NCBI GenBank assembly: GCA_016190995.1
Contig: JACPPN010000141.1
Location: 1 to 45,644 of the forward strand
Reading direction: 5' to 3'
Length of the DNA: 45,644 nt
Origin: Acidobacteriota bacterium
GTDB taxonomy: Bacteria > Acidobacteriota > Vicinamibacteria > Vicinamibacterales > JACPPN01
Shown in pieces: positions 1 to 45,644 of the stretch (position 1 is the first letter of the stretch; the number at the start of each line of letters is the position of its first letter). The notes below the pieces were generated by a model that saw only the letters and a program-made list of their open reading frames with translations, was not told the DNA's origin and searched no databases. Position numbers and translations under genes: made by a program.

Positions 1-662
1 TCCCACCTGTTCATCGCGAGCGCCGCGTCCAGGAGGCGCTTTTCCTCTTCACGCGAGATGCGCCGATCGCGAACGGTCTCTCCCTTGCGGCTCAATCGAA
101 CGCCGAACCGATGGAAGGGTGACTTGTCGATGAGCGACGGGCGTTGTGCCTGGCCCCAGTGAATCGCGGCACGCAGGACCGCGAGCACGCGATGAAGCGT
201 CGACATCTCAACGCGTCGGGCATAGTCCGTCGTTTTGAATCGGTTGACGATGTCCGGATCCTCCAGCATTTTGATCGGAAGATCGCCGAAGTACTGTTTC
301 AGTACCTTGATGTGGCCGGCCACCGTGACGGCGCTCCGAATACCCGACGGCTTGACGTGGCGCTCGAAGTAGGCGTCGAGAAATCCCGCGACGTGCTGGA
401 TGTCGGTCGCCGCCCGTTTGGTCTCGGGCGTGGTTCGCGGGTCTCGACCTGCCTTGATCTCGCCGATGAACAGCCGCTCCCAGTCGCGCGCCTGTTCCAT
501 GGATTCGATCGGGCGCTGCTTTCCCGGATCCATTCGCGGCACCGCGAACTCGTTGACTTGCATCCGATATCGAACGCCGCGGTGCGTGACGTCGAACCAC
601 AGGTGCTCGAGGCATCGGCGTCCGTTTCGACACGATCCGCGGCATCGTCGTCTGATAGCCAT
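1..662 (-). CDS. Tyrosine recombinase (phage-type integrase), N-terminal part, cut by window edge
   Basis: Reading the minus strand from the ATG at 662 gives about 220 open codons that run off the left edge without a stop, so the ORF track misses it. The protein starts MAIRRRCRGSC, then has an N-terminal beta-rich arm, a SAM-like core-binding helical part (DAYFERHVKPSG, then helices around VLKQYFGDLPIK and LHRVLAVLRAAIHWG) and the linker into the catalytic domain (RKGETVRDRRISREEEKRLL). This layout is that of phage-type tyrosine integrases, which recombine att sites. The catalytic R-H-R-Y residues would lie beyond the edge and cannot be checked. An excisionase-like gene sits 40 bases upstream on the same strand, the usual int/xis arrangement. 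The ATG has GGGAAC just upstream, a weak ribosome site. Confidence 0.82.
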   Translation of the reverse strand, partial: MAIRRRCRGSCRNGRRCLEHLWFDVTHRGVRYRMQVNEFAVPRMDPGKQRPIESMEQARDWERLFIGEIKAGRDPRTTPETKRAATDIQHVAGFLDAYFERHVKPSGIRSAVTVAGHIKVLKQYFGDLPIKMLEDPDIVNRFKTTDYARRVEMSTLHRVLAVLRAAIHWGQAQRPSLIDKSPFHRFGVRLSRKGETVRDRRISREEEKRLLDAALAMNRW

Positions 663-702
663 GGGTTCCCTCTTTCGTCGGCGAGTGGTGCAAGCGTTGT
701 TC

Positions 703-972
703 CTACGTGACCCGCGTCGGCGCGCCGCGCGCGATCCAGTCGAGCACGTCGCGCGGGTAGAACCGTCTTCCCCTGACGCCGAACCGTTGTGAGGTTAACA
801 GGCCGCGCAAGTACGCGCGGCGAACAGTCTCCTCATGGCAGCCTATGAACGCCGCGACTTCCATCGCGGTGAGCAGACGATTCGGCAGTTCGCCGTACAT
901 CCGTGCGGGTGGCATCGGCGACTGTTCTTCGCTTTTGGTGTGCAACGACTCGGTGAAGGCGCTCCGCTTCAT
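703..972 (-). CDS. Excisionase-like helix-turn-helix DNA-binding protein
   Basis: An 89-aa product starting MKRSAFTESL. The ATG at 972 was preferred over the longer 153-aa ORF because CTGGAGGGAGCC directly precedes it and the extra upstream residues look non-coding. Residues 35-85 form a winged-helix MerR/Xis-type domain: LLTAMEVAAFIGCHEETVRRAYLR, then the wing RFGVRGRRFY and the closing helix PRDVLDWIA. Such proteins bind att-adjacent DNA and direct a recombinase towards excision, or act as small repressors. Its place immediately upstream of the integrase supports an Xis role. That role is inferred from context; the fold call is secure. Confidence 0.7.
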   Translation of the reverse strand: MKRSAFTESLHTKSEEQSPMPPARMYGELPNRLLTAMEVAAFIGCHEETVRRAYLRGLLTSQRFGVRGRRFYPRDVLDWIARGAPTRVT

Positions 973-1310
973 GGCTCCCTCCAGACGAAACAGGTTGACT
1001 GCGAATGGACGAGTGGCGGTCGGTGGCGGATGTTCGGCACCGACCGCCGCGCTCGCGTCGTCCCTCAGTCGCTGTCGTCCGAGGTAACCCCGAACGCGTC
1101 GCAAGACTGGGTGTGGGACCGTCGGCGCGCTCGTGGATGTGCAGGAGCGCCTCGGACATCCCACGCGAGGGCTCGCAGCGGCATCTCCTGAGGAGATGGC
1201 GTGGGTTGCCCATACCAGAGGGGCCGGCCCATCTCGGCGCTACCTCGATGACGTCCAGTTGCCTCAGATTGCCTCGTGCGGTCCCACCGCCGTCGCTCGC
1301 CCACGACCGT

Positions 1311-1390
1311 ACGGAAGCGCCAGCGCGTGTCAACGCTTCCCTCGCACGCTCGGCGCCTTCGGCGGCGTTGACACGCGCCGACGCTTCCGT
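1311..1390. repeat. Long inverted repeat, 26-bp arms
   Basis: The arm at 1311-1336 (ACGGAAGCGCCAGCGCGTGT...) and the arm at 1365-1390 are reverse complements over 26 bp with two mismatches, separated by 28 nt. The DNA could extrude as, or be transcribed into, a strong hairpin. It lies between the integrase/excisionase pair and a toxin-antitoxin locus. No T-tract follows, so a simple terminator is not obvious. A MITE-like or recombination-associated palindrome is possible but unproven. Confidence 0.75.
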
Positions 1391-1440
1391 CTCGTTGCTC
1401 TTATCGAGCGACGGCCACGTCCGCCGACTATCGAAGCAGA

Positions 1441-1491
1441 TTGCGTTTATCCACCTCTGGATGTAGTTATCAGTGTCTGATATATTAATCA
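1441..1491 (+). promoter_or_regulatory. Possible promoter and operator of the TumE/TumA-like pair
   Basis: TTGCGT (1441-1446) and TAGTTA (1464-1469) are spaced 17 bp apart, a weak sigma-70-like pair. The short palindrome TGATATATTAATCA (1478-1491) lies between it and the ATG at 1493. Toxin-antitoxin operons are normally repressed by their own antitoxin at such sites. The assignment rests on position and AT-richness only. Confidence 0.35.
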
Positions 1492-1492
1492 T

Positions 1493-1705
1493 ATGCACGA
1501 TGGGAGTGGGCGGCGCGTGTTCGGGATCGACAATGCCCATCCAGTCCGGCTGACACGCGGACCCGCCAGCCGATCGTCCTCCGTATGCGATCACGTGCAT
1601 CGTGGTGAGCTAGTGCGGCATTATTCGCATCGCGATGCGGACTCTCTGATCGACGATTTCTGGCGAGAAGTCGAGGCCATCTTGAAGAAGGAAGGCATCG
1701 AATGA
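1493..1705 (+). CDS. TumE-family-like toxin (short form)
   Basis: A 70-aa product. FGIDNAH near the N-terminus, CDHVHRGELVRHY in the middle and DADSLIDDFWREVEAILKKEG at the C-terminus match the pattern of the TumE (DUF6516) toxin family, in which a conserved Asp-Asn is followed by an H-x-H segment and a helical 'sLiddFw' tail. The following gene is the usual TumA-type partner, with its ATG overlapping this stop (ATGA). Known TumE proteins are longer, at about 100 aa, so the N-terminal 30 or so residues seem to be missing. Either the gene is truncated or translation starts elsewhere. No Shine-Dalgarno is visible before the ATG. Confidence 0.55.
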   Translation: MHDGSGRRVFGIDNAHPVRLTRGPASRSSSVCDHVHRGELVRHYSHRDADSLIDDFWREVEAILKKEGIE

Positions 1706-2067
1706 GGAAGACGTTGAAGGTCGGGATTGCGCCGCGCGAGGCGATCGCCCGTTACACCCGCGATGTCGTGGCGGGCCGCCGGCGACGCGCGGCCGACGAT
1801 CCTGACATTTGGTTTACCTCGGTCGAGAGCTTCGCCAAGATTCTGTCCGAGCGGAACCGCGGGCTGTTGGCGCTCATCGCCGAACGGCGACCCGATTCGA
1901 TCGACGCGCTGGCGACGGCAAGCGGGCGCGCGAAGAGCAACCTCTCACGCACGCTGCACGCGATGGAACGCTACGGCCTGGTCCGGCTGGAGAAAAGCAA
2001 AGGCCGCAAGCTCAGGCCCATTGTGACGTTCGAGACGGTCGAATTGAAGCTGACGGTCGCCGCGTAA
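1702..2067 (+). CDS. TumA-like (HVO_A0114-type) winged-helix antitoxin/regulator
   Basis: A 121-aa product overlapping the preceding stop by 4 nt (ATGA), so translation is likely coupled. Residues 40-110 make a MarR/ArsR-like winged helix-turn-helix: RNRGLLALIAERRPDSIDAL, then the recognition region GRAKSNLSRTLHAMERYGLV and the wing RLEKSKGRKLRPIVTFETVEL. This is the arrangement of HVO_A0114-family regulators that serve as antitoxins to TumE-type toxins and autorepress their operon. A decayed copy of the last 26 codons occurs at 3610-3690. Confident as an HTH regulator; the antitoxin role is inferred from its neighbour. Confidence 0.7.
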   Translation: MRKTLKVGIAPREAIARYTRDVVAGRRRRAADDPDIWFTSVESFAKILSERNRGLLALIAERRPDSIDALATASGRAKSNLSRTLHAMERYGLVRLEKSKGRKLRPIVTFETVELKLTVAA

Positions 2068-2164
2068 CACCAACGCGCCTGTGAGCGTTTCCCCAGGGTT
2101 AATCAGCGTCAGCTTTATTCCTGAGGTCACGGATCTCGGCGGCGCCGGGATGGGAAGCAATGGG

Positions 2165-2254
2165 CTCGAGACGGAGCTTCAGACGCCGTTGCCGAGGCGG
2201 ACAAAACGACGGGTGGAGTTGACGGAAGCGGGGCGTCTCTTTCTGAGATCGGCC
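2165..2254 (+). pseudogene. LysR-type regulator N-terminal remnant
   Basis: Within a 64-codon open frame, LETELQTPLPRRTKRRVELT followed by EAGRLFLRSA reproduces the second half of the LysR HTH (typically 'LEeeLGvpLFeRtgRrveLTeAGrlfLe'). Nothing before or after continues the domain, so this is a roughly 30-codon scrap. The rest of 2068-2542 shows no other coding signal. Confidence 0.55.
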
Positions 2255-2542
2255 CATCGTGATGAGGTGGGTTGACTGACAAAAGGCAGCGGTTCATTGC
2301 TTGAATGTCGGGGACCCCTGCGCCCCGCCAAGCGCGTCGCTTGGGGAGGCCCGTACGCGCCGCGCCGCGCGGTGTCGCTTCCCGCTGCCTCTGCTCGCCG
2401 ACCGCCCGCAGTTGGCGGCGGCGCTCCCAGACGCCGGTCCGTGCCTTCCGCAGCTCCTCGTCCATGTAGCTCGGCCGCCCTTGGCACGATCGGCTCGATT
2501 TGACTTACTACCCACTAGCCGTGTAGCATGTAACGGTAGCCG

Positions 2543-2833
2543 GTGATCCAGTCCTTTGCCGATGAGACCACTTCCGACTTGTTCCGCGAACGGAATACTC
2601 GCGCGGCTCGTCGAATTCAGCGCGACATCTGGCGAACCGCACAACGGAAGCTCAAGGCGCTCGACGCAGCTGCGCGACTTGATGACGTGAAGATTCCAGC
2701 GGGTAATCGACTCGAACAATTGAAGGGCGACCAAGCGGGTCGGTACAGCATTCGAATCAATGATCAATACCGGGTCACGTTCCGGTGGGAGCAGGGACAT
2801 GCCTACGAAGTCCGCGTCGAAGACTATCATTAG
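2543..2833 (+). CDS. higB: HigB/RelE-family toxin
   Basis: A 96-aa product from a GTG start. It has the compact RelE/ParE fold signature of HigB: IQSFADETTSDLFRE at the start, KLKALDAAARLDDVKIPAGN in the middle, then GRYSIRINDQYRVTFRW and a C-terminal VEDYH. HigB toxins cleave mRNA on the ribosome. The length is normal and the basic and aromatic residues near the C-terminus (R, Y, H) are retained, so it looks functional. The toxin-first order and the 35-nt overlap with the downstream antitoxin are typical of higBA operons. Confidence 0.88.
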   Translation: MIQSFADETTSDLFRERNTRAARRIQRDIWRTAQRKLKALDAAARLDDVKIPAGNRLEQLKGDQAGRYSIRINDQYRVTFRWEQGHAYEVRVEDYH

Positions 2834-3104
2834 GGATCCGAGTTGGTTTGGTCCGGCGATCCCTCCCGGCGAGATCCTGCTCGAAGAGTTTCTGAAGCCG
2901 ATGGGCATGGCGCAGGTCGACGCCGCCCGCCGCCTTGGGATCTCGCTGAACCGCCTGAACGAGATCGTGCTCGGCAAGCGCAGCATCACAGCGGACACTG
3001 CCTTGCGCCTCGCGCGCTTGTTGAAGACGTCTCCGCAGTTCTGGATGCGGCTGCAAGCGGACTGGGATCTGCATCGCGCGATCGAGGCGCGGAAAGCCTC
3101 TTGA
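2799..3104 (+). CDS. higA: HigA antitoxin, XRE-family HTH
   Basis: A 101-aa product. The ATG at 2799, inside the end of higB and behind GGAGCAGGGAC, was chosen over the longer 114-aa ORF. IPPGEILLEEFLKPMGM followed by QVDAARRLGISLNRLNEIV and GKRSITADTALRLARLL is a canonical HigA XRE helix-turn-helix. The end, SPQFWMRLQADWDLHRA, is the family's C-terminal helix. It neutralises HigB and represses the operon. Translation is coupled to higB by overlap. Confidence 0.9.
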   Translation: MPTKSASKTIIRDPSWFGPAIPPGEILLEEFLKPMGMAQVDAARRLGISLNRLNEIVLGKRSITADTALRLARLLKTSPQFWMRLQADWDLHRAIEARKAS

Positions 3105-3170
3105 GACGTCGCGCCACCAGCTCTGCCGTGACTGACAACTGACGGACAATCGGTAGCGGCTAGAGCGAAT

Positions 3171-3350
3171 CGTCGTAGCGGGTCTCCGCGTGACGCACGT
3201 GGGCGGCGACCGTCACCTGCACCACATCCTCGTCGAGGCGCTTGGCGGCCGCCGACGTCCCACGCGGCCGCTGTACTTTTGGCAGGCGTGCGTGGTGATC
3301 CGTTCCGAACGATCGGGCGGGCAGCCGGAGTAGAGCTGGCGGATGAGGGC
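3171..3350 (-). pseudogene. DUF2293 gene fragment (second copy)
   Basis: About 180 bp closely match the 3' half of the intact DUF2293 gene at 7155-7345, in the same orientation with scattered substitutions and single-base indels. Translated pieces such as IRQLYSGCPPDRSERITTHA and CQKYSGRVGR correspond to the intact copy's RQLYPGCPPDRPERIATHA and CQKYSGRVGR. A one-base deletion after GRVGR breaks the frame. The similarity ends abruptly on both sides. Confidence 0.8.
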
Positions 3351-3352
3351 CG

Positions 3353-3590
3353 CTGCAGGAGGCCTTTGCAGCGCGAGGCGGAGCAGTGCCCCTGGCTCAA
3401 GCCGATGGTCGACTCCGGTGAGATCTTTCACCCGCTGCGATGGATACCCGCCGATGCCTACCAACTCCTGACGGACCTGCCACGCCTCGAAGCGGCGGGC
3501 GTGATCGTCCGCGTGCCTGGCACCTGGCGCGCCAGTCGCCCTCCCCGCCCTCAGGTGAGCGCCACGTCGGGGCCAAGACACCCTCTGGCC
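3353..3590 (+). pseudogene. SNF2-helicase-associated (DUF3670-type) domain fragment
   Basis: The + frame reads LQREAEQCPWLKPMVDSGEI, then AYQLLTDLPRLEAAGVIVRVP and WRASRPPRPQVSAT. This is the start of the DUF3670 domain found upstream of the ATPase core in some bacterial SNF2 helicases ('AyrFLrDvPlLEeAGlvVRlP..Wr.rRpPRP.V'). The sequence then shifts one frame to GAKTPSG, which fits the family's continuation, so there is a frameshift near 3560. The ATPase core is absent here, but a SNF2 core piece in the same orientation lies at 13.5 kb. Confidence 0.6.
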
Positions 3591-3609
3591 GGACGTACGT
3601 CCGCAACGG

Positions 3610-3690
3610 ATGGAGAAGGGCGAAGGCCGCAAGCTCAGGCCGGTGGTGACGTTCGAGCAGGTCGAATTGAGACTGACGTTGGCGGCGTGA
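3610..3690 (+). pseudogene. TumA-like antitoxin C-terminal remnant
   Basis: MEKGEGRKLRPVVTFEQVEL followed by RLTLAA and a stop is nearly the same as the end of the intact regulator at 1702-2067 (LEKSKGRKLRPIVTFETVELKLTVAA). At DNA level it is a direct repeat of about 80 bp with 1988-2067. No HTH region precedes it. It is a relic of a second TumE/TumA locus or a recombination scar. Confidence 0.7.
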
Positions 3691-3699
3691 GGATCGGCG

Positions 3700-3915
3700 T
3701 CACCCTTTGCGCCACCGCGCTGAATACCGCTCCCTGAACATCACCACGTGCTCTGACTCGATCTCATCCCTCTCGATGATCTCAATCGTGTAGGCGGTCG
3801 GCCTTCCCGTCTCTTGGGCGGCCCACGCACGCGCGTAGGCATCCAGGACAAACCGCTCAACCCGATCCCTCTGCCGCGAAGATCGGGTCGGACGGAGAGA
3901 CTCGAGATGCTGCCT
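3700..3915 (-). pseudogene. Unrecognised C-terminal gene fragment
   Basis: A 71-codon open minus-strand frame without a good start, reading RVERFVLDAYARAWAAQETG then YTIEIIERDEIESEHVVMFR and RYSARWRKG before the stop. Its composition (many acidic and aliphatic residues, normal for a folded protein) differs from the Arg/Pro-rich noise around it. The adjacent frame upstream (MLDAIESQRLGRIEGSISSL) may be its frameshifted 5' part. I do not recognise the family. Confidence 0.35.
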
Positions 3916-4104
3916 TCAATGCGGCCGAGCCGCTGCGACTCGATCGCATCGAGCACATCTCCACGGGCCCGAATGCTGGAGCGTTCGCCGTGCCCGATCC
4001 GGACGCCTTCGAGCTCGTCGTCTCGTCTTCCGCCTTGATCCGTAGTCAGCTGCGACGATCCGGACGCAGTCTCACGTCGCGCACGGGCTAACCTCCGTCA
4101 CCAC

Positions 4105-4240
4105 TCACGACGGCGTCCGGAAGTTCGCTAGGCCGGGCCACTCGGCAGGCCGCTTGGTCAGAAACGCCTCGATCCCTTCGGCGCATCCTCCAGCAGCAGG
4201 TTGCAGGCCGTGCTGTCGCGCACGAAGGCCGCAGCTGAGG
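4105..4240 (-). pseudogene. Enoyl-CoA hydratase/crotonase C-terminal remnant
   Basis: The minus frame ends AEGIEAFLTKRPAEWPGLA, and the neighbouring frame just upstream reads ACNLLLEDA. Joined across a frameshift these resemble the C-terminus of crotonase-fold enzymes ('..EDa.EGi.AFleKRpp.w.G'). The catalytic part is absent. The fragment lies directly downstream of the glycosidase-like gene and was presumably left by an older deletion. Confidence 0.45.
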
Positions 4241-4246
4241 GCCCGT

Positions 4247-5818
4247 CTACGGCCTGCTGACGTACACGGGTTGGTGTGTGAGGCGCAGCATGAATCGGCC
4301 GTTCGAGGTAGAAACCGTCTTGCGCATTGGCTGCATCTGACGGATCCCCGTGATGACCCCTTCCAGCGTTGCCGAGGGAACGCCCACGTCCAGTTGCACG
4401 TCCAATCCCGGCTCACCGTCCTCAGGCAAGAGGGCGGCTTGCGGGTCGCGCCAGGCTATCCACACGCCGCCGCCAGGTTTCGTAACCCGATAGACTCTCG
4501 CCTTTCCATCGGACATCTTGACCCGCTCGATCGCCCGATAGCCGGTGAGATGACCCATAAGCTGTTGGATGGCGTAGAAGAGCGGGTAGCGCTCCTGCAC
4601 CTGACCCGTAAAAGGGGCAAGCTTCAGAGCTCCCCCCCAGGCCGAGATCCCGGCGCCTGCCCGAAAAGCCTTGCTGGTGGCAAAAGGCAGATCACTGGTG
4701 AACGAGAGATTGATGACGGTAATCCCCTGTTCGGCGGCGATCACGGTGCGCTGCACGTGGTCGGACGCGACGAAACCGCGCGTCCACGCCAGGGTCGCGG
4801 CATCTCCATTCACGAGCTTCGTGAAGTAGGCCGCGAGGCGGCAGCGATCGGCCTCGGTCGCGGGAGCGGCAATGACACCGAGCGAGCTGCCTGTGCAAGA
4901 GGTGGCGGTGCCCCATCCGATGTATGAAGTGGGCGTGGTATCGCTGACGATCACGGGCTTCGAGTAGCCCCGCTGTGAGGTCTCGTATCGGAGCCAGCGC
5001 ACCACATGTTCGATCTCGTACGGGTCCCCGAGGTTGTGGATGTTCAGCACGTCAAACCGCTCGGGATGGTCCAGGACGGCGCGCATGTCGGCGAGGCCGT
5101 GGTGCGTGTCGACACGCCGAGTGCGCGCCCACACGCTGTCGTATTGCGCGGGGCTGGTCACGTTCATGTCCACCGGCGTGAGGAGAAACGCGGCGTGCGC
5201 GATCAGCACGCGATCCGATGCCTGGTGCGCCGCTTCGTACGCCAGTCGCAGTGCTTCGAGATAGTCGGCCACCGGCTCGGGCTCGTAGCTGGAAAACTCG
5301 CTGCCGATCTCGACATGACGAACCGGCCATCTGAGGCCGGGCATGTCGGCGACGCCGTCCCCGTCGTAGCGCTCGACGACGGCGCGCACCCAGCGCTGAA
5401 AGTGCCCCTGGTACTGCGGCTTGGGGCTCGCATTCGTCACCTTGAGCAGCCTCACGTCCTTGGAGCCCCAGGTGCTGTGCGGCTTCAGCGCTACGGTGAG
5501 CTCAGTGAAGCCGTGCTTCTGATACTCGCGCACGAAGAGATCGAGCTTCGAGAAGTCGATTAGCAGGTTGGGGCCTTTCTGCATCGCGCCCCAGTCGGTC
5601 ACCTCGCCGAGCAGCTTCATGGCCGGCATGCCAGTCTCGGCGAAGGTGCGGGCCATGGACACGACGAAGTGCGCAGTGTTGACGATCGCGTACTCGAGTC
5701 CAACAGCAAGGCCGCCTGCCGGAGGAAATCGGCCTGCCTGCTGGCTTGACGCTACCGCGGGCACGAGAAGGACAAGCAGCACAACGACGCATCGACTTCG
5801 GCGACCACTTGCAGTCAT
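4247..5818 (-). CDS. Secreted glycoside-hydrolase-like TIM-barrel protein
   Basis: A 523-aa product. The internal ATG at 5818 was chosen over 5845 because GCGAGGTCCA precedes it and it forms an ATGA overlap with the upstream ORF's stop. The start MTASGRRSRCVVVLLVLLVP with AVASSQQ is a signal peptide. The body suits a clan GH-A-like (beta/alpha)8 barrel: GLEYAIVNTAHFVVSMARTF, MKLLGEVTDWGAM, then RHVEIGSEFSSYEPE, where an invariant-looking Glu sits at a strand end as the acid/base does in GH39/GH5-type enzymes. FDVLNIHNLGDPYEIEH and KPVIVSDTTPTSY follow, and the C-terminus VYVSRP ends a beta-sandwich-like region. The substrate is unknown. It is probably exported. Confidence 0.6.
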   Translation of the reverse strand: MTASGRRSRCVVVLLVLLVPAVASSQQAGRFPPAGGLAVGLEYAIVNTAHFVVSMARTFAETGMPAMKLLGEVTDWGAMQKGPNLLIDFSKLDLFVREYQKHGFTELTVALKPHSTWGSKDVRLLKVTNASPKPQYQGHFQRWVRAVVERYDGDGVADMPGLRWPVRHVEIGSEFSSYEPEPVADYLEALRLAYEAAHQASDRVLIAHAAFLLTPVDMNVTSPAQYDSVWARTRRVDTHHGLADMRAVLDHPERFDVLNIHNLGDPYEIEHVVRWLRYETSQRGYSKPVIVSDTTPTSYIGWGTATSCTGSSLGVIAAPATEADRCRLAAYFTKLVNGDAATLAWTRGFVASDHVQRTVIAAEQGITVINLSFTSDLPFATSKAFRAGAGISAWGGALKLAPFTGQVQERYPLFYAIQQLMGHLTGYRAIERVKMSDGKARVYRVTKPGGGVWIAWRDPQAALLPEDGEPGLDVQLDVGVPSATLEGVITGIRQMQPMRKTVSTSNGRFMLRLTHQPVYVSRP

Positions 5819-6075
5819 TGGACCTCGCATGTTTCGGCGATCCATACTGTGGCATCAGGCACCACGAGCTGCCAACCCGAGATTTCCGCGTCGAGCTGAT
5901 CCGCCGGCACGACGCGGATGACGAGTCTCCAGGCAGGCGCCGTGCAGCGCTCGGCCTTCAGCCAACTCACTTCCATTCCCAGCCGCTCCGACATGACGGC
6001 CCAGCCGATCGTCAAACTCACTCCCCCTTCTGTGCCGAGCACAAGCGCATCGGCGAGGAGACCAGCGCGACCCAT
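5815..6075 (-). CDS. Small hypothetical protein coupled to the glycosidase-like gene
   Basis: An 86-aa ORF whose TGA overlaps the ATG of the downstream gene at 5818 (ATGA), which is the main reason to believe it. The C-terminal part, APAWRLVIRVVPADQLDAEI then WQLVVPDATVWIAETCEVQ, looks like alternating beta-strands. The N-terminal part is less convincing, so the true start may be internal (for example the Met of MEVSWLKAERC). I do not recognise a family. Confidence 0.4.
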   Translation of the reverse strand: MGRAGLLADALVLGTEGGVSLTIGWAVMSERLGMEVSWLKAERCTAPAWRLVIRVVPADQLDAEISGWQLVVPDATVWIAETCEVQ

Positions 6076-6093
6076 ACTGAGGTGCGGCGAAGC

Positions 6094-6254
6094 GTGCTGA
6101 TAACGAGACGCACCCTTCTGGTGAACTACCTCTTCTATCTGCTCTACGCCATTATCGGGATGGAGATCCTGCTCGAGGCGATGGGAGCCAACGGAGCGGC
6201 GGGATTAAGCAGTTCATGTTGATGCTCTCGTACGTGATCGCGCTGTTCGCGTAA
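6094..6254 (+). pseudogene. YggT-like membrane-protein fragment with frameshift
   Basis: The + frame reads RRTLLVNYLFYLLYAIIGME then ILLEAMGAN, one hydrophobic helix followed by the loop seen in small YggT/Ycf19-like membrane proteins. After GANGAAG the frame shifts by one to KQFMLMLSYVIALFA and a stop, which completes a second hydrophobic segment. Both pieces fit a single roughly 50-codon gene carrying a one-base indel near 6205. The family call is tentative; the frameshift is visible. Confidence 0.35.
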
Positions 6255-6311
6255 GCGATTCTGCACATCGCCGTCCACGGACTGCTTCGCGTGATCGACG
6301 ACCTCCCTCAC

Positions 6312-6347
6312 TTGACATGGCCAAGTATCTTGGCTACACTGTTGCCA
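6312..6347 (+). promoter_or_regulatory. Sigma-70 promoter with embedded operator for vapBC; probably leaderless
   Basis: A perfect -35 TTGACA (6312-6317) and a -10 TACACT (6335-6340) are spaced exactly 17 bp apart. A perfect palindrome GCCAAG-TAT-CTTGGC (6320-6334) fills the spacer, well placed for an antitoxin that blocks RNA polymerase. The ATG at 6348 starts 7 nt after the -10 box, so the transcript should begin at or next to the start codon. There is no Shine-Dalgarno, consistent with a leaderless mRNA. Confidence 0.75.
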
Positions 6348-6590
6348 ATGAAACGGGTCAAAATCGGCGAGTTTCGCGACCGGGCGAGCGAACTCATTCA
6401 GCGCGCGGCCAGTGGAGAGACGGTGGTCATCCTCAACCGCGATCGTGAGGTCGCGAAGATCGTGCCCATCACAACGAAGACTGACCGAGCCGGTGGCCTG
6501 GTCGGCTGCCTCGCCGGCACCGCGGAAGTCCGGGGCGACATCGAGTTGCCGATCGCATCCCCCGACGCCTGGTTCCGGGACCTTTCGTGA
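6348..6590 (+). CDS. Phd/YefM-type antitoxin (VapB)
   Basis: An 80-aa product. The ATG at 6348 lies right behind the promoter, and the longer ORF would start upstream of the -35 box. MKRVKIGEFRDRASELIQRA followed by GETVVILNRDREVAKIVPI is the Phd/YefM fold: an N-terminal dimerising, DNA-binding domain with the conserved 'G e.v.I..r..pvA.ivP' strand. The C-terminus (ELPIASPDAWFRDLS) is the flexible toxin-binding tail. It should neutralise the following PIN toxin and repress through the palindrome in its promoter. The next gene's GTG overlaps its TGA. Confidence 0.88.
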   Translation: MKRVKIGEFRDRASELIQRAASGETVVILNRDREVAKIVPITTKTDRAGGLVGCLAGTAEVRGDIELPIASPDAWFRDLS

Positions 6591-6994
6591 AGTACGTGCT
6601 GGACACACAGGCGTGGCTCTGGTCTGTACTCGATCATCCTCGTCTGGGCCGTCGCGCCCGCGCGGCGTTGGGCGCGCTCCCCGCGCAGGAGCGCATCGGG
6701 ATCGCCGCGATCTCCCTGAAGGAAGCCGCGTGGCACCTCGCCCACGGGAGGGTCGTGGTCGACAAGGGTTTCGGACCGTGGCCGTTGTGGTTGCGCACAG
6801 CGGCGGCGTCGCCGCACCTCGAAGTGCTTCCCCTCACGGTCGATGTGGCGATCGAATCGGAGCAACTGGGCGACGCGTTCCCGCCCGATCCGGCCGACCG
6901 GCTCATTGCGGCCACCGCGCGCGTCCACGACCTGACGCTCATCACCTCCGATCGGCCGATCCGGAAGAGCGGCGTCGTGCGCACGCTATGGTAG
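6587..6994 (+). CDS. vapC: PIN-domain ribonuclease toxin (VapC)
   Basis: A 135-aa product from a GTG overlapping the antitoxin stop (GTGA). The PIN-domain acidic residues are in place: D6 in YVLDTQAWLW, E46 in SLKEAAW, D101/D104 in PPDPADRLIAATA and D122 in LITSDRPI. 'LDTqAwlW' and 'DPADRLIaATA' are hallmarks of the VapC subgroup that pairs with Phd-type antitoxins. VapC proteins are Mg2+-dependent RNases that cleave tRNA or rRNA. Length and motifs are intact, so it is probably active. Confidence 0.92.
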   Translation: MKYVLDTQAWLWSVLDHPRLGRRARAALGALPAQERIGIAAISLKEAAWHLAHGRVVVDKGFGPWPLWLRTAAASPHLEVLPLTVDVAIESEQLGDAFPPDPADRLIAATARVHDLTLITSDRPIRKSGVVRTLW

Positions 6995-7063
6995 CCGGCG
7001 CCTGACGCTCGTTGCGACCCAACATCATTGCTCGTCCCTGCGTGACGTGCGTGGCCCTCGTAG

Positions 7064-7759
7064 CTATGCTTTGCGCCACCGCGCCATCACGCGGTCGACC
7101 TGCTCGCGGACGCGATCGCGCGCGTCCAAGCGCTCGACGCCGCGCGCCAAGAGCTCGTCGTAGCGGGTCTCCGCGTGACGCATGTGGGCGGCGACCGCCA
7201 CCTGCACCACATCCTGGTCGAGACGCTTGGCGGCCGCCGAACGTCCCACGCGGCCGCTGTATTTCTGGCAGGCGTGCGTGGCGATCCGTTCCGGACGATC
7301 GGGCGGGCAGCCGGGGTAGAGCTGGCGAATGCGGGCCGCGAAGCGCGTGACGAAGTCAGCATCCAGTTCGGCGCGCCGTTCGGCCTCGCGCTCGCGGCGC
7401 CTCGCCCGCGCCTCGGCGTCATTCAGGCATTCGGCTTCGGCGCGCTCGAGCGCCGGTTCTTCAACCAGCAATCCCTGGCGCTCGTACTGCTTGCGCGCAC
7501 GACTCCACTTGAGCACCACGGCCGCCAGCCGGGAATGCCTCCGAGCGCGCCGCGTGAGCGCCGCGTCCCCCGAAGGCAGAAAGACGAGGTGGTCGAGATC
7601 TCCACAGGTGAGGCAGAGGGCCCCGCGATCGCCGGCAAGAAAGATCATGGCGCGCCGGCCGAGATCCTCGCCACATTCGTCGCAGCGCGAGTCCCGGGTC
7701 GAGATGAACACACGCAGGTCGCGAGAGGTGCGATCGAGGGCGACGCCGACAATCGACAT
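7064..7759 (-). CDS. DUF2293-containing protein with N-terminal zinc ribbon
   Basis: A 231-aa product. Residues 20-55 contain two CxxC pairs (RCDECGEDL and LCLTCGDLDHLVFLP), likely binding zinc. Residues 70-130 are a highly charged Arg/Glu helix (EARARRREREAERRAELDAD). Residues 135-180 hold the DUF2293 core FAARIRQLYPGCPPDRPERI then ATHACQKYSGRVGRS. The function of DUF2293 is unknown; the charged helix and zinc ribbon suggest nucleic-acid contact. A damaged copy of its second half lies at 3171-3350. No operon partner is evident. Confidence 0.75.
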   Translation of the reverse strand: MSIVGVALDRTSRDLRVFISTRDSRCDECGEDLGRRAMIFLAGDRGALCLTCGDLDHLVFLPSGDAALTRRARRHSRLAAVVLKWSRARKQYERQGLLVEEPALERAEAECLNDAEARARRREREAERRAELDADFVTRFAARIRQLYPGCPPDRPERIATHACQKYSGRVGRSAAAKRLDQDVVQVAVAAHMRHAETRYDELLARGVERLDARDRVREQVDRVMARWRKA

Positions 7760-7878
7760 GTCAAACGTCCTGTGGCGTGAACGCTATGACATGGAAGGCG
7801 GCAGTGCGAGCACGTCGCGGCGGTGACCGGCGGCCGTGAACACCGGAACCAACAAGACCTCGCAAAATCGTGTTCGCC

Positions 7879-8007
7879 TCAGCGATGGTTCGATACGACG
7901 GATCCAGTCCACTGCTCGTATGCTCGTTTAGAGGCAGCGTGGTGGGCCTGGCGTCGGTCGAGCAGGGACACGAGGGCGCCCGTGTCGAGGAGCAGCTCAC
8001 CGGCCAC
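7879..8007 (-). pseudogene. Truncated VapC (PIN) toxin
   Basis: From a GTG at 8007 the frame reads VAGELLLDTGALVSLLDRRQ then HHAASKRAYEQW, clearly a PIN N-terminus with its first catalytic Asp, and stops after 42 aa. Neither the remaining acidic residues nor the C-terminal half is found in any frame downstream, so the toxin is dead. Its intact RHH antitoxin overlaps it upstream. Confidence 0.75.
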
Positions 8008-8251
8008 GTCGGAGGCTCTCAAGGATGTAGTGGCGATGCCGCGTCGCCAGGTCGGGCACGCCTGAATCCAGCGAACCAATCAGGTGCCGAGCGCGATCGG
8101 CTGGCGTCGATCTTGTCTGCTCATCGGCGCGAAGAAACGCCTGCAGAGCCAGTCGGACGATCTCGGAGTTCTTCCGTTGGAACCGGCGCGAAGCGCGTCG
8201 CAACGCGCGGCCCAGCTCGGCCGGCAAGCGGACGGTGAGTTGTTCTTGCAC
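7997..8251 (-). CDS. Ribbon-helix-helix (CopG-type) antitoxin, orphaned
   Basis: An 84-aa product from a GTG with an excellent AGGAGGA site 4-5 nt upstream. EQLTVRLPAELGRALRRASR then KNSEIVRLALQAFL is the ribbon-helix-helix DNA-binding motif of CopG/VapB antitoxins. The tail DLATRHRHYILESLRRGR is the toxin-binding part. Its cognate VapC is truncated, so the antitoxin persists alone. It may still repress its promoter through the palindrome at 8268-8282. Confidence 0.85.
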   Translation of the reverse strand: MQEQLTVRLPAELGRALRRASRRFQRKNSEIVRLALQAFLRADEQTRSTPADRARHLIGSLDSGVPDLATRHRHYILESLRRGR

Positions 8252-8267
8252 GACTCCTCCTGCATGA

Positions 8268-8282
8268 CATTGTAATGCAATG
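8268..8282 (-). promoter_or_regulatory. Possible operator palindrome upstream of the RHH antitoxin
   Basis: CATTG-TAATG-CAATG is a 5-bp inverted repeat in an AT-rich patch just upstream of the antitoxin's ribosome site, where a CopG-type autorepressor would bind. Small and unproven. Confidence 0.35.
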
Positions 8283-8284
8283 AG

Positions 8285-8316
8285 GTCGAACGCGCCAGAG
8301 GGCTGGCGCGTTCGAC
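8285..8316 (-). terminator. Strong perfect hairpin, likely transcriptional barrier
   Basis: GTCGAACGCGCCAG, the loop AGGG, then CTGGCGCGTTCGAC form a perfect 14-bp stem. It separates the helicase module (transcribed leftwards) from the antitoxin. No T-tract follows on either strand, so factor-independent termination is doubtful; it may protect 3' ends or insulate transcription. Confidence 0.5.
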
Positions 8317-8793
8317 TGAGCTCACAGTCCGGACTTCGAGGTGAAAAGCCGATGTCACCGGCCGTTGCCCAATTCCGCTAAGATTCGCGCAGTGAGGTGC
8401 GTACGTCGGCGCCGTTCCGGTGCGCAACCGCAGGGTTGCTCGGGATTCACATGAACCGTGCGGCCGGCTGCGCGCTCCGGCGCCATCAAGCGCAGCCGCA
8501 GTGACTCACCTCGTTCGAAAAAGTCAGTCGCTCAATCTCATTCGCCTCTCCCGCGTCCTTCGAATCCTGCGGTTTCACGCACACGACCTGAGGCTGGTGC
8601 CTTCCTTGACCACGTACGTGCGCTGGGGGAAGGGCCCGAAGATGCGGCTTCGCTTCACAAAGAATGCCGATCCGAAGCTCGAGGAAGCGTACAGCAGGCA
8701 CTACGTGTGGCCGGGCAAGGGTTCGTTTTGCCCCTCGGGTCTCGGCCGCCCCACAGGGTGAAACGGGACAGCTGGATCCGTAGAAAGGAAGGG
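8317..8793. other. Gene-free stretch downstream of the helicase module
   Basis: I see no convincing gene. Several overlapping frames are open because of high GC, but none shows a domain or a plausible start. It probably holds the 3' untranslated region of the leftward helicase module. Confidence 0.5.
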
Positions 8794-9888
8794 TTACCCG
8801 TGCTTCCTCGGACACCGTCTGTGGCACGCACGGCAATAACGGCGGCCGCAGGTGTGACACGGCAAGAAACACCCGTCGCATAGATAGTGAACGTGGTCGT
8901 CGCACAGGTCGACGACACGAGTCGGTCTCGCACAGCCGTCGCAGCAGCGGGGTTCGAGGGCGCGGTTCAGCGCATTCCAGGAGAACGTCACCTCCGACTT
9001 GGCGTTGCGTCGCAAGAGCTGCACCCTGAACCGATACGCCGGAGCGGTGCAGGCGATGACGGCCAGCGGCCACAGGCGTACCCGCGCCGAGTACCGCTCG
9101 ACCACGTCGGCCACGCGTGCTCGATAGGCGTGGGCGGTCGCATCGAGTCGGTGCATCTCGCTGGCACGCATCTCCGGTCGCGTCGCGCGTTGAACCTTGC
9201 GCCGAATCTCCTGATGGATCCCGTCGAAGTACTCGCGAAGCCGGCGCAAGTCTCCCGTTCGGCGCCGTTCGAGACTTGTGAGGAAATCCTGGAGCCGGTG
9301 CCGGACCAGACCGGCTGCCGCGCGGCTGGCCACGATCGCGGCTGCCTGCAGTCGAGGACCGAGATCCGGCACGAGGCTCGCGTCGCGCGGCTCCGCCGCC
9401 TCCAGCACCGCCGGCCAGTCGGCCACGGAGCCAGCATCGGGATTGATCCAGAGCTCGAGGAGTCCTCCCCGGCGCTCGTCCGCCAGCGCCTCGTATTCCA
9501 TGACGAAGCAGAAGTAGATCGTCTGCACCGAGACGCACTCGCGAAGGCGCACGACGCCGTTGCGGACGGTGATCCCGCGCTCCAACTCCTGCACCGGGTC
9601 GATCGGCTTGAGACGAGGAAATGGCGCATCGACGAAGGCCAGGCGTGTCGCGGGATCGAGGAGCGCGCCCAGGGTCTCAACGAGCGGTGAATCGTGGTCG
9701 ATACGGATGGCTTCCGTAGCCGCGGTCGCGGAATCGGTTTGTGGGTCGAACACGAGGTGTTGGTACTCGCGCAGTCCAACGCGCGAGGCGAGTTCCGGCG
9801 GCAAGACCACGTGAAGGTTGGCCCCATCTGTTTCGGCGAGCGCGCCGCGGGTCTTCAAGACGGTCGCGGTGAACTCCTGGAGCGTCAC
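8794..9888 (-). CDS. Conserved hypothetical protein with C-terminal Cys-rich (zinc) domain, helicase partner
   Basis: A 364-aa product whose ATG lies 2 nt after the helicase stop, so the two are one operon. Residues 1-150 are mixed alpha/beta (HVVLPPELASRVGLREYQHL and QTIYFCFVMEYEAL). Residues 190-290 are long charged helices (RLREYFDGIHQEIRRKVQRA) suggesting a coiled-coil. Residues 310-364 carry about ten cysteines plus histidines (CCDGCARP, CDDHVHYLCDGC, CHTCGRRYCRACHRRC), a probable multi-zinc treble-clef or RING-like module. I do not recognise the family. Its tight pairing with an SNF2/RapA-type translocase suggests a DNA- or RNA-polymerase-associated complex or a defence module. Confidence 0.65.
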   Translation of the reverse strand: MTLQEFTATVLKTRGALAETDGANLHVVLPPELASRVGLREYQHLVFDPQTDSATAATEAIRIDHDSPLVETLGALLDPATRLAFVDAPFPRLKPIDPVQELERGITVRNGVVRLRECVSVQTIYFCFVMEYEALADERRGGLLELWINPDAGSVADWPAVLEAAEPRDASLVPDLGPRLQAAAIVASRAAAGLVRHRLQDFLTSLERRRTGDLRRLREYFDGIHQEIRRKVQRATRPEMRASEMHRLDATAHAYRARVADVVERYSARVRLWPLAVIACTAPAYRFRVQLLRRNAKSEVTFSWNALNRALEPRCCDGCARPTRVVDLCDDHVHYLCDGCFLPCHTCGRRYCRACHRRCPRKHG

Positions 9889-9890
9889 CG

Positions 9891-12359
9891 TTACACCTCG
9901 TAGTCCTCGCGAAACACCGCTTGATCCAGTGCTCGCGTGTCACGATAACGCTGCCGGGCCGCCGCCAGACGCTCACTCAACGCGTTGAAGGCCTGTTCGG
10001 GATCGCCCGCCGCGGCACTGCTCACCCAGAGGTCCATGACGAGACTCGCGAAGTCCTGCTCCTCGTCGAGCTCGCCCAGGATCATCTCCATCTCGCCAGC
10101 CACGAGCTCGAACAGGTTGATCTTCTCGTGCAGCACGCGCAGGATCTGTTCCTCAATGCTCCCGCGCAGGCACAGGTTGAACACGTACACGTCACGGGTC
10201 TGTCCGATGCGATGCACGCGCCCGACGCGTTGCTCGATCGAGGCCGGGTTCCACGGCAGGTCGTAGTTGATCACCGTGCGACAGAATTGCAGGTTGCGTC
10301 CCTCGGCGCCCACGTCGGTCGAAACGAGCACGCGCGCGCCCGACGCGAAGGCGGCGATTGCGTGATCCTTCTCCGCTCCGCTCAATCCACCGTGAAAGAT
10401 GGCGGTCGCGAATCCGGCTTCCTCGAGGGCTGTCTGGACTTCCTCGAGTGTGGCGAGAAACCGCGTGAACACGATGGCCTTCTCATTCGATCGCTGAAGC
10501 AGATCCACGAGCGCCGTGGGCTTCGCCGCCATCCCCACACGGCCGGGTACTCGCCGTGCCCGTCGAATCCATTCACCGTCGGCTCCGGCCCGCTGCAATC
10601 CCTGGGCGAGCGCGGCGCCGCTACTGCCAGCCTGCTGCTGCAGCGTCATCAGGGCGACCCGATCCATGGTGCCGGCCCCCATGTACCGTTCTCGAATCCA
10701 GGCCGAGACGTCGTCCAGATAGGCAGCCTCCTCGTCACTTGGCTGGACGACCACGGTGGCGGCCAGACGTCGCGGCAACCGCAGATCGATGTGCGCACGC
10801 GTGTTCCGCACCATGACTTCCCGCAGCAGCGCCCGCAATTTCTCACGCCGCGCCGGCTCCTGCAGCGCGTCGAGCCGTCCATACTCCCGGCGAAAGCGGG
10901 TCTCGGTGCTCAGCACTCCTGGACGCAGGAGCAGGATCAGGTTGTAGAGCTCCGTGAGGTGGTTTCCAACCGGCGTCGCGCTCAACAGAAAGAGAAACCG
11001 TTTCTTGAGGTCGTTGACGAGCTGCCACGCCGCGGTGCTGCGCCGCTTCAGACGGTGTGCCTCGTCGACGACGACGAGGTCGTAGTCGATGCGGCTGAGA
11101 ATCGCGCGATTCGCAGCCTGACGGGCGAGGGGCAGCGAGGCGACGATGATCGGGTGTCTGGTCCAGAACCCGTCGCCGTTGCCTGTGTGCCGGCCGGGTT
11201 CTGCGGCCGCAGCCTCGAGACGAAACTTGGCCGATAGCTCCTCGACCCACTGTCCAACGAGCGACGACGGCGTGAGAATGAGGGCCCGTCGAACCAAGCC
11301 GCGCACCCAGTACTCTTTGAGGGCCAGGCAGGCCTCAATCGTCTTCCCGAGACCGACTTCGTCGGCGAGGAGCACACGGCCGCGGAAATCGCGCAGGATG
11401 CGCCGGACGGTCTCCAGCTGATACCAGAAATGTTCGACATCCTGGACATCAGAGAGCGAGATTAGCTCGTCGAAGTCTCTCTGCAGCCGCACTATGGCGT
11501 ACTCACGCCACAACAGCGCCTCACGCGACGGCGGCGGCGATACCTCCGGCAAGGATGGCAAGAAGGCCGGGTCGAACTCGACCGTCATCGAGATCGGCGG
11601 GATCGTGGGCTCCGGCAGGGCTGCAATCGCGACGGCGGGGCGTGCCGGCGCAACGCCCGGTCCGTCGCCCGTGGGAGGGGTCACTAATGGCGTCGCGGCC
11701 GGATTCGCGCCGCCGACGATAGCCGGCCGGTCCTGAGTACCCATGGGCTTGGGCATTGGTCGGCCGCGCGCGAATCCCCTTGTGACCTTGGCGAGAGCGC
11801 CGGGCTTCGTCGCACGGCTCGCGACTTCGACGACGCGGGTTCCCGGTCCGTAGAGGTCAGCCTGTCCGGTTTCGGCCGCCCGTTTGGCGCGGGCTGCGGC
11901 CCGTCGTCCTTTACGGCACTGCTCGATCAGGACCTTTACTGCCGCGCGATGGGGCTCCGCCTCACGTCCTCGTCCGAGCCGCCGAAGAAGCTCCCGAGCC
12001 AGCGTCTCCCCTCGATCGAACTCGCCGGCGGCCAAGCTCGCGTCCGCAGCATAGAAAACCAATGGGGTAGGGACCTCGTCGACTGGCACGTGCTCGAAGT
12101 GTCGAAGCCCTTTCTCGAAGCGCCGCATGACGAAAGAGATCTCGGCCAGATGGAGATGAGCTTCCGCGTGGCTGGCGTCGATCCGGAGGACTCTCTCCAG
12201 CAGGCGCTCGGCGCGATCCATGCGCTTCGCTCGCCATTCGACTTCCGCCTCGAACAACAGTTGGTCGCACTGCACCGCGTGGAGCTGCCGGGCTTTCCGA
12301 TGCCGAAGCCGCTCTGCGCGTTTTTTCTCTTTGGCTTCGCGCCGTCGTTGATTGGTCAT
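9891..12359 (-). CDS. SNF2/RapA-like DEAD-type helicase with N-terminal TPR-like region
   Basis: An 822-aa product if started at the ATG 12359 (MTNQRRREAKEKK); the ORF track extends to a TTG at 12428, but no clear ribosome site supports either. Residues 20-160 are helical, TPR-like (ERVLRIDASHAEAHLHLAEI). A Pro/Ala-rich linker runs to about 260. The ATPase core follows: motif I DEVGLGKTIEA (about 333), motif II VVVDEAHRLK (about 428), motif III LLLSATPVGN, then the second lobe with VLVSTDVGAEGRNLQF and motif VI EQRVGRVHRIGQ (about 706). These are SF2/SNF2 translocase motifs, closest in style to RapA/HepA. It probably moves along double-stranded DNA using ATP, working with the downstream Cys-rich protein. 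Confidence 0.88.
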   Translation of the reverse strand: MTNQRRREAKEKKRAERLRHRKARQLHAVQCDQLLFEAEVEWRAKRMDRAERLLERVLRIDASHAEAHLHLAEISFVMRRFEKGLRHFEHVPVDEVPTPLVFYAADASLAAGEFDRGETLARELLRRLGRGREAEPHRAAVKVLIEQCRKGRRAAARAKRAAETGQADLYGPGTRVVEVASRATKPGALAKVTRGFARGRPMPKPMGTQDRPAIVGGANPAATPLVTPPTGDGPGVAPARPAVAIAALPEPTIPPISMTVEFDPAFLPSLPEVSPPPSREALLWREYAIVRLQRDFDELISLSDVQDVEHFWYQLETVRRILRDFRGRVLLADEVGLGKTIEACLALKEYWVRGLVRRALILTPSSLVGQWVEELSAKFRLEAAAAEPGRHTGNGDGFWTRHPIIVASLPLARQAANRAILSRIDYDLVVVDEAHRLKRRSTAAWQLVNDLKKRFLFLLSATPVGNHLTELYNLILLLRPGVLSTETRFRREYGRLDALQEPARREKLRALLREVMVRNTRAHIDLRLPRRLAATVVVQPSDEEAAYLDDVSAWIRERYMGAGTMDRVALMTLQQQAGSSGAALAQGLQRAGADGEWIRRARRVPGRVGMAAKPTALVDLLQRSNEKAIVFTRFLATLEEVQTALEEAGFATAIFHGGLSGAEKDHAIAAFASGARVLVSTDVGAEGRNLQFCRTVINYDLPWNPASIEQRVGRVHRIGQTRDVYVFNLCLRGSIEEQILRVLHEKINLFELVAGEMEMILGELDEEQDFASLVMDLWVSSAAAGDPEQAFNALSERLAAARQRYRDTRALDQAVFREDYEV

Positions 12360-12684
12360 CTGAGCCGCGCGACCACTGCGTCGGTCGCGTGAGATCGCGG
12401 GACCGCGCCATGAGGAATCCACGACCAAGCGGCGTGGAGGGACATTCGACAGGATCCTACCGCGGCCGGCCGGGTTCGTGACCCTCGAGAACGTGAAAGG
12501 GGGCGCCAGACGTCGGGAGATGCTCGCCCTGGAGAAGCCCTTGCGAGACTCAACTTGCCGTCGCCGTACATGCGGGCGTAGTGCTCAAGCTTCCCAGCGG
12601 CCGGCGGTGACCCGCAGACAGATGTGAGAGCGTGATGTAACCACATCATGATAGACTTGTAGTCACTTCAGTGCAGGAGGCTCA
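12360..12684. other. Divergent intergenic region between helicase module and vapBC
   Basis: No gene is evident. It must hold the promoter of the leftward helicase operon and that of the rightward vapBC. The only clear element is the palindrome at 12633-12648. Confidence 0.5.
12633..12648 (+). promoter_or_regulatory. Operator-like palindrome upstream of vapBC
   Basis: TGATGT-AACC-ACATCA has perfect 6-bp arms and lies about 40 nt before the antitoxin start, which has a strong AGGAGG site. Position and symmetry suggest autorepression by the VapB/VapC complex. No clear -35/-10 pair was found beside it. Confidence 0.45.
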
Positions 12685-12957
12685 ATGGAAACCGTTGGGA
12701 TTCGCGAGCTCAAGGCCCATCTGAGTCGGCATTTGAAGCGAGTTCGGTCTGGTGCGCGCCTGGTGGTCACGGAGCGGGGGCACTGCATCGCGACCATCAA
12801 TCCGATCAAGACACCAGCTGACGTCGGCTGGGCCCACCAGATGGTCGCCGAAGGGCGGGCCCGCTGGGGCGGCGGCAAGCCTGTGGGCTGCAGCCGACCG
12901 GTCCCGGTCGCTCCCGGCCGGACCGTCTCGGCGGCGGTGCTCGAGGATCGCCGGTGA
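12685..12957 (+). CDS. Phd/YefM-type antitoxin (VapB)
   Basis: A 90-aa product behind AGGAGGCTCA. METVGIRELKAHLSRHLKRV then ARLVVTERGHCIATINPI is the Phd/YefM DNA-binding fold ('vgirElk..Ls..l..v..g..v.iTerG.piA.i.p'). The C-terminus becomes basic and Gly/Pro-rich (ARWGGGKPVGCSRP), then ends in AAVLEDRR, the disordered toxin-binding tail typical of this group. The toxin gene's GTG overlaps its TGA (GTGA). Confidence 0.88.
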   Translation: METVGIRELKAHLSRHLKRVRSGARLVVTERGHCIATINPIKTPADVGWAHQMVAEGRARWGGGKPVGCSRPVPVAPGRTVSAAVLEDRR

Positions 12958-13421
12958 CGCTGTACCTCGACACGAGCAGCTTGGTGAAGCTCTACGTCGC
13001 TGAGCCGGGCACAGACGCCGTGCGCAGATTCGTAAACGCGGCGACGATTGTCGCCACGTCGATGGTTGCCTACCCGGAAACCCGCGCGGCGCTTGCGCGG
13101 CGGCGCAGAGAAGGAGCGCTTCGTTCGGCCGCTTTCATGGCGGCCAAACGCACCTTCGAAGCGGACTGGCCGAAGTACTTCGCCGTCGAAGCGTCAGCGT
13201 CGCTCTGTCGAGAGGCTGGCGAGTTCGCGGAGCGATATCGGCTCCGGGGCTACGACGGCGTCCATTTGGCTTCGTTCGCTGAAGTCGCGCGGCAAGCCGG
13301 AACCCGGCAGGCGCGCTTCTCGAGCTTTGATGACAGGCTCAATCGGGCTGCACGGTCGCTTCGCCGGAGGCTCGCGCGCGCCCGTGCATCCGGCCCTGCG
13401 CGGCGGGCGACCGAGCGTTGA
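12954..13421 (+). CDS. vapC: PIN-domain ribonuclease toxin (VapC)
   Basis: A 155-aa product. It has the PIN acidic set: D6 in LYLDTSSLVKLY, E42 in AYPETRAALARRRR, an Asp in RLRGYDGVHLASFAEVA and FSSFDDRLNRAA near the end. This 'YLDtSaLvKly..E.g' type pairs with Phd-like antitoxins. The C-terminal 20 residues (RRLARARASGPARRATER) are unusually basic and may be a read-through extension. Probably an active RNase toxin; it is a different subtype from the VapC at 6587. Confidence 0.9.
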   Translation: MTLYLDTSSLVKLYVAEPGTDAVRRFVNAATIVATSMVAYPETRAALARRRREGALRSAAFMAAKRTFEADWPKYFAVEASASLCREAGEFAERYRLRGYDGVHLASFAEVARQAGTRQARFSSFDDRLNRAARSLRRRLARARASGPARRATER

Positions 13422-13479
13422 CCGCAGCCGCATGACCTGCCCAGACAACCGGTACCACCTTGGAACGCGGCGCGGACGG

Positions 13480-13848
13480 CGAGCTCGAGATGCTGGCCGC
13501 GGCCGCGCCGCCGATGCTCGGCGCGGAGTATCTGACAGCGCCCGTCCTGGAAGCGCTCTGGATCGAGCTGGGAGCAGCGTTCCAATCGGAGCTCGCCGAA
13601 TCGAAGACCTCGGTTCAGGAGTTTCTGCGCCGCAAGAGCCCCGCCTGGAACCTCGTTGGCCGCGTGCTCGAAGGCCTGCGCCACCCGGATGCGATCGCGC
13701 GCATCGACCCCGGAGACGCGCTGAAGACGACACTCCGTCCATATCAGCAGGCCGGCGTACGCTGGCTGCACCTGCTGTCCGCGCTCGGTCTCGGCGCCTG
13801 TCTTGCCGACGACATGGGATTGGGCAAGACGATGCAGGTGCTGGGGCA
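13480..13848 (+). pseudogene. SNF2 helicase ATPase-core fragment
   Basis: The frame of ORF 13460-13927 contains [19 protein letters not shown] then [17 protein letters not shown], the Q-like motif and Walker A of SNF2 ATPases. The reading breaks off after MQVL into unrelated sequence, so all later helicase motifs are missing. The 120 codons before it ([20 protein letters not shown] and [19 protein letters not shown]) are protein-like but unassigned. Together with the DUF3670 piece at 3353-3590 it could derive from one ancestral helicase gene now split by about 10 kb. Confidence 0.7.
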
Positions 13849-14033
13849 AGGGGTTCGTCGTCGTCACGTCGAGGGATGGTGCAAACCGGATGTACGAGCG
13901 TGGCACCTTCTCGTTCCAGAGAGGTGATGTCGGTGGCCAGGTCCGAGACTCGGAGGGGAAGCGGTGGCAGGTGACCCCCGAGGCGCTGGTGCGCGAGAGC
14001 GGTGAGCGTCTGCGGCGCGCGACCTCGCAATGA
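13846..14033 (+). pseudogene. C-terminal gene fragment, DUF3179-like (tentative)
   Basis: Directly after the helicase breakpoint another + frame reads [36 protein letters not shown] and KRWQVTPEALVRESGERLRR. It has the 'VYd.g...F..g.v.D..G..W.VTeeaLv..dG..L.R' pattern I associate with the end of DUF3179-type proteins. It has no start, and the typical final 'hpafWfgWyaf.P' is missing. Family assignment is from memory of the pattern only. Confidence 0.35.
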
Positions 14034-14086
14034 GCTTGTCACTTTGTTCTGAAACGCTCCGTAGGCGTCGGGCGCGAGTGACTGTA

Positions 14087-14929
14087 TCATAGCTCATCAC
14101 TCGTGATCTCGCCGCGGGGCAGCGTAGCGGTCTTGTGCATTCGAACGAGGAAATACGCAGCCGTAATCCACAGGAACGCGACGGTGAGCCAAGCCACGAG
14201 CGAAGTACTGAGCGCAAAAGGATTCGTCGCGCCCGGGACCGCCGACGGAACGATGTCGTGGGTGTTATTGATCGCGGCGTGCAGGAGCATGACAAGCAGC
14301 AGACTGCCTTTGGTGCGCCAATAGAGCCACGCCGCTGCGACGGACAGCGCGGTCACCTGCAGCAGGTACAGCGGGAATGATTGTCCAAACGTGTCGCTTT
14401 CTGGAACGAAGAACAGTGGCAAGTGCCAGCTGGCCCAAATTATTCCCAGGATGACGCTAGCGGGCGCGAGGCCGAAGCGGTCTGACAGGCGCGGAAGGGC
14501 GTACCCCCGCCATCCGATTTCTTCGCCCGCCTGCACCCATGTCGAGAACACGATCGGTGCTGCCATGAGGTACCACGCCTCCTGACCGAAACGCGGCCAT
14601 ACGCCGGTGGCGAAGCGATGCACGAGGGCGACCGACAGTTTGACCGCCGGTATGTAGCCTACGGCGAACACGTACCATCGCGCGCCGACCCGCCACTTGA
14701 AGACCCGGCAGAGCAACGCCCGAGTTGCCCCGCGTCCCTCGGCTCGCTCCGTAAGTGCGAGAGCAACCAGAGCCGGAGCGAAGACGCCGAGGAGGAACAC
14801 CGCGCCGGCGAATACCGCGAGCGCGGGGGAGGCCGGCGGGGACCCGCGTGCGATCGCACGGGCCCCCGTCCAGCAGATCCACGTTGCGGCATAGGTGAGC
14901 GAGAAAAACTTGAGGAGAGGACGCGTCAT
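14087..14929 (-). CDS. CPBP-family intramembrane metalloprotease
   Basis: A 280-aa membrane protein with about eight hydrophobic segments. It carries the CPBP (Abi/Rce1-like) signatures: motif 1 AGEEIGWRGYALPRL around residue 147, motif 2 IIWASWHLPLFF around 174 and motif 3 MLLHAAINNTHD around 225. The paired Glu, Arg and His residues coordinate the catalytic metal and cleave prenylated or other membrane substrates; in bacteria members serve in bacteriocin immunity or membrane signalling. All motifs are intact. It stands alone. Confidence 0.9.
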   Translation of the reverse strand: MTRPLLKFFSLTYAATWICWTGARAIARGSPPASPALAVFAGAVFLLGVFAPALVALALTERAEGRGATRALLCRVFKWRVGARWYVFAVGYIPAVKLSVALVHRFATGVWPRFGQEAWYLMAAPIVFSTWVQAGEEIGWRGYALPRLSDRFGLAPASVILGIIWASWHLPLFFVPESDTFGQSFPLYLLQVTALSVAAAWLYWRTKGSLLLVMLLHAAINNTHDIVPSAVPGATNPFALSTSLVAWLTVAFLWITAAYFLVRMHKTATLPRGEITSDEL

Positions 14930-15261
14930 GGGTTCAGCTCGCGAACGGCCTGCATGATGGCATCGACACCATCACAGCCACGGATGGCTATTGAAGCTGC
15001 TCACGCACCGGGTCTCAGGGCTCGAGAACGACCAGGAGCTGATGAAAAGGTTGACCGAGGGGCAAGGAAGAACCTGGGGAGTCGACAGTGTTCTGACGCG
15101 ATGGTTCAACGACTCACCCCTGTGGTAACGGCCTACCGTGAACGAGCGGGGAGCGTGCTAGGATCGTCTGCCACCCGTAGCTCGCGCTGTTTGGCGCCGC
15201 GAGCGAAGGGTGGCGCGGCTTGCCCGCCTTCCGCCTACTGCCCGCGAGCAGTATCTGACCC
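14930..15261. other. Gene-free stretch with one hairpin
   Basis: Lies between the start of the CPBP gene and the end of the SDR gene, both on the minus strand. No coding signal. It contains the hairpin at 15171-15213 and must hold the CPBP promoter, which I could not pin down. Confidence 0.5.
15171..15213 (-). terminator. Hairpin downstream of the SDR gene
   Basis: Arms CCACCCGTAGCTCGCG (15171-15186) and CGCGAGCGAAGGGTGG (15198-15213) pair with two mismatches around an 11-nt loop. It sits about 50 nt beyond the SDR stop in the direction of transcription. There is no T-tract, so it may be a dispersed palindromic repeat instead of an intrinsic terminator. Confidence 0.5.
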
Positions 15262-16041
15262 TCAAAACCGCCCCGCATCCACTTTGAGCGTTTCGCCTGT
15301 GATGCTGCTGGACGCATCACAGGCGAGAAACAGCGCGGCCTCAGCGACTTCGCGCGGGTCGACCCAGCGGCCGAGCGCCGCCGCGTCCGTGTAGTGCTCG
15401 CGGATGATCTGTTCGGCCGGTTTCCCCTCGAGGGCCGCGCGCCGGGCGATCACGCGATCCATCAGCTCTCCGGTTACCGCGCCGGGGCAGAGCGCATTGA
15501 CGCGCACACCGCTCGGGCCCACTTCCCGCGCCAGCGCCTGCGTCATTCCGACAATCGCGAACTTGGTCGCACAATACGCGGCACGCATCGGATAGCCTCC
15601 AAGGCCCATCAGCGAAGACATGTTAACGATGACGCCGGCACGCTGCGCCGTCATGATCCGCGCCGCCTCTTTCAGGCAGAGCATTGCGCCGCGCAGGTTG
15701 ATCGCCACGCACTCGTCCCACAGCGCGACGTCCATCTCGGCCAGCGGCAGAATCGGACCGGGAATGCCTGCGTTGTTAATCAGGATGTCCAACCGGCCGT
15801 GCCGCGCCAGAATGGCCTCGAACAGCCCCCGCGTATCCGATTCGCGCGACACGTCGGCCTCGAAGGCTTCGCCGCCGATCGTGCCGGCGACGGCGTCGAT
15901 TGACGCCCGGGTGCGCCCCGCCACAATCACCTGTGCGCCGGCAGCGGCGAACCGTTCTGCGATGGCCTTCCCGATGCCGGTGCCGCCGCCCGTGATCAGG
16001 GCGATTTTTCGCATCAAGGCCCATTGTGTCGCGTCAGGCAT
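15262..16041 (-). CDS. Short-chain dehydrogenase/reductase (SDR)
   Basis: A 259-aa classical SDR. The cofactor motif TGGGTGIG is near residue 18, NNAG near 90, the catalytic Ser is in IVNMSSLMG, the YxxxK pair in AAYCATKFAIVG, then NALCPGAV and a C-terminal ITGETLKVDAGRF. It oxidises or reduces a hydroxyl/carbonyl group with NAD(P)(H); the substrate cannot be read from sequence. The first ATG is used because the stop of an upstream remnant overlaps it (ATGCCTGA), suggesting ancestral coupling. An ATG ten codons in (MRKIALITGG) is the alternative. Confidence 0.92.
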   Translation of the reverse strand: MPDATQWALMRKIALITGGGTGIGKAIAERFAAAGAQVIVAGRTRASIDAVAGTIGGEAFEADVSRESDTRGLFEAILARHGRLDILINNAGIPGPILPLAEMDVALWDECVAINLRGAMLCLKEAARIMTAQRAGVIVNMSSLMGLGGYPMRAAYCATKFAIVGMTQALAREVGPSGVRVNALCPGAVTGELMDRVIARRAALEGKPAEQIIREHYTDAAALGRWVDPREVAEAALFLACDASSSITGETLKVDAGRF

Positions 16042-16132
16042 GTGCGGCTCTTTCGCTGAAGAAACGTTCCGGATCGAAGAGCGGCAGCTCGGGCTCCCGC
16101 CCCAGCATGAAGTCTCCCATCAGACGCCCCAT
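16034..16132 (-). pseudogene. C-terminal remnant of an FAD-dependent oxidoreductase
   Basis: Reading into the SDR start, the frame gives MGRLMGDFMLGREPELPLFD then PERFFSERAAHA and a stop. The 'GrlmadlilGREPeldl.pf.PeRF' pattern is the usual end of DAO-type FAD oxidoreductases. Nothing upstream continues it. The gene was deleted up to its last 30 or so codons, but its stop still overlaps the SDR start by 8 nt, so the pair was once an operon. Confidence 0.55.
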
Positions 16133-16551
16133 CTGGCCTCGCTCGCTGGAGCTCGACTCGCTTCGATCGCTCGGGGCCCCTGCGCGGGCTGCCGCGCTGG
16201 ACCCCGGTCGCCGCGACGGCAGGCGCTACCCATGCCGCCAGCGCCGTGCGTCTGAATCTCGTACGGCCGGAGTCGGCTGCCGGACGAAAGGCTCATCGCC
16301 TGTTCACGGCAAATGGCGCCGCCCGATCCGTGCGAATTGGGCTTCGCGGGAGAACCACGGCGTATTGCTGGCAGAATCGGCGGGGATTATATCGGATCGG
16401 CGAGGCGGCGTCCGGGAATGGGCTTGTTCAGCCGAGCGCGGCCGAGGGTCCGACGCGTGATCAACGACAATTAAATCTGCCGGGCGGCAAAAGTAGTTGA
16501 CGTCGATCAGACGCGCCCAAGGAGGTGAACGCGTCGCCCGCGGGAGAAACG
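16133..16551. other. Gene-free stretch upstream of the oxidoreductase remnant
   Basis: No domain or credible start in any frame. It presumably spans the deletion that removed most of the oxidoreductase and the body of a VapC gene. Confidence 0.45.
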
Positions 16552-16626
16552 TCAGCCGGGCAGGTTCCGCGCCTTGCCGTTCCGAAAACTGTCGATGAAG
16601 ATGTTCGTGTCGACAGCGTATTTCAC
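16552..16626 (-). pseudogene. VapC (PIN) N-terminal stub
   Basis: From a GTG the frame reads VKYAVDTNIFIDSFRNGKA then RNLPG and a stop, the first strand of a PIN domain with its catalytic Asp. The GVDDGFEDR just upstream, ending at a stop that overlaps the toxin start, resembles the tail of a cognate antitoxin. The rest of both genes is gone. Confidence 0.6.
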
Positions 16627-16719
16627 GACTCACCGATCCTCGAACCCATCGTCGACGCCCCCGCCTTCGGCGGGACAGCGGCGGCCGAATGATGAAGATC
16701 CCTGCACAGATCAAGTTGG

Positions 16720-17136
16720 TCAGCCGCGAAAGCCTGCCTTGTGTAGCCGCTGGCTGGTTGAGCGCAGCCGGTCGACAAGGTCCAGCAGTTCCTTCGAGTC
16801 CACCGGCTTGAGCCGGACCCTCGCGACCAGGGTGTGAATCTCTGTTTCCTGTTCCTCGGTCAGCGGTCTTCCGGTGAGAACTATAGCCGGAACTTCAGCG
16901 GTCGCAGTATGGCTGCGCAGGAAACGAAGCAAATCCAAGCCGGACTGCCTCCCTGGGAAGATTACGTCCAATACCACCAAGTCGACGCATTCTGATTCCA
17001 GAAGCCTGACTCCGACAGCTGGAGTCGCCGCGTCGACGACCGCATAACCTTCCTGCGAGAGCAGCCGGGTTAACCAGCAACGAATACTCTCATCGTCCTC
17101 TACGACGAGGATTCGGCCGGTCTTGCGTTTTTCCAT
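16720..17136 (-). CDS. Stand-alone response-regulator receiver protein
   Basis: A 138-aa single REC domain: acidic pair in ILVVEDDESIR, phospho-acceptor D57 in LVVLDVIFPG, Thr in AIVLTGRPL and the conserved Lys in VRLKPVDSKELLDLV. No output domain follows, so it would act by protein contact, as CheY- or Spo0F-type relay proteins do. The partner kinase is not adjacent. The PAS kinase in the gas vesicle locus is a possible but unproven source of phosphate. Confidence 0.9.
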   Translation of the reverse strand: MEKRKTGRILVVEDDESIRCWLTRLLSQEGYAVVDAATPAVGVRLLESECVDLVVLDVIFPGRQSGLDLLRFLRSHTATAEVPAIVLTGRPLTEEQETEIHTLVARVRLKPVDSKELLDLVDRLRSTSQRLHKAGFRG

Positions 17137-18068
17137 TGCGAGCTCGTAACCGCGCCGGGAACCATCTGCGCGGACGGCAGTGTCACGAAAGTCGTGCGCA
17201 TCGGTCCTCGGCTAGCGTTCGATAGACCTGGAGTCTCTGCGGGCCACAAGACATCTCCTAAGGCCGGAACGGTGACAGATGAAGCAAGGTTTCTGTCTAG
17301 TAGCGAAGGTTCGCCTGTCCCGGTAGTGTGTTGTCACTCGGCGGTTTGAGGCGAAGCTTCGCTACCGAACGGCCATGAATGAGCGGCTCATGGGCGACGC
17401 CGAATGAGGCGCATCTCTCGAGGTCACAAAGAGCGCTTTCAACATCAACGCAAGCTTTCGGCCAAGCCGGAGAGCTTGTTCATTCCATTCGTGGATCCGT
17501 CCGGCAGGGTTCTTGCGGCCCATCGAGAACTTAGTGGCGTTGAGTGGCGATGGACCCGGCTGGAAATCGTTGAGTTCAGGAGCCTTGGCCGTCAATGAAG
17601 CGCGCATGGGAGGCTCAAGCCGGCAGGCCAAGACGTTGGCTCCTCCTTTCCGGGAGGCCTAAGCCGACGTCCGTAACTCTCGCCACGTCAACAGGTTCAA
17701 GTTCCCTGGCCAATGTACTGGCCACCAGGGCGGGAGCTTGTCCGGCTCCGACCGCCGCTTGGAGCCGGGGCTCGATTGTGCGGTCCCTGCCGGCCATCTA
17801 TGGACGGGCCTTCCGATCTGTGGACGGGCGTCCATGGATGCGCCGCTACGACGCAACCATGTCACGCGTCGGGCCGGTTCCGGCGGCCACCGTTACGGCT
17901 CTGGCTGCGGCCTGGAAGCGGCCCGCGGAACAGCGCGGAGAAAGTTTTCTTGGCCGAGGATAAGAGTCGAGGAGATCGCTCGGGCACTGAAGTTGCTCCC
18001 GCGAGAGGCGCCTTGTCACAGCCGGGAGGGGCGAAGTCAGCGACAACGATCAGCGCTTTCGTTCTCGA
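17137..18068. other. Long gene-free stretch
   Basis: Over 900 bp with no convincing gene. It contains the inverted repeat at 17300-17365. The minus ORF at 17362-17631 (MGRKNPAGRIHEWNEQALRL...) has a more protein-like composition than its surroundings, but no domain or ribosome site. The + frames (17595, 17713, 17738) are low-complexity high-GC noise. A structured RNA or an old insertion could be hidden here. Confidence 0.45.
17300..17365. repeat. Inverted repeat, 17-bp arms
   Basis: GTAGCGAAGGTTCGCCT (17300-17316) pairs with AGGCGAAGCTTCGCTAC (17349-17365) with one mismatch across a 32-nt spacer. It lies about 165 bp upstream of the receiver gene's start. It looks like a dispersed palindrome or structured leader. 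Confidence 0.65.
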
Positions 18069-18692
18069 TTGGCCTCGGATGATCAGATCCGTGCTCAATT
18101 GCGACGCGTTCTGGTTGAGGAGCACAGGCCTGAACAGCTCTCGAGGCTTTGGCCGCGCACACCGACGATGCGACGAAGTCAGGTTTCTCGTACCCAGCCC
18201 GGTGGAACGCCGTTGCAGCGAGAAGACCGCTGGACTGCAGATCGCGGTTCCTCGTCCACTTCGTCTCGCACTCCTACGGCGCGCCTAGACGAACTCCACA
18301 AACACATAGCCTATTCAAGAAGATTAGCGCGCTTGTGGGAATTCATCGAGGAGAACTATTGGAAGACTGACCTTCGTCTCCCCGAAGCAGCTCGAGCTGC
18401 AGGAGTAAGCAGAGACTATCTGAACGTGCTGCTCAGACAATTCGCGGGGATGACGTTCAGGCAGCTTCTCAACAGATATCGCGTGGAAAAATGTCTCGAC
18501 GCGATCCGCGAGAGAGATTATTCCCTGACTGAAACCTCCAGCATGTGCGGCTTTGCCAGTCTGACGACCTTCGAACGACATTTCAAACGCTGGACTGGCC
18601 GCCTTCCAAAGGACTACAGGAAGTGGTTCCTGGAGTGCTACACTCACGGCGCACAAAGAACCAAGCGTGACCGCAGGGGTGACTCCGTCTGA
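18069..18692 (+). CDS. AraC-family transcriptional regulator
   Basis: A 207-aa ORF from a TTG; the N-terminal 70 residues are low-complexity and the true start may be later. Residues 75-185 form the double helix-turn-helix: LWEFIEENYWKTDLRLPEAA, then AAGVSRDYLNVLLRQFAGMTF, RQLLNRYRVEKCLDAIRERD, then CGFASLTTFERHFKRWTG and LPKDYRKWF. All core features of the AraC DNA-binding domain are present; no ligand-binding domain is. It lies just upstream of the gas vesicle locus on the same strand and could regulate it, though more than 500 bp intervene. Confidence 0.8.
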   Translation: MASDDQIRAQLRRVLVEEHRPEQLSRLWPRTPTMRRSQVSRTQPGGTPLQREDRWTADRGSSSTSSRTPTARLDELHKHIAYSRRLARLWEFIEENYWKTDLRLPEAARAAGVSRDYLNVLLRQFAGMTFRQLLNRYRVEKCLDAIRERDYSLTETSSMCGFASLTTFERHFKRWTGRLPKDYRKWFLECYTHGAQRTKRDRRGDSV

Positions 18693-19272
18693 GTGGGAGT
18701 ACCTAGCGAGAAGAGCTCACCGCATTGCGATTTCCGGCCACAAGATCACGATTCCTGAAGAAAGCGCGGCGTTTTCTGGAGTGCTGCGGCTCTGCGAACT
18801 CACTATAATGCGGCCCGGTCATGAAACACCACCAGATGTTGGGGAGCCTAAAGCAAGCCTGACACACGTGTGACGCAATGCACCACAGCCGGATGGCTGG
18901 GTTGAGCGAATCGGTCCGGGCCGGCGCCGTAGCCCGACTGCGAGCTGGCAGTGTCAGGCCCCCCGCTCGATGTGTATTGCGGCATGCTTTGGAAGCTCGC
19001 GCCTCGGGTACGACGCGTAGCGTGCTTTCGCCAGAGGGAGACGCCAGCACGAAACTGACCGGTGGCATCGCTGCCACCGCTCCCACGGGACCTATCTCTC
19101 GCGGAACCGATCCGGCGATCAGCGGGTGGATCCTGTCTCGACCGAGCACCGACTTTCAGCTTTCAGTCCCCGGGACTCCGCGCTACGTTTCGGCTCTTAG
19201 TCCTCGCGCTGATGGCCCGGACCAAGCAGCGGCGACAGACGCAGTGCATTCTGCTGTCATCTTAGACGGCTT
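18693..19272. other. Gene-free stretch upstream of the gas vesicle locus
   Basis: No credible gene. It contains a perfect TATAAT at 18804-18809 in the context CACTATAATG but without a good -35 at 16-18 bp. Because the first gene of the vesicle locus starts at 19273 with no other intergenic room, its promoter is expected here. Confidence 0.45.
18804..18809 (+). promoter_or_regulatory. Isolated consensus -10 box
   Basis: TATAAT in a GC-rich background, 460 bp before the first gas vesicle locus gene. There is no matching -35, so an activator-dependent promoter or coincidence are both possible. Confidence 0.3.
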
Positions 19273-19902
19273 ATGCGAACCCTCATTCTGGTCCCGATCA
19301 TTCACACCGAACGCGATCTGGGATCGCTCCTAGAGAGAGTGAGGGAGGAGTATGTCCAACGGTACGGCCTGGCGAAGTGGGAACAGCATCGCAAGGCAAT
19401 CCACGACGTCTGGGCGGAGATTCGCCGGCGGCTGAAGGCTCTGGACTTGTCGTATGCGAGTGTCCGCTTGTACCAGGACGGACTGCCTGTGTGTGGGCGG
19501 GAAGTGGACATCATCAAGGAAGTGGCTGCCCAGGGAAGCAAGAATCATCAGCTCCTCTTGGAGCTGATGCAACGGGGAGCCAAGCTGATGGGCACCGAAG
19601 ACCCACAACTGCTTCGAAGGGAGTATCGACTGCTGAAGGACGCCCTCGCCGCTGGCACTCCGCTGGAGGATAGCGGCGTCGCGGTCCGAGAGGACGATCA
19701 AAGCCGGCGCCTGCTGGCCGAACGTGATCGCTATGTCGCCAGACGAATCAAGACCACCTTATTGCGCGGCGAGATTGGCTTGCTCTTCTTGGGTCTGGCC
19801 CATGCCGTGGAGCACCTGCTGGAAGCAGACATCCTTGTGACGAACCTCCTCCCCGCGCTCCGAACGGGACCCGCCGCTGACAGGAACACGCTGAACCGGT
19901 AA
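19273..19902 (+). CDS. Conserved-looking hypothetical protein at the head of the gas vesicle locus
   Basis: A 209-aa protein with no signal peptide. It opens with a strand (MRTLILVPIIHTERDLGSLL), continues with charged helices (YGLAKWEQHRKAIHDVWAEI) and ends with ERDRYVARRIKTTLLRGEIG then LLFLGLAHAVEHLL. 'eRDryva..I...L..g...lflG.aH.vehlL' recalls TraB/PrgY-type domains, where a conserved G-x-x-H ends a strand, but length and other motifs differ. I do not recognise the family. It ends 8 nt before the sigma-54 activator start and is co-oriented with the whole cluster, so a regulatory or vesicle-related role is inferred. Confidence 0.7.
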   Translation: MRTLILVPIIHTERDLGSLLERVREEYVQRYGLAKWEQHRKAIHDVWAEIRRRLKALDLSYASVRLYQDGLPVCGREVDIIKEVAAQGSKNHQLLLELMQRGAKLMGTEDPQLLRREYRLLKDALAAGTPLEDSGVAVREDDQSRRLLAERDRYVARRIKTTLLRGEIGLLFLGLAHAVEHLLEADILVTNLLPALRTGPAADRNTLNR

Positions 19903-19910
19903 GAAGTCCA

Positions 19911-21461
19911 ATGCCTGACCCGGCCTGCGCCCTTGTTGTAGATGACATGGAGGAGGCCCGTTGGGTCCTCTCCAATCTCCTCAGGGGGGAGGGTGTGGTG
20001 CCGGTAGCGGCCGCGAACGGGGAAGAGGCTCTGACCCGCCTTCGGCACCAGTCGTTCAACGTGGTGCTTCTCGATGTCCGCTTGCCGGATATGGACGGTT
20101 TGGCAGTGCTGACGCACATCAAGGGGCAGCAGAAGGACGTGCCCGTGATCATGTTCACGGGGTACGGGACTCCGAAGGACGCGGTCCGCTTGCTGAAAGC
20201 CGGGGCGTACGACTACCTAACCAAGCCCTTCAACAACGACGAGGCCCTCGGGACCATCCGCCGGGCCCTCGAAACATCGCCGCCTGAGCGCGAGTTCCGG
20301 CGATTCCGCGACGAGGCCCCGCGGCCGGCTCCCTTATCTGAAACGATGGGGAGCAGCCATGCTGTTCGAGACCTGATGGTGCAAGTGGCACGGGTCGCCC
20401 CGACGAACTTCTCTGTCTTGATTACCGGTGAGACCGGAGTGGGCAAGGAACTGGTGGCCCGCGCCGTTCATGGGTGTAGCGCCCGTGCTGGCAGGGCATT
20501 CGTGACCGTGGATTGCGGCGCCATTCCGGAGACCCTCATTGAGAATGAGCTGTTCGGACATGAGAAAGGCGCCTTCACCGGTGCCGATCGGGCTATGGCC
20601 GGGGCCTTCGAGCTGGCCCCCGGGGGGACGCTGTTCCTCGATGAGATAGGGAACCTGCCCCTGCCAATGCAGGCGAAGCTGCTGCAAGCCATCGACGAGA
20701 GACGAATTCAGCGGCTTGGCAGTGGGAAGACCCTGCAGCTCGATCTGCGGATACTCGCCGCAACCAACGAAGATCTGCACGCGATGGTGGAGCGACGCAC
20801 GTTTCGCCGGGATCTGTACCATCGCCTGGTGGAGTTCACGATTTCTGTCCCTCCGCTGAGAGAGCGGAAAGAGGACCTTCCGTTCCTCGTCAAACGCTTC
20901 TTGGATCTTACCAATCAGGAATTGGGCAAAAGCGTGCGAGGCCTTCAGGAGGCGGCTTGGAACGAAGTTCAGCTCTACGACTGGCCCGGCAACGTTCGGG
21001 AGTTACGCAATGTTGTTCGCCGTGCGGTGCTGCTCGCCGATAGCAAGGACGAGCTGATCACGTCGCGCCACCTAACCATAGGCGGGCCAACGAGCCAGGG
21101 GCACGGCCGCTACTCGTGCTCACCCATGGATTGCTCGGCTTGCGGTGACGGCTGGTCGCTCGTCTGTGCAGGGCTGCAACAGGATTGGGCCTCATGGCTG
21201 AGCAAGTTTGGCACCCATCCTCCGCTGAAAGAGGCCATGCGGCGAGCGGCAGGTCGGGTGGAGTACGTACTCTTAAACCAGGCGCTGCAACAGGCCAAGG
21301 GCAATAAGGCTGAAGCTGCTCGGCTCCTACATGTCGACTATAAGACTGTTCTTACGAAGTTGAAAGCTCATAGTATTTTCGATCCCGTCAGATCAGAGGA
21401 AGGGGCAGTCCATGACCACCAAGCGCAGCGAGGAGTTCGACGAGGGGAAACGCCGGCTTGA
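19911..21461 (+). CDS. NtrC-type sigma-54-dependent response regulator
   Basis: 516 aa in three parts. The REC domain (1-120) has D55 in VVLLDVRLPD and K105 in YLTKPF. The sigma-54 AAA+ domain (145-380) has Walker A GETGVGKE at 173-180, the GAFTGA loop contacting sigma-54 at 220-225, Walker B GGTLFLDEIG and a DWPGNVRELRN sensor region. The C-terminal Fis-type HTH reads GNKAEAARLLHVDYKTVLTK. Between the AAA+ and HTH parts lies a Cys-rich insert (CSPMDCSACGDGWSLVC) not typical of the family, possibly a metal or redox sensor. Its end overlaps the next gene by 50 nt. It probably activates the vesicle genes once phosphorylated. Confidence 0.92.
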   Translation: MPDPACALVVDDMEEARWVLSNLLRGEGVVPVAAANGEEALTRLRHQSFNVVLLDVRLPDMDGLAVLTHIKGQQKDVPVIMFTGYGTPKDAVRLLKAGAYDYLTKPFNNDEALGTIRRALETSPPEREFRRFRDEAPRPAPLSETMGSSHAVRDLMVQVARVAPTNFSVLITGETGVGKELVARAVHGCSARAGRAFVTVDCGAIPETLIENELFGHEKGAFTGADRAMAGAFELAPGGTLFLDEIGNLPLPMQAKLLQAIDERRIQRLGSGKTLQLDLRILAATNEDLHAMVERRTFRRDLYHRLVEFTISVPPLRERKEDLPFLVKRFLDLTNQELGKSVRGLQEAAWNEVQLYDWPGNVRELRNVVRRAVLLADSKDELITSRHLTIGGPTSQGHGRYSCSPMDCSACGDGWSLVCAGLQQDWASWLSKFGTHPPLKEAMRRAAGRVEYVLLNQALQQAKGNKAEAARLLHVDYKTVLTKLKAHSIFDPVRSEEGAVHDHQAQRGVRRGETPA

Positions 21462-22011
21462 AGAAATCGGGCGCAGGCTCGGGAACCTGTTCGGAAAGCC
21501 AGGCCCAGCCAAGAGGCAGCAGTCCGGGCTTGGCGCGTTTCTCGGCGGGCTCGGCGGCCTCATCGAACAGGTGAGCGACCTGGCAGAGAAGGCCGAACAG
21601 GCGGGAGGCGAAGTGACCGAGACCGGCGAGTTCGGTGTGGGATCGGAGAAACCGGTCCGGGCGGTGTACGGGTTTACGGTCAAGGTCGGTCTCGGCGAGA
21701 AAGGGCTCAAGGTTGAACCTTTCGGAAACGTCCGCAAAGACGAGCACAGCGGTCAGGTTGTCGTGAGACCGATTCGGGAGCCGATGTCCGATGTGTTCGA
21801 CGAACCGGACCACATTCTGATTGTGGCCGAGGTGCCGGGGATCATGCAGGAGGATGTCCGGCTGGAACTGCACGAGGACATCCTCACGCTTGCCGCGGAG
21901 CGGGGCGATACGAGATACCGCAAAGAAGTGCTCTTGCCGAGGAGTGTTTCACCCGACAAGATGAGTTTCAGCTGTCGCAATGGGATTCTGAACGTCAAGC
22001 TCCCCAAGTAG
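21412..22011 (+). CDS. gvpH: Hsp20/alpha-crystallin-like gas vesicle protein GvpH
   Basis: A 199-aa product. The ATG lies inside the activator's 3' end, behind AGAGGAAGGGGCAGTCC. Residues 1-65 are charged helix and a Gly/Leu stretch (LGAFLGGLGGLIEQVSDLAE). Residues 110-199 are an alpha-crystallin-like domain: EPMSDVFDEPDHILIVAEVP, then DVRLELHEDILTLAAE and MSFSCRNGILNVKLPK, with the GILNVKLPK edge strand typical of Hsp20. Halobacterial GvpH has the same architecture and acts as a chaperone for other Gvp proteins. The long N-terminal extension and context support GvpH over a generic Hsp20. Confidence 0.85.
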   Translation: MTTKRSEEFDEGKRRLEEIGRRLGNLFGKPGPAKRQQSGLGAFLGGLGGLIEQVSDLAEKAEQAGGEVTETGEFGVGSEKPVRAVYGFTVKVGLGEKGLKVEPFGNVRKDEHSGQVVVRPIREPMSDVFDEPDHILIVAEVPGIMQEDVRLELHEDILTLAAERGDTRYRKEVLLPRSVSPDKMSFSCRNGILNVKLPK

Positions 22012-22036
22012 CGCAGCCCTTCGCTTCTGACATTCA

Positions 22037-24199
22037 ATGGCTAAAGATGCGGACACTAGGGAGATGAACGCCGACGGCACCCTGCACCTGAAAGTGACCG
22101 AGGCGCTCGCCAAGGACGTCGGTCGAGCGCTGGCCAGGATGGATCCTGCTGATATCAAGGCCCTTGGAGCTGAGATTGGCGACATCGTGGAGGTTTCCGG
22201 AAAGCGCAGCACCGCCTGCAAGCTCATGCCGGCTTACAAGGAAGAACGCGCGGGGTCCCGGATCCAGCTCGACGGCCTCTCGCGGACAAATGCAGGCGTG
22301 GCTCTCGACGATGTCATATCGGTGCGCAAGGTGCGCGCGCAGCCCAGTCAGCGGCTAGTCCTGTCTCCCACTACCGTTGCCCCGACGGACCGCGACCTGA
22401 CCTACATCGGGAACTTGCTTGATGGCCTGCCGGTGATGGAAGGCGATCAGATTCGGGCCATCCTGTTCGGGAGCCGTCACATCGACTTTGTCGTCCGGGA
22501 GACCGGCCCCAAGGGGCCGGTTATCATCGTGCCCACGACGGCTCTCAGAGTGGAACCGCCGCGCGCGGAAAAGGATGCTCACCGGACCGGCCGTCCCACC
22601 CTGTCCTACGAGGACATCGGCGGGCTCAAGCGCCAGCTCCAGCGCGTGAGAGAAATCATCGAGCTCCCCTTGCGCTATCCGGAAGTGTTCGCCCGCCTGG
22701 GGATTGACGCACCCAAGGGGGTTCTCCTCCATGGACCGCCGGGGTGCGGGAAGACGCTGATCGCGCGGGCCGTTGCCCACGAAACGGACGCGAGCTTCTT
22801 CGCGATCACCGGGCCGGAAATCGTCCACAAGTTCTATGGGGAGAGCGAGGCTCACTTACGCAGGATCTTTGACGAGGCCACCAAACGCGCCCCGAGCATC
22901 ATCTTCATTGACGAGATCGACGCCATCGCCCCCCGTCGCGAAACCGTTGTTGGTGACGTGGAGAAGCGGGTCGTCGCCCAACTGCTGGGCCTAATGGACG
23001 GCCTCAAAGCTCGCGGGCAGGTCCTCGTCATTGCGGCGACCAACCTCCCCAACGCCCTCGACCCGGCGTTGCGGCGGCCCGGGCGCTTCGATCGGGAGAT
23101 TGTCATTCCCATCCCGGACCGCCATGGTCGGCTGGAGATCTTGGAGATTCACAGCCGGGGCATGCCGTTGGCCAAGGATGTCGATCTCGTCTATCTGGGT
23201 GAGATCACCCACGGTTTCGTGGGCGCCGATCTGGAAGCGCTCTGCCGTGAGGCGGCCATGAACTGCCTGCGGCGGATCATGCCCGAGATTGATTTTGCGC
23301 AAGCGATGATCCCTCGCGCGGCGCTGGCGGAGCTCGAAGTCCGGCGGGAGGATTTCCTGTCGGCGTTGCGTGAAGTGGAACCCTCGGCCTTGCGCGAAGT
23401 CTTCGTCGAGATGCCCAGTACGACCTGGGATGATGTCGGCGGGCTCGAAGACGTGAAACGGCTGCTCCGAGAGGCCGTGGAGTGGCCGGTCAAGTACCCG
23501 GACCTGTTCGCGGCGGCCGGTGTGAAGCCGCCGAAAGGGATCGTGCTCACCGGGCCGCCGGGCTGTGGCAAGACGCTCCTGGTCCAGGCTCTGGCCAATG
23601 CCACCCAGGTGAATTTCATCGCGGTGAAAGGCCCGGCGTTGTTGTCGAAGTATGTCGGCGAATCGGAACGGGGTGTGCGAGAGGTGTTCCGCAAAGCCAA
23701 GCAGGCATCTCCGTGCATCGTCTTTTTTGACGAGATCGACGCCTTGCTCCCGACGCGCTCGAGCGGCGCTACAGACTCTCACGTCAGTGAACGGGTCGTT
23801 GGACAGTTCCTGGCTGAGTTGGACGGGGTGGAGAAGCTCACGGGCGTGCTCGTCGTGGCGGCGACGAACCGGCCGGACATCCTTGACCCGGCCCTGATGC
23901 GCGCGGGGCGCCTGGACGTGGTGGTGGAGATCTCGCAGCCCAATGAAGAGGAACGTCTGGCAATCCTCAAGGTGCACACGCGTGGCAAATCCGTGAGTAC
24001 GAACGTGTGTCTTGAGGCGGTCGCTGCTCAAACCGACGGCCTGACCGGCGCCGATCTCGAGGCGATCTGCCAGCGCGCCGCGCTGAACGCCGTTCGAGAA
24101 CTGATTTCTGCGAGCCCGGATGTGGCAGACGGCAAGGACATCGCTGTGGTGATTGAACGCCGCCACCTTGAAACGGCTGTGCAGGAGAGCAACCGGTGA
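22037..24199 (+). CDS. CDC48/p97-like double AAA+ ATPase
   Basis: 720 aa with full CDC48 architecture. The N-domain (10-190) starts LHLKVTEALAKDVGRALARM and ends in the strand VIIVPTTALRVEP. D1 has Walker A GPPGCGKT (about 232), Walker B IIFIDEIDAI and the sensor AATNLPNALDPALRRPGRFD. D2 has GPPGCGKT (about 505), IVFFDEIDAL and AATNRPDILDPALMRAGRLD. CDC48 proteins unfold or remodel substrates with ATP; bacterial copies often reside in gas vesicle clusters, presumably as assembly or disassembly chaperones. The stop overlaps the next gene (GTGA). Confidence 0.95.
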   Translation: MAKDADTREMNADGTLHLKVTEALAKDVGRALARMDPADIKALGAEIGDIVEVSGKRSTACKLMPAYKEERAGSRIQLDGLSRTNAGVALDDVISVRKVRAQPSQRLVLSPTTVAPTDRDLTYIGNLLDGLPVMEGDQIRAILFGSRHIDFVVRETGPKGPVIIVPTTALRVEPPRAEKDAHRTGRPTLSYEDIGGLKRQLQRVREIIELPLRYPEVFARLGIDAPKGVLLHGPPGCGKTLIARAVAHETDASFFAITGPEIVHKFYGESEAHLRRIFDEATKRAPSIIFIDEIDAIAPRRETVVGDVEKRVVAQLLGLMDGLKARGQVLVIAATNLPNALDPALRRPGRFDREIVIPIPDRHGRLEILEIHSRGMPLAKDVDLVYLGEITHGFVGADLEALCREAAMNCLRRIMPEIDFAQAMIPRAALAELEVRREDFLSALREVEPSALREVFVEMPSTTWDDVGGLEDVKRLLREAVEWPVKYPDLFAAAGVKPPKGIVLTGPPGCGKTLLVQALANATQVNFIAVKGPALLSKYVGESERGVREVFRKAKQASPCIVFFDEIDALLPTRSSGATDSHVSERVVGQFLAELDGVEKLTGVLVVAATNRPDILDPALMRAGRLDVVVEISQPNEEERLAILKVHTRGKSVSTNVCLEAVAAQTDGLTGADLEAICQRAALNAVRELISASPDVADGKDIAVVIERRHLETAVQESNR

Positions 24200-25038
24200 A
24201 GGAATCGCAAGACGCGACCACGGCCACCGGCGTCTACCTCTACTGCCTGGCGCGTCCCACGTGCCTCTCAGTTGTGACAGATCTCGCTGAGCACGGTGTT
24301 GGCGTCGATGAGGGGTACGGGGTGTCCTCGCTGGAGCACGATGGGGTGGTTGCCGTTGTCGGGCGGGTCGATCCCGGTGAGTTTCACGATGAGAACATGC
24401 AGACGTTGAAGTGGGTTGGTCCCCGTGCTCTGCGTCACGAAGCCGTTGTAGAAGCAATTATGGTCACATCCCCGGTCCTGCCGGTCAAATTTGGGACGAT
24501 CTTCAGCTCGCTGACGAGTCTCGAAAGTCTGCTGGCCCGCCATCACGACACCATCTCGCGAACTCTGGAGGAACTGTGCGACAAGGCCGAGTGGAGCGTG
24601 AAGGGCTACCTCGAGGAAGAGGCCGCCCGCCGACATCTCGCTGCTGCGGACCTCGCCGTTCAATCCCGGCTTGCGCGGCTCTCGCCGGCGCCGGGCGCGC
24701 GCTACTTTCAGCAGAAGCAAGTGGACGCCATGATTGACGGGGCCCTGCGGGTGTGGGTGAAGAACGTGACCCAGGACATCCACGCGGCGCTCGCGGCGCA
24801 TTCTGCGGAGTCGACCAAATTGAGCATCCGATCCAGCACCGCGAGCGCACGCTCGGAACCACCGATCCTCAACGACAGCTTCCTGGTGAGCCGGTCTGCG
24901 TTGCCCGGCTTTTGCGCCGCTGTTGAAGGTCAGAAACGAGCTTACAGTGAGAACGGTCTGACGCTAGAAGTACGAGGGCCCTGGCCGCCCTACAATTTTT
25001 GTCCGAATCTCACCGGTTCTGGCCCGGACGATCGATGA
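24196..25038 (+). CDS. gvpF/gvpL: Gas vesicle protein GvpF/GvpL (first copy)
   Basis: A 280-aa product from a GTG overlapping the CDC48 stop. GVYLYCLARP opens the N-terminal ferredoxin-like domain; then VVAVVGRVDPGEF, LRHEAVVEAIMVTSPVLPVK and FGTIFSSLTSLESLL, where 'h..v...' and 'vlPv.FGTif' are hallmark GvpF/L motifs. The C-terminus LTLEVRGPWPPYNFC is the invariant 'G.WPPYnF' of the family. GvpF/L proteins interact with the shell protein GvpA and take part in nucleating the vesicle. A second, shorter family member lies at 30355. Confidence 0.93.
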   Translation: MKESQDATTATGVYLYCLARPTCLSVVTDLAEHGVGVDEGYGVSSLEHDGVVAVVGRVDPGEFHDENMQTLKWVGPRALRHEAVVEAIMVTSPVLPVKFGTIFSSLTSLESLLARHHDTISRTLEELCDKAEWSVKGYLEEEAARRHLAAADLAVQSRLARLSPAPGARYFQQKQVDAMIDGALRVWVKNVTQDIHAALAAHSAESTKLSIRSSTASARSEPPILNDSFLVSRSALPGFCAAVEGQKRAYSENGLTLEVRGPWPPYNFCPNLTGSGPDDR

Positions 25039-26567
25039 AAAAGAGCGCCGCTTTCGCCGCAGCGGACGAGCCTTTGACCGACAAGACAGCGACGCTGCGC
25101 CCGGCCACGCCGTTGGAAGGCTGGTACGAGAGACTCTACACGATGCTCTTGGCGAGTATCCCATTCTCGCTCATCGTGATCGACCGGTCGCTGCAGATCG
25201 TCTCCGCCAACCGCAATTTCCTCGAGAAATCGCGGCGTCGCGAGCGCGATACGCTGGGTGCTCGCGTCAGTGAGATCTTCCCGAGCGCGATCTTGGGTTA
25301 CACACGCCTGGAAGCCAAGATCCAGAGGGTCTTCGAAACCGGAAAGCCGCTGGACGGCGAGCAAATGACCTACCGCGCACCTGGTATCCCGACGCGGATC
25401 TATTACTACACGGTTGTCCCGATCAAACGGGACGACGGGATGGTCGAGAACGCGCTGCTCCTGATGGACGACATCACCGAGAAGGTGAACCTGATCGAAA
25501 AGACCCGCTGGATCGAAGGCCACCTGGCGAGTGTGGTTGAGAATGCCAACGACCTCGTGATCTCCACCGATTCAGAGGGGCGCGTCATCACGTGGAATCC
25601 GGCTGCGGAGCACGTCTCTGGCTATCGAGCCGAGGAAGTGGGAGGACGACAGCTCGCCGACCTGTGCGACCCGGGCCAGCGACAAGAGATGACAGCGATC
25701 ATTCAGCAGCTCGTCACCGGACACGAGGTGAAGTCCCTTGAACTGAACCTTCTCGCGAGTTCCGGGAAGTCGGTTCCGGTTGCCTGGTCGTGTTCGCCGA
25801 TGCGCGACGACTCGGGGCACGTGAGTGGCGTCGTGGCGGTTGGACGAGACCTGTCTGAGCGCCGGGCGTTCGAGATGCAGCTGTTCCAGAGCGAGAAGCT
25901 CGCTGCCCTGGGCATCATGGCGGGGGGCATCGCTCATGAGCTGCGCAATCCCCTCTCGGTCAGTTTCTCCGCGGCACAGTTTCTGCTCGCGCAGCCACTG
26001 GACGAGACGTTCCGCGAGGAATGCATCCAGAAAGTCATCAGCGGCATCCAGAGGGCGTCTACGATCATCGAGACGCTGCTGCACTTCGCCAAGCCCTCGG
26101 AAAACGCTCGACTACAACCGGTCGACCTGGGGGCGCTGGTGCGGGAGACCGTGCGTCTTGTCGCCCACCAAGCGAGACTCCAAAAGGTCAAGCTGAGTCT
26201 GCACTCTTCCCTGTCGCCCGTGTCGATCCTGGGGAATGCGAACCTTCTGCAACAGGTGGTCATGAACCTGATCTTGAACGCCTGCCAGGCGATGCCCACC
26301 GGTGGCGACCTCGCGATCGCGGTGGACCACGAGGAGGCCGATGCAATCGTGCGTATGCAGGATTCGGGTTGCGGGATCTCGCCGACGAACCTGAGAAAGA
26401 TCTTTGACCCGTTCTTCACCACACGGCCGATCGGGAGTGGCACAGGCCTGGGGCTGACCATGAGCTACACGATTGTGGAACAACATCGGGGCAGCCTTGA
26501 GGTAGAAAGTGTGGAAGGCCAGGGCAGTACGTTTACCGTCCGCCTACCGCTCGCGCCATGGGGCTAG
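25035..26567 (+). CDS. PAS-domain sensor histidine kinase
   Basis: 510 aa from the ATG at 25035, which overlaps the GvpF/L stop (ATGA); the longer ORF start is rejected. There is no membrane segment, so it is cytoplasmic. Two PAS domains come first (about 45-160, SLIVIDRSLQIVSANRNFLE; about 165-285, NDLVISTDSEGRVITWNPAA). HisKA carries the phospho-His near residue 300 in GGIAHELRNPLSV. HATPase_c has the N box NLILNACQAM, then DSGCGI and GTGLGLTMSY. The second PAS resembles oxygen- or redox-sensing types but shows no haem ligand I can identify. It probably phosphorylates the next gene's receiver and/or the NtrC-type regulator, linking vesicle synthesis to a cytoplasmic signal. Confidence 0.92.
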   Translation: MKKSAAFAAADEPLTDKTATLRPATPLEGWYERLYTMLLASIPFSLIVIDRSLQIVSANRNFLEKSRRRERDTLGARVSEIFPSAILGYTRLEAKIQRVFETGKPLDGEQMTYRAPGIPTRIYYYTVVPIKRDDGMVENALLLMDDITEKVNLIEKTRWIEGHLASVVENANDLVISTDSEGRVITWNPAAEHVSGYRAEEVGGRQLADLCDPGQRQEMTAIIQQLVTGHEVKSLELNLLASSGKSVPVAWSCSPMRDDSGHVSGVVAVGRDLSERRAFEMQLFQSEKLAALGIMAGGIAHELRNPLSVSFSAAQFLLAQPLDETFREECIQKVISGIQRASTIIETLLHFAKPSENARLQPVDLGALVRETVRLVAHQARLQKVKLSLHSSLSPVSILGNANLLQQVVMNLILNACQAMPTGGDLAIAVDHEEADAIVRMQDSGCGISPTNLRKIFDPFFTTRPIGSGTGLGLTMSYTIVEQHRGSLEVESVEGQGSTFTVRLPLAPWG

Positions 26568-27019
26568 GACATAGGATTACATGGGTGATGCGACGGTTGA
26601 GTGCGGCGGCGACGGCTCGGTGTGTCCTCGTTGTAGACGATGACGCGGATGTGTGCTGGGCCTTGGACAGGCTGCTGCAGGGCGAGGGCTTCACGGTCTT
26701 GACGGTGGGGAGCGGCGCCGAAGCCCTCGCGGCCCTCAAGGAGACAGTGTTCCGTGTGATCCTCGTCGATGCCAAGCTCGCGGACATCGAAGGGATCGAT
26801 CTGGCGCAACGCATTCAGGCTGAAACACCGAGTAAGGCTCCGCTGATCTTGGTCTCCGGGTACTTCTACGCTGACGACAAGGTCGTGCAGGAGTGCTTGG
26901 GGAAAGGGCTCTTTTCCACCTTCGTCACGAAGCCGTTTCTTCACGAGGATCTGCGCCGAGCCGTTCGAAAGGCCCTATGGAGAGGAGCCGGCGTCGCGAG
27001 TATGGAGTGCCTTCCATAG
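26558..27019 (+). CDS. Single-domain response regulator of the gas vesicle locus
   Basis: A 153-aa product. The ATG at 26558 overlaps the kinase end by 10 nt; an internal ATG at 26588 is equally possible and would remove a 10-residue lead. The REC domain has the acidic triplet VVDDD, phospho-acceptor D71 in VILVDAKLAD, Ser in LILVSGYF and Lys in TFVTKPFLHEDL. No effector domain is present. Beside a kinase without a receiver and an NtrC-type activator, it could be a competing phosphate sink or relay partner. Confidence 0.88.
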   Translation: MGLGHRITWVMRRLSAAATARCVLVVDDDADVCWALDRLLQGEGFTVLTVGSGAEALAALKETVFRVILVDAKLADIEGIDLAQRIQAETPSKAPLILVSGYFYADDKVVQECLGKGLFSTFVTKPFLHEDLRRAVRKALWRGAGVASMECLP

Positions 27020-27310
27020 CGCCGCCTCCCCAGTATCATGATGCACCAACTGGGTCTGACAATCCACGCGACCCGTCACGCCAACGGCTTCTCACCCAGC
27101 ATAGGTTTCCGATTTCATTATCTTGCCTGGAATTCGACGACCGAGTCGTTTGCCAGGCTTCGCTCGCGGGCAACGGTGACGTGAGAAACTCGAGGTCTCG
27201 TCGTGCGCACACTTCTTGCTAGTTCCCTTCCGGGTCCCTCCCTGGACGCGCAGTGCCCAATGCCGTCTTCTCAGAAATCTATCTCAAGGGGAGAAAGGAG
27301 GTGAGTGCGG
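27020..27310 (+). promoter_or_regulatory. Leader region of gvpA
   Basis: About 290 bp without a gene between the receiver gene and gvpA, the largest gap inside the cluster and the natural site for the structural-gene promoter. I found no correctly spaced -24/-12 (GG-N10-GC) element; the nearest, TGGACGCGCAGTGC at 27243, has spacing of 9. A strong AAAGGAGGT ribosome site (27294-27302) ends the region. Confidence 0.5.
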
Positions 27311-27529
27311 TTGGCCAAAGTACAGAAATCGACGGACTCCTCAAGCTTGGCAGAAGTCGTGGACCGGATCCTGGAAAAAGGGATCGTGATCGACGCGTGG
27401 GCCAAGGTGTCGCTGGTCGGCATCGAGCTACTCTCGATCGAGGCGCGTGTTGTGATCGCGTCGGTCGAGACCTATCTGAAGTACGCGGAGGCGATCGGTC
27501 TTACAGCCAGCGCGGCTGCGCCGGCGTAG
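27311..27529 (+). CDS. gvpA: Gas vesicle major shell protein GvpA
   Basis: 72 aa. The TTG at 27311 is chosen over the tracked GTG at 27305 because it is 8 nt from the AGGAGGT site (the GTG is only 2 nt away), and [20 protein letters not shown] matches the family's usual start. The body is the invariant GvpA fold: [20 protein letters not shown] then [20 protein letters not shown] and YAEAIGLT, the amphipathic helix-beta-hairpin-helix that polymerises into the ribbed, gas-permeable shell. Length is normal. A TTG start on the most abundant protein of the locus is unusual. Confidence 0.96.
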
Positions 27530-27617
27530 GGACCGGCGCGATCGAGTCCGCACCGGTGAGGGAACCCGAGGGGCCCCCTTCCCCGGTCGGCGCCGGCCGA
27601 AAGGAGAAAGAGTTCTC

Positions 27618-28649
27618 ATGATGGGCACTAGCTTTAGAGACGAGATGCAGGCACTGACCGACAGCATCCTCACCTCGACGCGAGCGCGCAAGGGTACGGT
27701 GGACACGATCAAAGCGCAAGCCGACAGCATGTTGACGGCGTTTGCCCGGGACCGTGCGGCGGCGGCGGAGACCCAGAACGCCGCTCGATCGGCCGAGCGC
27801 CAGGCCAGAGCCACGGGCCGTCGGGCTCGCGTCGTGGAGGTCCGAACGATGCGCCAACGGTTTCGCCGCGACCACGAGCGGATGTGGCGAGATCTCCCGC
27901 GGCGGCTCGCCCAAACCGACAGGACCATCGTCGCCTATGTGGCATCCCGCTTGGCTGACTCGGCAACAGTCCGTCGCCGGATGGCCAAGGCCCAAGACCG
28001 GATGGCGAAATCGCAACGGGACGGGCTGGCGGCCGGCCGCCGGAGCCGCTCCGGAGCGGTGGTCGATCTCACGGACGGCTTTGGTACGGCCCGCCGAGTC
28101 AGCGCACAGCGGCTTGCGGGAGGCCTGGAAGCATTCATGACAGAGCTGCAATCCCGCGTAGCCAGCCTGCTCGCCAATGCACGCACGGCTCGCACGGAGG
28201 GCCGACGCGAAACGGCGAAGGAACTGGAACAGGTGATCACAGCCGTGCGAAACCGAACGGACGCGATTGCGGCCGACACGCGAGGGCTCTTGAATGGATT
28301 TCGGCGATCGCACGCCGACATGGCCGGCCGACTCCAGGACGACCTAACCTCTGGCGCAAAAGAGCGCCGCGCCGAAGTCGGTCGCCTGCTGGCCGGCTTC
28401 AGATCCTGGCTTGGGGCACTCTCGGAGGATCTTCTGGCCGCCCACCACATCTGGAATAGCTTGCCGCCCGTCCAGCCCGCCGTCGCGACGCGGCGAGCGA
28501 CCCCCGCGATGCGGGCCGGGGCCGTGGGAGGCGATCGGTGGGCGAAGGCGCGTGTGCAGGCGGAAGCAGCCGCACGAAGCGAAGCCGAGGAAGACAGAAG
28601 CAAGCGAGAGGCGCGCGCGACCGGCCGAAAAGGCAAGAGTGCACCCTAG
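27618..28649 (+). CDS. gvpC: GvpC-like repetitive helical protein
   Basis: 343 aa, almost entirely Ala/Arg/Glu-rich helix, between gvpA and gvpN where gvpC commonly lies. Loosely repeated units carry a hydrophobic 'LL..F/aR' core followed by Met/Leu heptads: ADSMLTAFARDRAAA, VASLLANARTARTEGR, TRGLLNGFRRSHADMAGRLQ and VGRLLAGFRSWLGALSEDL. GvpC wraps the outside of the vesicle and stiffens it using such amphipathic repeats. The C-terminal 60 residues are basic and disordered-looking (KREARATGRKGKSAP). Repeat spacing is irregular compared with the 33-residue cyanobacterial repeats, so this is called by context plus pattern. ATGATG offers two starts. Confidence 0.65.
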   Translation: MMGTSFRDEMQALTDSILTSTRARKGTVDTIKAQADSMLTAFARDRAAAAETQNAARSAERQARATGRRARVVEVRTMRQRFRRDHERMWRDLPRRLAQTDRTIVAYVASRLADSATVRRRMAKAQDRMAKSQRDGLAAGRRSRSGAVVDLTDGFGTARRVSAQRLAGGLEAFMTELQSRVASLLANARTARTEGRRETAKELEQVITAVRNRTDAIAADTRGLLNGFRRSHADMAGRLQDDLTSGAKERRAEVGRLLAGFRSWLGALSEDLLAAHHIWNSLPPVQPAVATRRATPAMRAGAVGGDRWAKARVQAEAAARSEAEEDRSKREARATGRKGKSAP

Positions 28650-28736
28650 GAACGCTGATCCAGCCAGCTCTTTTTGCTGCGCGCTGAGAAGAGTGGCTGG
28701 TCGGCCGCGTCGGCGCGCGAGGAGCCTGTGCCGCGT

Positions 28737-29771
28737 ATGAGCTACCAGGAAGAACTGACCGTCCTGACCTTGGAGAAGCAGCCCGACTTCGTTGAGACTC
28801 CCTACATCGAGAGTCTCACCACGCGGGCCCTCGACTATGTCAGAGCGGGGTATCCGGTCCATTTCTGCGGGCCTGCCGGCACCGGTAAGACTGCTCTGGC
28901 GATGCACGTGGCCGCCAGGCTGGGCCGGCAGGTCATTTTGATCCACGGCGACGACGAGTTTGGGAGCTCCGACCTGATTGGCGGACAGTTGGGCTATCGA
29001 TCGACCAAGGTGATTGACAACTTCATCCACTCGGTCCTGAAAAAAGAAGAGAGTGTCTCCAAGCAGTGGGTGGACAACCGGCTGACGACGGCGTGCAAAT
29101 ACGGATTCACCCTCATCTACGACGAGTTCACCAGGTCTCGGCCCGAGGCCAACAACGTGCTGCTCGCGATTCTGGGAGAGCGATTGCTCGAGCTGCCCAG
29201 CGTGCGTCTCGGAGAGGGCTACATTCAGGTGCACCCGCATTTCAGCGCCATTTTTACCAGCAACCCTGAGGAGTACGCCGGCGTCCACAAGACTCAAGAT
29301 GCCCTGATGGACCGCATGATCTCGCTCAAGCTGGATCACCCTGACCTCGAGACCGAGGTGGGTATCACGCAGGCGAAATCGGGCATCCCATGGAGAGACG
29401 CGAAAGCGATTGTGGCTATCGTCCGCGAGTTCCGCACCCTCGGCGTGAACAACGCGCGCCCGACGATCCGAGCCTGCATCATGCTCGGCCGTATCGTCGC
29501 GATGCGGGGCGGCACGGTGGCCGCCGGCGATCCGACGTTTCGGGAGCTGTGCCGCGACGTGTTGAACGCTGACTACATCAAAGTCACGCGCGATGGGCAA
29601 GCGGCCGGTCTCGAGCGGCTGGATGAGATCATCGAAAAGTGCTGCCCCCGCTCGTCCACACTCGTTGTGATCGCGGCGGAATCCCCAAGGACGGCTCCAC
29701 CACCCGCCCGCCGCAGGCAGCCGCTTGTCAACGTGGCATCGGCAGCGGAGGGAGCTCATCATGGGGCTTGA
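28737..29771 (+). CDS. gvpN: Gas vesicle AAA+ ATPase GvpN
   Basis: 344 aa from the ATG at 28737 (MSYQEELTVLTLEKQPDFVE); the longer ORF start lacks support. MoxR-like AAA+ ATPase: Walker A CGPAGTGKTALAMHVA, then the GvpN-specific GDDEFGSSDLIGGQLGY, Walker B TLIYDEFTRSRPEANNVLL, and HPHFSAIFTSNPEEYAGVHK with DRMISLKL as sensor region. GvpN is needed for vesicles to mature from small bicones to full size. The C-terminal tail past about 300 is Pro/Arg-rich and variable. It overlaps the next gene by 11 nt. Confidence 0.95.
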   Translation: MSYQEELTVLTLEKQPDFVETPYIESLTTRALDYVRAGYPVHFCGPAGTGKTALAMHVAARLGRQVILIHGDDEFGSSDLIGGQLGYRSTKVIDNFIHSVLKKEESVSKQWVDNRLTTACKYGFTLIYDEFTRSRPEANNVLLAILGERLLELPSVRLGEGYIQVHPHFSAIFTSNPEEYAGVHKTQDALMDRMISLKLDHPDLETEVGITQAKSGIPWRDAKAIVAIVREFRTLGVNNARPTIRACIMLGRIVAMRGGTVAAGDPTFRELCRDVLNADYIKVTRDGQAAGLERLDEIIEKCCPRSSTLVVIAAESPRTAPPPARRRQPLVNVASAAEGAHHGA

Positions 29772-30087
29772 CAGGCGGGGTGTGCAACAGATTCGAACCA
29801 TGGCGAGGCTGGTCGATGGTCGCCGCAGCCGCACCGCGCACGGCGCGTTGCTGGAGCTTTCCATGCTCGAAATGGAAAAGCAGCGACTCCTGCGGGAGAT
29901 GCAGCGAGCCGAACGGCGATGCACCGAGATTCGGAGGCGAGTGGCTGACATCAACGTCAAGGAACAGCGACTCCACCGGTTTACCGAAAATCGTGGGAGC
30001 GCGGCGCCAGAGCAACCGCTCGCCTCACCACTTCCGACCTATGCAGTCCCGACGGAGAAGCTGCGAAGAAGGCGGCTGTCTTACTGA
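29761..30087 (+). CDS. Small coiled-coil protein of the gas vesicle operon
   Basis: 108 aa. The ATG at 29761 (GGGAGCTCATC upstream) overlaps the gvpN end. Residues 15-85 are a near-continuous charged helix: ALLELSMLEMEKQRLLREMQ and RRCTEIRRRVADINVKEQRL, with heptad Leu/Ile spacing, so a coiled coil is likely. The tail is Pro-rich. I do not recognise a named Gvp family. Its tight packing between gvpN and the second gvpF/L suggests an accessory role in assembly. Confidence 0.7.
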   Translation: MGLDRRGVQQIRTMARLVDGRRSRTAHGALLELSMLEMEKQRLLREMQRAERRCTEIRRRVADINVKEQRLHRFTENRGSAAPEQPLASPLPTYAVPTEKLRRRRLSY

Positions 30088-30139
30088 GCGGGGCGGAGTC
30101 CTGCGCGCCAGTCGCTCGCGCTTCACCGGAGTCGCGCCC

Positions 30140-30355
30140 ATGAGGAACATTCCGACTTCTCGTGATGCCAAGTCCTCCTTGCGAGGAGCGGCGTTTCAAA
30201 CGGTGTGGACCCTGAACAGCCGCGGCGTCGCGTGTCGCATGCGCAAAGAGATCATGACGCTGCGGCGACTGCGTCAGGATCCATTGGATCTGGTGAGCGG
30301 ACACGCCCTGCGCGGCTGGATGCGTATCCGCCGTGGCACTGTCATGGTGACCTGA
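30140..30355 (+). CDS. Small basic protein of the gas vesicle operon (uncertain)
   Basis: A 71-aa open frame, MRNIPTSRDAKSSLRGAAFQ to RRGTVMVT, strongly basic. Its TGA overlaps the ATG of the next gvpF/L (TGATG), which favours a real, coupled gene. The 52-nt gap before it has no strong ribosome site. The family is unknown. The alternative is that it is only the leader of the downstream gene. Confidence 0.4.
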   Translation: MRNIPTSRDAKSSLRGAAFQTVWTLNSRGVACRMRKEIMTLRRLRQDPLDLVSGHALRGWMRIRRGTVMVT

Positions 30356-31158
30356 TGTCAACAGAAACGCGTGACATCGCGCGCACAACGACGCCAAGGC
30401 CGGCGGCCAGGCTGGACTCCGGGCCGGCACGCTACGTGTACGGCATCACTTACGGGAGCATGCATCGGCGGTACGTAGGTCTTGGCCTCGATGGCGCTAC
30501 GGTGTACGCCATCGGCCTCGGGCCGATCGCCGCGCTGGTGAGCAACGTAGCCACGAAGCGGTTTCGACCCGAGCGCGGCAAGCTCGCGGCCCACCACGGC
30601 GTCATCAAGAGGTGTGCCGGGGAAGGAGCGGTTCTGCCGGTGGCGTTCGGGACCATCGCTGACAGCGACGACGCCGTACGAGAGATCCTGGAGAAGAACA
30701 GGGAGGCGTTCCTGGAACAATTGAATGGCGTTCGCGGGAAGGTCGAGATGGGCCTCCGCGTCGCCTGGGACGTCCCCAACATCTTCGAATATTTCGTGAA
30801 ACATCACGTGGAGCTGGCAGCGTTGCGCGATCACGTGTTTGGCAAACAGCGCGGTCCCTCCCATGAGGACAAGATCGAGCTGGGTCGCTTGTTCGATCAC
30901 TTGCTGGGCGAGGAACGGGAGGCTCACACCGAAAAGGTGGAAGACATCTTGTCGGCGCGGTGTGCCGAGATCAAGCGCAATCCGCCGCGGAACGAACGGG
31001 AGGTGATGAACCTCGCCTGTTTGGTCGAACGGGAGGCGCTGAAAGGATTCGAGGACGGCGTGTTTGCGGCGGCCAGGCTCTTCGATAACAACTTCGCCTT
31101 TGATTTCAACGGACCATGGGCTCCGTACAATTTCGTCAGCGTGGCGCTGGAGCTGTGA
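30355..31158 (+). CDS. gvpF/gvpL: Gas vesicle protein GvpF/GvpL (second copy)
   Basis: 267 aa from the ATG at 30355 (MSTETRDIARTT). Family motifs in order: RYVYGITYGSM opening strand, VYAIGLGPIAALVSN, KLAAHHGVIKRC, then GAVLPVAFGTIADSDDAVRE, DVPNIFEYFVKHHVELAALR and the terminal FDFNGPWAPYNFVSVALEL. The 'G.WaPYNFV' end and 'vLPv.FGTia' are diagnostic of GvpF/L. It diverges strongly from the copy at 24196, so the two probably play distinct roles, one perhaps GvpF-like and one GvpL-like. The stop GTGA may couple to gvpG. Confidence 0.94.
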   Translation: MSTETRDIARTTTPRPAARLDSGPARYVYGITYGSMHRRYVGLGLDGATVYAIGLGPIAALVSNVATKRFRPERGKLAAHHGVIKRCAGEGAVLPVAFGTIADSDDAVREILEKNREAFLEQLNGVRGKVEMGLRVAWDVPNIFEYFVKHHVELAALRDHVFGKQRGPSHEDKIELGRLFDHLLGEEREAHTEKVEDILSARCAEIKRNPPRNEREVMNLACLVEREALKGFEDGVFAAARLFDNNFAFDFNGPWAPYNFVSVALEL

Positions 31159-31166
31159 CCGCTCGC

Positions 31167-31565
31167 ATGTTCCTCGTGGACGATTTATTGCTGGCGCCGT
31201 TCTCAGGCCTGCTTTGGGTCTTCAAACAGATCTATGAGGCGGCCGAGCAGGAACAGGCCCAAGAGGCGGAATCCCTGACCGAGTCCCTCGGCGAGCTGTA
31301 CCGAAAGCTCGAGACCGGAGCGGTGACGGAAGAAGAGTTTGCAGCCGGAGAAAAGATGCTCCTCGACCGACTGGAGGCAATCCAAGGCCGGGACGAAGAT
31401 GTCCAGGAAGAGCCTGAGGATGAATCCGAAGTTACTCAAGCCGAAGACGAGGAGATCGAGGATGTCCCTGCAGAGATAGAGGACCATTTCGACGGGCAAG
31501 AGAGCGAGGACGAGCCCAAAGAGAACGGGATCGACCAAGACCCCGAAGCGAGCCATAACAAATAG
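31167..31565 (+). CDS. gvpG: Gas vesicle protein GvpG
   Basis: 132 aa. MFLVDDLLLAPFSGLLWVFK then QIYEAAEQE and LYRKLETGAVTEEEFAAGEK with MLLDRLEAI is the GvpG pattern (short hydrophobic N-terminus, then charged helices with 'l...G.iteeEf...E..LL.rL'). The last 50 residues are extremely acidic (EEPEDESEVTQAEDEEIEDV), much longer than usual GvpG, which is about 80-90 aa. A GTG at 31155 overlapping the previous stop (GTGA) is an alternative start. GvpG is an essential minor assembly protein working with GvpF/L. Confidence 0.87.
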   Translation: MFLVDDLLLAPFSGLLWVFKQIYEAAEQEQAQEAESLTESLGELYRKLETGAVTEEEFAAGEKMLLDRLEAIQGRDEDVQEEPEDESEVTQAEDEEIEDVPAEIEDHFDGQESEDEPKENGIDQDPEASHNK

Positions 31566-31628
31566 GAAACGTGGAGAGGTTGAACCCCCTTCGTTCACCG
31601 GACGCAACCGCCGCAAGAGGAGGGCAAG

Positions 31629-31982
31629 ATGGAGTCAGGTAACGAACCCGGGCCGGCGGAGTTGCGCGCGAGCGAGCCCGGAACGAGCGAGCGTAGTGTT
31701 GGCGAAGTTGGAGGGCCGCTAAAATCCGCAAGGGCTTCCGGGTCCGAGAGACCTGGCGGGGCGGACCAGATAGCGCTCGAACGGCTTCTCGCGATGGCAC
31801 AACGATACCGGAACGAAGGACGACTGTGGCTGGCGATGGAGCTGTACTGGAAGCTCGTCGAGAAGCACCCAGAAGCGCCGCAATCGGACGTTGCACAGCG
31901 CGCGTTGCTGAAGCTGGCCGGCGACTATGGGCGCGACGGGTTCCGCCACGTCGCTCGCGGCATCTACGAGCGCCTGTTGTAA
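31629..31982 (+). CDS. Small TPR-like protein of the gas vesicle operon
   Basis: 117 aa behind AGAGGAGGGCAAG. Residues 1-45 are disordered (Glu/Ser/Gly/Pro). Residues 47-117 form helix pairs, QIALERLLAMAQRYRNEGRL then WLAMELYWKLVEKHPEAPQS and VAQRALLKLAGDYGRDGFRH, matching a tetratricopeptide-like repeat ('A..y...g....A...y..l...hPd.p....A'). No named Gvp family fits. Its place between gvpG and the gvpJ-like gene suggests a protein-protein adaptor in vesicle assembly. Confidence 0.7.
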   Translation: MESGNEPGPAELRASEPGTSERSVGEVGGPLKSARASGSERPGGADQIALERLLAMAQRYRNEGRLWLAMELYWKLVEKHPEAPQSDVAQRALLKLAGDYGRDGFRHVARGIYERLL

Positions 31983-31997
31983 CCGGGAGGGGGACCC

Positions 31998-32219
31998 GTG
32001 GCAAGGTGGGATCCAGAAAGCGTCTCGCTGTGCGAGACCCTTGATCGGGTGTTGAACAAGGGAGTGGTGGTTGGAGGGGAGATCGTGATCTCAGTGGCGG
32101 AAATCGATCTTCTCTACCTCGGCGTACAGCTCATGCTCACTTCGGTCGAAACCGCATCCCAGCTCAAACTGACCTTGAGACCGCCGGCGTGGGCTGGCTC
32201 GTCGCCGAGCATCGTATGA
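31998..32219 (+). CDS. gvpJ: GvpA/GvpJ-family minor gas vesicle protein (first)
   Basis: 73 aa from a GTG with GGGAGGGGGACCC upstream. SLCETLDRVLNKGVVVGGEI then VISVAEIDLLYLGVQLMLTS and VETA is the GvpA-superfamily fold with the 'lDRvLdKGvvv.g...isva.idLlyl...lml.sv' of the GvpJ/M/S branch. These minor homologues help nucleate or cap the shell. The Gly-Gly in place of GvpA's DAW sets it apart from the major protein. The next gene's ATG overlaps its stop (ATGA). Confidence 0.9.
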   Translation: MARWDPESVSLCETLDRVLNKGVVVGGEIVISVAEIDLLYLGVQLMLTSVETASQLKLTLRPPAWAGSSPSIV

Positions 32220-32560
32220 CACGTGAAGGCGGCGTTCTGGCGCGACAGTCCACCAGCGAGGCTCCCGGGGTGATGGGTTCGATCGCCTTCGCCCAGCCAC
32301 CGCGAATCACGCTGGACCCAGAGGACATCAAGAAGGGGCTGGGTCAACTGGTCCTAACCGTGATCCAGTTGATCCGGGAGCTCTTGGAACGACAGGCGCT
32401 CCGGCGCATCAACGCCGGCTCTCTCACGGAGGAGGAGATTGAACGGTTGGGCCTGACCTTCTTGCGGCTCGGCGAGCAGATGGTGTGGCTCAAGAACGAG
32501 TTCGGGCTCGCGGATGAGGATCTGAACCTGGACCTCGGTCCTCTTGGTAGGCTGATCTAG
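32216..32560 (+). CDS. gvpK: Gas vesicle protein GvpK
   Basis: 114 aa from the ATG at 32216 overlapping the previous stop (ATGA). RITLDPEDIKKGLGQLVLTV then IQLIRELLERQALRRINAGS and LTEEEIERLGLTFLRLGEQM is the canonical GvpK signature ('d.e.v.kgL..LVltvvelirqLmErQAlRRv..G.Lsd.qiErlG..Lm.Le..m'). The C-terminus EDLNLDLGPLGRLI is the usual end. GvpK is required for proper vesicle formation. Confidence 0.95.
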   Translation: MTREGGVLARQSTSEAPGVMGSIAFAQPPRITLDPEDIKKGLGQLVLTVIQLIRELLERQALRRINAGSLTEEEIERLGLTFLRLGEQMVWLKNEFGLADEDLNLDLGPLGRLI

Positions 32561-32569
32561 GCACCGCGC

Positions 32570-32902
32570 ATGGCGATCGCGCAAGCAGGTGTGCAACACG
32601 CAGTAGGGTCCGCAACGTTAGCGGACGTCCTTGAGCGGGTCCTGGACAAGGGTCTCGTTATTGCCGGTGACATCAAGATCAAGCTTGTCGATATTGAACT
32701 GCTCACGATCCAGATTCGTCTGTTGATCTGCTCGGTCGACAAGGCGCGTGAGATGGGCATCGATTGGTGGATGACGAATTCCTACCTTAGCTCCCACGGC
32801 AAGCGACACGAGGAGGCGGTGGAGCATAAGCACAAACTGGCGGCTCTGCGAGAGCGCCTCGCTCAAATGGAGGCGCAGGTCGAATTCATGTGTCGGCCTT
32901 GA
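32570..32902 (+). CDS. gvpJ: GvpA/GvpJ-family minor gas vesicle protein (second, long form)
   Basis: 110 aa. SATLADVLERVLDKGLVIAG then DIKIKLVDIELLTIQIRLLI and CSVDKAREMGIDWW is the GvpJ-type GvpA homologue with the D-I-E-L core and 'GidWW' end. A C-terminal helical extension, HKHKLAALRERLAQMEAQVE, is absent from GvpA and may mediate contacts. It closes the cluster. With the copy at 31998 and gvpA, the locus encodes three GvpA-superfamily proteins. Confidence 0.93.
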   Translation: MAIAQAGVQHAVGSATLADVLERVLDKGLVIAGDIKIKLVDIELLTIQIRLLICSVDKAREMGIDWWMTNSYLSSHGKRHEEAVEHKHKLAALRERLAQMEAQVEFMCRP

Positions 32903-32953
32903 TCGACTCGCGGGTTGGCGAGGGTTGGCAAGACAGGATGTGAGTTCGTTTGG

Positions 32954-33214
32954 CTAGAATCGCCTGAGGCGCATGCTTGAAACCATGCTCGACACTCTCA
33001 CTGGCCCCCGGTGTGGCTGCTGACGCGACGACAAGCTTGGAGAGGCAAGCGACGGCGGCAGCGTGCAGCCCCGCCAGTTCTGGACGCACTGCCACATCTC
33101 GTCGAGGTCGGCACGAAGCACGGTGAGATCCTGCTGCAGGTCGCGCAGGTCCACCCGAATCTTCTCGAGGTCAGTTTCAACGCTGGGCATGTGTTGCTTC
33201 CCCTCGCGGGCCAT
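32954..33214 (-). CDS. Small hypothetical coiled-coil protein, convergent to the gas vesicle operon
   Basis: 86 aa from the ATG at 33214 with GGGAGG upstream. VETDLEKIRVDLRDLQQDLT then VLRADLDEMWQ forms a perfect-looking heptad helix (acidic, Leu/Val every 3-4 residues). The last 40 residues are Ser/Arg-rich and less protein-like. Unknown family. The start region and helix support a gene, while the tail argues for caution. Confidence 0.4.
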   Translation of the reverse strand: MAREGKQHMPSVETDLEKIRVDLRDLQQDLTVLRADLDEMWQCVQNWRGCTLPPSLASPSLSSRQQPHRGPVRVSSMVSSMRLRRF

Positions 33215-33690
33215 GCTCGGCCCTCCCCCCATACTGCGTGTCTTCCTCTCGGGTGACCACACCTGAAACGGTGCTTGAGTAAACCACAAAGTCGCAAGCT
33301 TGTTTTCAACTTTTCGCGGGCATTACGAAATTGTTATCGCAGGCCTGCCTGATCCCGTCGCGAAACGCGCTTTCGCTCGCCTGAGACTTACACTTTTGTC
33401 TTGAGGTGAGACAGACCGGTCTAGAAGGCAGGTTATCGGAGTGGAGTCAGCGGGCCGAGCGAACATGAACGCGTCTTTGGCCTCGGGAAAGCCTCTGTTT
33501 CCGGCGCGTCAGCGCTGGCGCGGGCCGCATGGTGTGCTGGGACGACATGGCACTCGAGCAGTCGTAGCGCTTGCGGGCGGAGGCGAGGGGTCACCGAGTG
33601 CCTGAGAGAAAAAAGGCCGGGCGCGTCGTTGAGGCGGGATTCCTCGACGCGATCATGCGGTGAGGACGTGCGGCATTCTGCCGCGGTTCC
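33215..33690. other. Gene-free stretch
   Basis: No coding frame with recognisable features. It has an AT-richer patch (33300-33360) and short palindromes (GCAGGCCTGC, AGACCGGTCT), plus the minus-strand terminator candidate at 33609-33653. Confidence 0.45.
33609..33653 (-). terminator. Possible intrinsic terminator of the CxxC protein gene
   Basis: On the minus strand CGCGTCGAGG pairs with CCTCAACGACGCG (small bulge), followed after CCCGGCC by TTTTTT. It lies about 40 nt beyond the stop of the gene at 33691-34014. The distance from stem to T-run is longer than ideal. Confidence 0.45.
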
Positions 33691-34014
33691 TCACGCGGTC
33701 TTGCTGCGGGCGAGGGTCGGCCGCCGAGTGAGCAGGTGACGTCGCCGATCGCCGCGGAACCGAAGCTGCGGCCGCCGGAGATCCATTTCCCATCCCGGCG
33801 AGTGATACGTGCACGACGTGCAACGCAGGCACACCCGCTTCTGCTCGAAGTGCAGCACCAGATCGTGGCCGTGCAGCAGGCGGCACATGACTTCGCTCAC
33901 ACGCTTCAACCTTCGGGCAAGGAACCCGCCCTGTGCCAGCTGCGCATCAACATCATCGCTGTCCGGCTGCGCCGCCGGTCGGGCGGTGGCGAGGCGAGGA
34001 TAGTCGATCACCAT
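33691..34014 (-). CDS. Small CxxC zinc-binding-like hypothetical protein
   Basis: 107 aa from the ATG at 34014 with AGGAGAG upstream; the longer ORF is rejected. The central part HDLVLHFEQKRVCLRCTSCT then YHSPGWEMD resembles short conserved proteins with 'H.......R..LrC..CG..TpGW.i', a zinc-ribbon half. Only three Cys (CLRCTSC) are visible, so metal binding may need a dimer or the nearby His. The N-terminus has Ala/Gln/Asp linkers and the C-terminus is strongly basic (RFRGDRRRHLLTRRPTLARS). Function unknown, possibly nucleic-acid binding. Confidence 0.6.
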   Translation of the reverse strand: MVIDYPRLATARPAAQPDSDDVDAQLAQGGFLARRLKRVSEVMCRLLHGHDLVLHFEQKRVCLRCTSCTYHSPGWEMDLRRPQLRFRGDRRRHLLTRRPTLARSKTA

Positions 34015-34495
34015 ATTGCGTCGGTCTCTCCTGGGTCCGTCCGTGGACCCACTCATGAACAGAACGTAGAGCTCCGATGCGCAGGCCCGCGGGCACTCTA
34101 CCAAGAGCTGTGCCAGACGCAGTCCGTTCCCAACCATCCATTTCCCAATGCCTTACGGCAGTTCAGGTGGCGTCGTGGGAATGTAGCTCCAGGGAGTACA
34201 TACCTGTAGTACGGGGCTTCACGGCATAGTCGCGGCGGAGGGGCGCAGCTGTGGCCGTAGATGAACCAGCGCGTGGTGCAAGTCCCGCTGGGGGAAATTC
34301 CAGTCACAGATGCCGGAAACTTGGCGCCATGCAACCGTTCGCCGGTGAGCCGTGTTTCTCCAGGCGATGTCTACGGCTCGAGAAGTCCTGGAATGACGAT
34401 TGCTCTCAGGACTAAACGTCACGCGTGACGGTCTCTCGAATGGCCGAACGGGTTCAACCACTGTGTCGGGATTCCGTTATTCACGGAGAGGATTC
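34015..34495. other. Divergent gene-free stretch upstream of the cytochrome c gene
   Basis: About 480 bp separating the leftward CxxC protein from the rightward cytochrome. No gene seen. It must include both promoters, but I could not identify convincing -35/-10 boxes. Confidence 0.45.
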
Positions 34496-34840
34496 ATGCA
34501 TTCGGTGATGATTGGTGTCGTGGCGGCCGTGCTGCTGGCCGCGTCTGCGGAGGCGCAGGAGAAAGCCAAACTCGAGCGCGGCAGGCAGGTGTACGCCGAG
34601 CAGAAGTGCACGATGTGCCACTCGATCGAGGGGAAAGGGAACAAGAAGGGGCCCCTCGACGCCGTGGGTAGCAAGCTGACGGCTGACGAAATCCGGCAGT
34701 GGCATCTGGATCCGAAAACGATGGCGGAGAAGACGAAGTCCGTGCGTAAGCCCGCCATGCCGGCATATGCCAAGCTGCCGACGGCGGATCTCGACGCGCT
34801 CGTGGCCTACCTGCAGACTCTGAAGAAAGACGGGCAGTAA
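34496..34840 (+). CDS. Secreted class I mono-haem cytochrome c
   Basis: 114 aa from the ATG at 34496, behind GGAGAGGATTC. MHSVMIGVVAAVLLAASAEA is a signal peptide. The haem-binding CTMCH motif is at 38-42 and the likely distal Met is in VRKPAMPAYAKLP. The C-terminal helix ADLDALVAYLQTLKK matches small periplasmic cytochromes c. It carries one electron between periplasmic partners. No partner gene is adjacent. Confidence 0.93.
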   Translation: MHSVMIGVVAAVLLAASAEAQEKAKLERGRQVYAEQKCTMCHSIEGKGNKKGPLDAVGSKLTADEIRQWHLDPKTMAEKTKSVRKPAMPAYAKLPTADLDALVAYLQTLKKDGQ

Positions 34841-34986
34841 GGAGTCCCCGCAAGACCCGGAACGGGCCCGGCAACGGTCTCCACGCCGACCGACGGCGAG
34901 GCACACCCGTCGTTGTTCGCGTCGCCTGACGTTCGCGCGTAAGCGACCCGCATCCTTCGCGATCGTCGCGCGGTGACGTCTACCAC

Positions 34987-35125
34987 CTAGGAGCGTGTCT
35001 GAGTAATCCGAACACGCTCCTAGTAGGCCGGCTTCGCCGGCAGAAAACGCCAATGTTTCGAACATCTCGCGCGCGCAGCGCGCCTACTAGGAGCCCGTTC
35101 ACGCATTACTCGGACGGGCTCCTAG
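34987..35125. repeat. Pair of inverted REP/BIME-like palindromes
   Basis: Element 1 (34987-35023) has perfect arms CTAGGAGCGTGT/ACACGCTCCTAG; element 2 (35087-35125) has CTAGGAGCCCGT/ACGGGCTCCTAG. Element 2 is an inverted relative of element 1, including the loop (CTGAGTAAT versus, on the other strand, CCGAGTAAT). Flanking TAGTAGGC/GCCTACTA and an inner GCCGGCTTCGCCGGC hairpin make the block symmetrical, as in BIMEs. The end of element 2 contains the TAG stop of the LuxR-type regulator gene. Confidence 0.8.
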
Positions 35126-35763
35126 ACAATGATGCCCTTGCGAACGGCGTACAACACGATCTCCGCCGTGTTGTGCAGATTGAGCTTCTGCATCAGATTC
35201 GATCGATGTGTTTCCACGGTCGAGAGGCCAAGGTCGAGCAGCGTGGCAACTTCTTTGTTCGAGCGTCCTTCTGCGAGGAGTTGAAGCACCTCTTTTTCGC
35301 GATCCGTCAGCAGGTGGTACGAATCGGTGAGACCGCGCGCTTGCAGGCGGCGCACATAGTCTTCGACGAGCACAGCCGTCACTGCCGGACTGAAGAACGG
35401 TTTGCCGGATGCAACCGCCCGGATCGCGGGGAGCAGGTCTTCATCTGTTGCGTTTTTCAGGAGGTAGGCGCGAGCACCGGCCGCGAGCGCCCGGATGATG
35501 TAGGACTCGTCTGAGTGCATGCTGAGGATGATGACGCGCGGCGGCCGTTCGAATTTCTGAGCGCGGGCCGCGACGTCGATCCCGTTCAGCTTGGGCATCC
35601 CGATGTCCACAATCAGGATGTCCGGCTGGTGTTCCTCACACAGCCTCACAGCCTCCAAACCGTCTGCAGCTTCCGCAACGACCACCAGGTCGGAAGCGGT
35701 CTCCAGCAAGCTCTTCACACCGCGGCGGACGATGCCGTGGTCGTCAGCGACCAGTATTCGCAA
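35122..35763 (-). CDS. NarL/LuxR-type response regulator
   Basis: 213 aa starting at a TTG (35763) with ACGGAGG 7 nt upstream; the tracked upstream start is rejected because it would overlap the kinase by over 100 nt with non-receiver sequence. REC: ILVADDHGIVRRG, D53 in ILIVDIGMPKLNG, AYLLKNAT with the conserved Lys. LuxR HTH (about 145-205): LTDREKEVLQLLAEGRSNKE then VATLLDLGLSTVETHRSNLM. Partner of the HisKA_3 kinase just upstream, overlapping it by 20 nt. Its stop lies in a REP-like palindrome. Probable transcription activator; targets unknown. Confidence 0.93.
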   Translation of the reverse strand: MRILVADDHGIVRRGVKSLLETASDLVVVAEAADGLEAVRLCEEHQPDILIVDIGMPKLNGIDVAARAQKFERPPRVIILSMHSDESYIIRALAAGARAYLLKNATDEDLLPAIRAVASGKPFFSPAVTAVLVEDYVRRLQARGLTDSYHLLTDREKEVLQLLAEGRSNKEVATLLDLGLSTVETHRSNLMQKLNLHNTAEIVLYAVRKGIIV

Positions 35764-37114
35764 GCGCGGCCTCCGTGGTTCGGATCGCCAGCGGGAGGCG
35801 GATGCTGAGGGTCGTCCCGGCGCCCGGCGCACTGTGAACCGCCATAACCCCACCCAGCTCCCGAACACGTTCCTCGATGCCCCGCAGGCCCATCCCGGTG
35901 TGCCGCTGCGCCGGATCGAAGCCTACACCGTCATCGGTGACCGACACGTTCAAGCCCTCCGGATCGCCGGTGAGACGCACGTGGACGCGACCTGGTCTTG
36001 CATGACGTACACAGTTGGTGAGCGCTTCCTGCACAACCCGATACACACACGTCCGATGCTGATCCGGTAAGGCGTCGAACTCCCCATCGACATCCAGATC
36101 CACTGGCATACCGTACCGGCGCGCGAAATCGCGTACGTGCCACTCCAGGGCTGGTTGCAAACCGAGATCGTCGAGCATGCTTGGACGAAGTCCGAGCGCG
36201 AGATCCCGCACGGTGTGGACGATGTCATCGACGAGTTGCCTGCACTCGGCGACCGCGGCGCCCAGTCGCGCCTCGGCGGGCGCTCTCAGTCGGTCGATGC
36301 GTCCCAGCTCCATCCTCAGCGCGGTGAGCACCTGTCCCACATGATCGTGCAGCTCCCTGGAGAGTTTCTTTCGTTCTTCCTCTTGCGTTGCGACGAGCTG
36401 CTGCGACAGGTCGCGCATCTGGTGTTCAGCCTCCTGGGCGGTCCGGCGCTGCTCTTCGGACCGGCGCTCGAGCACGCGCAGCCGAATGACAGCCGTGAGG
36501 GCGACGACGAGCCCGAGCAGGAGGCTTCTCCAGAGCAGCTTGTACAGATCGCTGCGCAAGGCGGCGTGCCGGCGAGTCACCTCCGCCTGCTGGGCCGTCA
36601 GGTTGGCGTTGTTGAGCTGCTCGATTTCCTCCGTAATTGTGAGGACCGCTTCGCGGCGCGGCAGCACCTCGCGGCGGAGAAACCTGGCGCTCTGGAGTAT
36701 TTTCTCGGCGGGGGTCCAGTCGAAGAGGGGATCGAAGGTCTGCCAATACTCATCGAGCTTGGCTTGAAGGCCCAGGATCTGTTCGTCACTTTCGCGGCGT
36801 CCGCGAGCCAGCGCCCGAAGTTCGGCCACGGTCGACATGTTGGTGCGGCGGAATTCAGCCAGTTGCTCGCGGTACTCCGGCGCCCGCTCACGCGCGGTAT
36901 CCAGCAGGTAGTCCCGTACGAAAATGCCTGACAGGTGCACATCGGCACGCAGGCGCCGGAGCTTGGTGTCCACGTTTCGATGGTGCGTGTTGAGTTGATC
37001 GAGCTGCGTGTAGATCTCCTGCGCCCTGCGGGACGCTGCGAGCACCGACATCATGACCAGCAGGAGGAGACCGCCAAGGGCCAGCGCCGCCACAGGCCAC
37101 GTCGTGAATCGCAT
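35744..37114 (-). CDS. HisKA_3 (NarX/UhpB-class) sensor histidine kinase
   Basis: 456 aa from the ATG at 37114, with GGAGGTGCTC just upstream. An N-terminal membrane segment (AALALGGLLLLVMMSVLAAS) and a second at about 195-215 (LLWRSLLLGLVVALTAVI) flank a helical periplasmic sensor of CHASE3-like appearance (EIYTQLDQLNTHHRNVDTKL). HisKA_3 has the phospho-His in KLSRELHDHVGQVLTALRME. HATPase_c ends VSVTDDGVGFDP and GMGLRGIEERVRELGG. It senses an unidentified envelope signal and phosphorylates the LuxR-type regulator that overlaps its 3' end. Confidence 0.93.
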   Translation of the reverse strand: MRFTTWPVAALALGGLLLLVMMSVLAASRRAQEIYTQLDQLNTHHRNVDTKLRRLRADVHLSGIFVRDYLLDTARERAPEYREQLAEFRRTNMSTVAELRALARGRRESDEQILGLQAKLDEYWQTFDPLFDWTPAEKILQSARFLRREVLPRREAVLTITEEIEQLNNANLTAQQAEVTRRHAALRSDLYKLLWRSLLLGLVVALTAVIRLRVLERRSEEQRRTAQEAEHQMRDLSQQLVATQEEERKKLSRELHDHVGQVLTALRMELGRIDRLRAPAEARLGAAVAECRQLVDDIVHTVRDLALGLRPSMLDDLGLQPALEWHVRDFARRYGMPVDLDVDGEFDALPDQHRTCVYRVVQEALTNCVRHARPGRVHVRLTGDPEGLNVSVTDDGVGFDPAQRHTGMGLRGIEERVRELGGVMAVHSAPGAGTTLSIRLPLAIRTTEAALANTGR

Positions 37115-37341
37115 GAGCACCTCCGAACGATCCCGCGAAGGACGGTCAGTCTAAGCGTACTCCGGCGGACCCTGTTGGTGCATCCGGTCAACAGGGGAGA
37201 GCCGCCGGGCCCGCGCGTCCTGAGTCGATTCCGGCTTCCCCCCAAGAACCACCAGACATCCCCTCTGAACCGGATAGCTCTCGCGGCTGCCCCTGCGGTC
37301 TACTGGGTTGCGAAGAGACGCCGCTTCAGGGGTCGCACACC

Positions 37342-38928
37342 ATGATGCAGCAACTCACAGCGGATGTGGCGGACGCGCGGACGGACGCAGCGGTCGGACC
37401 GTGGCTGAGGGCCTCCTGCGCCAATGAACAAGTCATCGTGCTGGCCAACCGGCAGCCGTTCAGACATGACTACGACCGGCAGGGCGGCATCGTCGTGAGG
37501 CATTCGCATTCGGGCGTTGTCAACGCCGTCGAACCGTTGCTGTCCGCGTGTTCCGGTGTGTGGGTGGCACACGGTGGAGGAACGGCCGATCGGGCTGCCG
37601 TGGGACATCGGGACAGCGTCGAGGTGCCGCCCGGCAATCCGGCCTATCGGCTCCGGCGGGTCTGGCTCGACGAACGGGAGGAACGGGGCTACTACGATGG
37701 TTTCGCAAATGAAGCCCTGTGGCCGTTGTGCCACCGCGCCTACGTGAAGCCGATCTTCCGCACGGACGACTTCAACATGTATCGAACTGTCAACGAGCGC
37801 TTCGCGGACGCCGTCCGCGACGAGGCCATCAGCGAATCCCCGCTCGTCCTGGTGCAGGACTACCATTTCGCGCTCGCGCCGCAACTGATTCGCGAGCGCC
37901 TTCGCCGGAGCGTGATCGTCACCTTCTGGCATATCCCATGGCCTCCTTGGCAGGACCTCGAGGTGTGCCCCTGGGGCCGCCACCTGCTGGAAGGGGTGCT
38001 GGGCAGCAACATTGTCGGGTTCCAGACGCCGTCGGATTGCGGGCATTTCATCGAGGCCGTCGACCGTAGCCTGGAGGCGCAGATCGACCACGATCGCCAT
38101 GTCATCACGTACGCCGGCCGTCGCGTCCTGGTGCGTGCCTATCCGGTCTCGATCGAGTGGCCGAGCCAATGGGCGGCCTGCTCGCCGTCCGTCGAGACTT
38201 GCCGCAAGGATGTGCGGGCGGGGCTCCGGTTGCGGCCGGACGTCCGACTCGGCGTGGGCGTGGATCGGATGGACTACACGAAAGGGCTCGAAGAAAAGTT
38301 CGGGGCCATCGAGCGGCTGCTCGATCGGTACCCCGAACTCAGGAACTCCTTCGCGTTTGTGCAACTGGCACAACCGACCAGGGCGCGACTGCCCGCGTAT
38401 CGCGAGCTCCGCGCGCGCCTAATGACTGCGGTCGAGCGAATCAACCGGCGCTTCGGTGGCGCGGGCCGCGGCCCGATCACGCTGCTCGAGGGCGACCACG
38501 CGCCACAGGACGTGTTCCGATATCTGCGCGCGGCCGATCTCTGCTACGTGGCAAGTCTTCACGATGGGATGAACCTGGTGAGCAAGGAGTTTGTCGGCGC
38601 GAGAGAGGACGAACAGGGTGTCCTCGTTCTCAGTAGGTTTGCCGGTGCCGCGGGCGAGCTCGGTGACGCGCTGATTGTCAATCCGTTGGATCTCGATGGC
38701 ACGGCAGACGCGCTGGCGCAGGCCCTTCGCATGGACCAGCGCGAACAGCGCAAGCGGATGCGGAACATGCGAGCGGTGGTCGCGCGATCGAGCGCCTACA
38801 CGTGGGCGGGACGGATCGTGTCCGACGCGGAGCGCCTGCGAGATGCCCGCCACGGGGGGACCACAACCGTCGTCGGATTGCGATCGCGGCCCCTATCCCG
38901 GCAAAGCCTCACTTTCGGAAACCGGTAG
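37342..38928 (+). CDS. otsA: Alpha,alpha-trehalose-6-phosphate synthase (GT20)
   Basis: 528 aa. GT-B fold with VIVLANRQPFRHDYD and HSGVVNAVEPLLSACSGVWV at the N-terminal lobe, LVQDYHFALAPQLIRERL, FWHIPWPPWQDLEVCPW and NIVGFQTPSDCGHFIEAVDR, then the sugar-nucleotide lobe VGVDRMDYTKGLEEKF, where the conserved Arg and Lys (about 309 and 314) bind phosphate, and DGMNLVSKEFVGAREDEQGV with LSRFAGAAGEL. It makes trehalose-6-phosphate from a nucleotide-glucose and glucose-6-phosphate for osmotic or desiccation protection. No OtsB phosphatase is fused or adjacent. Divergent from the kinase gene. Confidence 0.93.
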   Translation: MMQQLTADVADARTDAAVGPWLRASCANEQVIVLANRQPFRHDYDRQGGIVVRHSHSGVVNAVEPLLSACSGVWVAHGGGTADRAAVGHRDSVEVPPGNPAYRLRRVWLDEREERGYYDGFANEALWPLCHRAYVKPIFRTDDFNMYRTVNERFADAVRDEAISESPLVLVQDYHFALAPQLIRERLRRSVIVTFWHIPWPPWQDLEVCPWGRHLLEGVLGSNIVGFQTPSDCGHFIEAVDRSLEAQIDHDRHVITYAGRRVLVRAYPVSIEWPSQWAACSPSVETCRKDVRAGLRLRPDVRLGVGVDRMDYTKGLEEKFGAIERLLDRYPELRNSFAFVQLAQPTRARLPAYRELRARLMTAVERINRRFGGAGRGPITLLEGDHAPQDVFRYLRAADLCYVASLHDGMNLVSKEFVGAREDEQGVLVLSRFAGAAGELGDALIVNPLDLDGTADALAQALRMDQREQRKRMRNMRAVVARSSAYTWAGRIVSDAERLRDARHGGTTTVVGLRSRPLSRQSLTFGNR

Positions 38929-38962
38929 GCGGACGCGCGTCAAGGAGACTCGGGAGGCGCCG

Positions 38963-39310
38963 ATGCAGGCACATGCCGAGATGCTGATCTGCGTGCAGCG
39001 TGAATGGAACGGGTGGCGGACGGCGCAAGTCCGATTGCGAGATCTTCAGGATGTCCACTGGTTCCAGCCGAGCCGGGCACCGAACCCGCTGGTGCACGGC
39101 TACATATCCTGCGCGAACATCGTCGCTGGCCAGATTCCGCACGACTGCGAATGTACGCGTTCGCCGCATCGGCTGCTCGTTTGCGTCCTCAAGCGACACA
39201 GTACCGCAGCGGCGTATGCGGAGGTTGCGAGACGCGCTGACGAACAGCATACAGGGCCGCCGAGCGCACGCGCGCCGCGCTATCGCCATGAATCGTGTCA
39301 CTCGTGCTGA
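38963..39310 (+). CDS. Hypothetical protein downstream of otsA (uncertain)
   Basis: 115 aa with CGGGAGGCGCCG before the ATG. The N-terminal 60 residues (MLICVQREWNGWRTAQVRLR, then LVHGYISCANIVAG) look protein-like; the rest is Arg/Ala/His-rich. Several Cys and His residues are present (CANI, HDCECTRS) without a clear pattern. I recognise no family, and it may be spurious. Confidence 0.3.
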   Translation: MQAHAEMLICVQREWNGWRTAQVRLRDLQDVHWFQPSRAPNPLVHGYISCANIVAGQIPHDCECTRSPHRLLVCVLKRHSTAAAYAEVARRADEQHTGPPSARAPRYRHESCHSC

Positions 39311-39935
39311 ATTGTCGCGCGAAGCCCGCCATCCCCGCACAGACGCGTCACGGGCGAGGGCACCGCCGAGTCCGTGTGCGGCGCTTTCTGTTCAGCCGAG
39401 CTGCCAGCATTTGATCGATCGCGGCGACGGGGCGTTCTGTTCTTCGATCCGGCAAGTCCTTTTGGCGATTCCGCCCGAGACACGCACGTTCATCAGAGAC
39501 GTACTGGGCGTCATTGAGGAGCTCGACAGGTTTCCACCTGCACGGCGAGATTCCAGCCCTCGGCCCTGGACGGCCGAGTTCGATCTGCGCTCTCATCGGG
39601 CCCCATCTCAAGCGCGCTGGAGACTTGTCTCGGGAAGGCGCTATGGTAAGATTGAGTGTTAGCGTCGGCCCTGGGGATAGTGGCCCTGGACATTTAGAAT
39701 CAATAGGTTATACGCGGCCAAAAGCTCAAGAGGTCTTACCACAGAGGCTGCAGAGGGCACCGAAAATCAGTAACGAAGCTGTGACTCAAACCGACGGGTA
39801 GGAACAACGCCTCAGTGGCGCTGAAGCTTCGTTACAAGGAATCATGGACCGGTGGCTCTGTGGGCTCTGTGCACGCTGTGGTGAGGGCTGTGCCTCTGTG
39901 GTGAGACCGTACGCTGAAGTCCTGCACGGCACCAG
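39311..39935. other. Gene-free stretch with CCACAGAG-type repeats
   Basis: No gene seen. Its right half has short G/T-rich and CACAGAG units (ACCACAGAGGCTGCAGAG near 39738; GTGGCTCTGTGGGCTCTGTG near 39852; CTCTGTGGTGAG at 39893). Similar units recur after tadA (ACCACAGAGCGCACAGG at 40418) and near 40660, so they form a dispersed intergenic repeat around this gene. Confidence 0.5.
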
Positions 39936-40418
39936 ATGTCGCAGGCTGATCCGATGGCTCACGACGACATGATGCGCGCCGCGCTCGACCAAGCGCGCCG
40001 GGCGCTGGCCGTCGACGAGGTGCCCGTCGGGGCAGTGGTCGTGCTCGGTGGGAAGATCGTCGGAGCTGGCTTCAATCAGCCGATTTGGCGGCACGACCCT
40101 ACGGCCCATGCCGAGATCGTCGCGCTTCGCGACGCGGCGTCGCGGCTCGCCAACTATCGGTTGGCAGGCTCGACCCTCTACGTCACGGTCGAACCGTGCC
40201 TCATGTGCGTCGGGGCGATCGTGCACGCGCGCGTGGACACGCTGGTGTTCGGCACACCGGAGCCGAAAGCGGGCGCGGTGGTTTCGACAATGCGCGCCTT
40301 CGAGCATCCGGCCCTGAACCATCGAGTGAACGCGATCAGCGGCGTGCTTGAAGAGGAGTGCCGCGAGATCATCCGGGAGTTCTTCCGCGAAAGGCGCGGG
40401 AAGGTGGGATCAATCTGA
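39936..40418 (+). CDS. tadA: tRNA-specific adenosine deaminase TadA
   Basis: 160 aa. Zinc-dependent deaminase with H58-A-E60 in DPTAHAEIVALRDA and C88/C91 in TVEPCLMCVGAIVHAR. The region FGTPEPKAGAVVSTMRAF and the terminal helix ECREIIREFFRERR distinguish TadA from cytidine deaminases. It converts A34 to inosine in tRNA-Arg(ACG), letting one tRNA read CGU, CGC and CGA. Start ATG 39936 or the ATG at 39954 (MAHDDMMRAAL). The tRNA-Ser gene lies about 280 bp downstream. Confidence 0.95.
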   Translation: MSQADPMAHDDMMRAALDQARRALAVDEVPVGAVVVLGGKIVGAGFNQPIWRHDPTAHAEIVALRDAASRLANYRLAGSTLYVTVEPCLMCVGAIVHARVDTLVFGTPEPKAGAVVSTMRAFEHPALNHRVNAISGVLEEECREIIREFFRERRGKVGSI

Positions 40419-40530
40419 CCACAGAGCGCACAGGGGACACAGAGATCCAGAAGCAACAGGTCGTCGCTTGTTCTGCAGGGTAGCTCCGCGAAGGCGACGG
40501 AGACCGGGGCCCACCGCGCGCTTCTTTTCT

Positions 40531-40598
40531 CGATCTCTGTAGAACAAACGCCGGAGAACGTGTTTTCCTGACAAGAAAGCGTTTGTTCTACTAGATCG
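40531..40598. repeat. Long nested inverted repeat
   Basis: GTAGAACAAACGC (40539-40551) and GCGTTTGTTCTAC (40579-40591) are perfect 13-bp inverted arms. Outside them CGATCT (40531-40536) pairs with AGATCG (40593-40598). The 27-nt centre, CGGAGAACGTGTTTTCCTGA..., is not palindromic. It lies between tadA and tRNA-Ser and could be a MITE relic or a bidirectional structured terminator. Confidence 0.7.
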
Positions 40599-40698
40599 GC
40601 GGGCCCGACGGGCCCGCGCCAGCGCGGGTGCCCAGTGGTTTGGTTGCGGGGCAGCCGCGCTGTGGTCTCTGCGGTGAATCAACAGCCTCACGACGTGC

Positions 40699-40789
40699 GG
40701 AGAGGTACCGAAGTGGTCGTAACGGGGGCGCCTCGAAAGCGTCTTGTCGGGTAACCGGCACGGGGGTTCGAATCCCCCCCTCTCCGCCA
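40699..40789 (+). tRNA. tRNA-Ser (anticodon CGA)
   Basis: Acceptor GGAGAGG (40699-40705) pairs with CCTCTCC (40779-40785), followed by discriminator G and an encoded CCA. The anticodon loop CTCGAAA gives CGA, the D-arm contains GAAGTGGTCGTAACGG, a long variable arm (CTTGTCGGGTAACCGGCA) marks a class II serine tRNA, and the T-arm is GGGGGTTCGAATCCCCC. It decodes UCG. All arms pair, so the gene looks intact. Confidence 0.96.
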
Positions 40790-40903
40790 ACCCTTCTTTT
40801 CATCCACCGCGGCCCCCGCTGCGAGCTCTGCCTTCGTATTCCTGTGACCCGTGCGAGACTGCGGCGCTTGACCGCTCAGCTGCGGCGCCCCTAAGCTGCC
40901 AAC

Positions 40904-41512
40904 ATGGCACTTGGACCGTGGCTTCAGCTGTTCGACGCCGTGGGCGGGCTGGTCGACGTGTCGAGGCGCTGGCGGGCGGGCAGCCGCACTCCGCGGACCG
41001 ATGCGCTGTCGTCGTCGTCGACGGCCGGTATTGGCCAGCTCGAGGCGCGCCTTGCGGGCGTCGTGGTTGCCGCTCTGAGAGAGGCGTTCGATCGCGATCG
41101 CGCGCGCCTGGATCTGGAGCGCACGGCGCTCGAGGCCGAGCGCGAACGCGCGCAACAGGCGTTCGGTGCCGAGCTGCTGCGTCAGGAGGCGGATCGGCTG
41201 ATCTTCCAGATGCGCCTCATCGCCGCCATGAGCCTGATTGCCTGGATAACCTCGGCCGTGTTCATTCCCTGGCTTCCAGGAATCCGCCACGGCATGCCGC
41301 GCATTCTTCTCGGTTCCGGCTGGGCCGCGCTCATCGCGACGATAGCGGCCGCGCTTGCGGCCCATGCGACCTTGATACGGGAGCTTGCCGCGATGCGAGC
41401 AACGCCTGTATCTGGACCGCTGCTGCGGCGGGCGTGGATTGAGCCCCTCGCCGCCATCCTGCTCATCGTGGGGCTGACTCTGACCGCAGCCAGTCTTCTC
41501 GCCAGTCTGTGA
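40904..41512 (+). CDS. Hypothetical membrane protein with coiled coil
   Basis: 202 aa. Residues 40-95 are a charged helix (LREAFDRDRARLDLERTALE and AERERAQQAFGAELLRQEAD), probably a cytoplasmic coiled coil. Three to four hydrophobic segments follow: LIAAMSLIAWITSAVFIPWL, GWAALIATIAAALAAHATLI and LAAILLIVGLTLTAASLLAS. There is no signal peptide or recognised domain. It stands alone between tRNA-Ser and glgB. Confidence 0.7.
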   Translation: MALGPWLQLFDAVGGLVDVSRRWRAGSRTPRTDALSSSSTAGIGQLEARLAGVVVAALREAFDRDRARLDLERTALEAERERAQQAFGAELLRQEADRLIFQMRLIAAMSLIAWITSAVFIPWLPGIRHGMPRILLGSGWAALIATIAAALAAHATLIRELAAMRATPVSGPLLRRAWIEPLAAILLIVGLTLTAASLLASL

Positions 41513-41753
41513 GCGGATCACTATTTGCTCGGATTCTGCTGACGACTCCGTGTCCAGCAGCCAATAGTGCAAGTCCGGCGTCGCCCCGAATACAGCCGGA
41601 CCTGTACCACGGGCTGCCAAGTCCTGACGAGGGGCCCGGGCTGCGTGCTGCGCTGTCGAAGACGCCGCTGGAGGCCCATACACCAGCCGGACGCCCCAAT
41701 GACGCACGACTGATGTGCGAGCGAACGGCGGCCGACAGATAATCCGGGGTCCA

Positions 41754-44012
41754 ATGGAACGACCGAGCCTTTCCGACGAGCGCATCGATCAGGCACTTGA
41801 ATCGCTCATTCGCGGCACAAACGGAGATCCGTTTGCCGTGCTGGGTCCGCACTTGGTCACGGTGGATGGCCGGACCGCGCTCGCCATCCGGGCGTGCCAG
41901 CCTCATGCGGCCGGTCTCGAGGTGATACGGCGATCACCCTTGGGCTCACCGGTGGTGCCGATGACGCGCCGTCATCCGGCCGGCGTCTTCGAGGCGGTCC
42001 TCGAGTCCGAAGACTCGATCATCGACTACCGGTTGCGGGTCACCATGCGCAATGGGCACTCGATCGAGGTCGATGATCCGTACCGTTACGGCCAGATTCT
42101 GAGCGAGTTCGACATCCATCTGTTCGGCGAGGGCAGGCTCTATCGCGCGTTCGAGCGCTTCGGCGCGCACCCGATGCGCGTGGGTGATGCTGACGGGGTG
42201 CACTTCGTGATCTGGGCTCCCAACGCCGAACGTGTCAGCGTCGTCGGCGATCTCAACAACTGGGACGGCCGCGTTCACGGGATGCGCCAGCTCACGCCCA
42301 GCGGGGTCTGGGAGCTCTTCGTTCCGGGACTGCACGAGGGCGAGCGCTACAAGTTCGAGATCCGCGCGCGCGCGCACGGCCTTCTGCTGCACAAGGCCGA
42401 CCCGTTCGGCTTTCAGTTCGAGGTCCCGCCACAGTCGGCTGCCATCGTCCATCGGCTGGATCGGCATGTCTGGCGCGACGAGCGATGGATGTCGGAGCGT
42501 GCGCAGAAGAGCTCCTGGTACGAGCGACCGCTCGCCATCTACGAAGTGCACCTTGCGTCCTGGGCACGCGCCGTCGGTGAAGGCGATCGGCCGCTGACCT
42601 ATCGGGAGCTGGCGGCGCGCCTGATCCCGTACGTCAGGGACATGGGCTACACCCACATTGAGCTGCTTCCGGTCATGGAACATCCGTTCGGCGGCTCGTG
42701 GGGATATCAGGTGACCGGCTTTTTCGCGCCGACGGCGCGGCTCGGATCGGCCGACGACTTCCGCGCGCTCGTCGACGCATGTCATCGGGAAGGCATCGGG
42801 GTCATCCTGGATTGGGTGCCGGCGCATTTCCCGAGGGACGCCCACGGGCTCGCGAGATTCGACGGTACGGCGCTGTACGAACACGAAGATCCGCGCCAGG
42901 GCGAGCACCAGGACTGGGGCACGCTGCTTTTCAACTACGGGCGAAACGAGGTCCGCAATTTTCTGCTGACGAATGCCCTCTTCTGGCTGGACCAGTATCA
43001 CATCGACGGCCTGCGGGTCGACGCGGTGGCGTCGATGCTGTACCTGGACTACTCGCGGCGCGCCGACCAGTGGGTGCCCAACAAGTACGGCGGCCGCGAG
43101 AATCTGGATGCCATCGAGTTCATTCGGGAGCTGAACACCCGCACGCATGCCGAGTATCCGGGCACGATGACCATTGCCGAGGAATCGACCGCGTGGCCCG
43201 CGGTCAGCCGTCCGGTGTACGTCGGCGGTCTCGGCTTCTCGTACAAGTGGAACATGGGATGGATGCACGACATCCTCCAGTACGTGGGTCAGGATCCCAT
43301 CTACCGGAAGTACTCGCATCGCAACGTGACCTTCTCGATGCTGTACGCCTATACCGAGAACTTCATCCTGCCCTTCTCGCACGACGAGGTCGTGCACGGC
43401 AAGCGATCGCTCATCGAGAAGATTCCGGGCGACCGGTGGCAGCAGAGCGCGACGCTTCGCGCGCTGTTCGGGTTCATGTATGGCCACCCCGGCAAGAAGC
43501 TCATGTTCATGGGAAACGAGTTCGGCCAGCTTCGCGAGTGGAATCACGACCGCAGCCTCGACTGGCATCTGCTCGCGGAGCGGCATCACGCGGGCATTCG
43601 CCTGTGGGTGCGCGACCTGAATGCGGTGTACCAGGCGGAACGGTCGCTTCACGAAATGGACTTCACGTCCGACGGCTTCCAGTGGATTGACTGCAACGAC
43701 AACGAGAACAGCATCGTCGCATTCGTGCGGCGGGCGCGCGACGCGTCCGATTACGTGATCATCGTGCTGAACTTCACGCCTGTCCCCCGGTTCGGGTATC
43801 GCGTCGGCGTCCCCGAGCCGGGAAGGTATCGCGAGCTTCTCAACAGTGACGGCGGTGTCTACGGTGGGAGCGACCTGGGCAACGGCGGCTCCGTCGATTC
43901 CGATCCGGTCCCGCAGCACGGCCACCCGCAGTCATTGAGCCTCGTCCTGCCGCCCGTGTCATGCCTCGTCTTCAAGATCAATCGCGCGGCAGCCGCCGCG
44001 GCGACATCGTGA
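41754..44012 (+). CDS. glgB: 1,4-alpha-glucan (glycogen) branching enzyme GlgB
   Basis: 752 aa from the ATG at 41754. An extra N-terminal CBM48-like module (residues 20-110) precedes the standard one (GVHFVIWAPNAERVSVVGDL), as in long GlgB forms. GH13 barrel: IYEVHLASW, ELLPVMEHPFGGSWGYQVTG, catalytic Asp in DGLRVDAVASMLYLDYSR (about 422), catalytic Glu in MTIAEESTAWP (about 477) and the transition-state Asp in FSHDEVVHGKRS. GKKLMFMGNEFGQ and the C-terminal beta domain complete it. It moves alpha-1,4 chains to alpha-1,6 branch points in glycogen. The next gene starts 17 nt downstream. Confidence 0.97.
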   Translation: MERPSLSDERIDQALESLIRGTNGDPFAVLGPHLVTVDGRTALAIRACQPHAAGLEVIRRSPLGSPVVPMTRRHPAGVFEAVLESEDSIIDYRLRVTMRNGHSIEVDDPYRYGQILSEFDIHLFGEGRLYRAFERFGAHPMRVGDADGVHFVIWAPNAERVSVVGDLNNWDGRVHGMRQLTPSGVWELFVPGLHEGERYKFEIRARAHGLLLHKADPFGFQFEVPPQSAAIVHRLDRHVWRDERWMSERAQKSSWYERPLAIYEVHLASWARAVGEGDRPLTYRELAARLIPYVRDMGYTHIELLPVMEHPFGGSWGYQVTGFFAPTARLGSADDFRALVDACHREGIGVILDWVPAHFPRDAHGLARFDGTALYEHEDPRQGEHQDWGTLLFNYGRNEVRNFLLTNALFWLDQYHIDGLRVDAVASMLYLDYSRRADQWVPNKYGGRENLDAIEFIRELNTRTHAEYPGTMTIAEESTAWPAVSRPVYVGGLGFSYKWNMGWMHDILQYVGQDPIYRKYSHRNVTFSMLYAYTENFILPFSHDEVVHGKRSLIEKIPGDRWQQSATLRALFGFMYGHPGKKLMFMGNEFGQLREWNHDRSLDWHLLAERHHAGIRLWVRDLNAVYQAERSLHEMDFTSDGFQWIDCNDNENSIVAFVRRARDASDYVIIVLNFTPVPRFGYRVGVPEPGRYRELLNSDGGVYGGSDLGNGGSVDSDPVPQHGHPQSLSLVLPPVSCLVFKINRAAAAAATS

Positions 44013-44028
44013 GACAGCTTCGAAGCTG

Positions 44029-45219
44029 ATGCGACTTCTCGGTTCCCGCCCCGCCGCGGTCGTGCTCGTCACCTGTGCGACGTTTGTCGACGTCCTCGCG
44101 TACTCGTCGGCGATTCCGATTTTTCCCAATCTCGGCACGCGATTGGGAGCGAGCCCGACGGTTATCGGGCTGTTGTTCTCAGCGTTCGGCTTCAGCCTGC
44201 TCGCGGTCTCGATCCCGATGGGCGCTGTTTCGGACCGAATCGGCCGGAAGAAGCCACTGGTCGCCGGCATGCTCGCGCTGGCCGCCGCGACCCTGATGCT
44301 TGCGTGGCTGCACACCATCCCGTGGCTCTTTGTGGCGCGCTTGATGCAAGGTGCCGCAGACGCCGTCACGTGGGTCGTCGGCTTTGCGCTTCTCGCGGAT
44401 CTCTATGGACCGACCGAGCGCGGTCGTGTCATGGGCAGCGTGATTTCCGCGACGACCGTGTCGCTGATGATCGGGCCGCCATTCGGCGGATGGCTGTACG
44501 AGATGGGCGGCATGACCCTGCCGTTTGTCAGCGTGGCTCTGCTGGCCGCAGGCGTCGCGCTCGCCTTTGCCATGCAGCCGGACACCCGTCCCGGCCCCAG
44601 CGCGTCGAGTGGGCGGATGAGCGAGGTGCTGCTGGCGCCGGCCATGGTGCGATGCGCCTTCGCGGCGGCCGCCGCGGCCGCCACGCTCACGATGATTGAA
44701 CCGGTGTGGCCATTGTTTCTCGACACGCGCCTCGGGCTGCACCCCGCCGAGATCGGCCTGCTGTTCGGAATCGGTGCGGTCACGTCCGCCATGCTTCACC
44801 CGTGGTACGGCCGCCTGAGCGATCGGTTCGGGGGCCGGCGCCTCACCGTGGCGGGGCTGCTCGGCGGCGCGCTGGCGATGCCGTTGATGGCCGGGCCCGA
44901 CAGCATGGTTTCCGCTGCGGTTCGAATGGTGTTGTTATCGGCGGCGATTGGGCTTGCTATCACACCGTCGCTGAGCTTCATCGCCGAAGCGGCATCGGCG
45001 GCTGGCGTTGAGACGTTCGGCGTGGTGTATGGGATCTACAACGTCGCGTGGGGCGCCGGCGTCCTTGTGGGTCCCGCCCTCGGCGGCTTCCTCTACGAGA
45101 GGATTGGGTTCCAGTGGTTGTGCCTCGTATGGGCGCCCTGTCTCGTGACCGCCGCCTGGGTCATCGGTCGGGCCCGGCTGGTGCCTGCGGCCAAGCCCGT
45201 CGTGGAAGCTTCCGGGTGA
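44029..45219 (+). CDS. Major facilitator superfamily transporter (DHA1-like)
   Basis: 396 aa with about 12 hydrophobic segments. MFS motif A is in MGAVSDRIGRKKPLVAGML (loop 2-3) and repeated in half form as YGRLSDRFGGRRLTVAGLL (loop 8-9); GPPFGGWLYE resembles motif C of drug/H+ antiporters. The start VTCATFVDVLAYSSAIPIFP is the first helix of DHA1/VMAT-type exporters. Substrate unknown. A perfect 14-bp palindrome CAGCTTCGAAGCTG (44015-44028) ends right before the ATG and may form a hairpin between glgB and this gene. Confidence 0.9.
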   Translation: MRLLGSRPAAVVLVTCATFVDVLAYSSAIPIFPNLGTRLGASPTVIGLLFSAFGFSLLAVSIPMGAVSDRIGRKKPLVAGMLALAAATLMLAWLHTIPWLFVARLMQGAADAVTWVVGFALLADLYGPTERGRVMGSVISATTVSLMIGPPFGGWLYEMGGMTLPFVSVALLAAGVALAFAMQPDTRPGPSASSGRMSEVLLAPAMVRCAFAAAAAAATLTMIEPVWPLFLDTRLGLHPAEIGLLFGIGAVTSAMLHPWYGRLSDRFGGRRLTVAGLLGGALAMPLMAGPDSMVSAAVRMVLLSAAIGLAITPSLSFIAEAASAAGVETFGVVYGIYNVAWGAGVLVGPALGGFLYERIGFQWLCLVWAPCLVTAAWVIGRARLVPAAKPVVEASG

Positions 45220-45233
45220 GAGGATGTGAGCGG

Positions 45234-45572
45234 ATGCGACTCGAGCAGCCTCATCAATTGACCCTGGACGAGGCTAAACAGCGGATCAACCAGCTCGCGG
45301 ACCCGCTCATAGAGGGACCGCACCCGGCGGGCGTCGAGATCCGGGACGCCGAGAAGGTGTGGTCCGGCGACGTCCTGGCATTCTGCTTCGACGCGCGAAA
45401 GGGTTTCTTTCGCACGATGATTCACGGCGCGGTGAACGTCGGCGGCGACATCGTCGTGTTCGACTGCGACATTCCGGCCTTCGTGATCATGTTCGTCGGC
45501 GAGCAGCGGATTCTTGACGCCGCTCCACTCGGTGCGACCGTCCTTCACGAGATCGTCGAAGCTGTAGTGTGA
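45234..45572 (+). CDS. Polyhydroxyalkanoate-granule-region-type protein with replaced C-terminus
   Basis: 112 aa from ATG 45234 (GAGAGGATGTGAGCGG upstream). MRLEQPHQLTLDEAKQRINQ then LADPLIEG, KVWSGDVLAFCFDARKGFFR, GAVNVGGDIVVFDCDIPAFV and GEQRILDAA match the PHA granule-region family (PF09650-like: 'h.lg..eA..r...l...........w.gd.l.Fsf.a..g...G.i.v..d.v..d.dlP'). From about residue 98 on (PLGATVLHEIVEAVV) the sequence is the antisense of an EVE gene start, so the native C-terminal helix appears lost and replaced at a deletion junction. It may still be made. Confidence 0.55.
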   Translation: MRLEQPHQLTLDEAKQRINQLADPLIEGPHPAGVEIRDAEKVWSGDVLAFCFDARKGFFRTMIHGAVNVGGDIVVFDCDIPAFVIMFVGEQRILDAAPLGATVLHEIVEAVV

Positions 45573-45599
45573 GGGTTCTTCCTTGAAGAGCCAGTTCAC
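45505..45599 (-). pseudogene. EVE-domain protein, N-terminal fragment
   Basis: The minus frame from ATG 45599 reads MNWLFKEEPSHYSFDDLVKD then GRTEWSGVKNP, the unmistakable start of EVE (PUA-like) proteins ('..WLfKeEP..ySf.dL..dg.t.WdGVrN..a...lr.mk.GD'). After KN the expected continuation is replaced by the reverse strand of the PHA-type gene. The domain that reads modified bases is therefore lost. The ORF remains open to 45093 by chance. Confidence 0.75.
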
Positions 45600-45644
45600 G
45601 AGACAACCTCCTCTGAAGATCCGGCTGAGGGCTGACTACTTCAA

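Follow-up and report, generated by a model that had tools for sequence, protein, structure and literature searches.

A protein family of bacterial gas vesicle gene clusters with probable remote kinship to TraB/TIKI proteins

A gene ahead of a gas vesicle cluster

What is the protein encoded immediately ahead of a gas vesicle (gvp) cluster in an Acidobacteriota genome, and what might it do there? The window analyzed here, the whole 45,644-nt stretch of contig JACPPN010000141.1, holds an ORF for 209 amino acids, which we call X209. The genes 3' of it form a full gvp cluster, with an NtrC-type activator first:

19273..19902, + strand, X209, TraB/TIKI-like gvp-associated protein of 209 aa (ORF and homologs)
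19911..21461, + strand, NtrC-type sigma-54 response regulator (receiver, sigma-54 AAA and Fis HTH), 8 nt downstream of X209
21412..22011, + strand, GvpH-like Hsp20 protein
22037..24199, + strand, CDC48-type AAA+ ATPase, adjoining X209 directly in many other clusters
24196..25038, + strand, GvpF/L
24999..26567, + strand, PAS sensor histidine kinase
26558..27019, + strand, single-domain response regulator
27305..27529, + strand, GvpA
28674..29771, + strand, GvpN-like AAA ATPase
30205..31158, + strand, second GvpF/L
31116..31565, + strand, GvpG
31998..32219, + strand, second GvpA-type gene

A GvpK-like gene is also present in the cluster by homology. The start of the NtrC-type gene at 19911 bears out the 8-nt gap reported in the first-pass annotation. 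An AraC-family regulator gene (HTH_18) lies on the same strand at 18069-18692, approximately 580 nt upstream of X209.

The ORF is intact, running from an ATG at 19273 to a TAA ending at 19902 with no internal stops, and its coding periodicity is normal (GC content of 0.70/0.40/0.73 at the three codon positions, as in the neighboring genes). X209 is not a chance ORF because homologs of approximately 31 to 64% identity to the window protein retain 20 invariant columns over 20 sequences; we regard the gene as confirmed. No clear ribosome-binding site was seen 5' of the ATG, and the start is backed by the homologs starting at the same residue.

The protein has so far gone unnamed. A Pfam search with the window sequence returned zero matches even at E≤10, and searches against NCBIfam and the PDB sequences gave nothing significant or usable. 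The records of Octadecabacter, Methylocella and Methylosinus annotate it solely as "hypothetical protein," and among the open-access papers searched, we found none naming the family in gvp clusters. GvpF/L, GvpG, GvpH, GvpK and GvpN share operons and co-occurrence with X209, but no sequence relation to them was found, in agreement with the earlier remark that no known Gvp family matched.

Occurrence with gas vesicle genes

We found approximately 23 further homologs beyond the window protein. A first scan gave three relatives, from Betaproteobacteria, Nitrosomonas and a delta-proteobacterial metagenome-assembled genome (MAG), and the in-depth search covered two phyla, many of their genomes being MAGs, and collections of plasmids, phages and viral contigs. 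The presence of gas vesicle genes was scored by GvpL/F, GvpA or GvpN profiles, and associations were evaluated with Fisher or hypergeometric tests.

In the home phylum, a profile search detected X209 in 8 of 247 genomes, all of them among the 36 carrying GvpL/F (Fisher p 1e-7, shared ancestry ignored). A draw of 396 genomes added three positive genomes, each with gvp genes, bringing the count to 11 of 396, with gvp genes in 11 of 11. The second phylum gave a similar picture: X209 was present in 7 of 237 genomes, all among the 13 positive for GvpL/F (p 2e-10, shared ancestry ignored). An eighth match there, in G429 (E 2e-4), was identified as a histidine kinase by its ORF and surroundings and was discarded. 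Among 72,556 plasmids, X209 was found on four, two from Methylocella tundrae and one each from Methylosinus sp. C49 and Octadecabacter arcticus; all four belong to the 25 records with gvpN (p 1e-14, shared ancestry ignored). The phages and viral contigs contained no relatives.

Every genome or plasmid with X209 that could be checked for gvp genes thus also carries them; in the genomes and plasmids searched, the family is encoded in gvp clusters and is absent from gvp-free genomes. The exception is locus L002, uninformative about the link because the contig with X209 stops inside the activator gene, before any gvp gene; no GvpA was found in that draft genome. The first-pass annotation had placed the protein in gas vesicle loci and had named homologs lying mostly outside such loci as grounds for abandoning the idea; the homologs found lie with gvp genes, and X209 is almost certainly a gvp-dedicated family.

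Relationship to the TraB/TIKI superfamily

X209 contains four segments with conserved motifs:

19273..19323, + strand, N-terminal strand and 'PIIHTExDxG' (H11 and G17 invariant, D15 nearly so)
19468..19485, + strand, strand 2 with 'LYQDGL' (Q68 and D69 invariant; a candidate acidic catalytic residue)
19576..19602, + strand, strand 3 with 'GAKLMGTED' (E109 invariant; paired with TraB 'GLET' by our own alignment)
19711..19803, + strand, 'LLxxRDxxIAxRI...GLLFLGLAH' (R151, D152, R158, G174 and H177 invariant), matching TraB RN...GxxH

The residues P8, H11, G17, W47, Q68-D69, N91, G102-A103, E109, R151-D152, R158-I159, G174 and H177 are invariant in 20 of 20 homologs. AlphaFold predicted an alpha/beta protein with confidence for both the window protein and a divergent member (mean pLDDT 85.9 and 92.6), and in the models H11, D69, E109 and the GxxH each sit where a predicted strand ends. 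Neither a signal peptide nor a membrane helix is apparent in X209, the hydrophobic N-terminus being modeled as a core strand.

The C-terminal 'lflGlaH' segment had earlier been noted as reminiscent of TraB-type folds. Among 17 members searched, the Pfam family TraB_PrgY_gumN (PF01963) was matched weakly by 10 (best E 5e-4) and was the only family matched by more than one; the matches always fell in the C-terminal RN..GxxH part and in one register. None reached the curated cut-off of 26.8 bits, the best scoring 20.4 bits. Comparison of an X209 profile with one of 35 TraB sequences using hhalign gave a score of 30.4 over 43 columns, exceeding all of 400 column-shuffled controls (maximum 22.9) and the reversed profile (14.6). 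The associated probability was 21%, a low value owing to the restriction of the alignment to 43 C-terminal columns, and a global alignment was uninformative. Foldseek against the PDB produced no match at E≤0.001 and TM-scores of at most 0.40; among the hits, all at E>0.3, one search placed RRSP and ChaN at ranks 2, 3 and 6, and the other placed RRSP at ranks 1 and 22. Both are members of the TIKI superfamily (PMC6254334). A viral fold library yielded nothing for X209.

We read TraB residues H19, E45, E145, R217-N218 and GxxH243 as corresponding to X209 H11, D69, E109, R151-D152 and GxxH177, where the profile comparison aligns the final RN..GxxH block only and the pairing of E109 comes from our own alignment. 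The order of residues, H..E/D..E..R-N/D..GxxH, is then the same, and the GLET-type Glu and the C-terminal RN...GxxH are retained as E109, R151, G174 and H177 in 20 of 20 homologs, with RD in place of RN. The first GxxH of TraB is PxxH in X209 (P8 in 20 of 20, H11 invariant), and the strand-2 Glu, present in 35 of 35 TraB sequences, is replaced by the invariant Q68-D69. As the cut-off is not reached and the first GxxH and the strand-2 Glu are missing, X209 does not qualify as a TraB protein. The two also differ in length, the PF01963 domain spanning 263 positions and X209 209 amino acids, and in distribution, PF01963 being found in 116 of 237 genomes whereas X209 is confined to replicons with gvp genes. 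X209 has a candidate counterpart of the site of two His and two acidic residues in RRSP, erythromycin esterases and ChaN, but it is without their extra domains and without an apparent secretion signal. RRSP activity requires both His and both Glu (PMC6254334).

The lack of a significant match in the Pfam, NCBIfam, PDB-sequence and Foldseek searches could mean that the fold is unrelated and the TraB likeness a convergence of motifs, X209 then being a new gvp protein family whose function could not be guessed. However, TraB alone was matched repeatedly and in one register, the reversed and shuffled controls failed to reproduce the match, and TIKI members were among the leading hits of each fold search; we consider an unrelated fold rather improbable. 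The earlier hint at TraB thus holds as a remote TraB/TIKI homology of the GxxH segment, although no formal threshold is passed, and X209 is probably a remote TraB/TIKI relative.

Gene order and possible function

The first-pass annotation had X209 leading the cluster. This is true of the window, but the gene is internal or terminal in other clusters. CDC48 directly follows X209 in nine loci, overlapping it or lying within 31 nt, and precedes it in one; the order in Methylosinus is gvpH - X209 - CDC48. Among home-phylum genomes with gvp genes, X209 was present in 7 of 7 with CDC48 at the gvp locus against 1 of 29 others (p 1e-6, ancestry ignored). We dropped the idea of CDC48 as an obligate partner because two carriers of X209 show none: no CDC48 is annotated in the gvp cluster of Octadecabacter arcticus, and a search of G170 detected none. 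O. arcticus counts gas vesicles among its main characteristics, and its genome is rich in transposable elements, with fragments of gene clusters scattered (PMC3646047). Its X209 (L040, 13974-14591) is intact on plasmid pOA238_160, isolated among IS elements; the gvp cluster is on this plasmid too, approximately 23 kb away. In Methylocella tundrae NZ_LR536451, the CDC48 adjoining X209 (L041, 14590-16799) is annotated in several pieces; it is one gene in NZ_CP139088, and the split is a frameshift or sequencing error.

Our preferred reading, to which we give about an even chance, is that X209 is a small, gvp-dedicated, cytosolic and divergent relative of TraB/PrgY/TIKI proteins, most likely a peptidase-like hydrolase working with CDC48 and Hsp20/GvpH. 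It builds on the operon coupling to CDC48 and Hsp20 together with the hydrolase-like site: X209 appears to keep an active-site-like set of His, acid, Arg and His. What the data show is the confinement to replicons with gvp genes, the operon coupling to CDC48 or the sigma-54 regulator, the conserved residues and the remote profile similarity to TraB; a TIKI fold, catalytic activity, the identity of the substrate and a partnership with CDC48 are inferred. The CDC48 unfoldase would extract or unfold Gvp proteins, X209 as a putative hydrolase would act on them, and the purpose could be quality control, maturation or clearance of Gvp proteins. That X209 is an active hydrolase is about as likely as not, and action on clients presented by CDC48 is a more tentative proposal, which we hold to be on the doubtful side.

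The changes of the first GxxH to PxxH and of the strand-2 Glu to Asp raise the alternative that X209 is noncatalytic, its TraB-like fold having degenerated and serving as an adaptor or assembly factor that binds Gvp proteins or CDC48. One member of the TIKI superfamily is reported to lack the catalytic motif (PMC6254334). Nevertheless, 20 of 20 divergent homologs keep two His, two acidic residues and an Arg-Asp pair unchanged, beyond what a scaffold would need, and we find this alternative unlikely.

The main rival to the pairing with CDC48 is a regulatory role alongside the NtrC, PAS-kinase and receiver genes. X209 could then, for example, break down or detect a signal molecule or clip a regulator, much as PrgY/TraB shuts down pheromone signaling. 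PrgY is a TraB-family peptidase supposed to degrade a peptide signal (PMC7117660). In most of the loci where CDC48 is not the next gene, X209 is followed by the sigma-54 activator, directly so in the window, L002, L003 and L014-L016, with a 4-nt overlap in L002, L003 and L016, and receivers or kinases are close by in most loci. Against this, CDC48 is the neighbor in many clusters, and the search for a sigma-54 promoter upstream of X209 in the window gave nothing above chance. PrgY, moreover, is membrane localized, with a presumed site of action outside the cell, whereas neither the sequence nor the model of X209 shows an apparent signal peptide or membrane helix; we rejected a PrgY-like extracellular role on this ground. 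The link to vesicle regulation suggested in the first-pass annotation is one candidate explanation; partnership with CDC48 and Hsp20 fits the gene order at least as well, and we regard a regulatory role as possible but fairly unlikely.

The phylogenetic tree divides X209 into two groups (support 100/99), the window type and another type comprising six sequences. In the related genomes G511 and G535, a single gvp cluster holds one copy of each type; the first adjoins Hsp20/CDC48, the second lies next to the sigma-54 regulator, and these differing neighbors within one cluster suggest specialized paralogs. The pairs are located as follows:

L088, 1653-2231 and 5429-6142, X209 paralogs
L089, 3409-3984 and 7390-8100, X209 paralogs

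The first copy in G535 contains a premature stop codon and is possibly a pseudogene or an assembly error.

Returning to the preferred reading, CDC48-type gvp clusters might go as far as to encode their own unfoldase-peptidase pair, CDC48 and a cytosolic TraB/TIKI-like protease, for taking apart or proofreading the vesicle shell. In the usual view, gas vesicles disappear through collapse or dilution, and the pair, an improbable and speculative extension, would if true provide an active route of disassembly. X209 adds a conserved, unnamed accessory gene, probably tied to a hydrolase superfamily, to the gvp operons of at least two phyla. If it is catalytic, gas vesicle maturation or removal in bacteria becomes open to testing through it. 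This is relevant for buoyancy control and for engineered acoustic reporters, whose yield the deletion of accessory genes can alter; in Serratia, gas vesicle yield rose when a hypothetical protein was lost (PMC10344784).

The window cluster contains further genes without an assigned family. A 343-aa protein without a Pfam family lies between gvpA and gvpN (27618-28649); L089 has a weak relative close to gvpN, and at the corresponding position in Methylocella and Methylosinus there are hypothetical genes that differ in length. A 117-aa ORF of unknown family is found between gvpG and the gvpA-type gene (31629-31982). A 120-aa protein after gvpN (29725-30087), also without a Pfam family, has weak homologs at the corresponding position in L028 and L087 and is another conserved unnamed gvp accessory gene.
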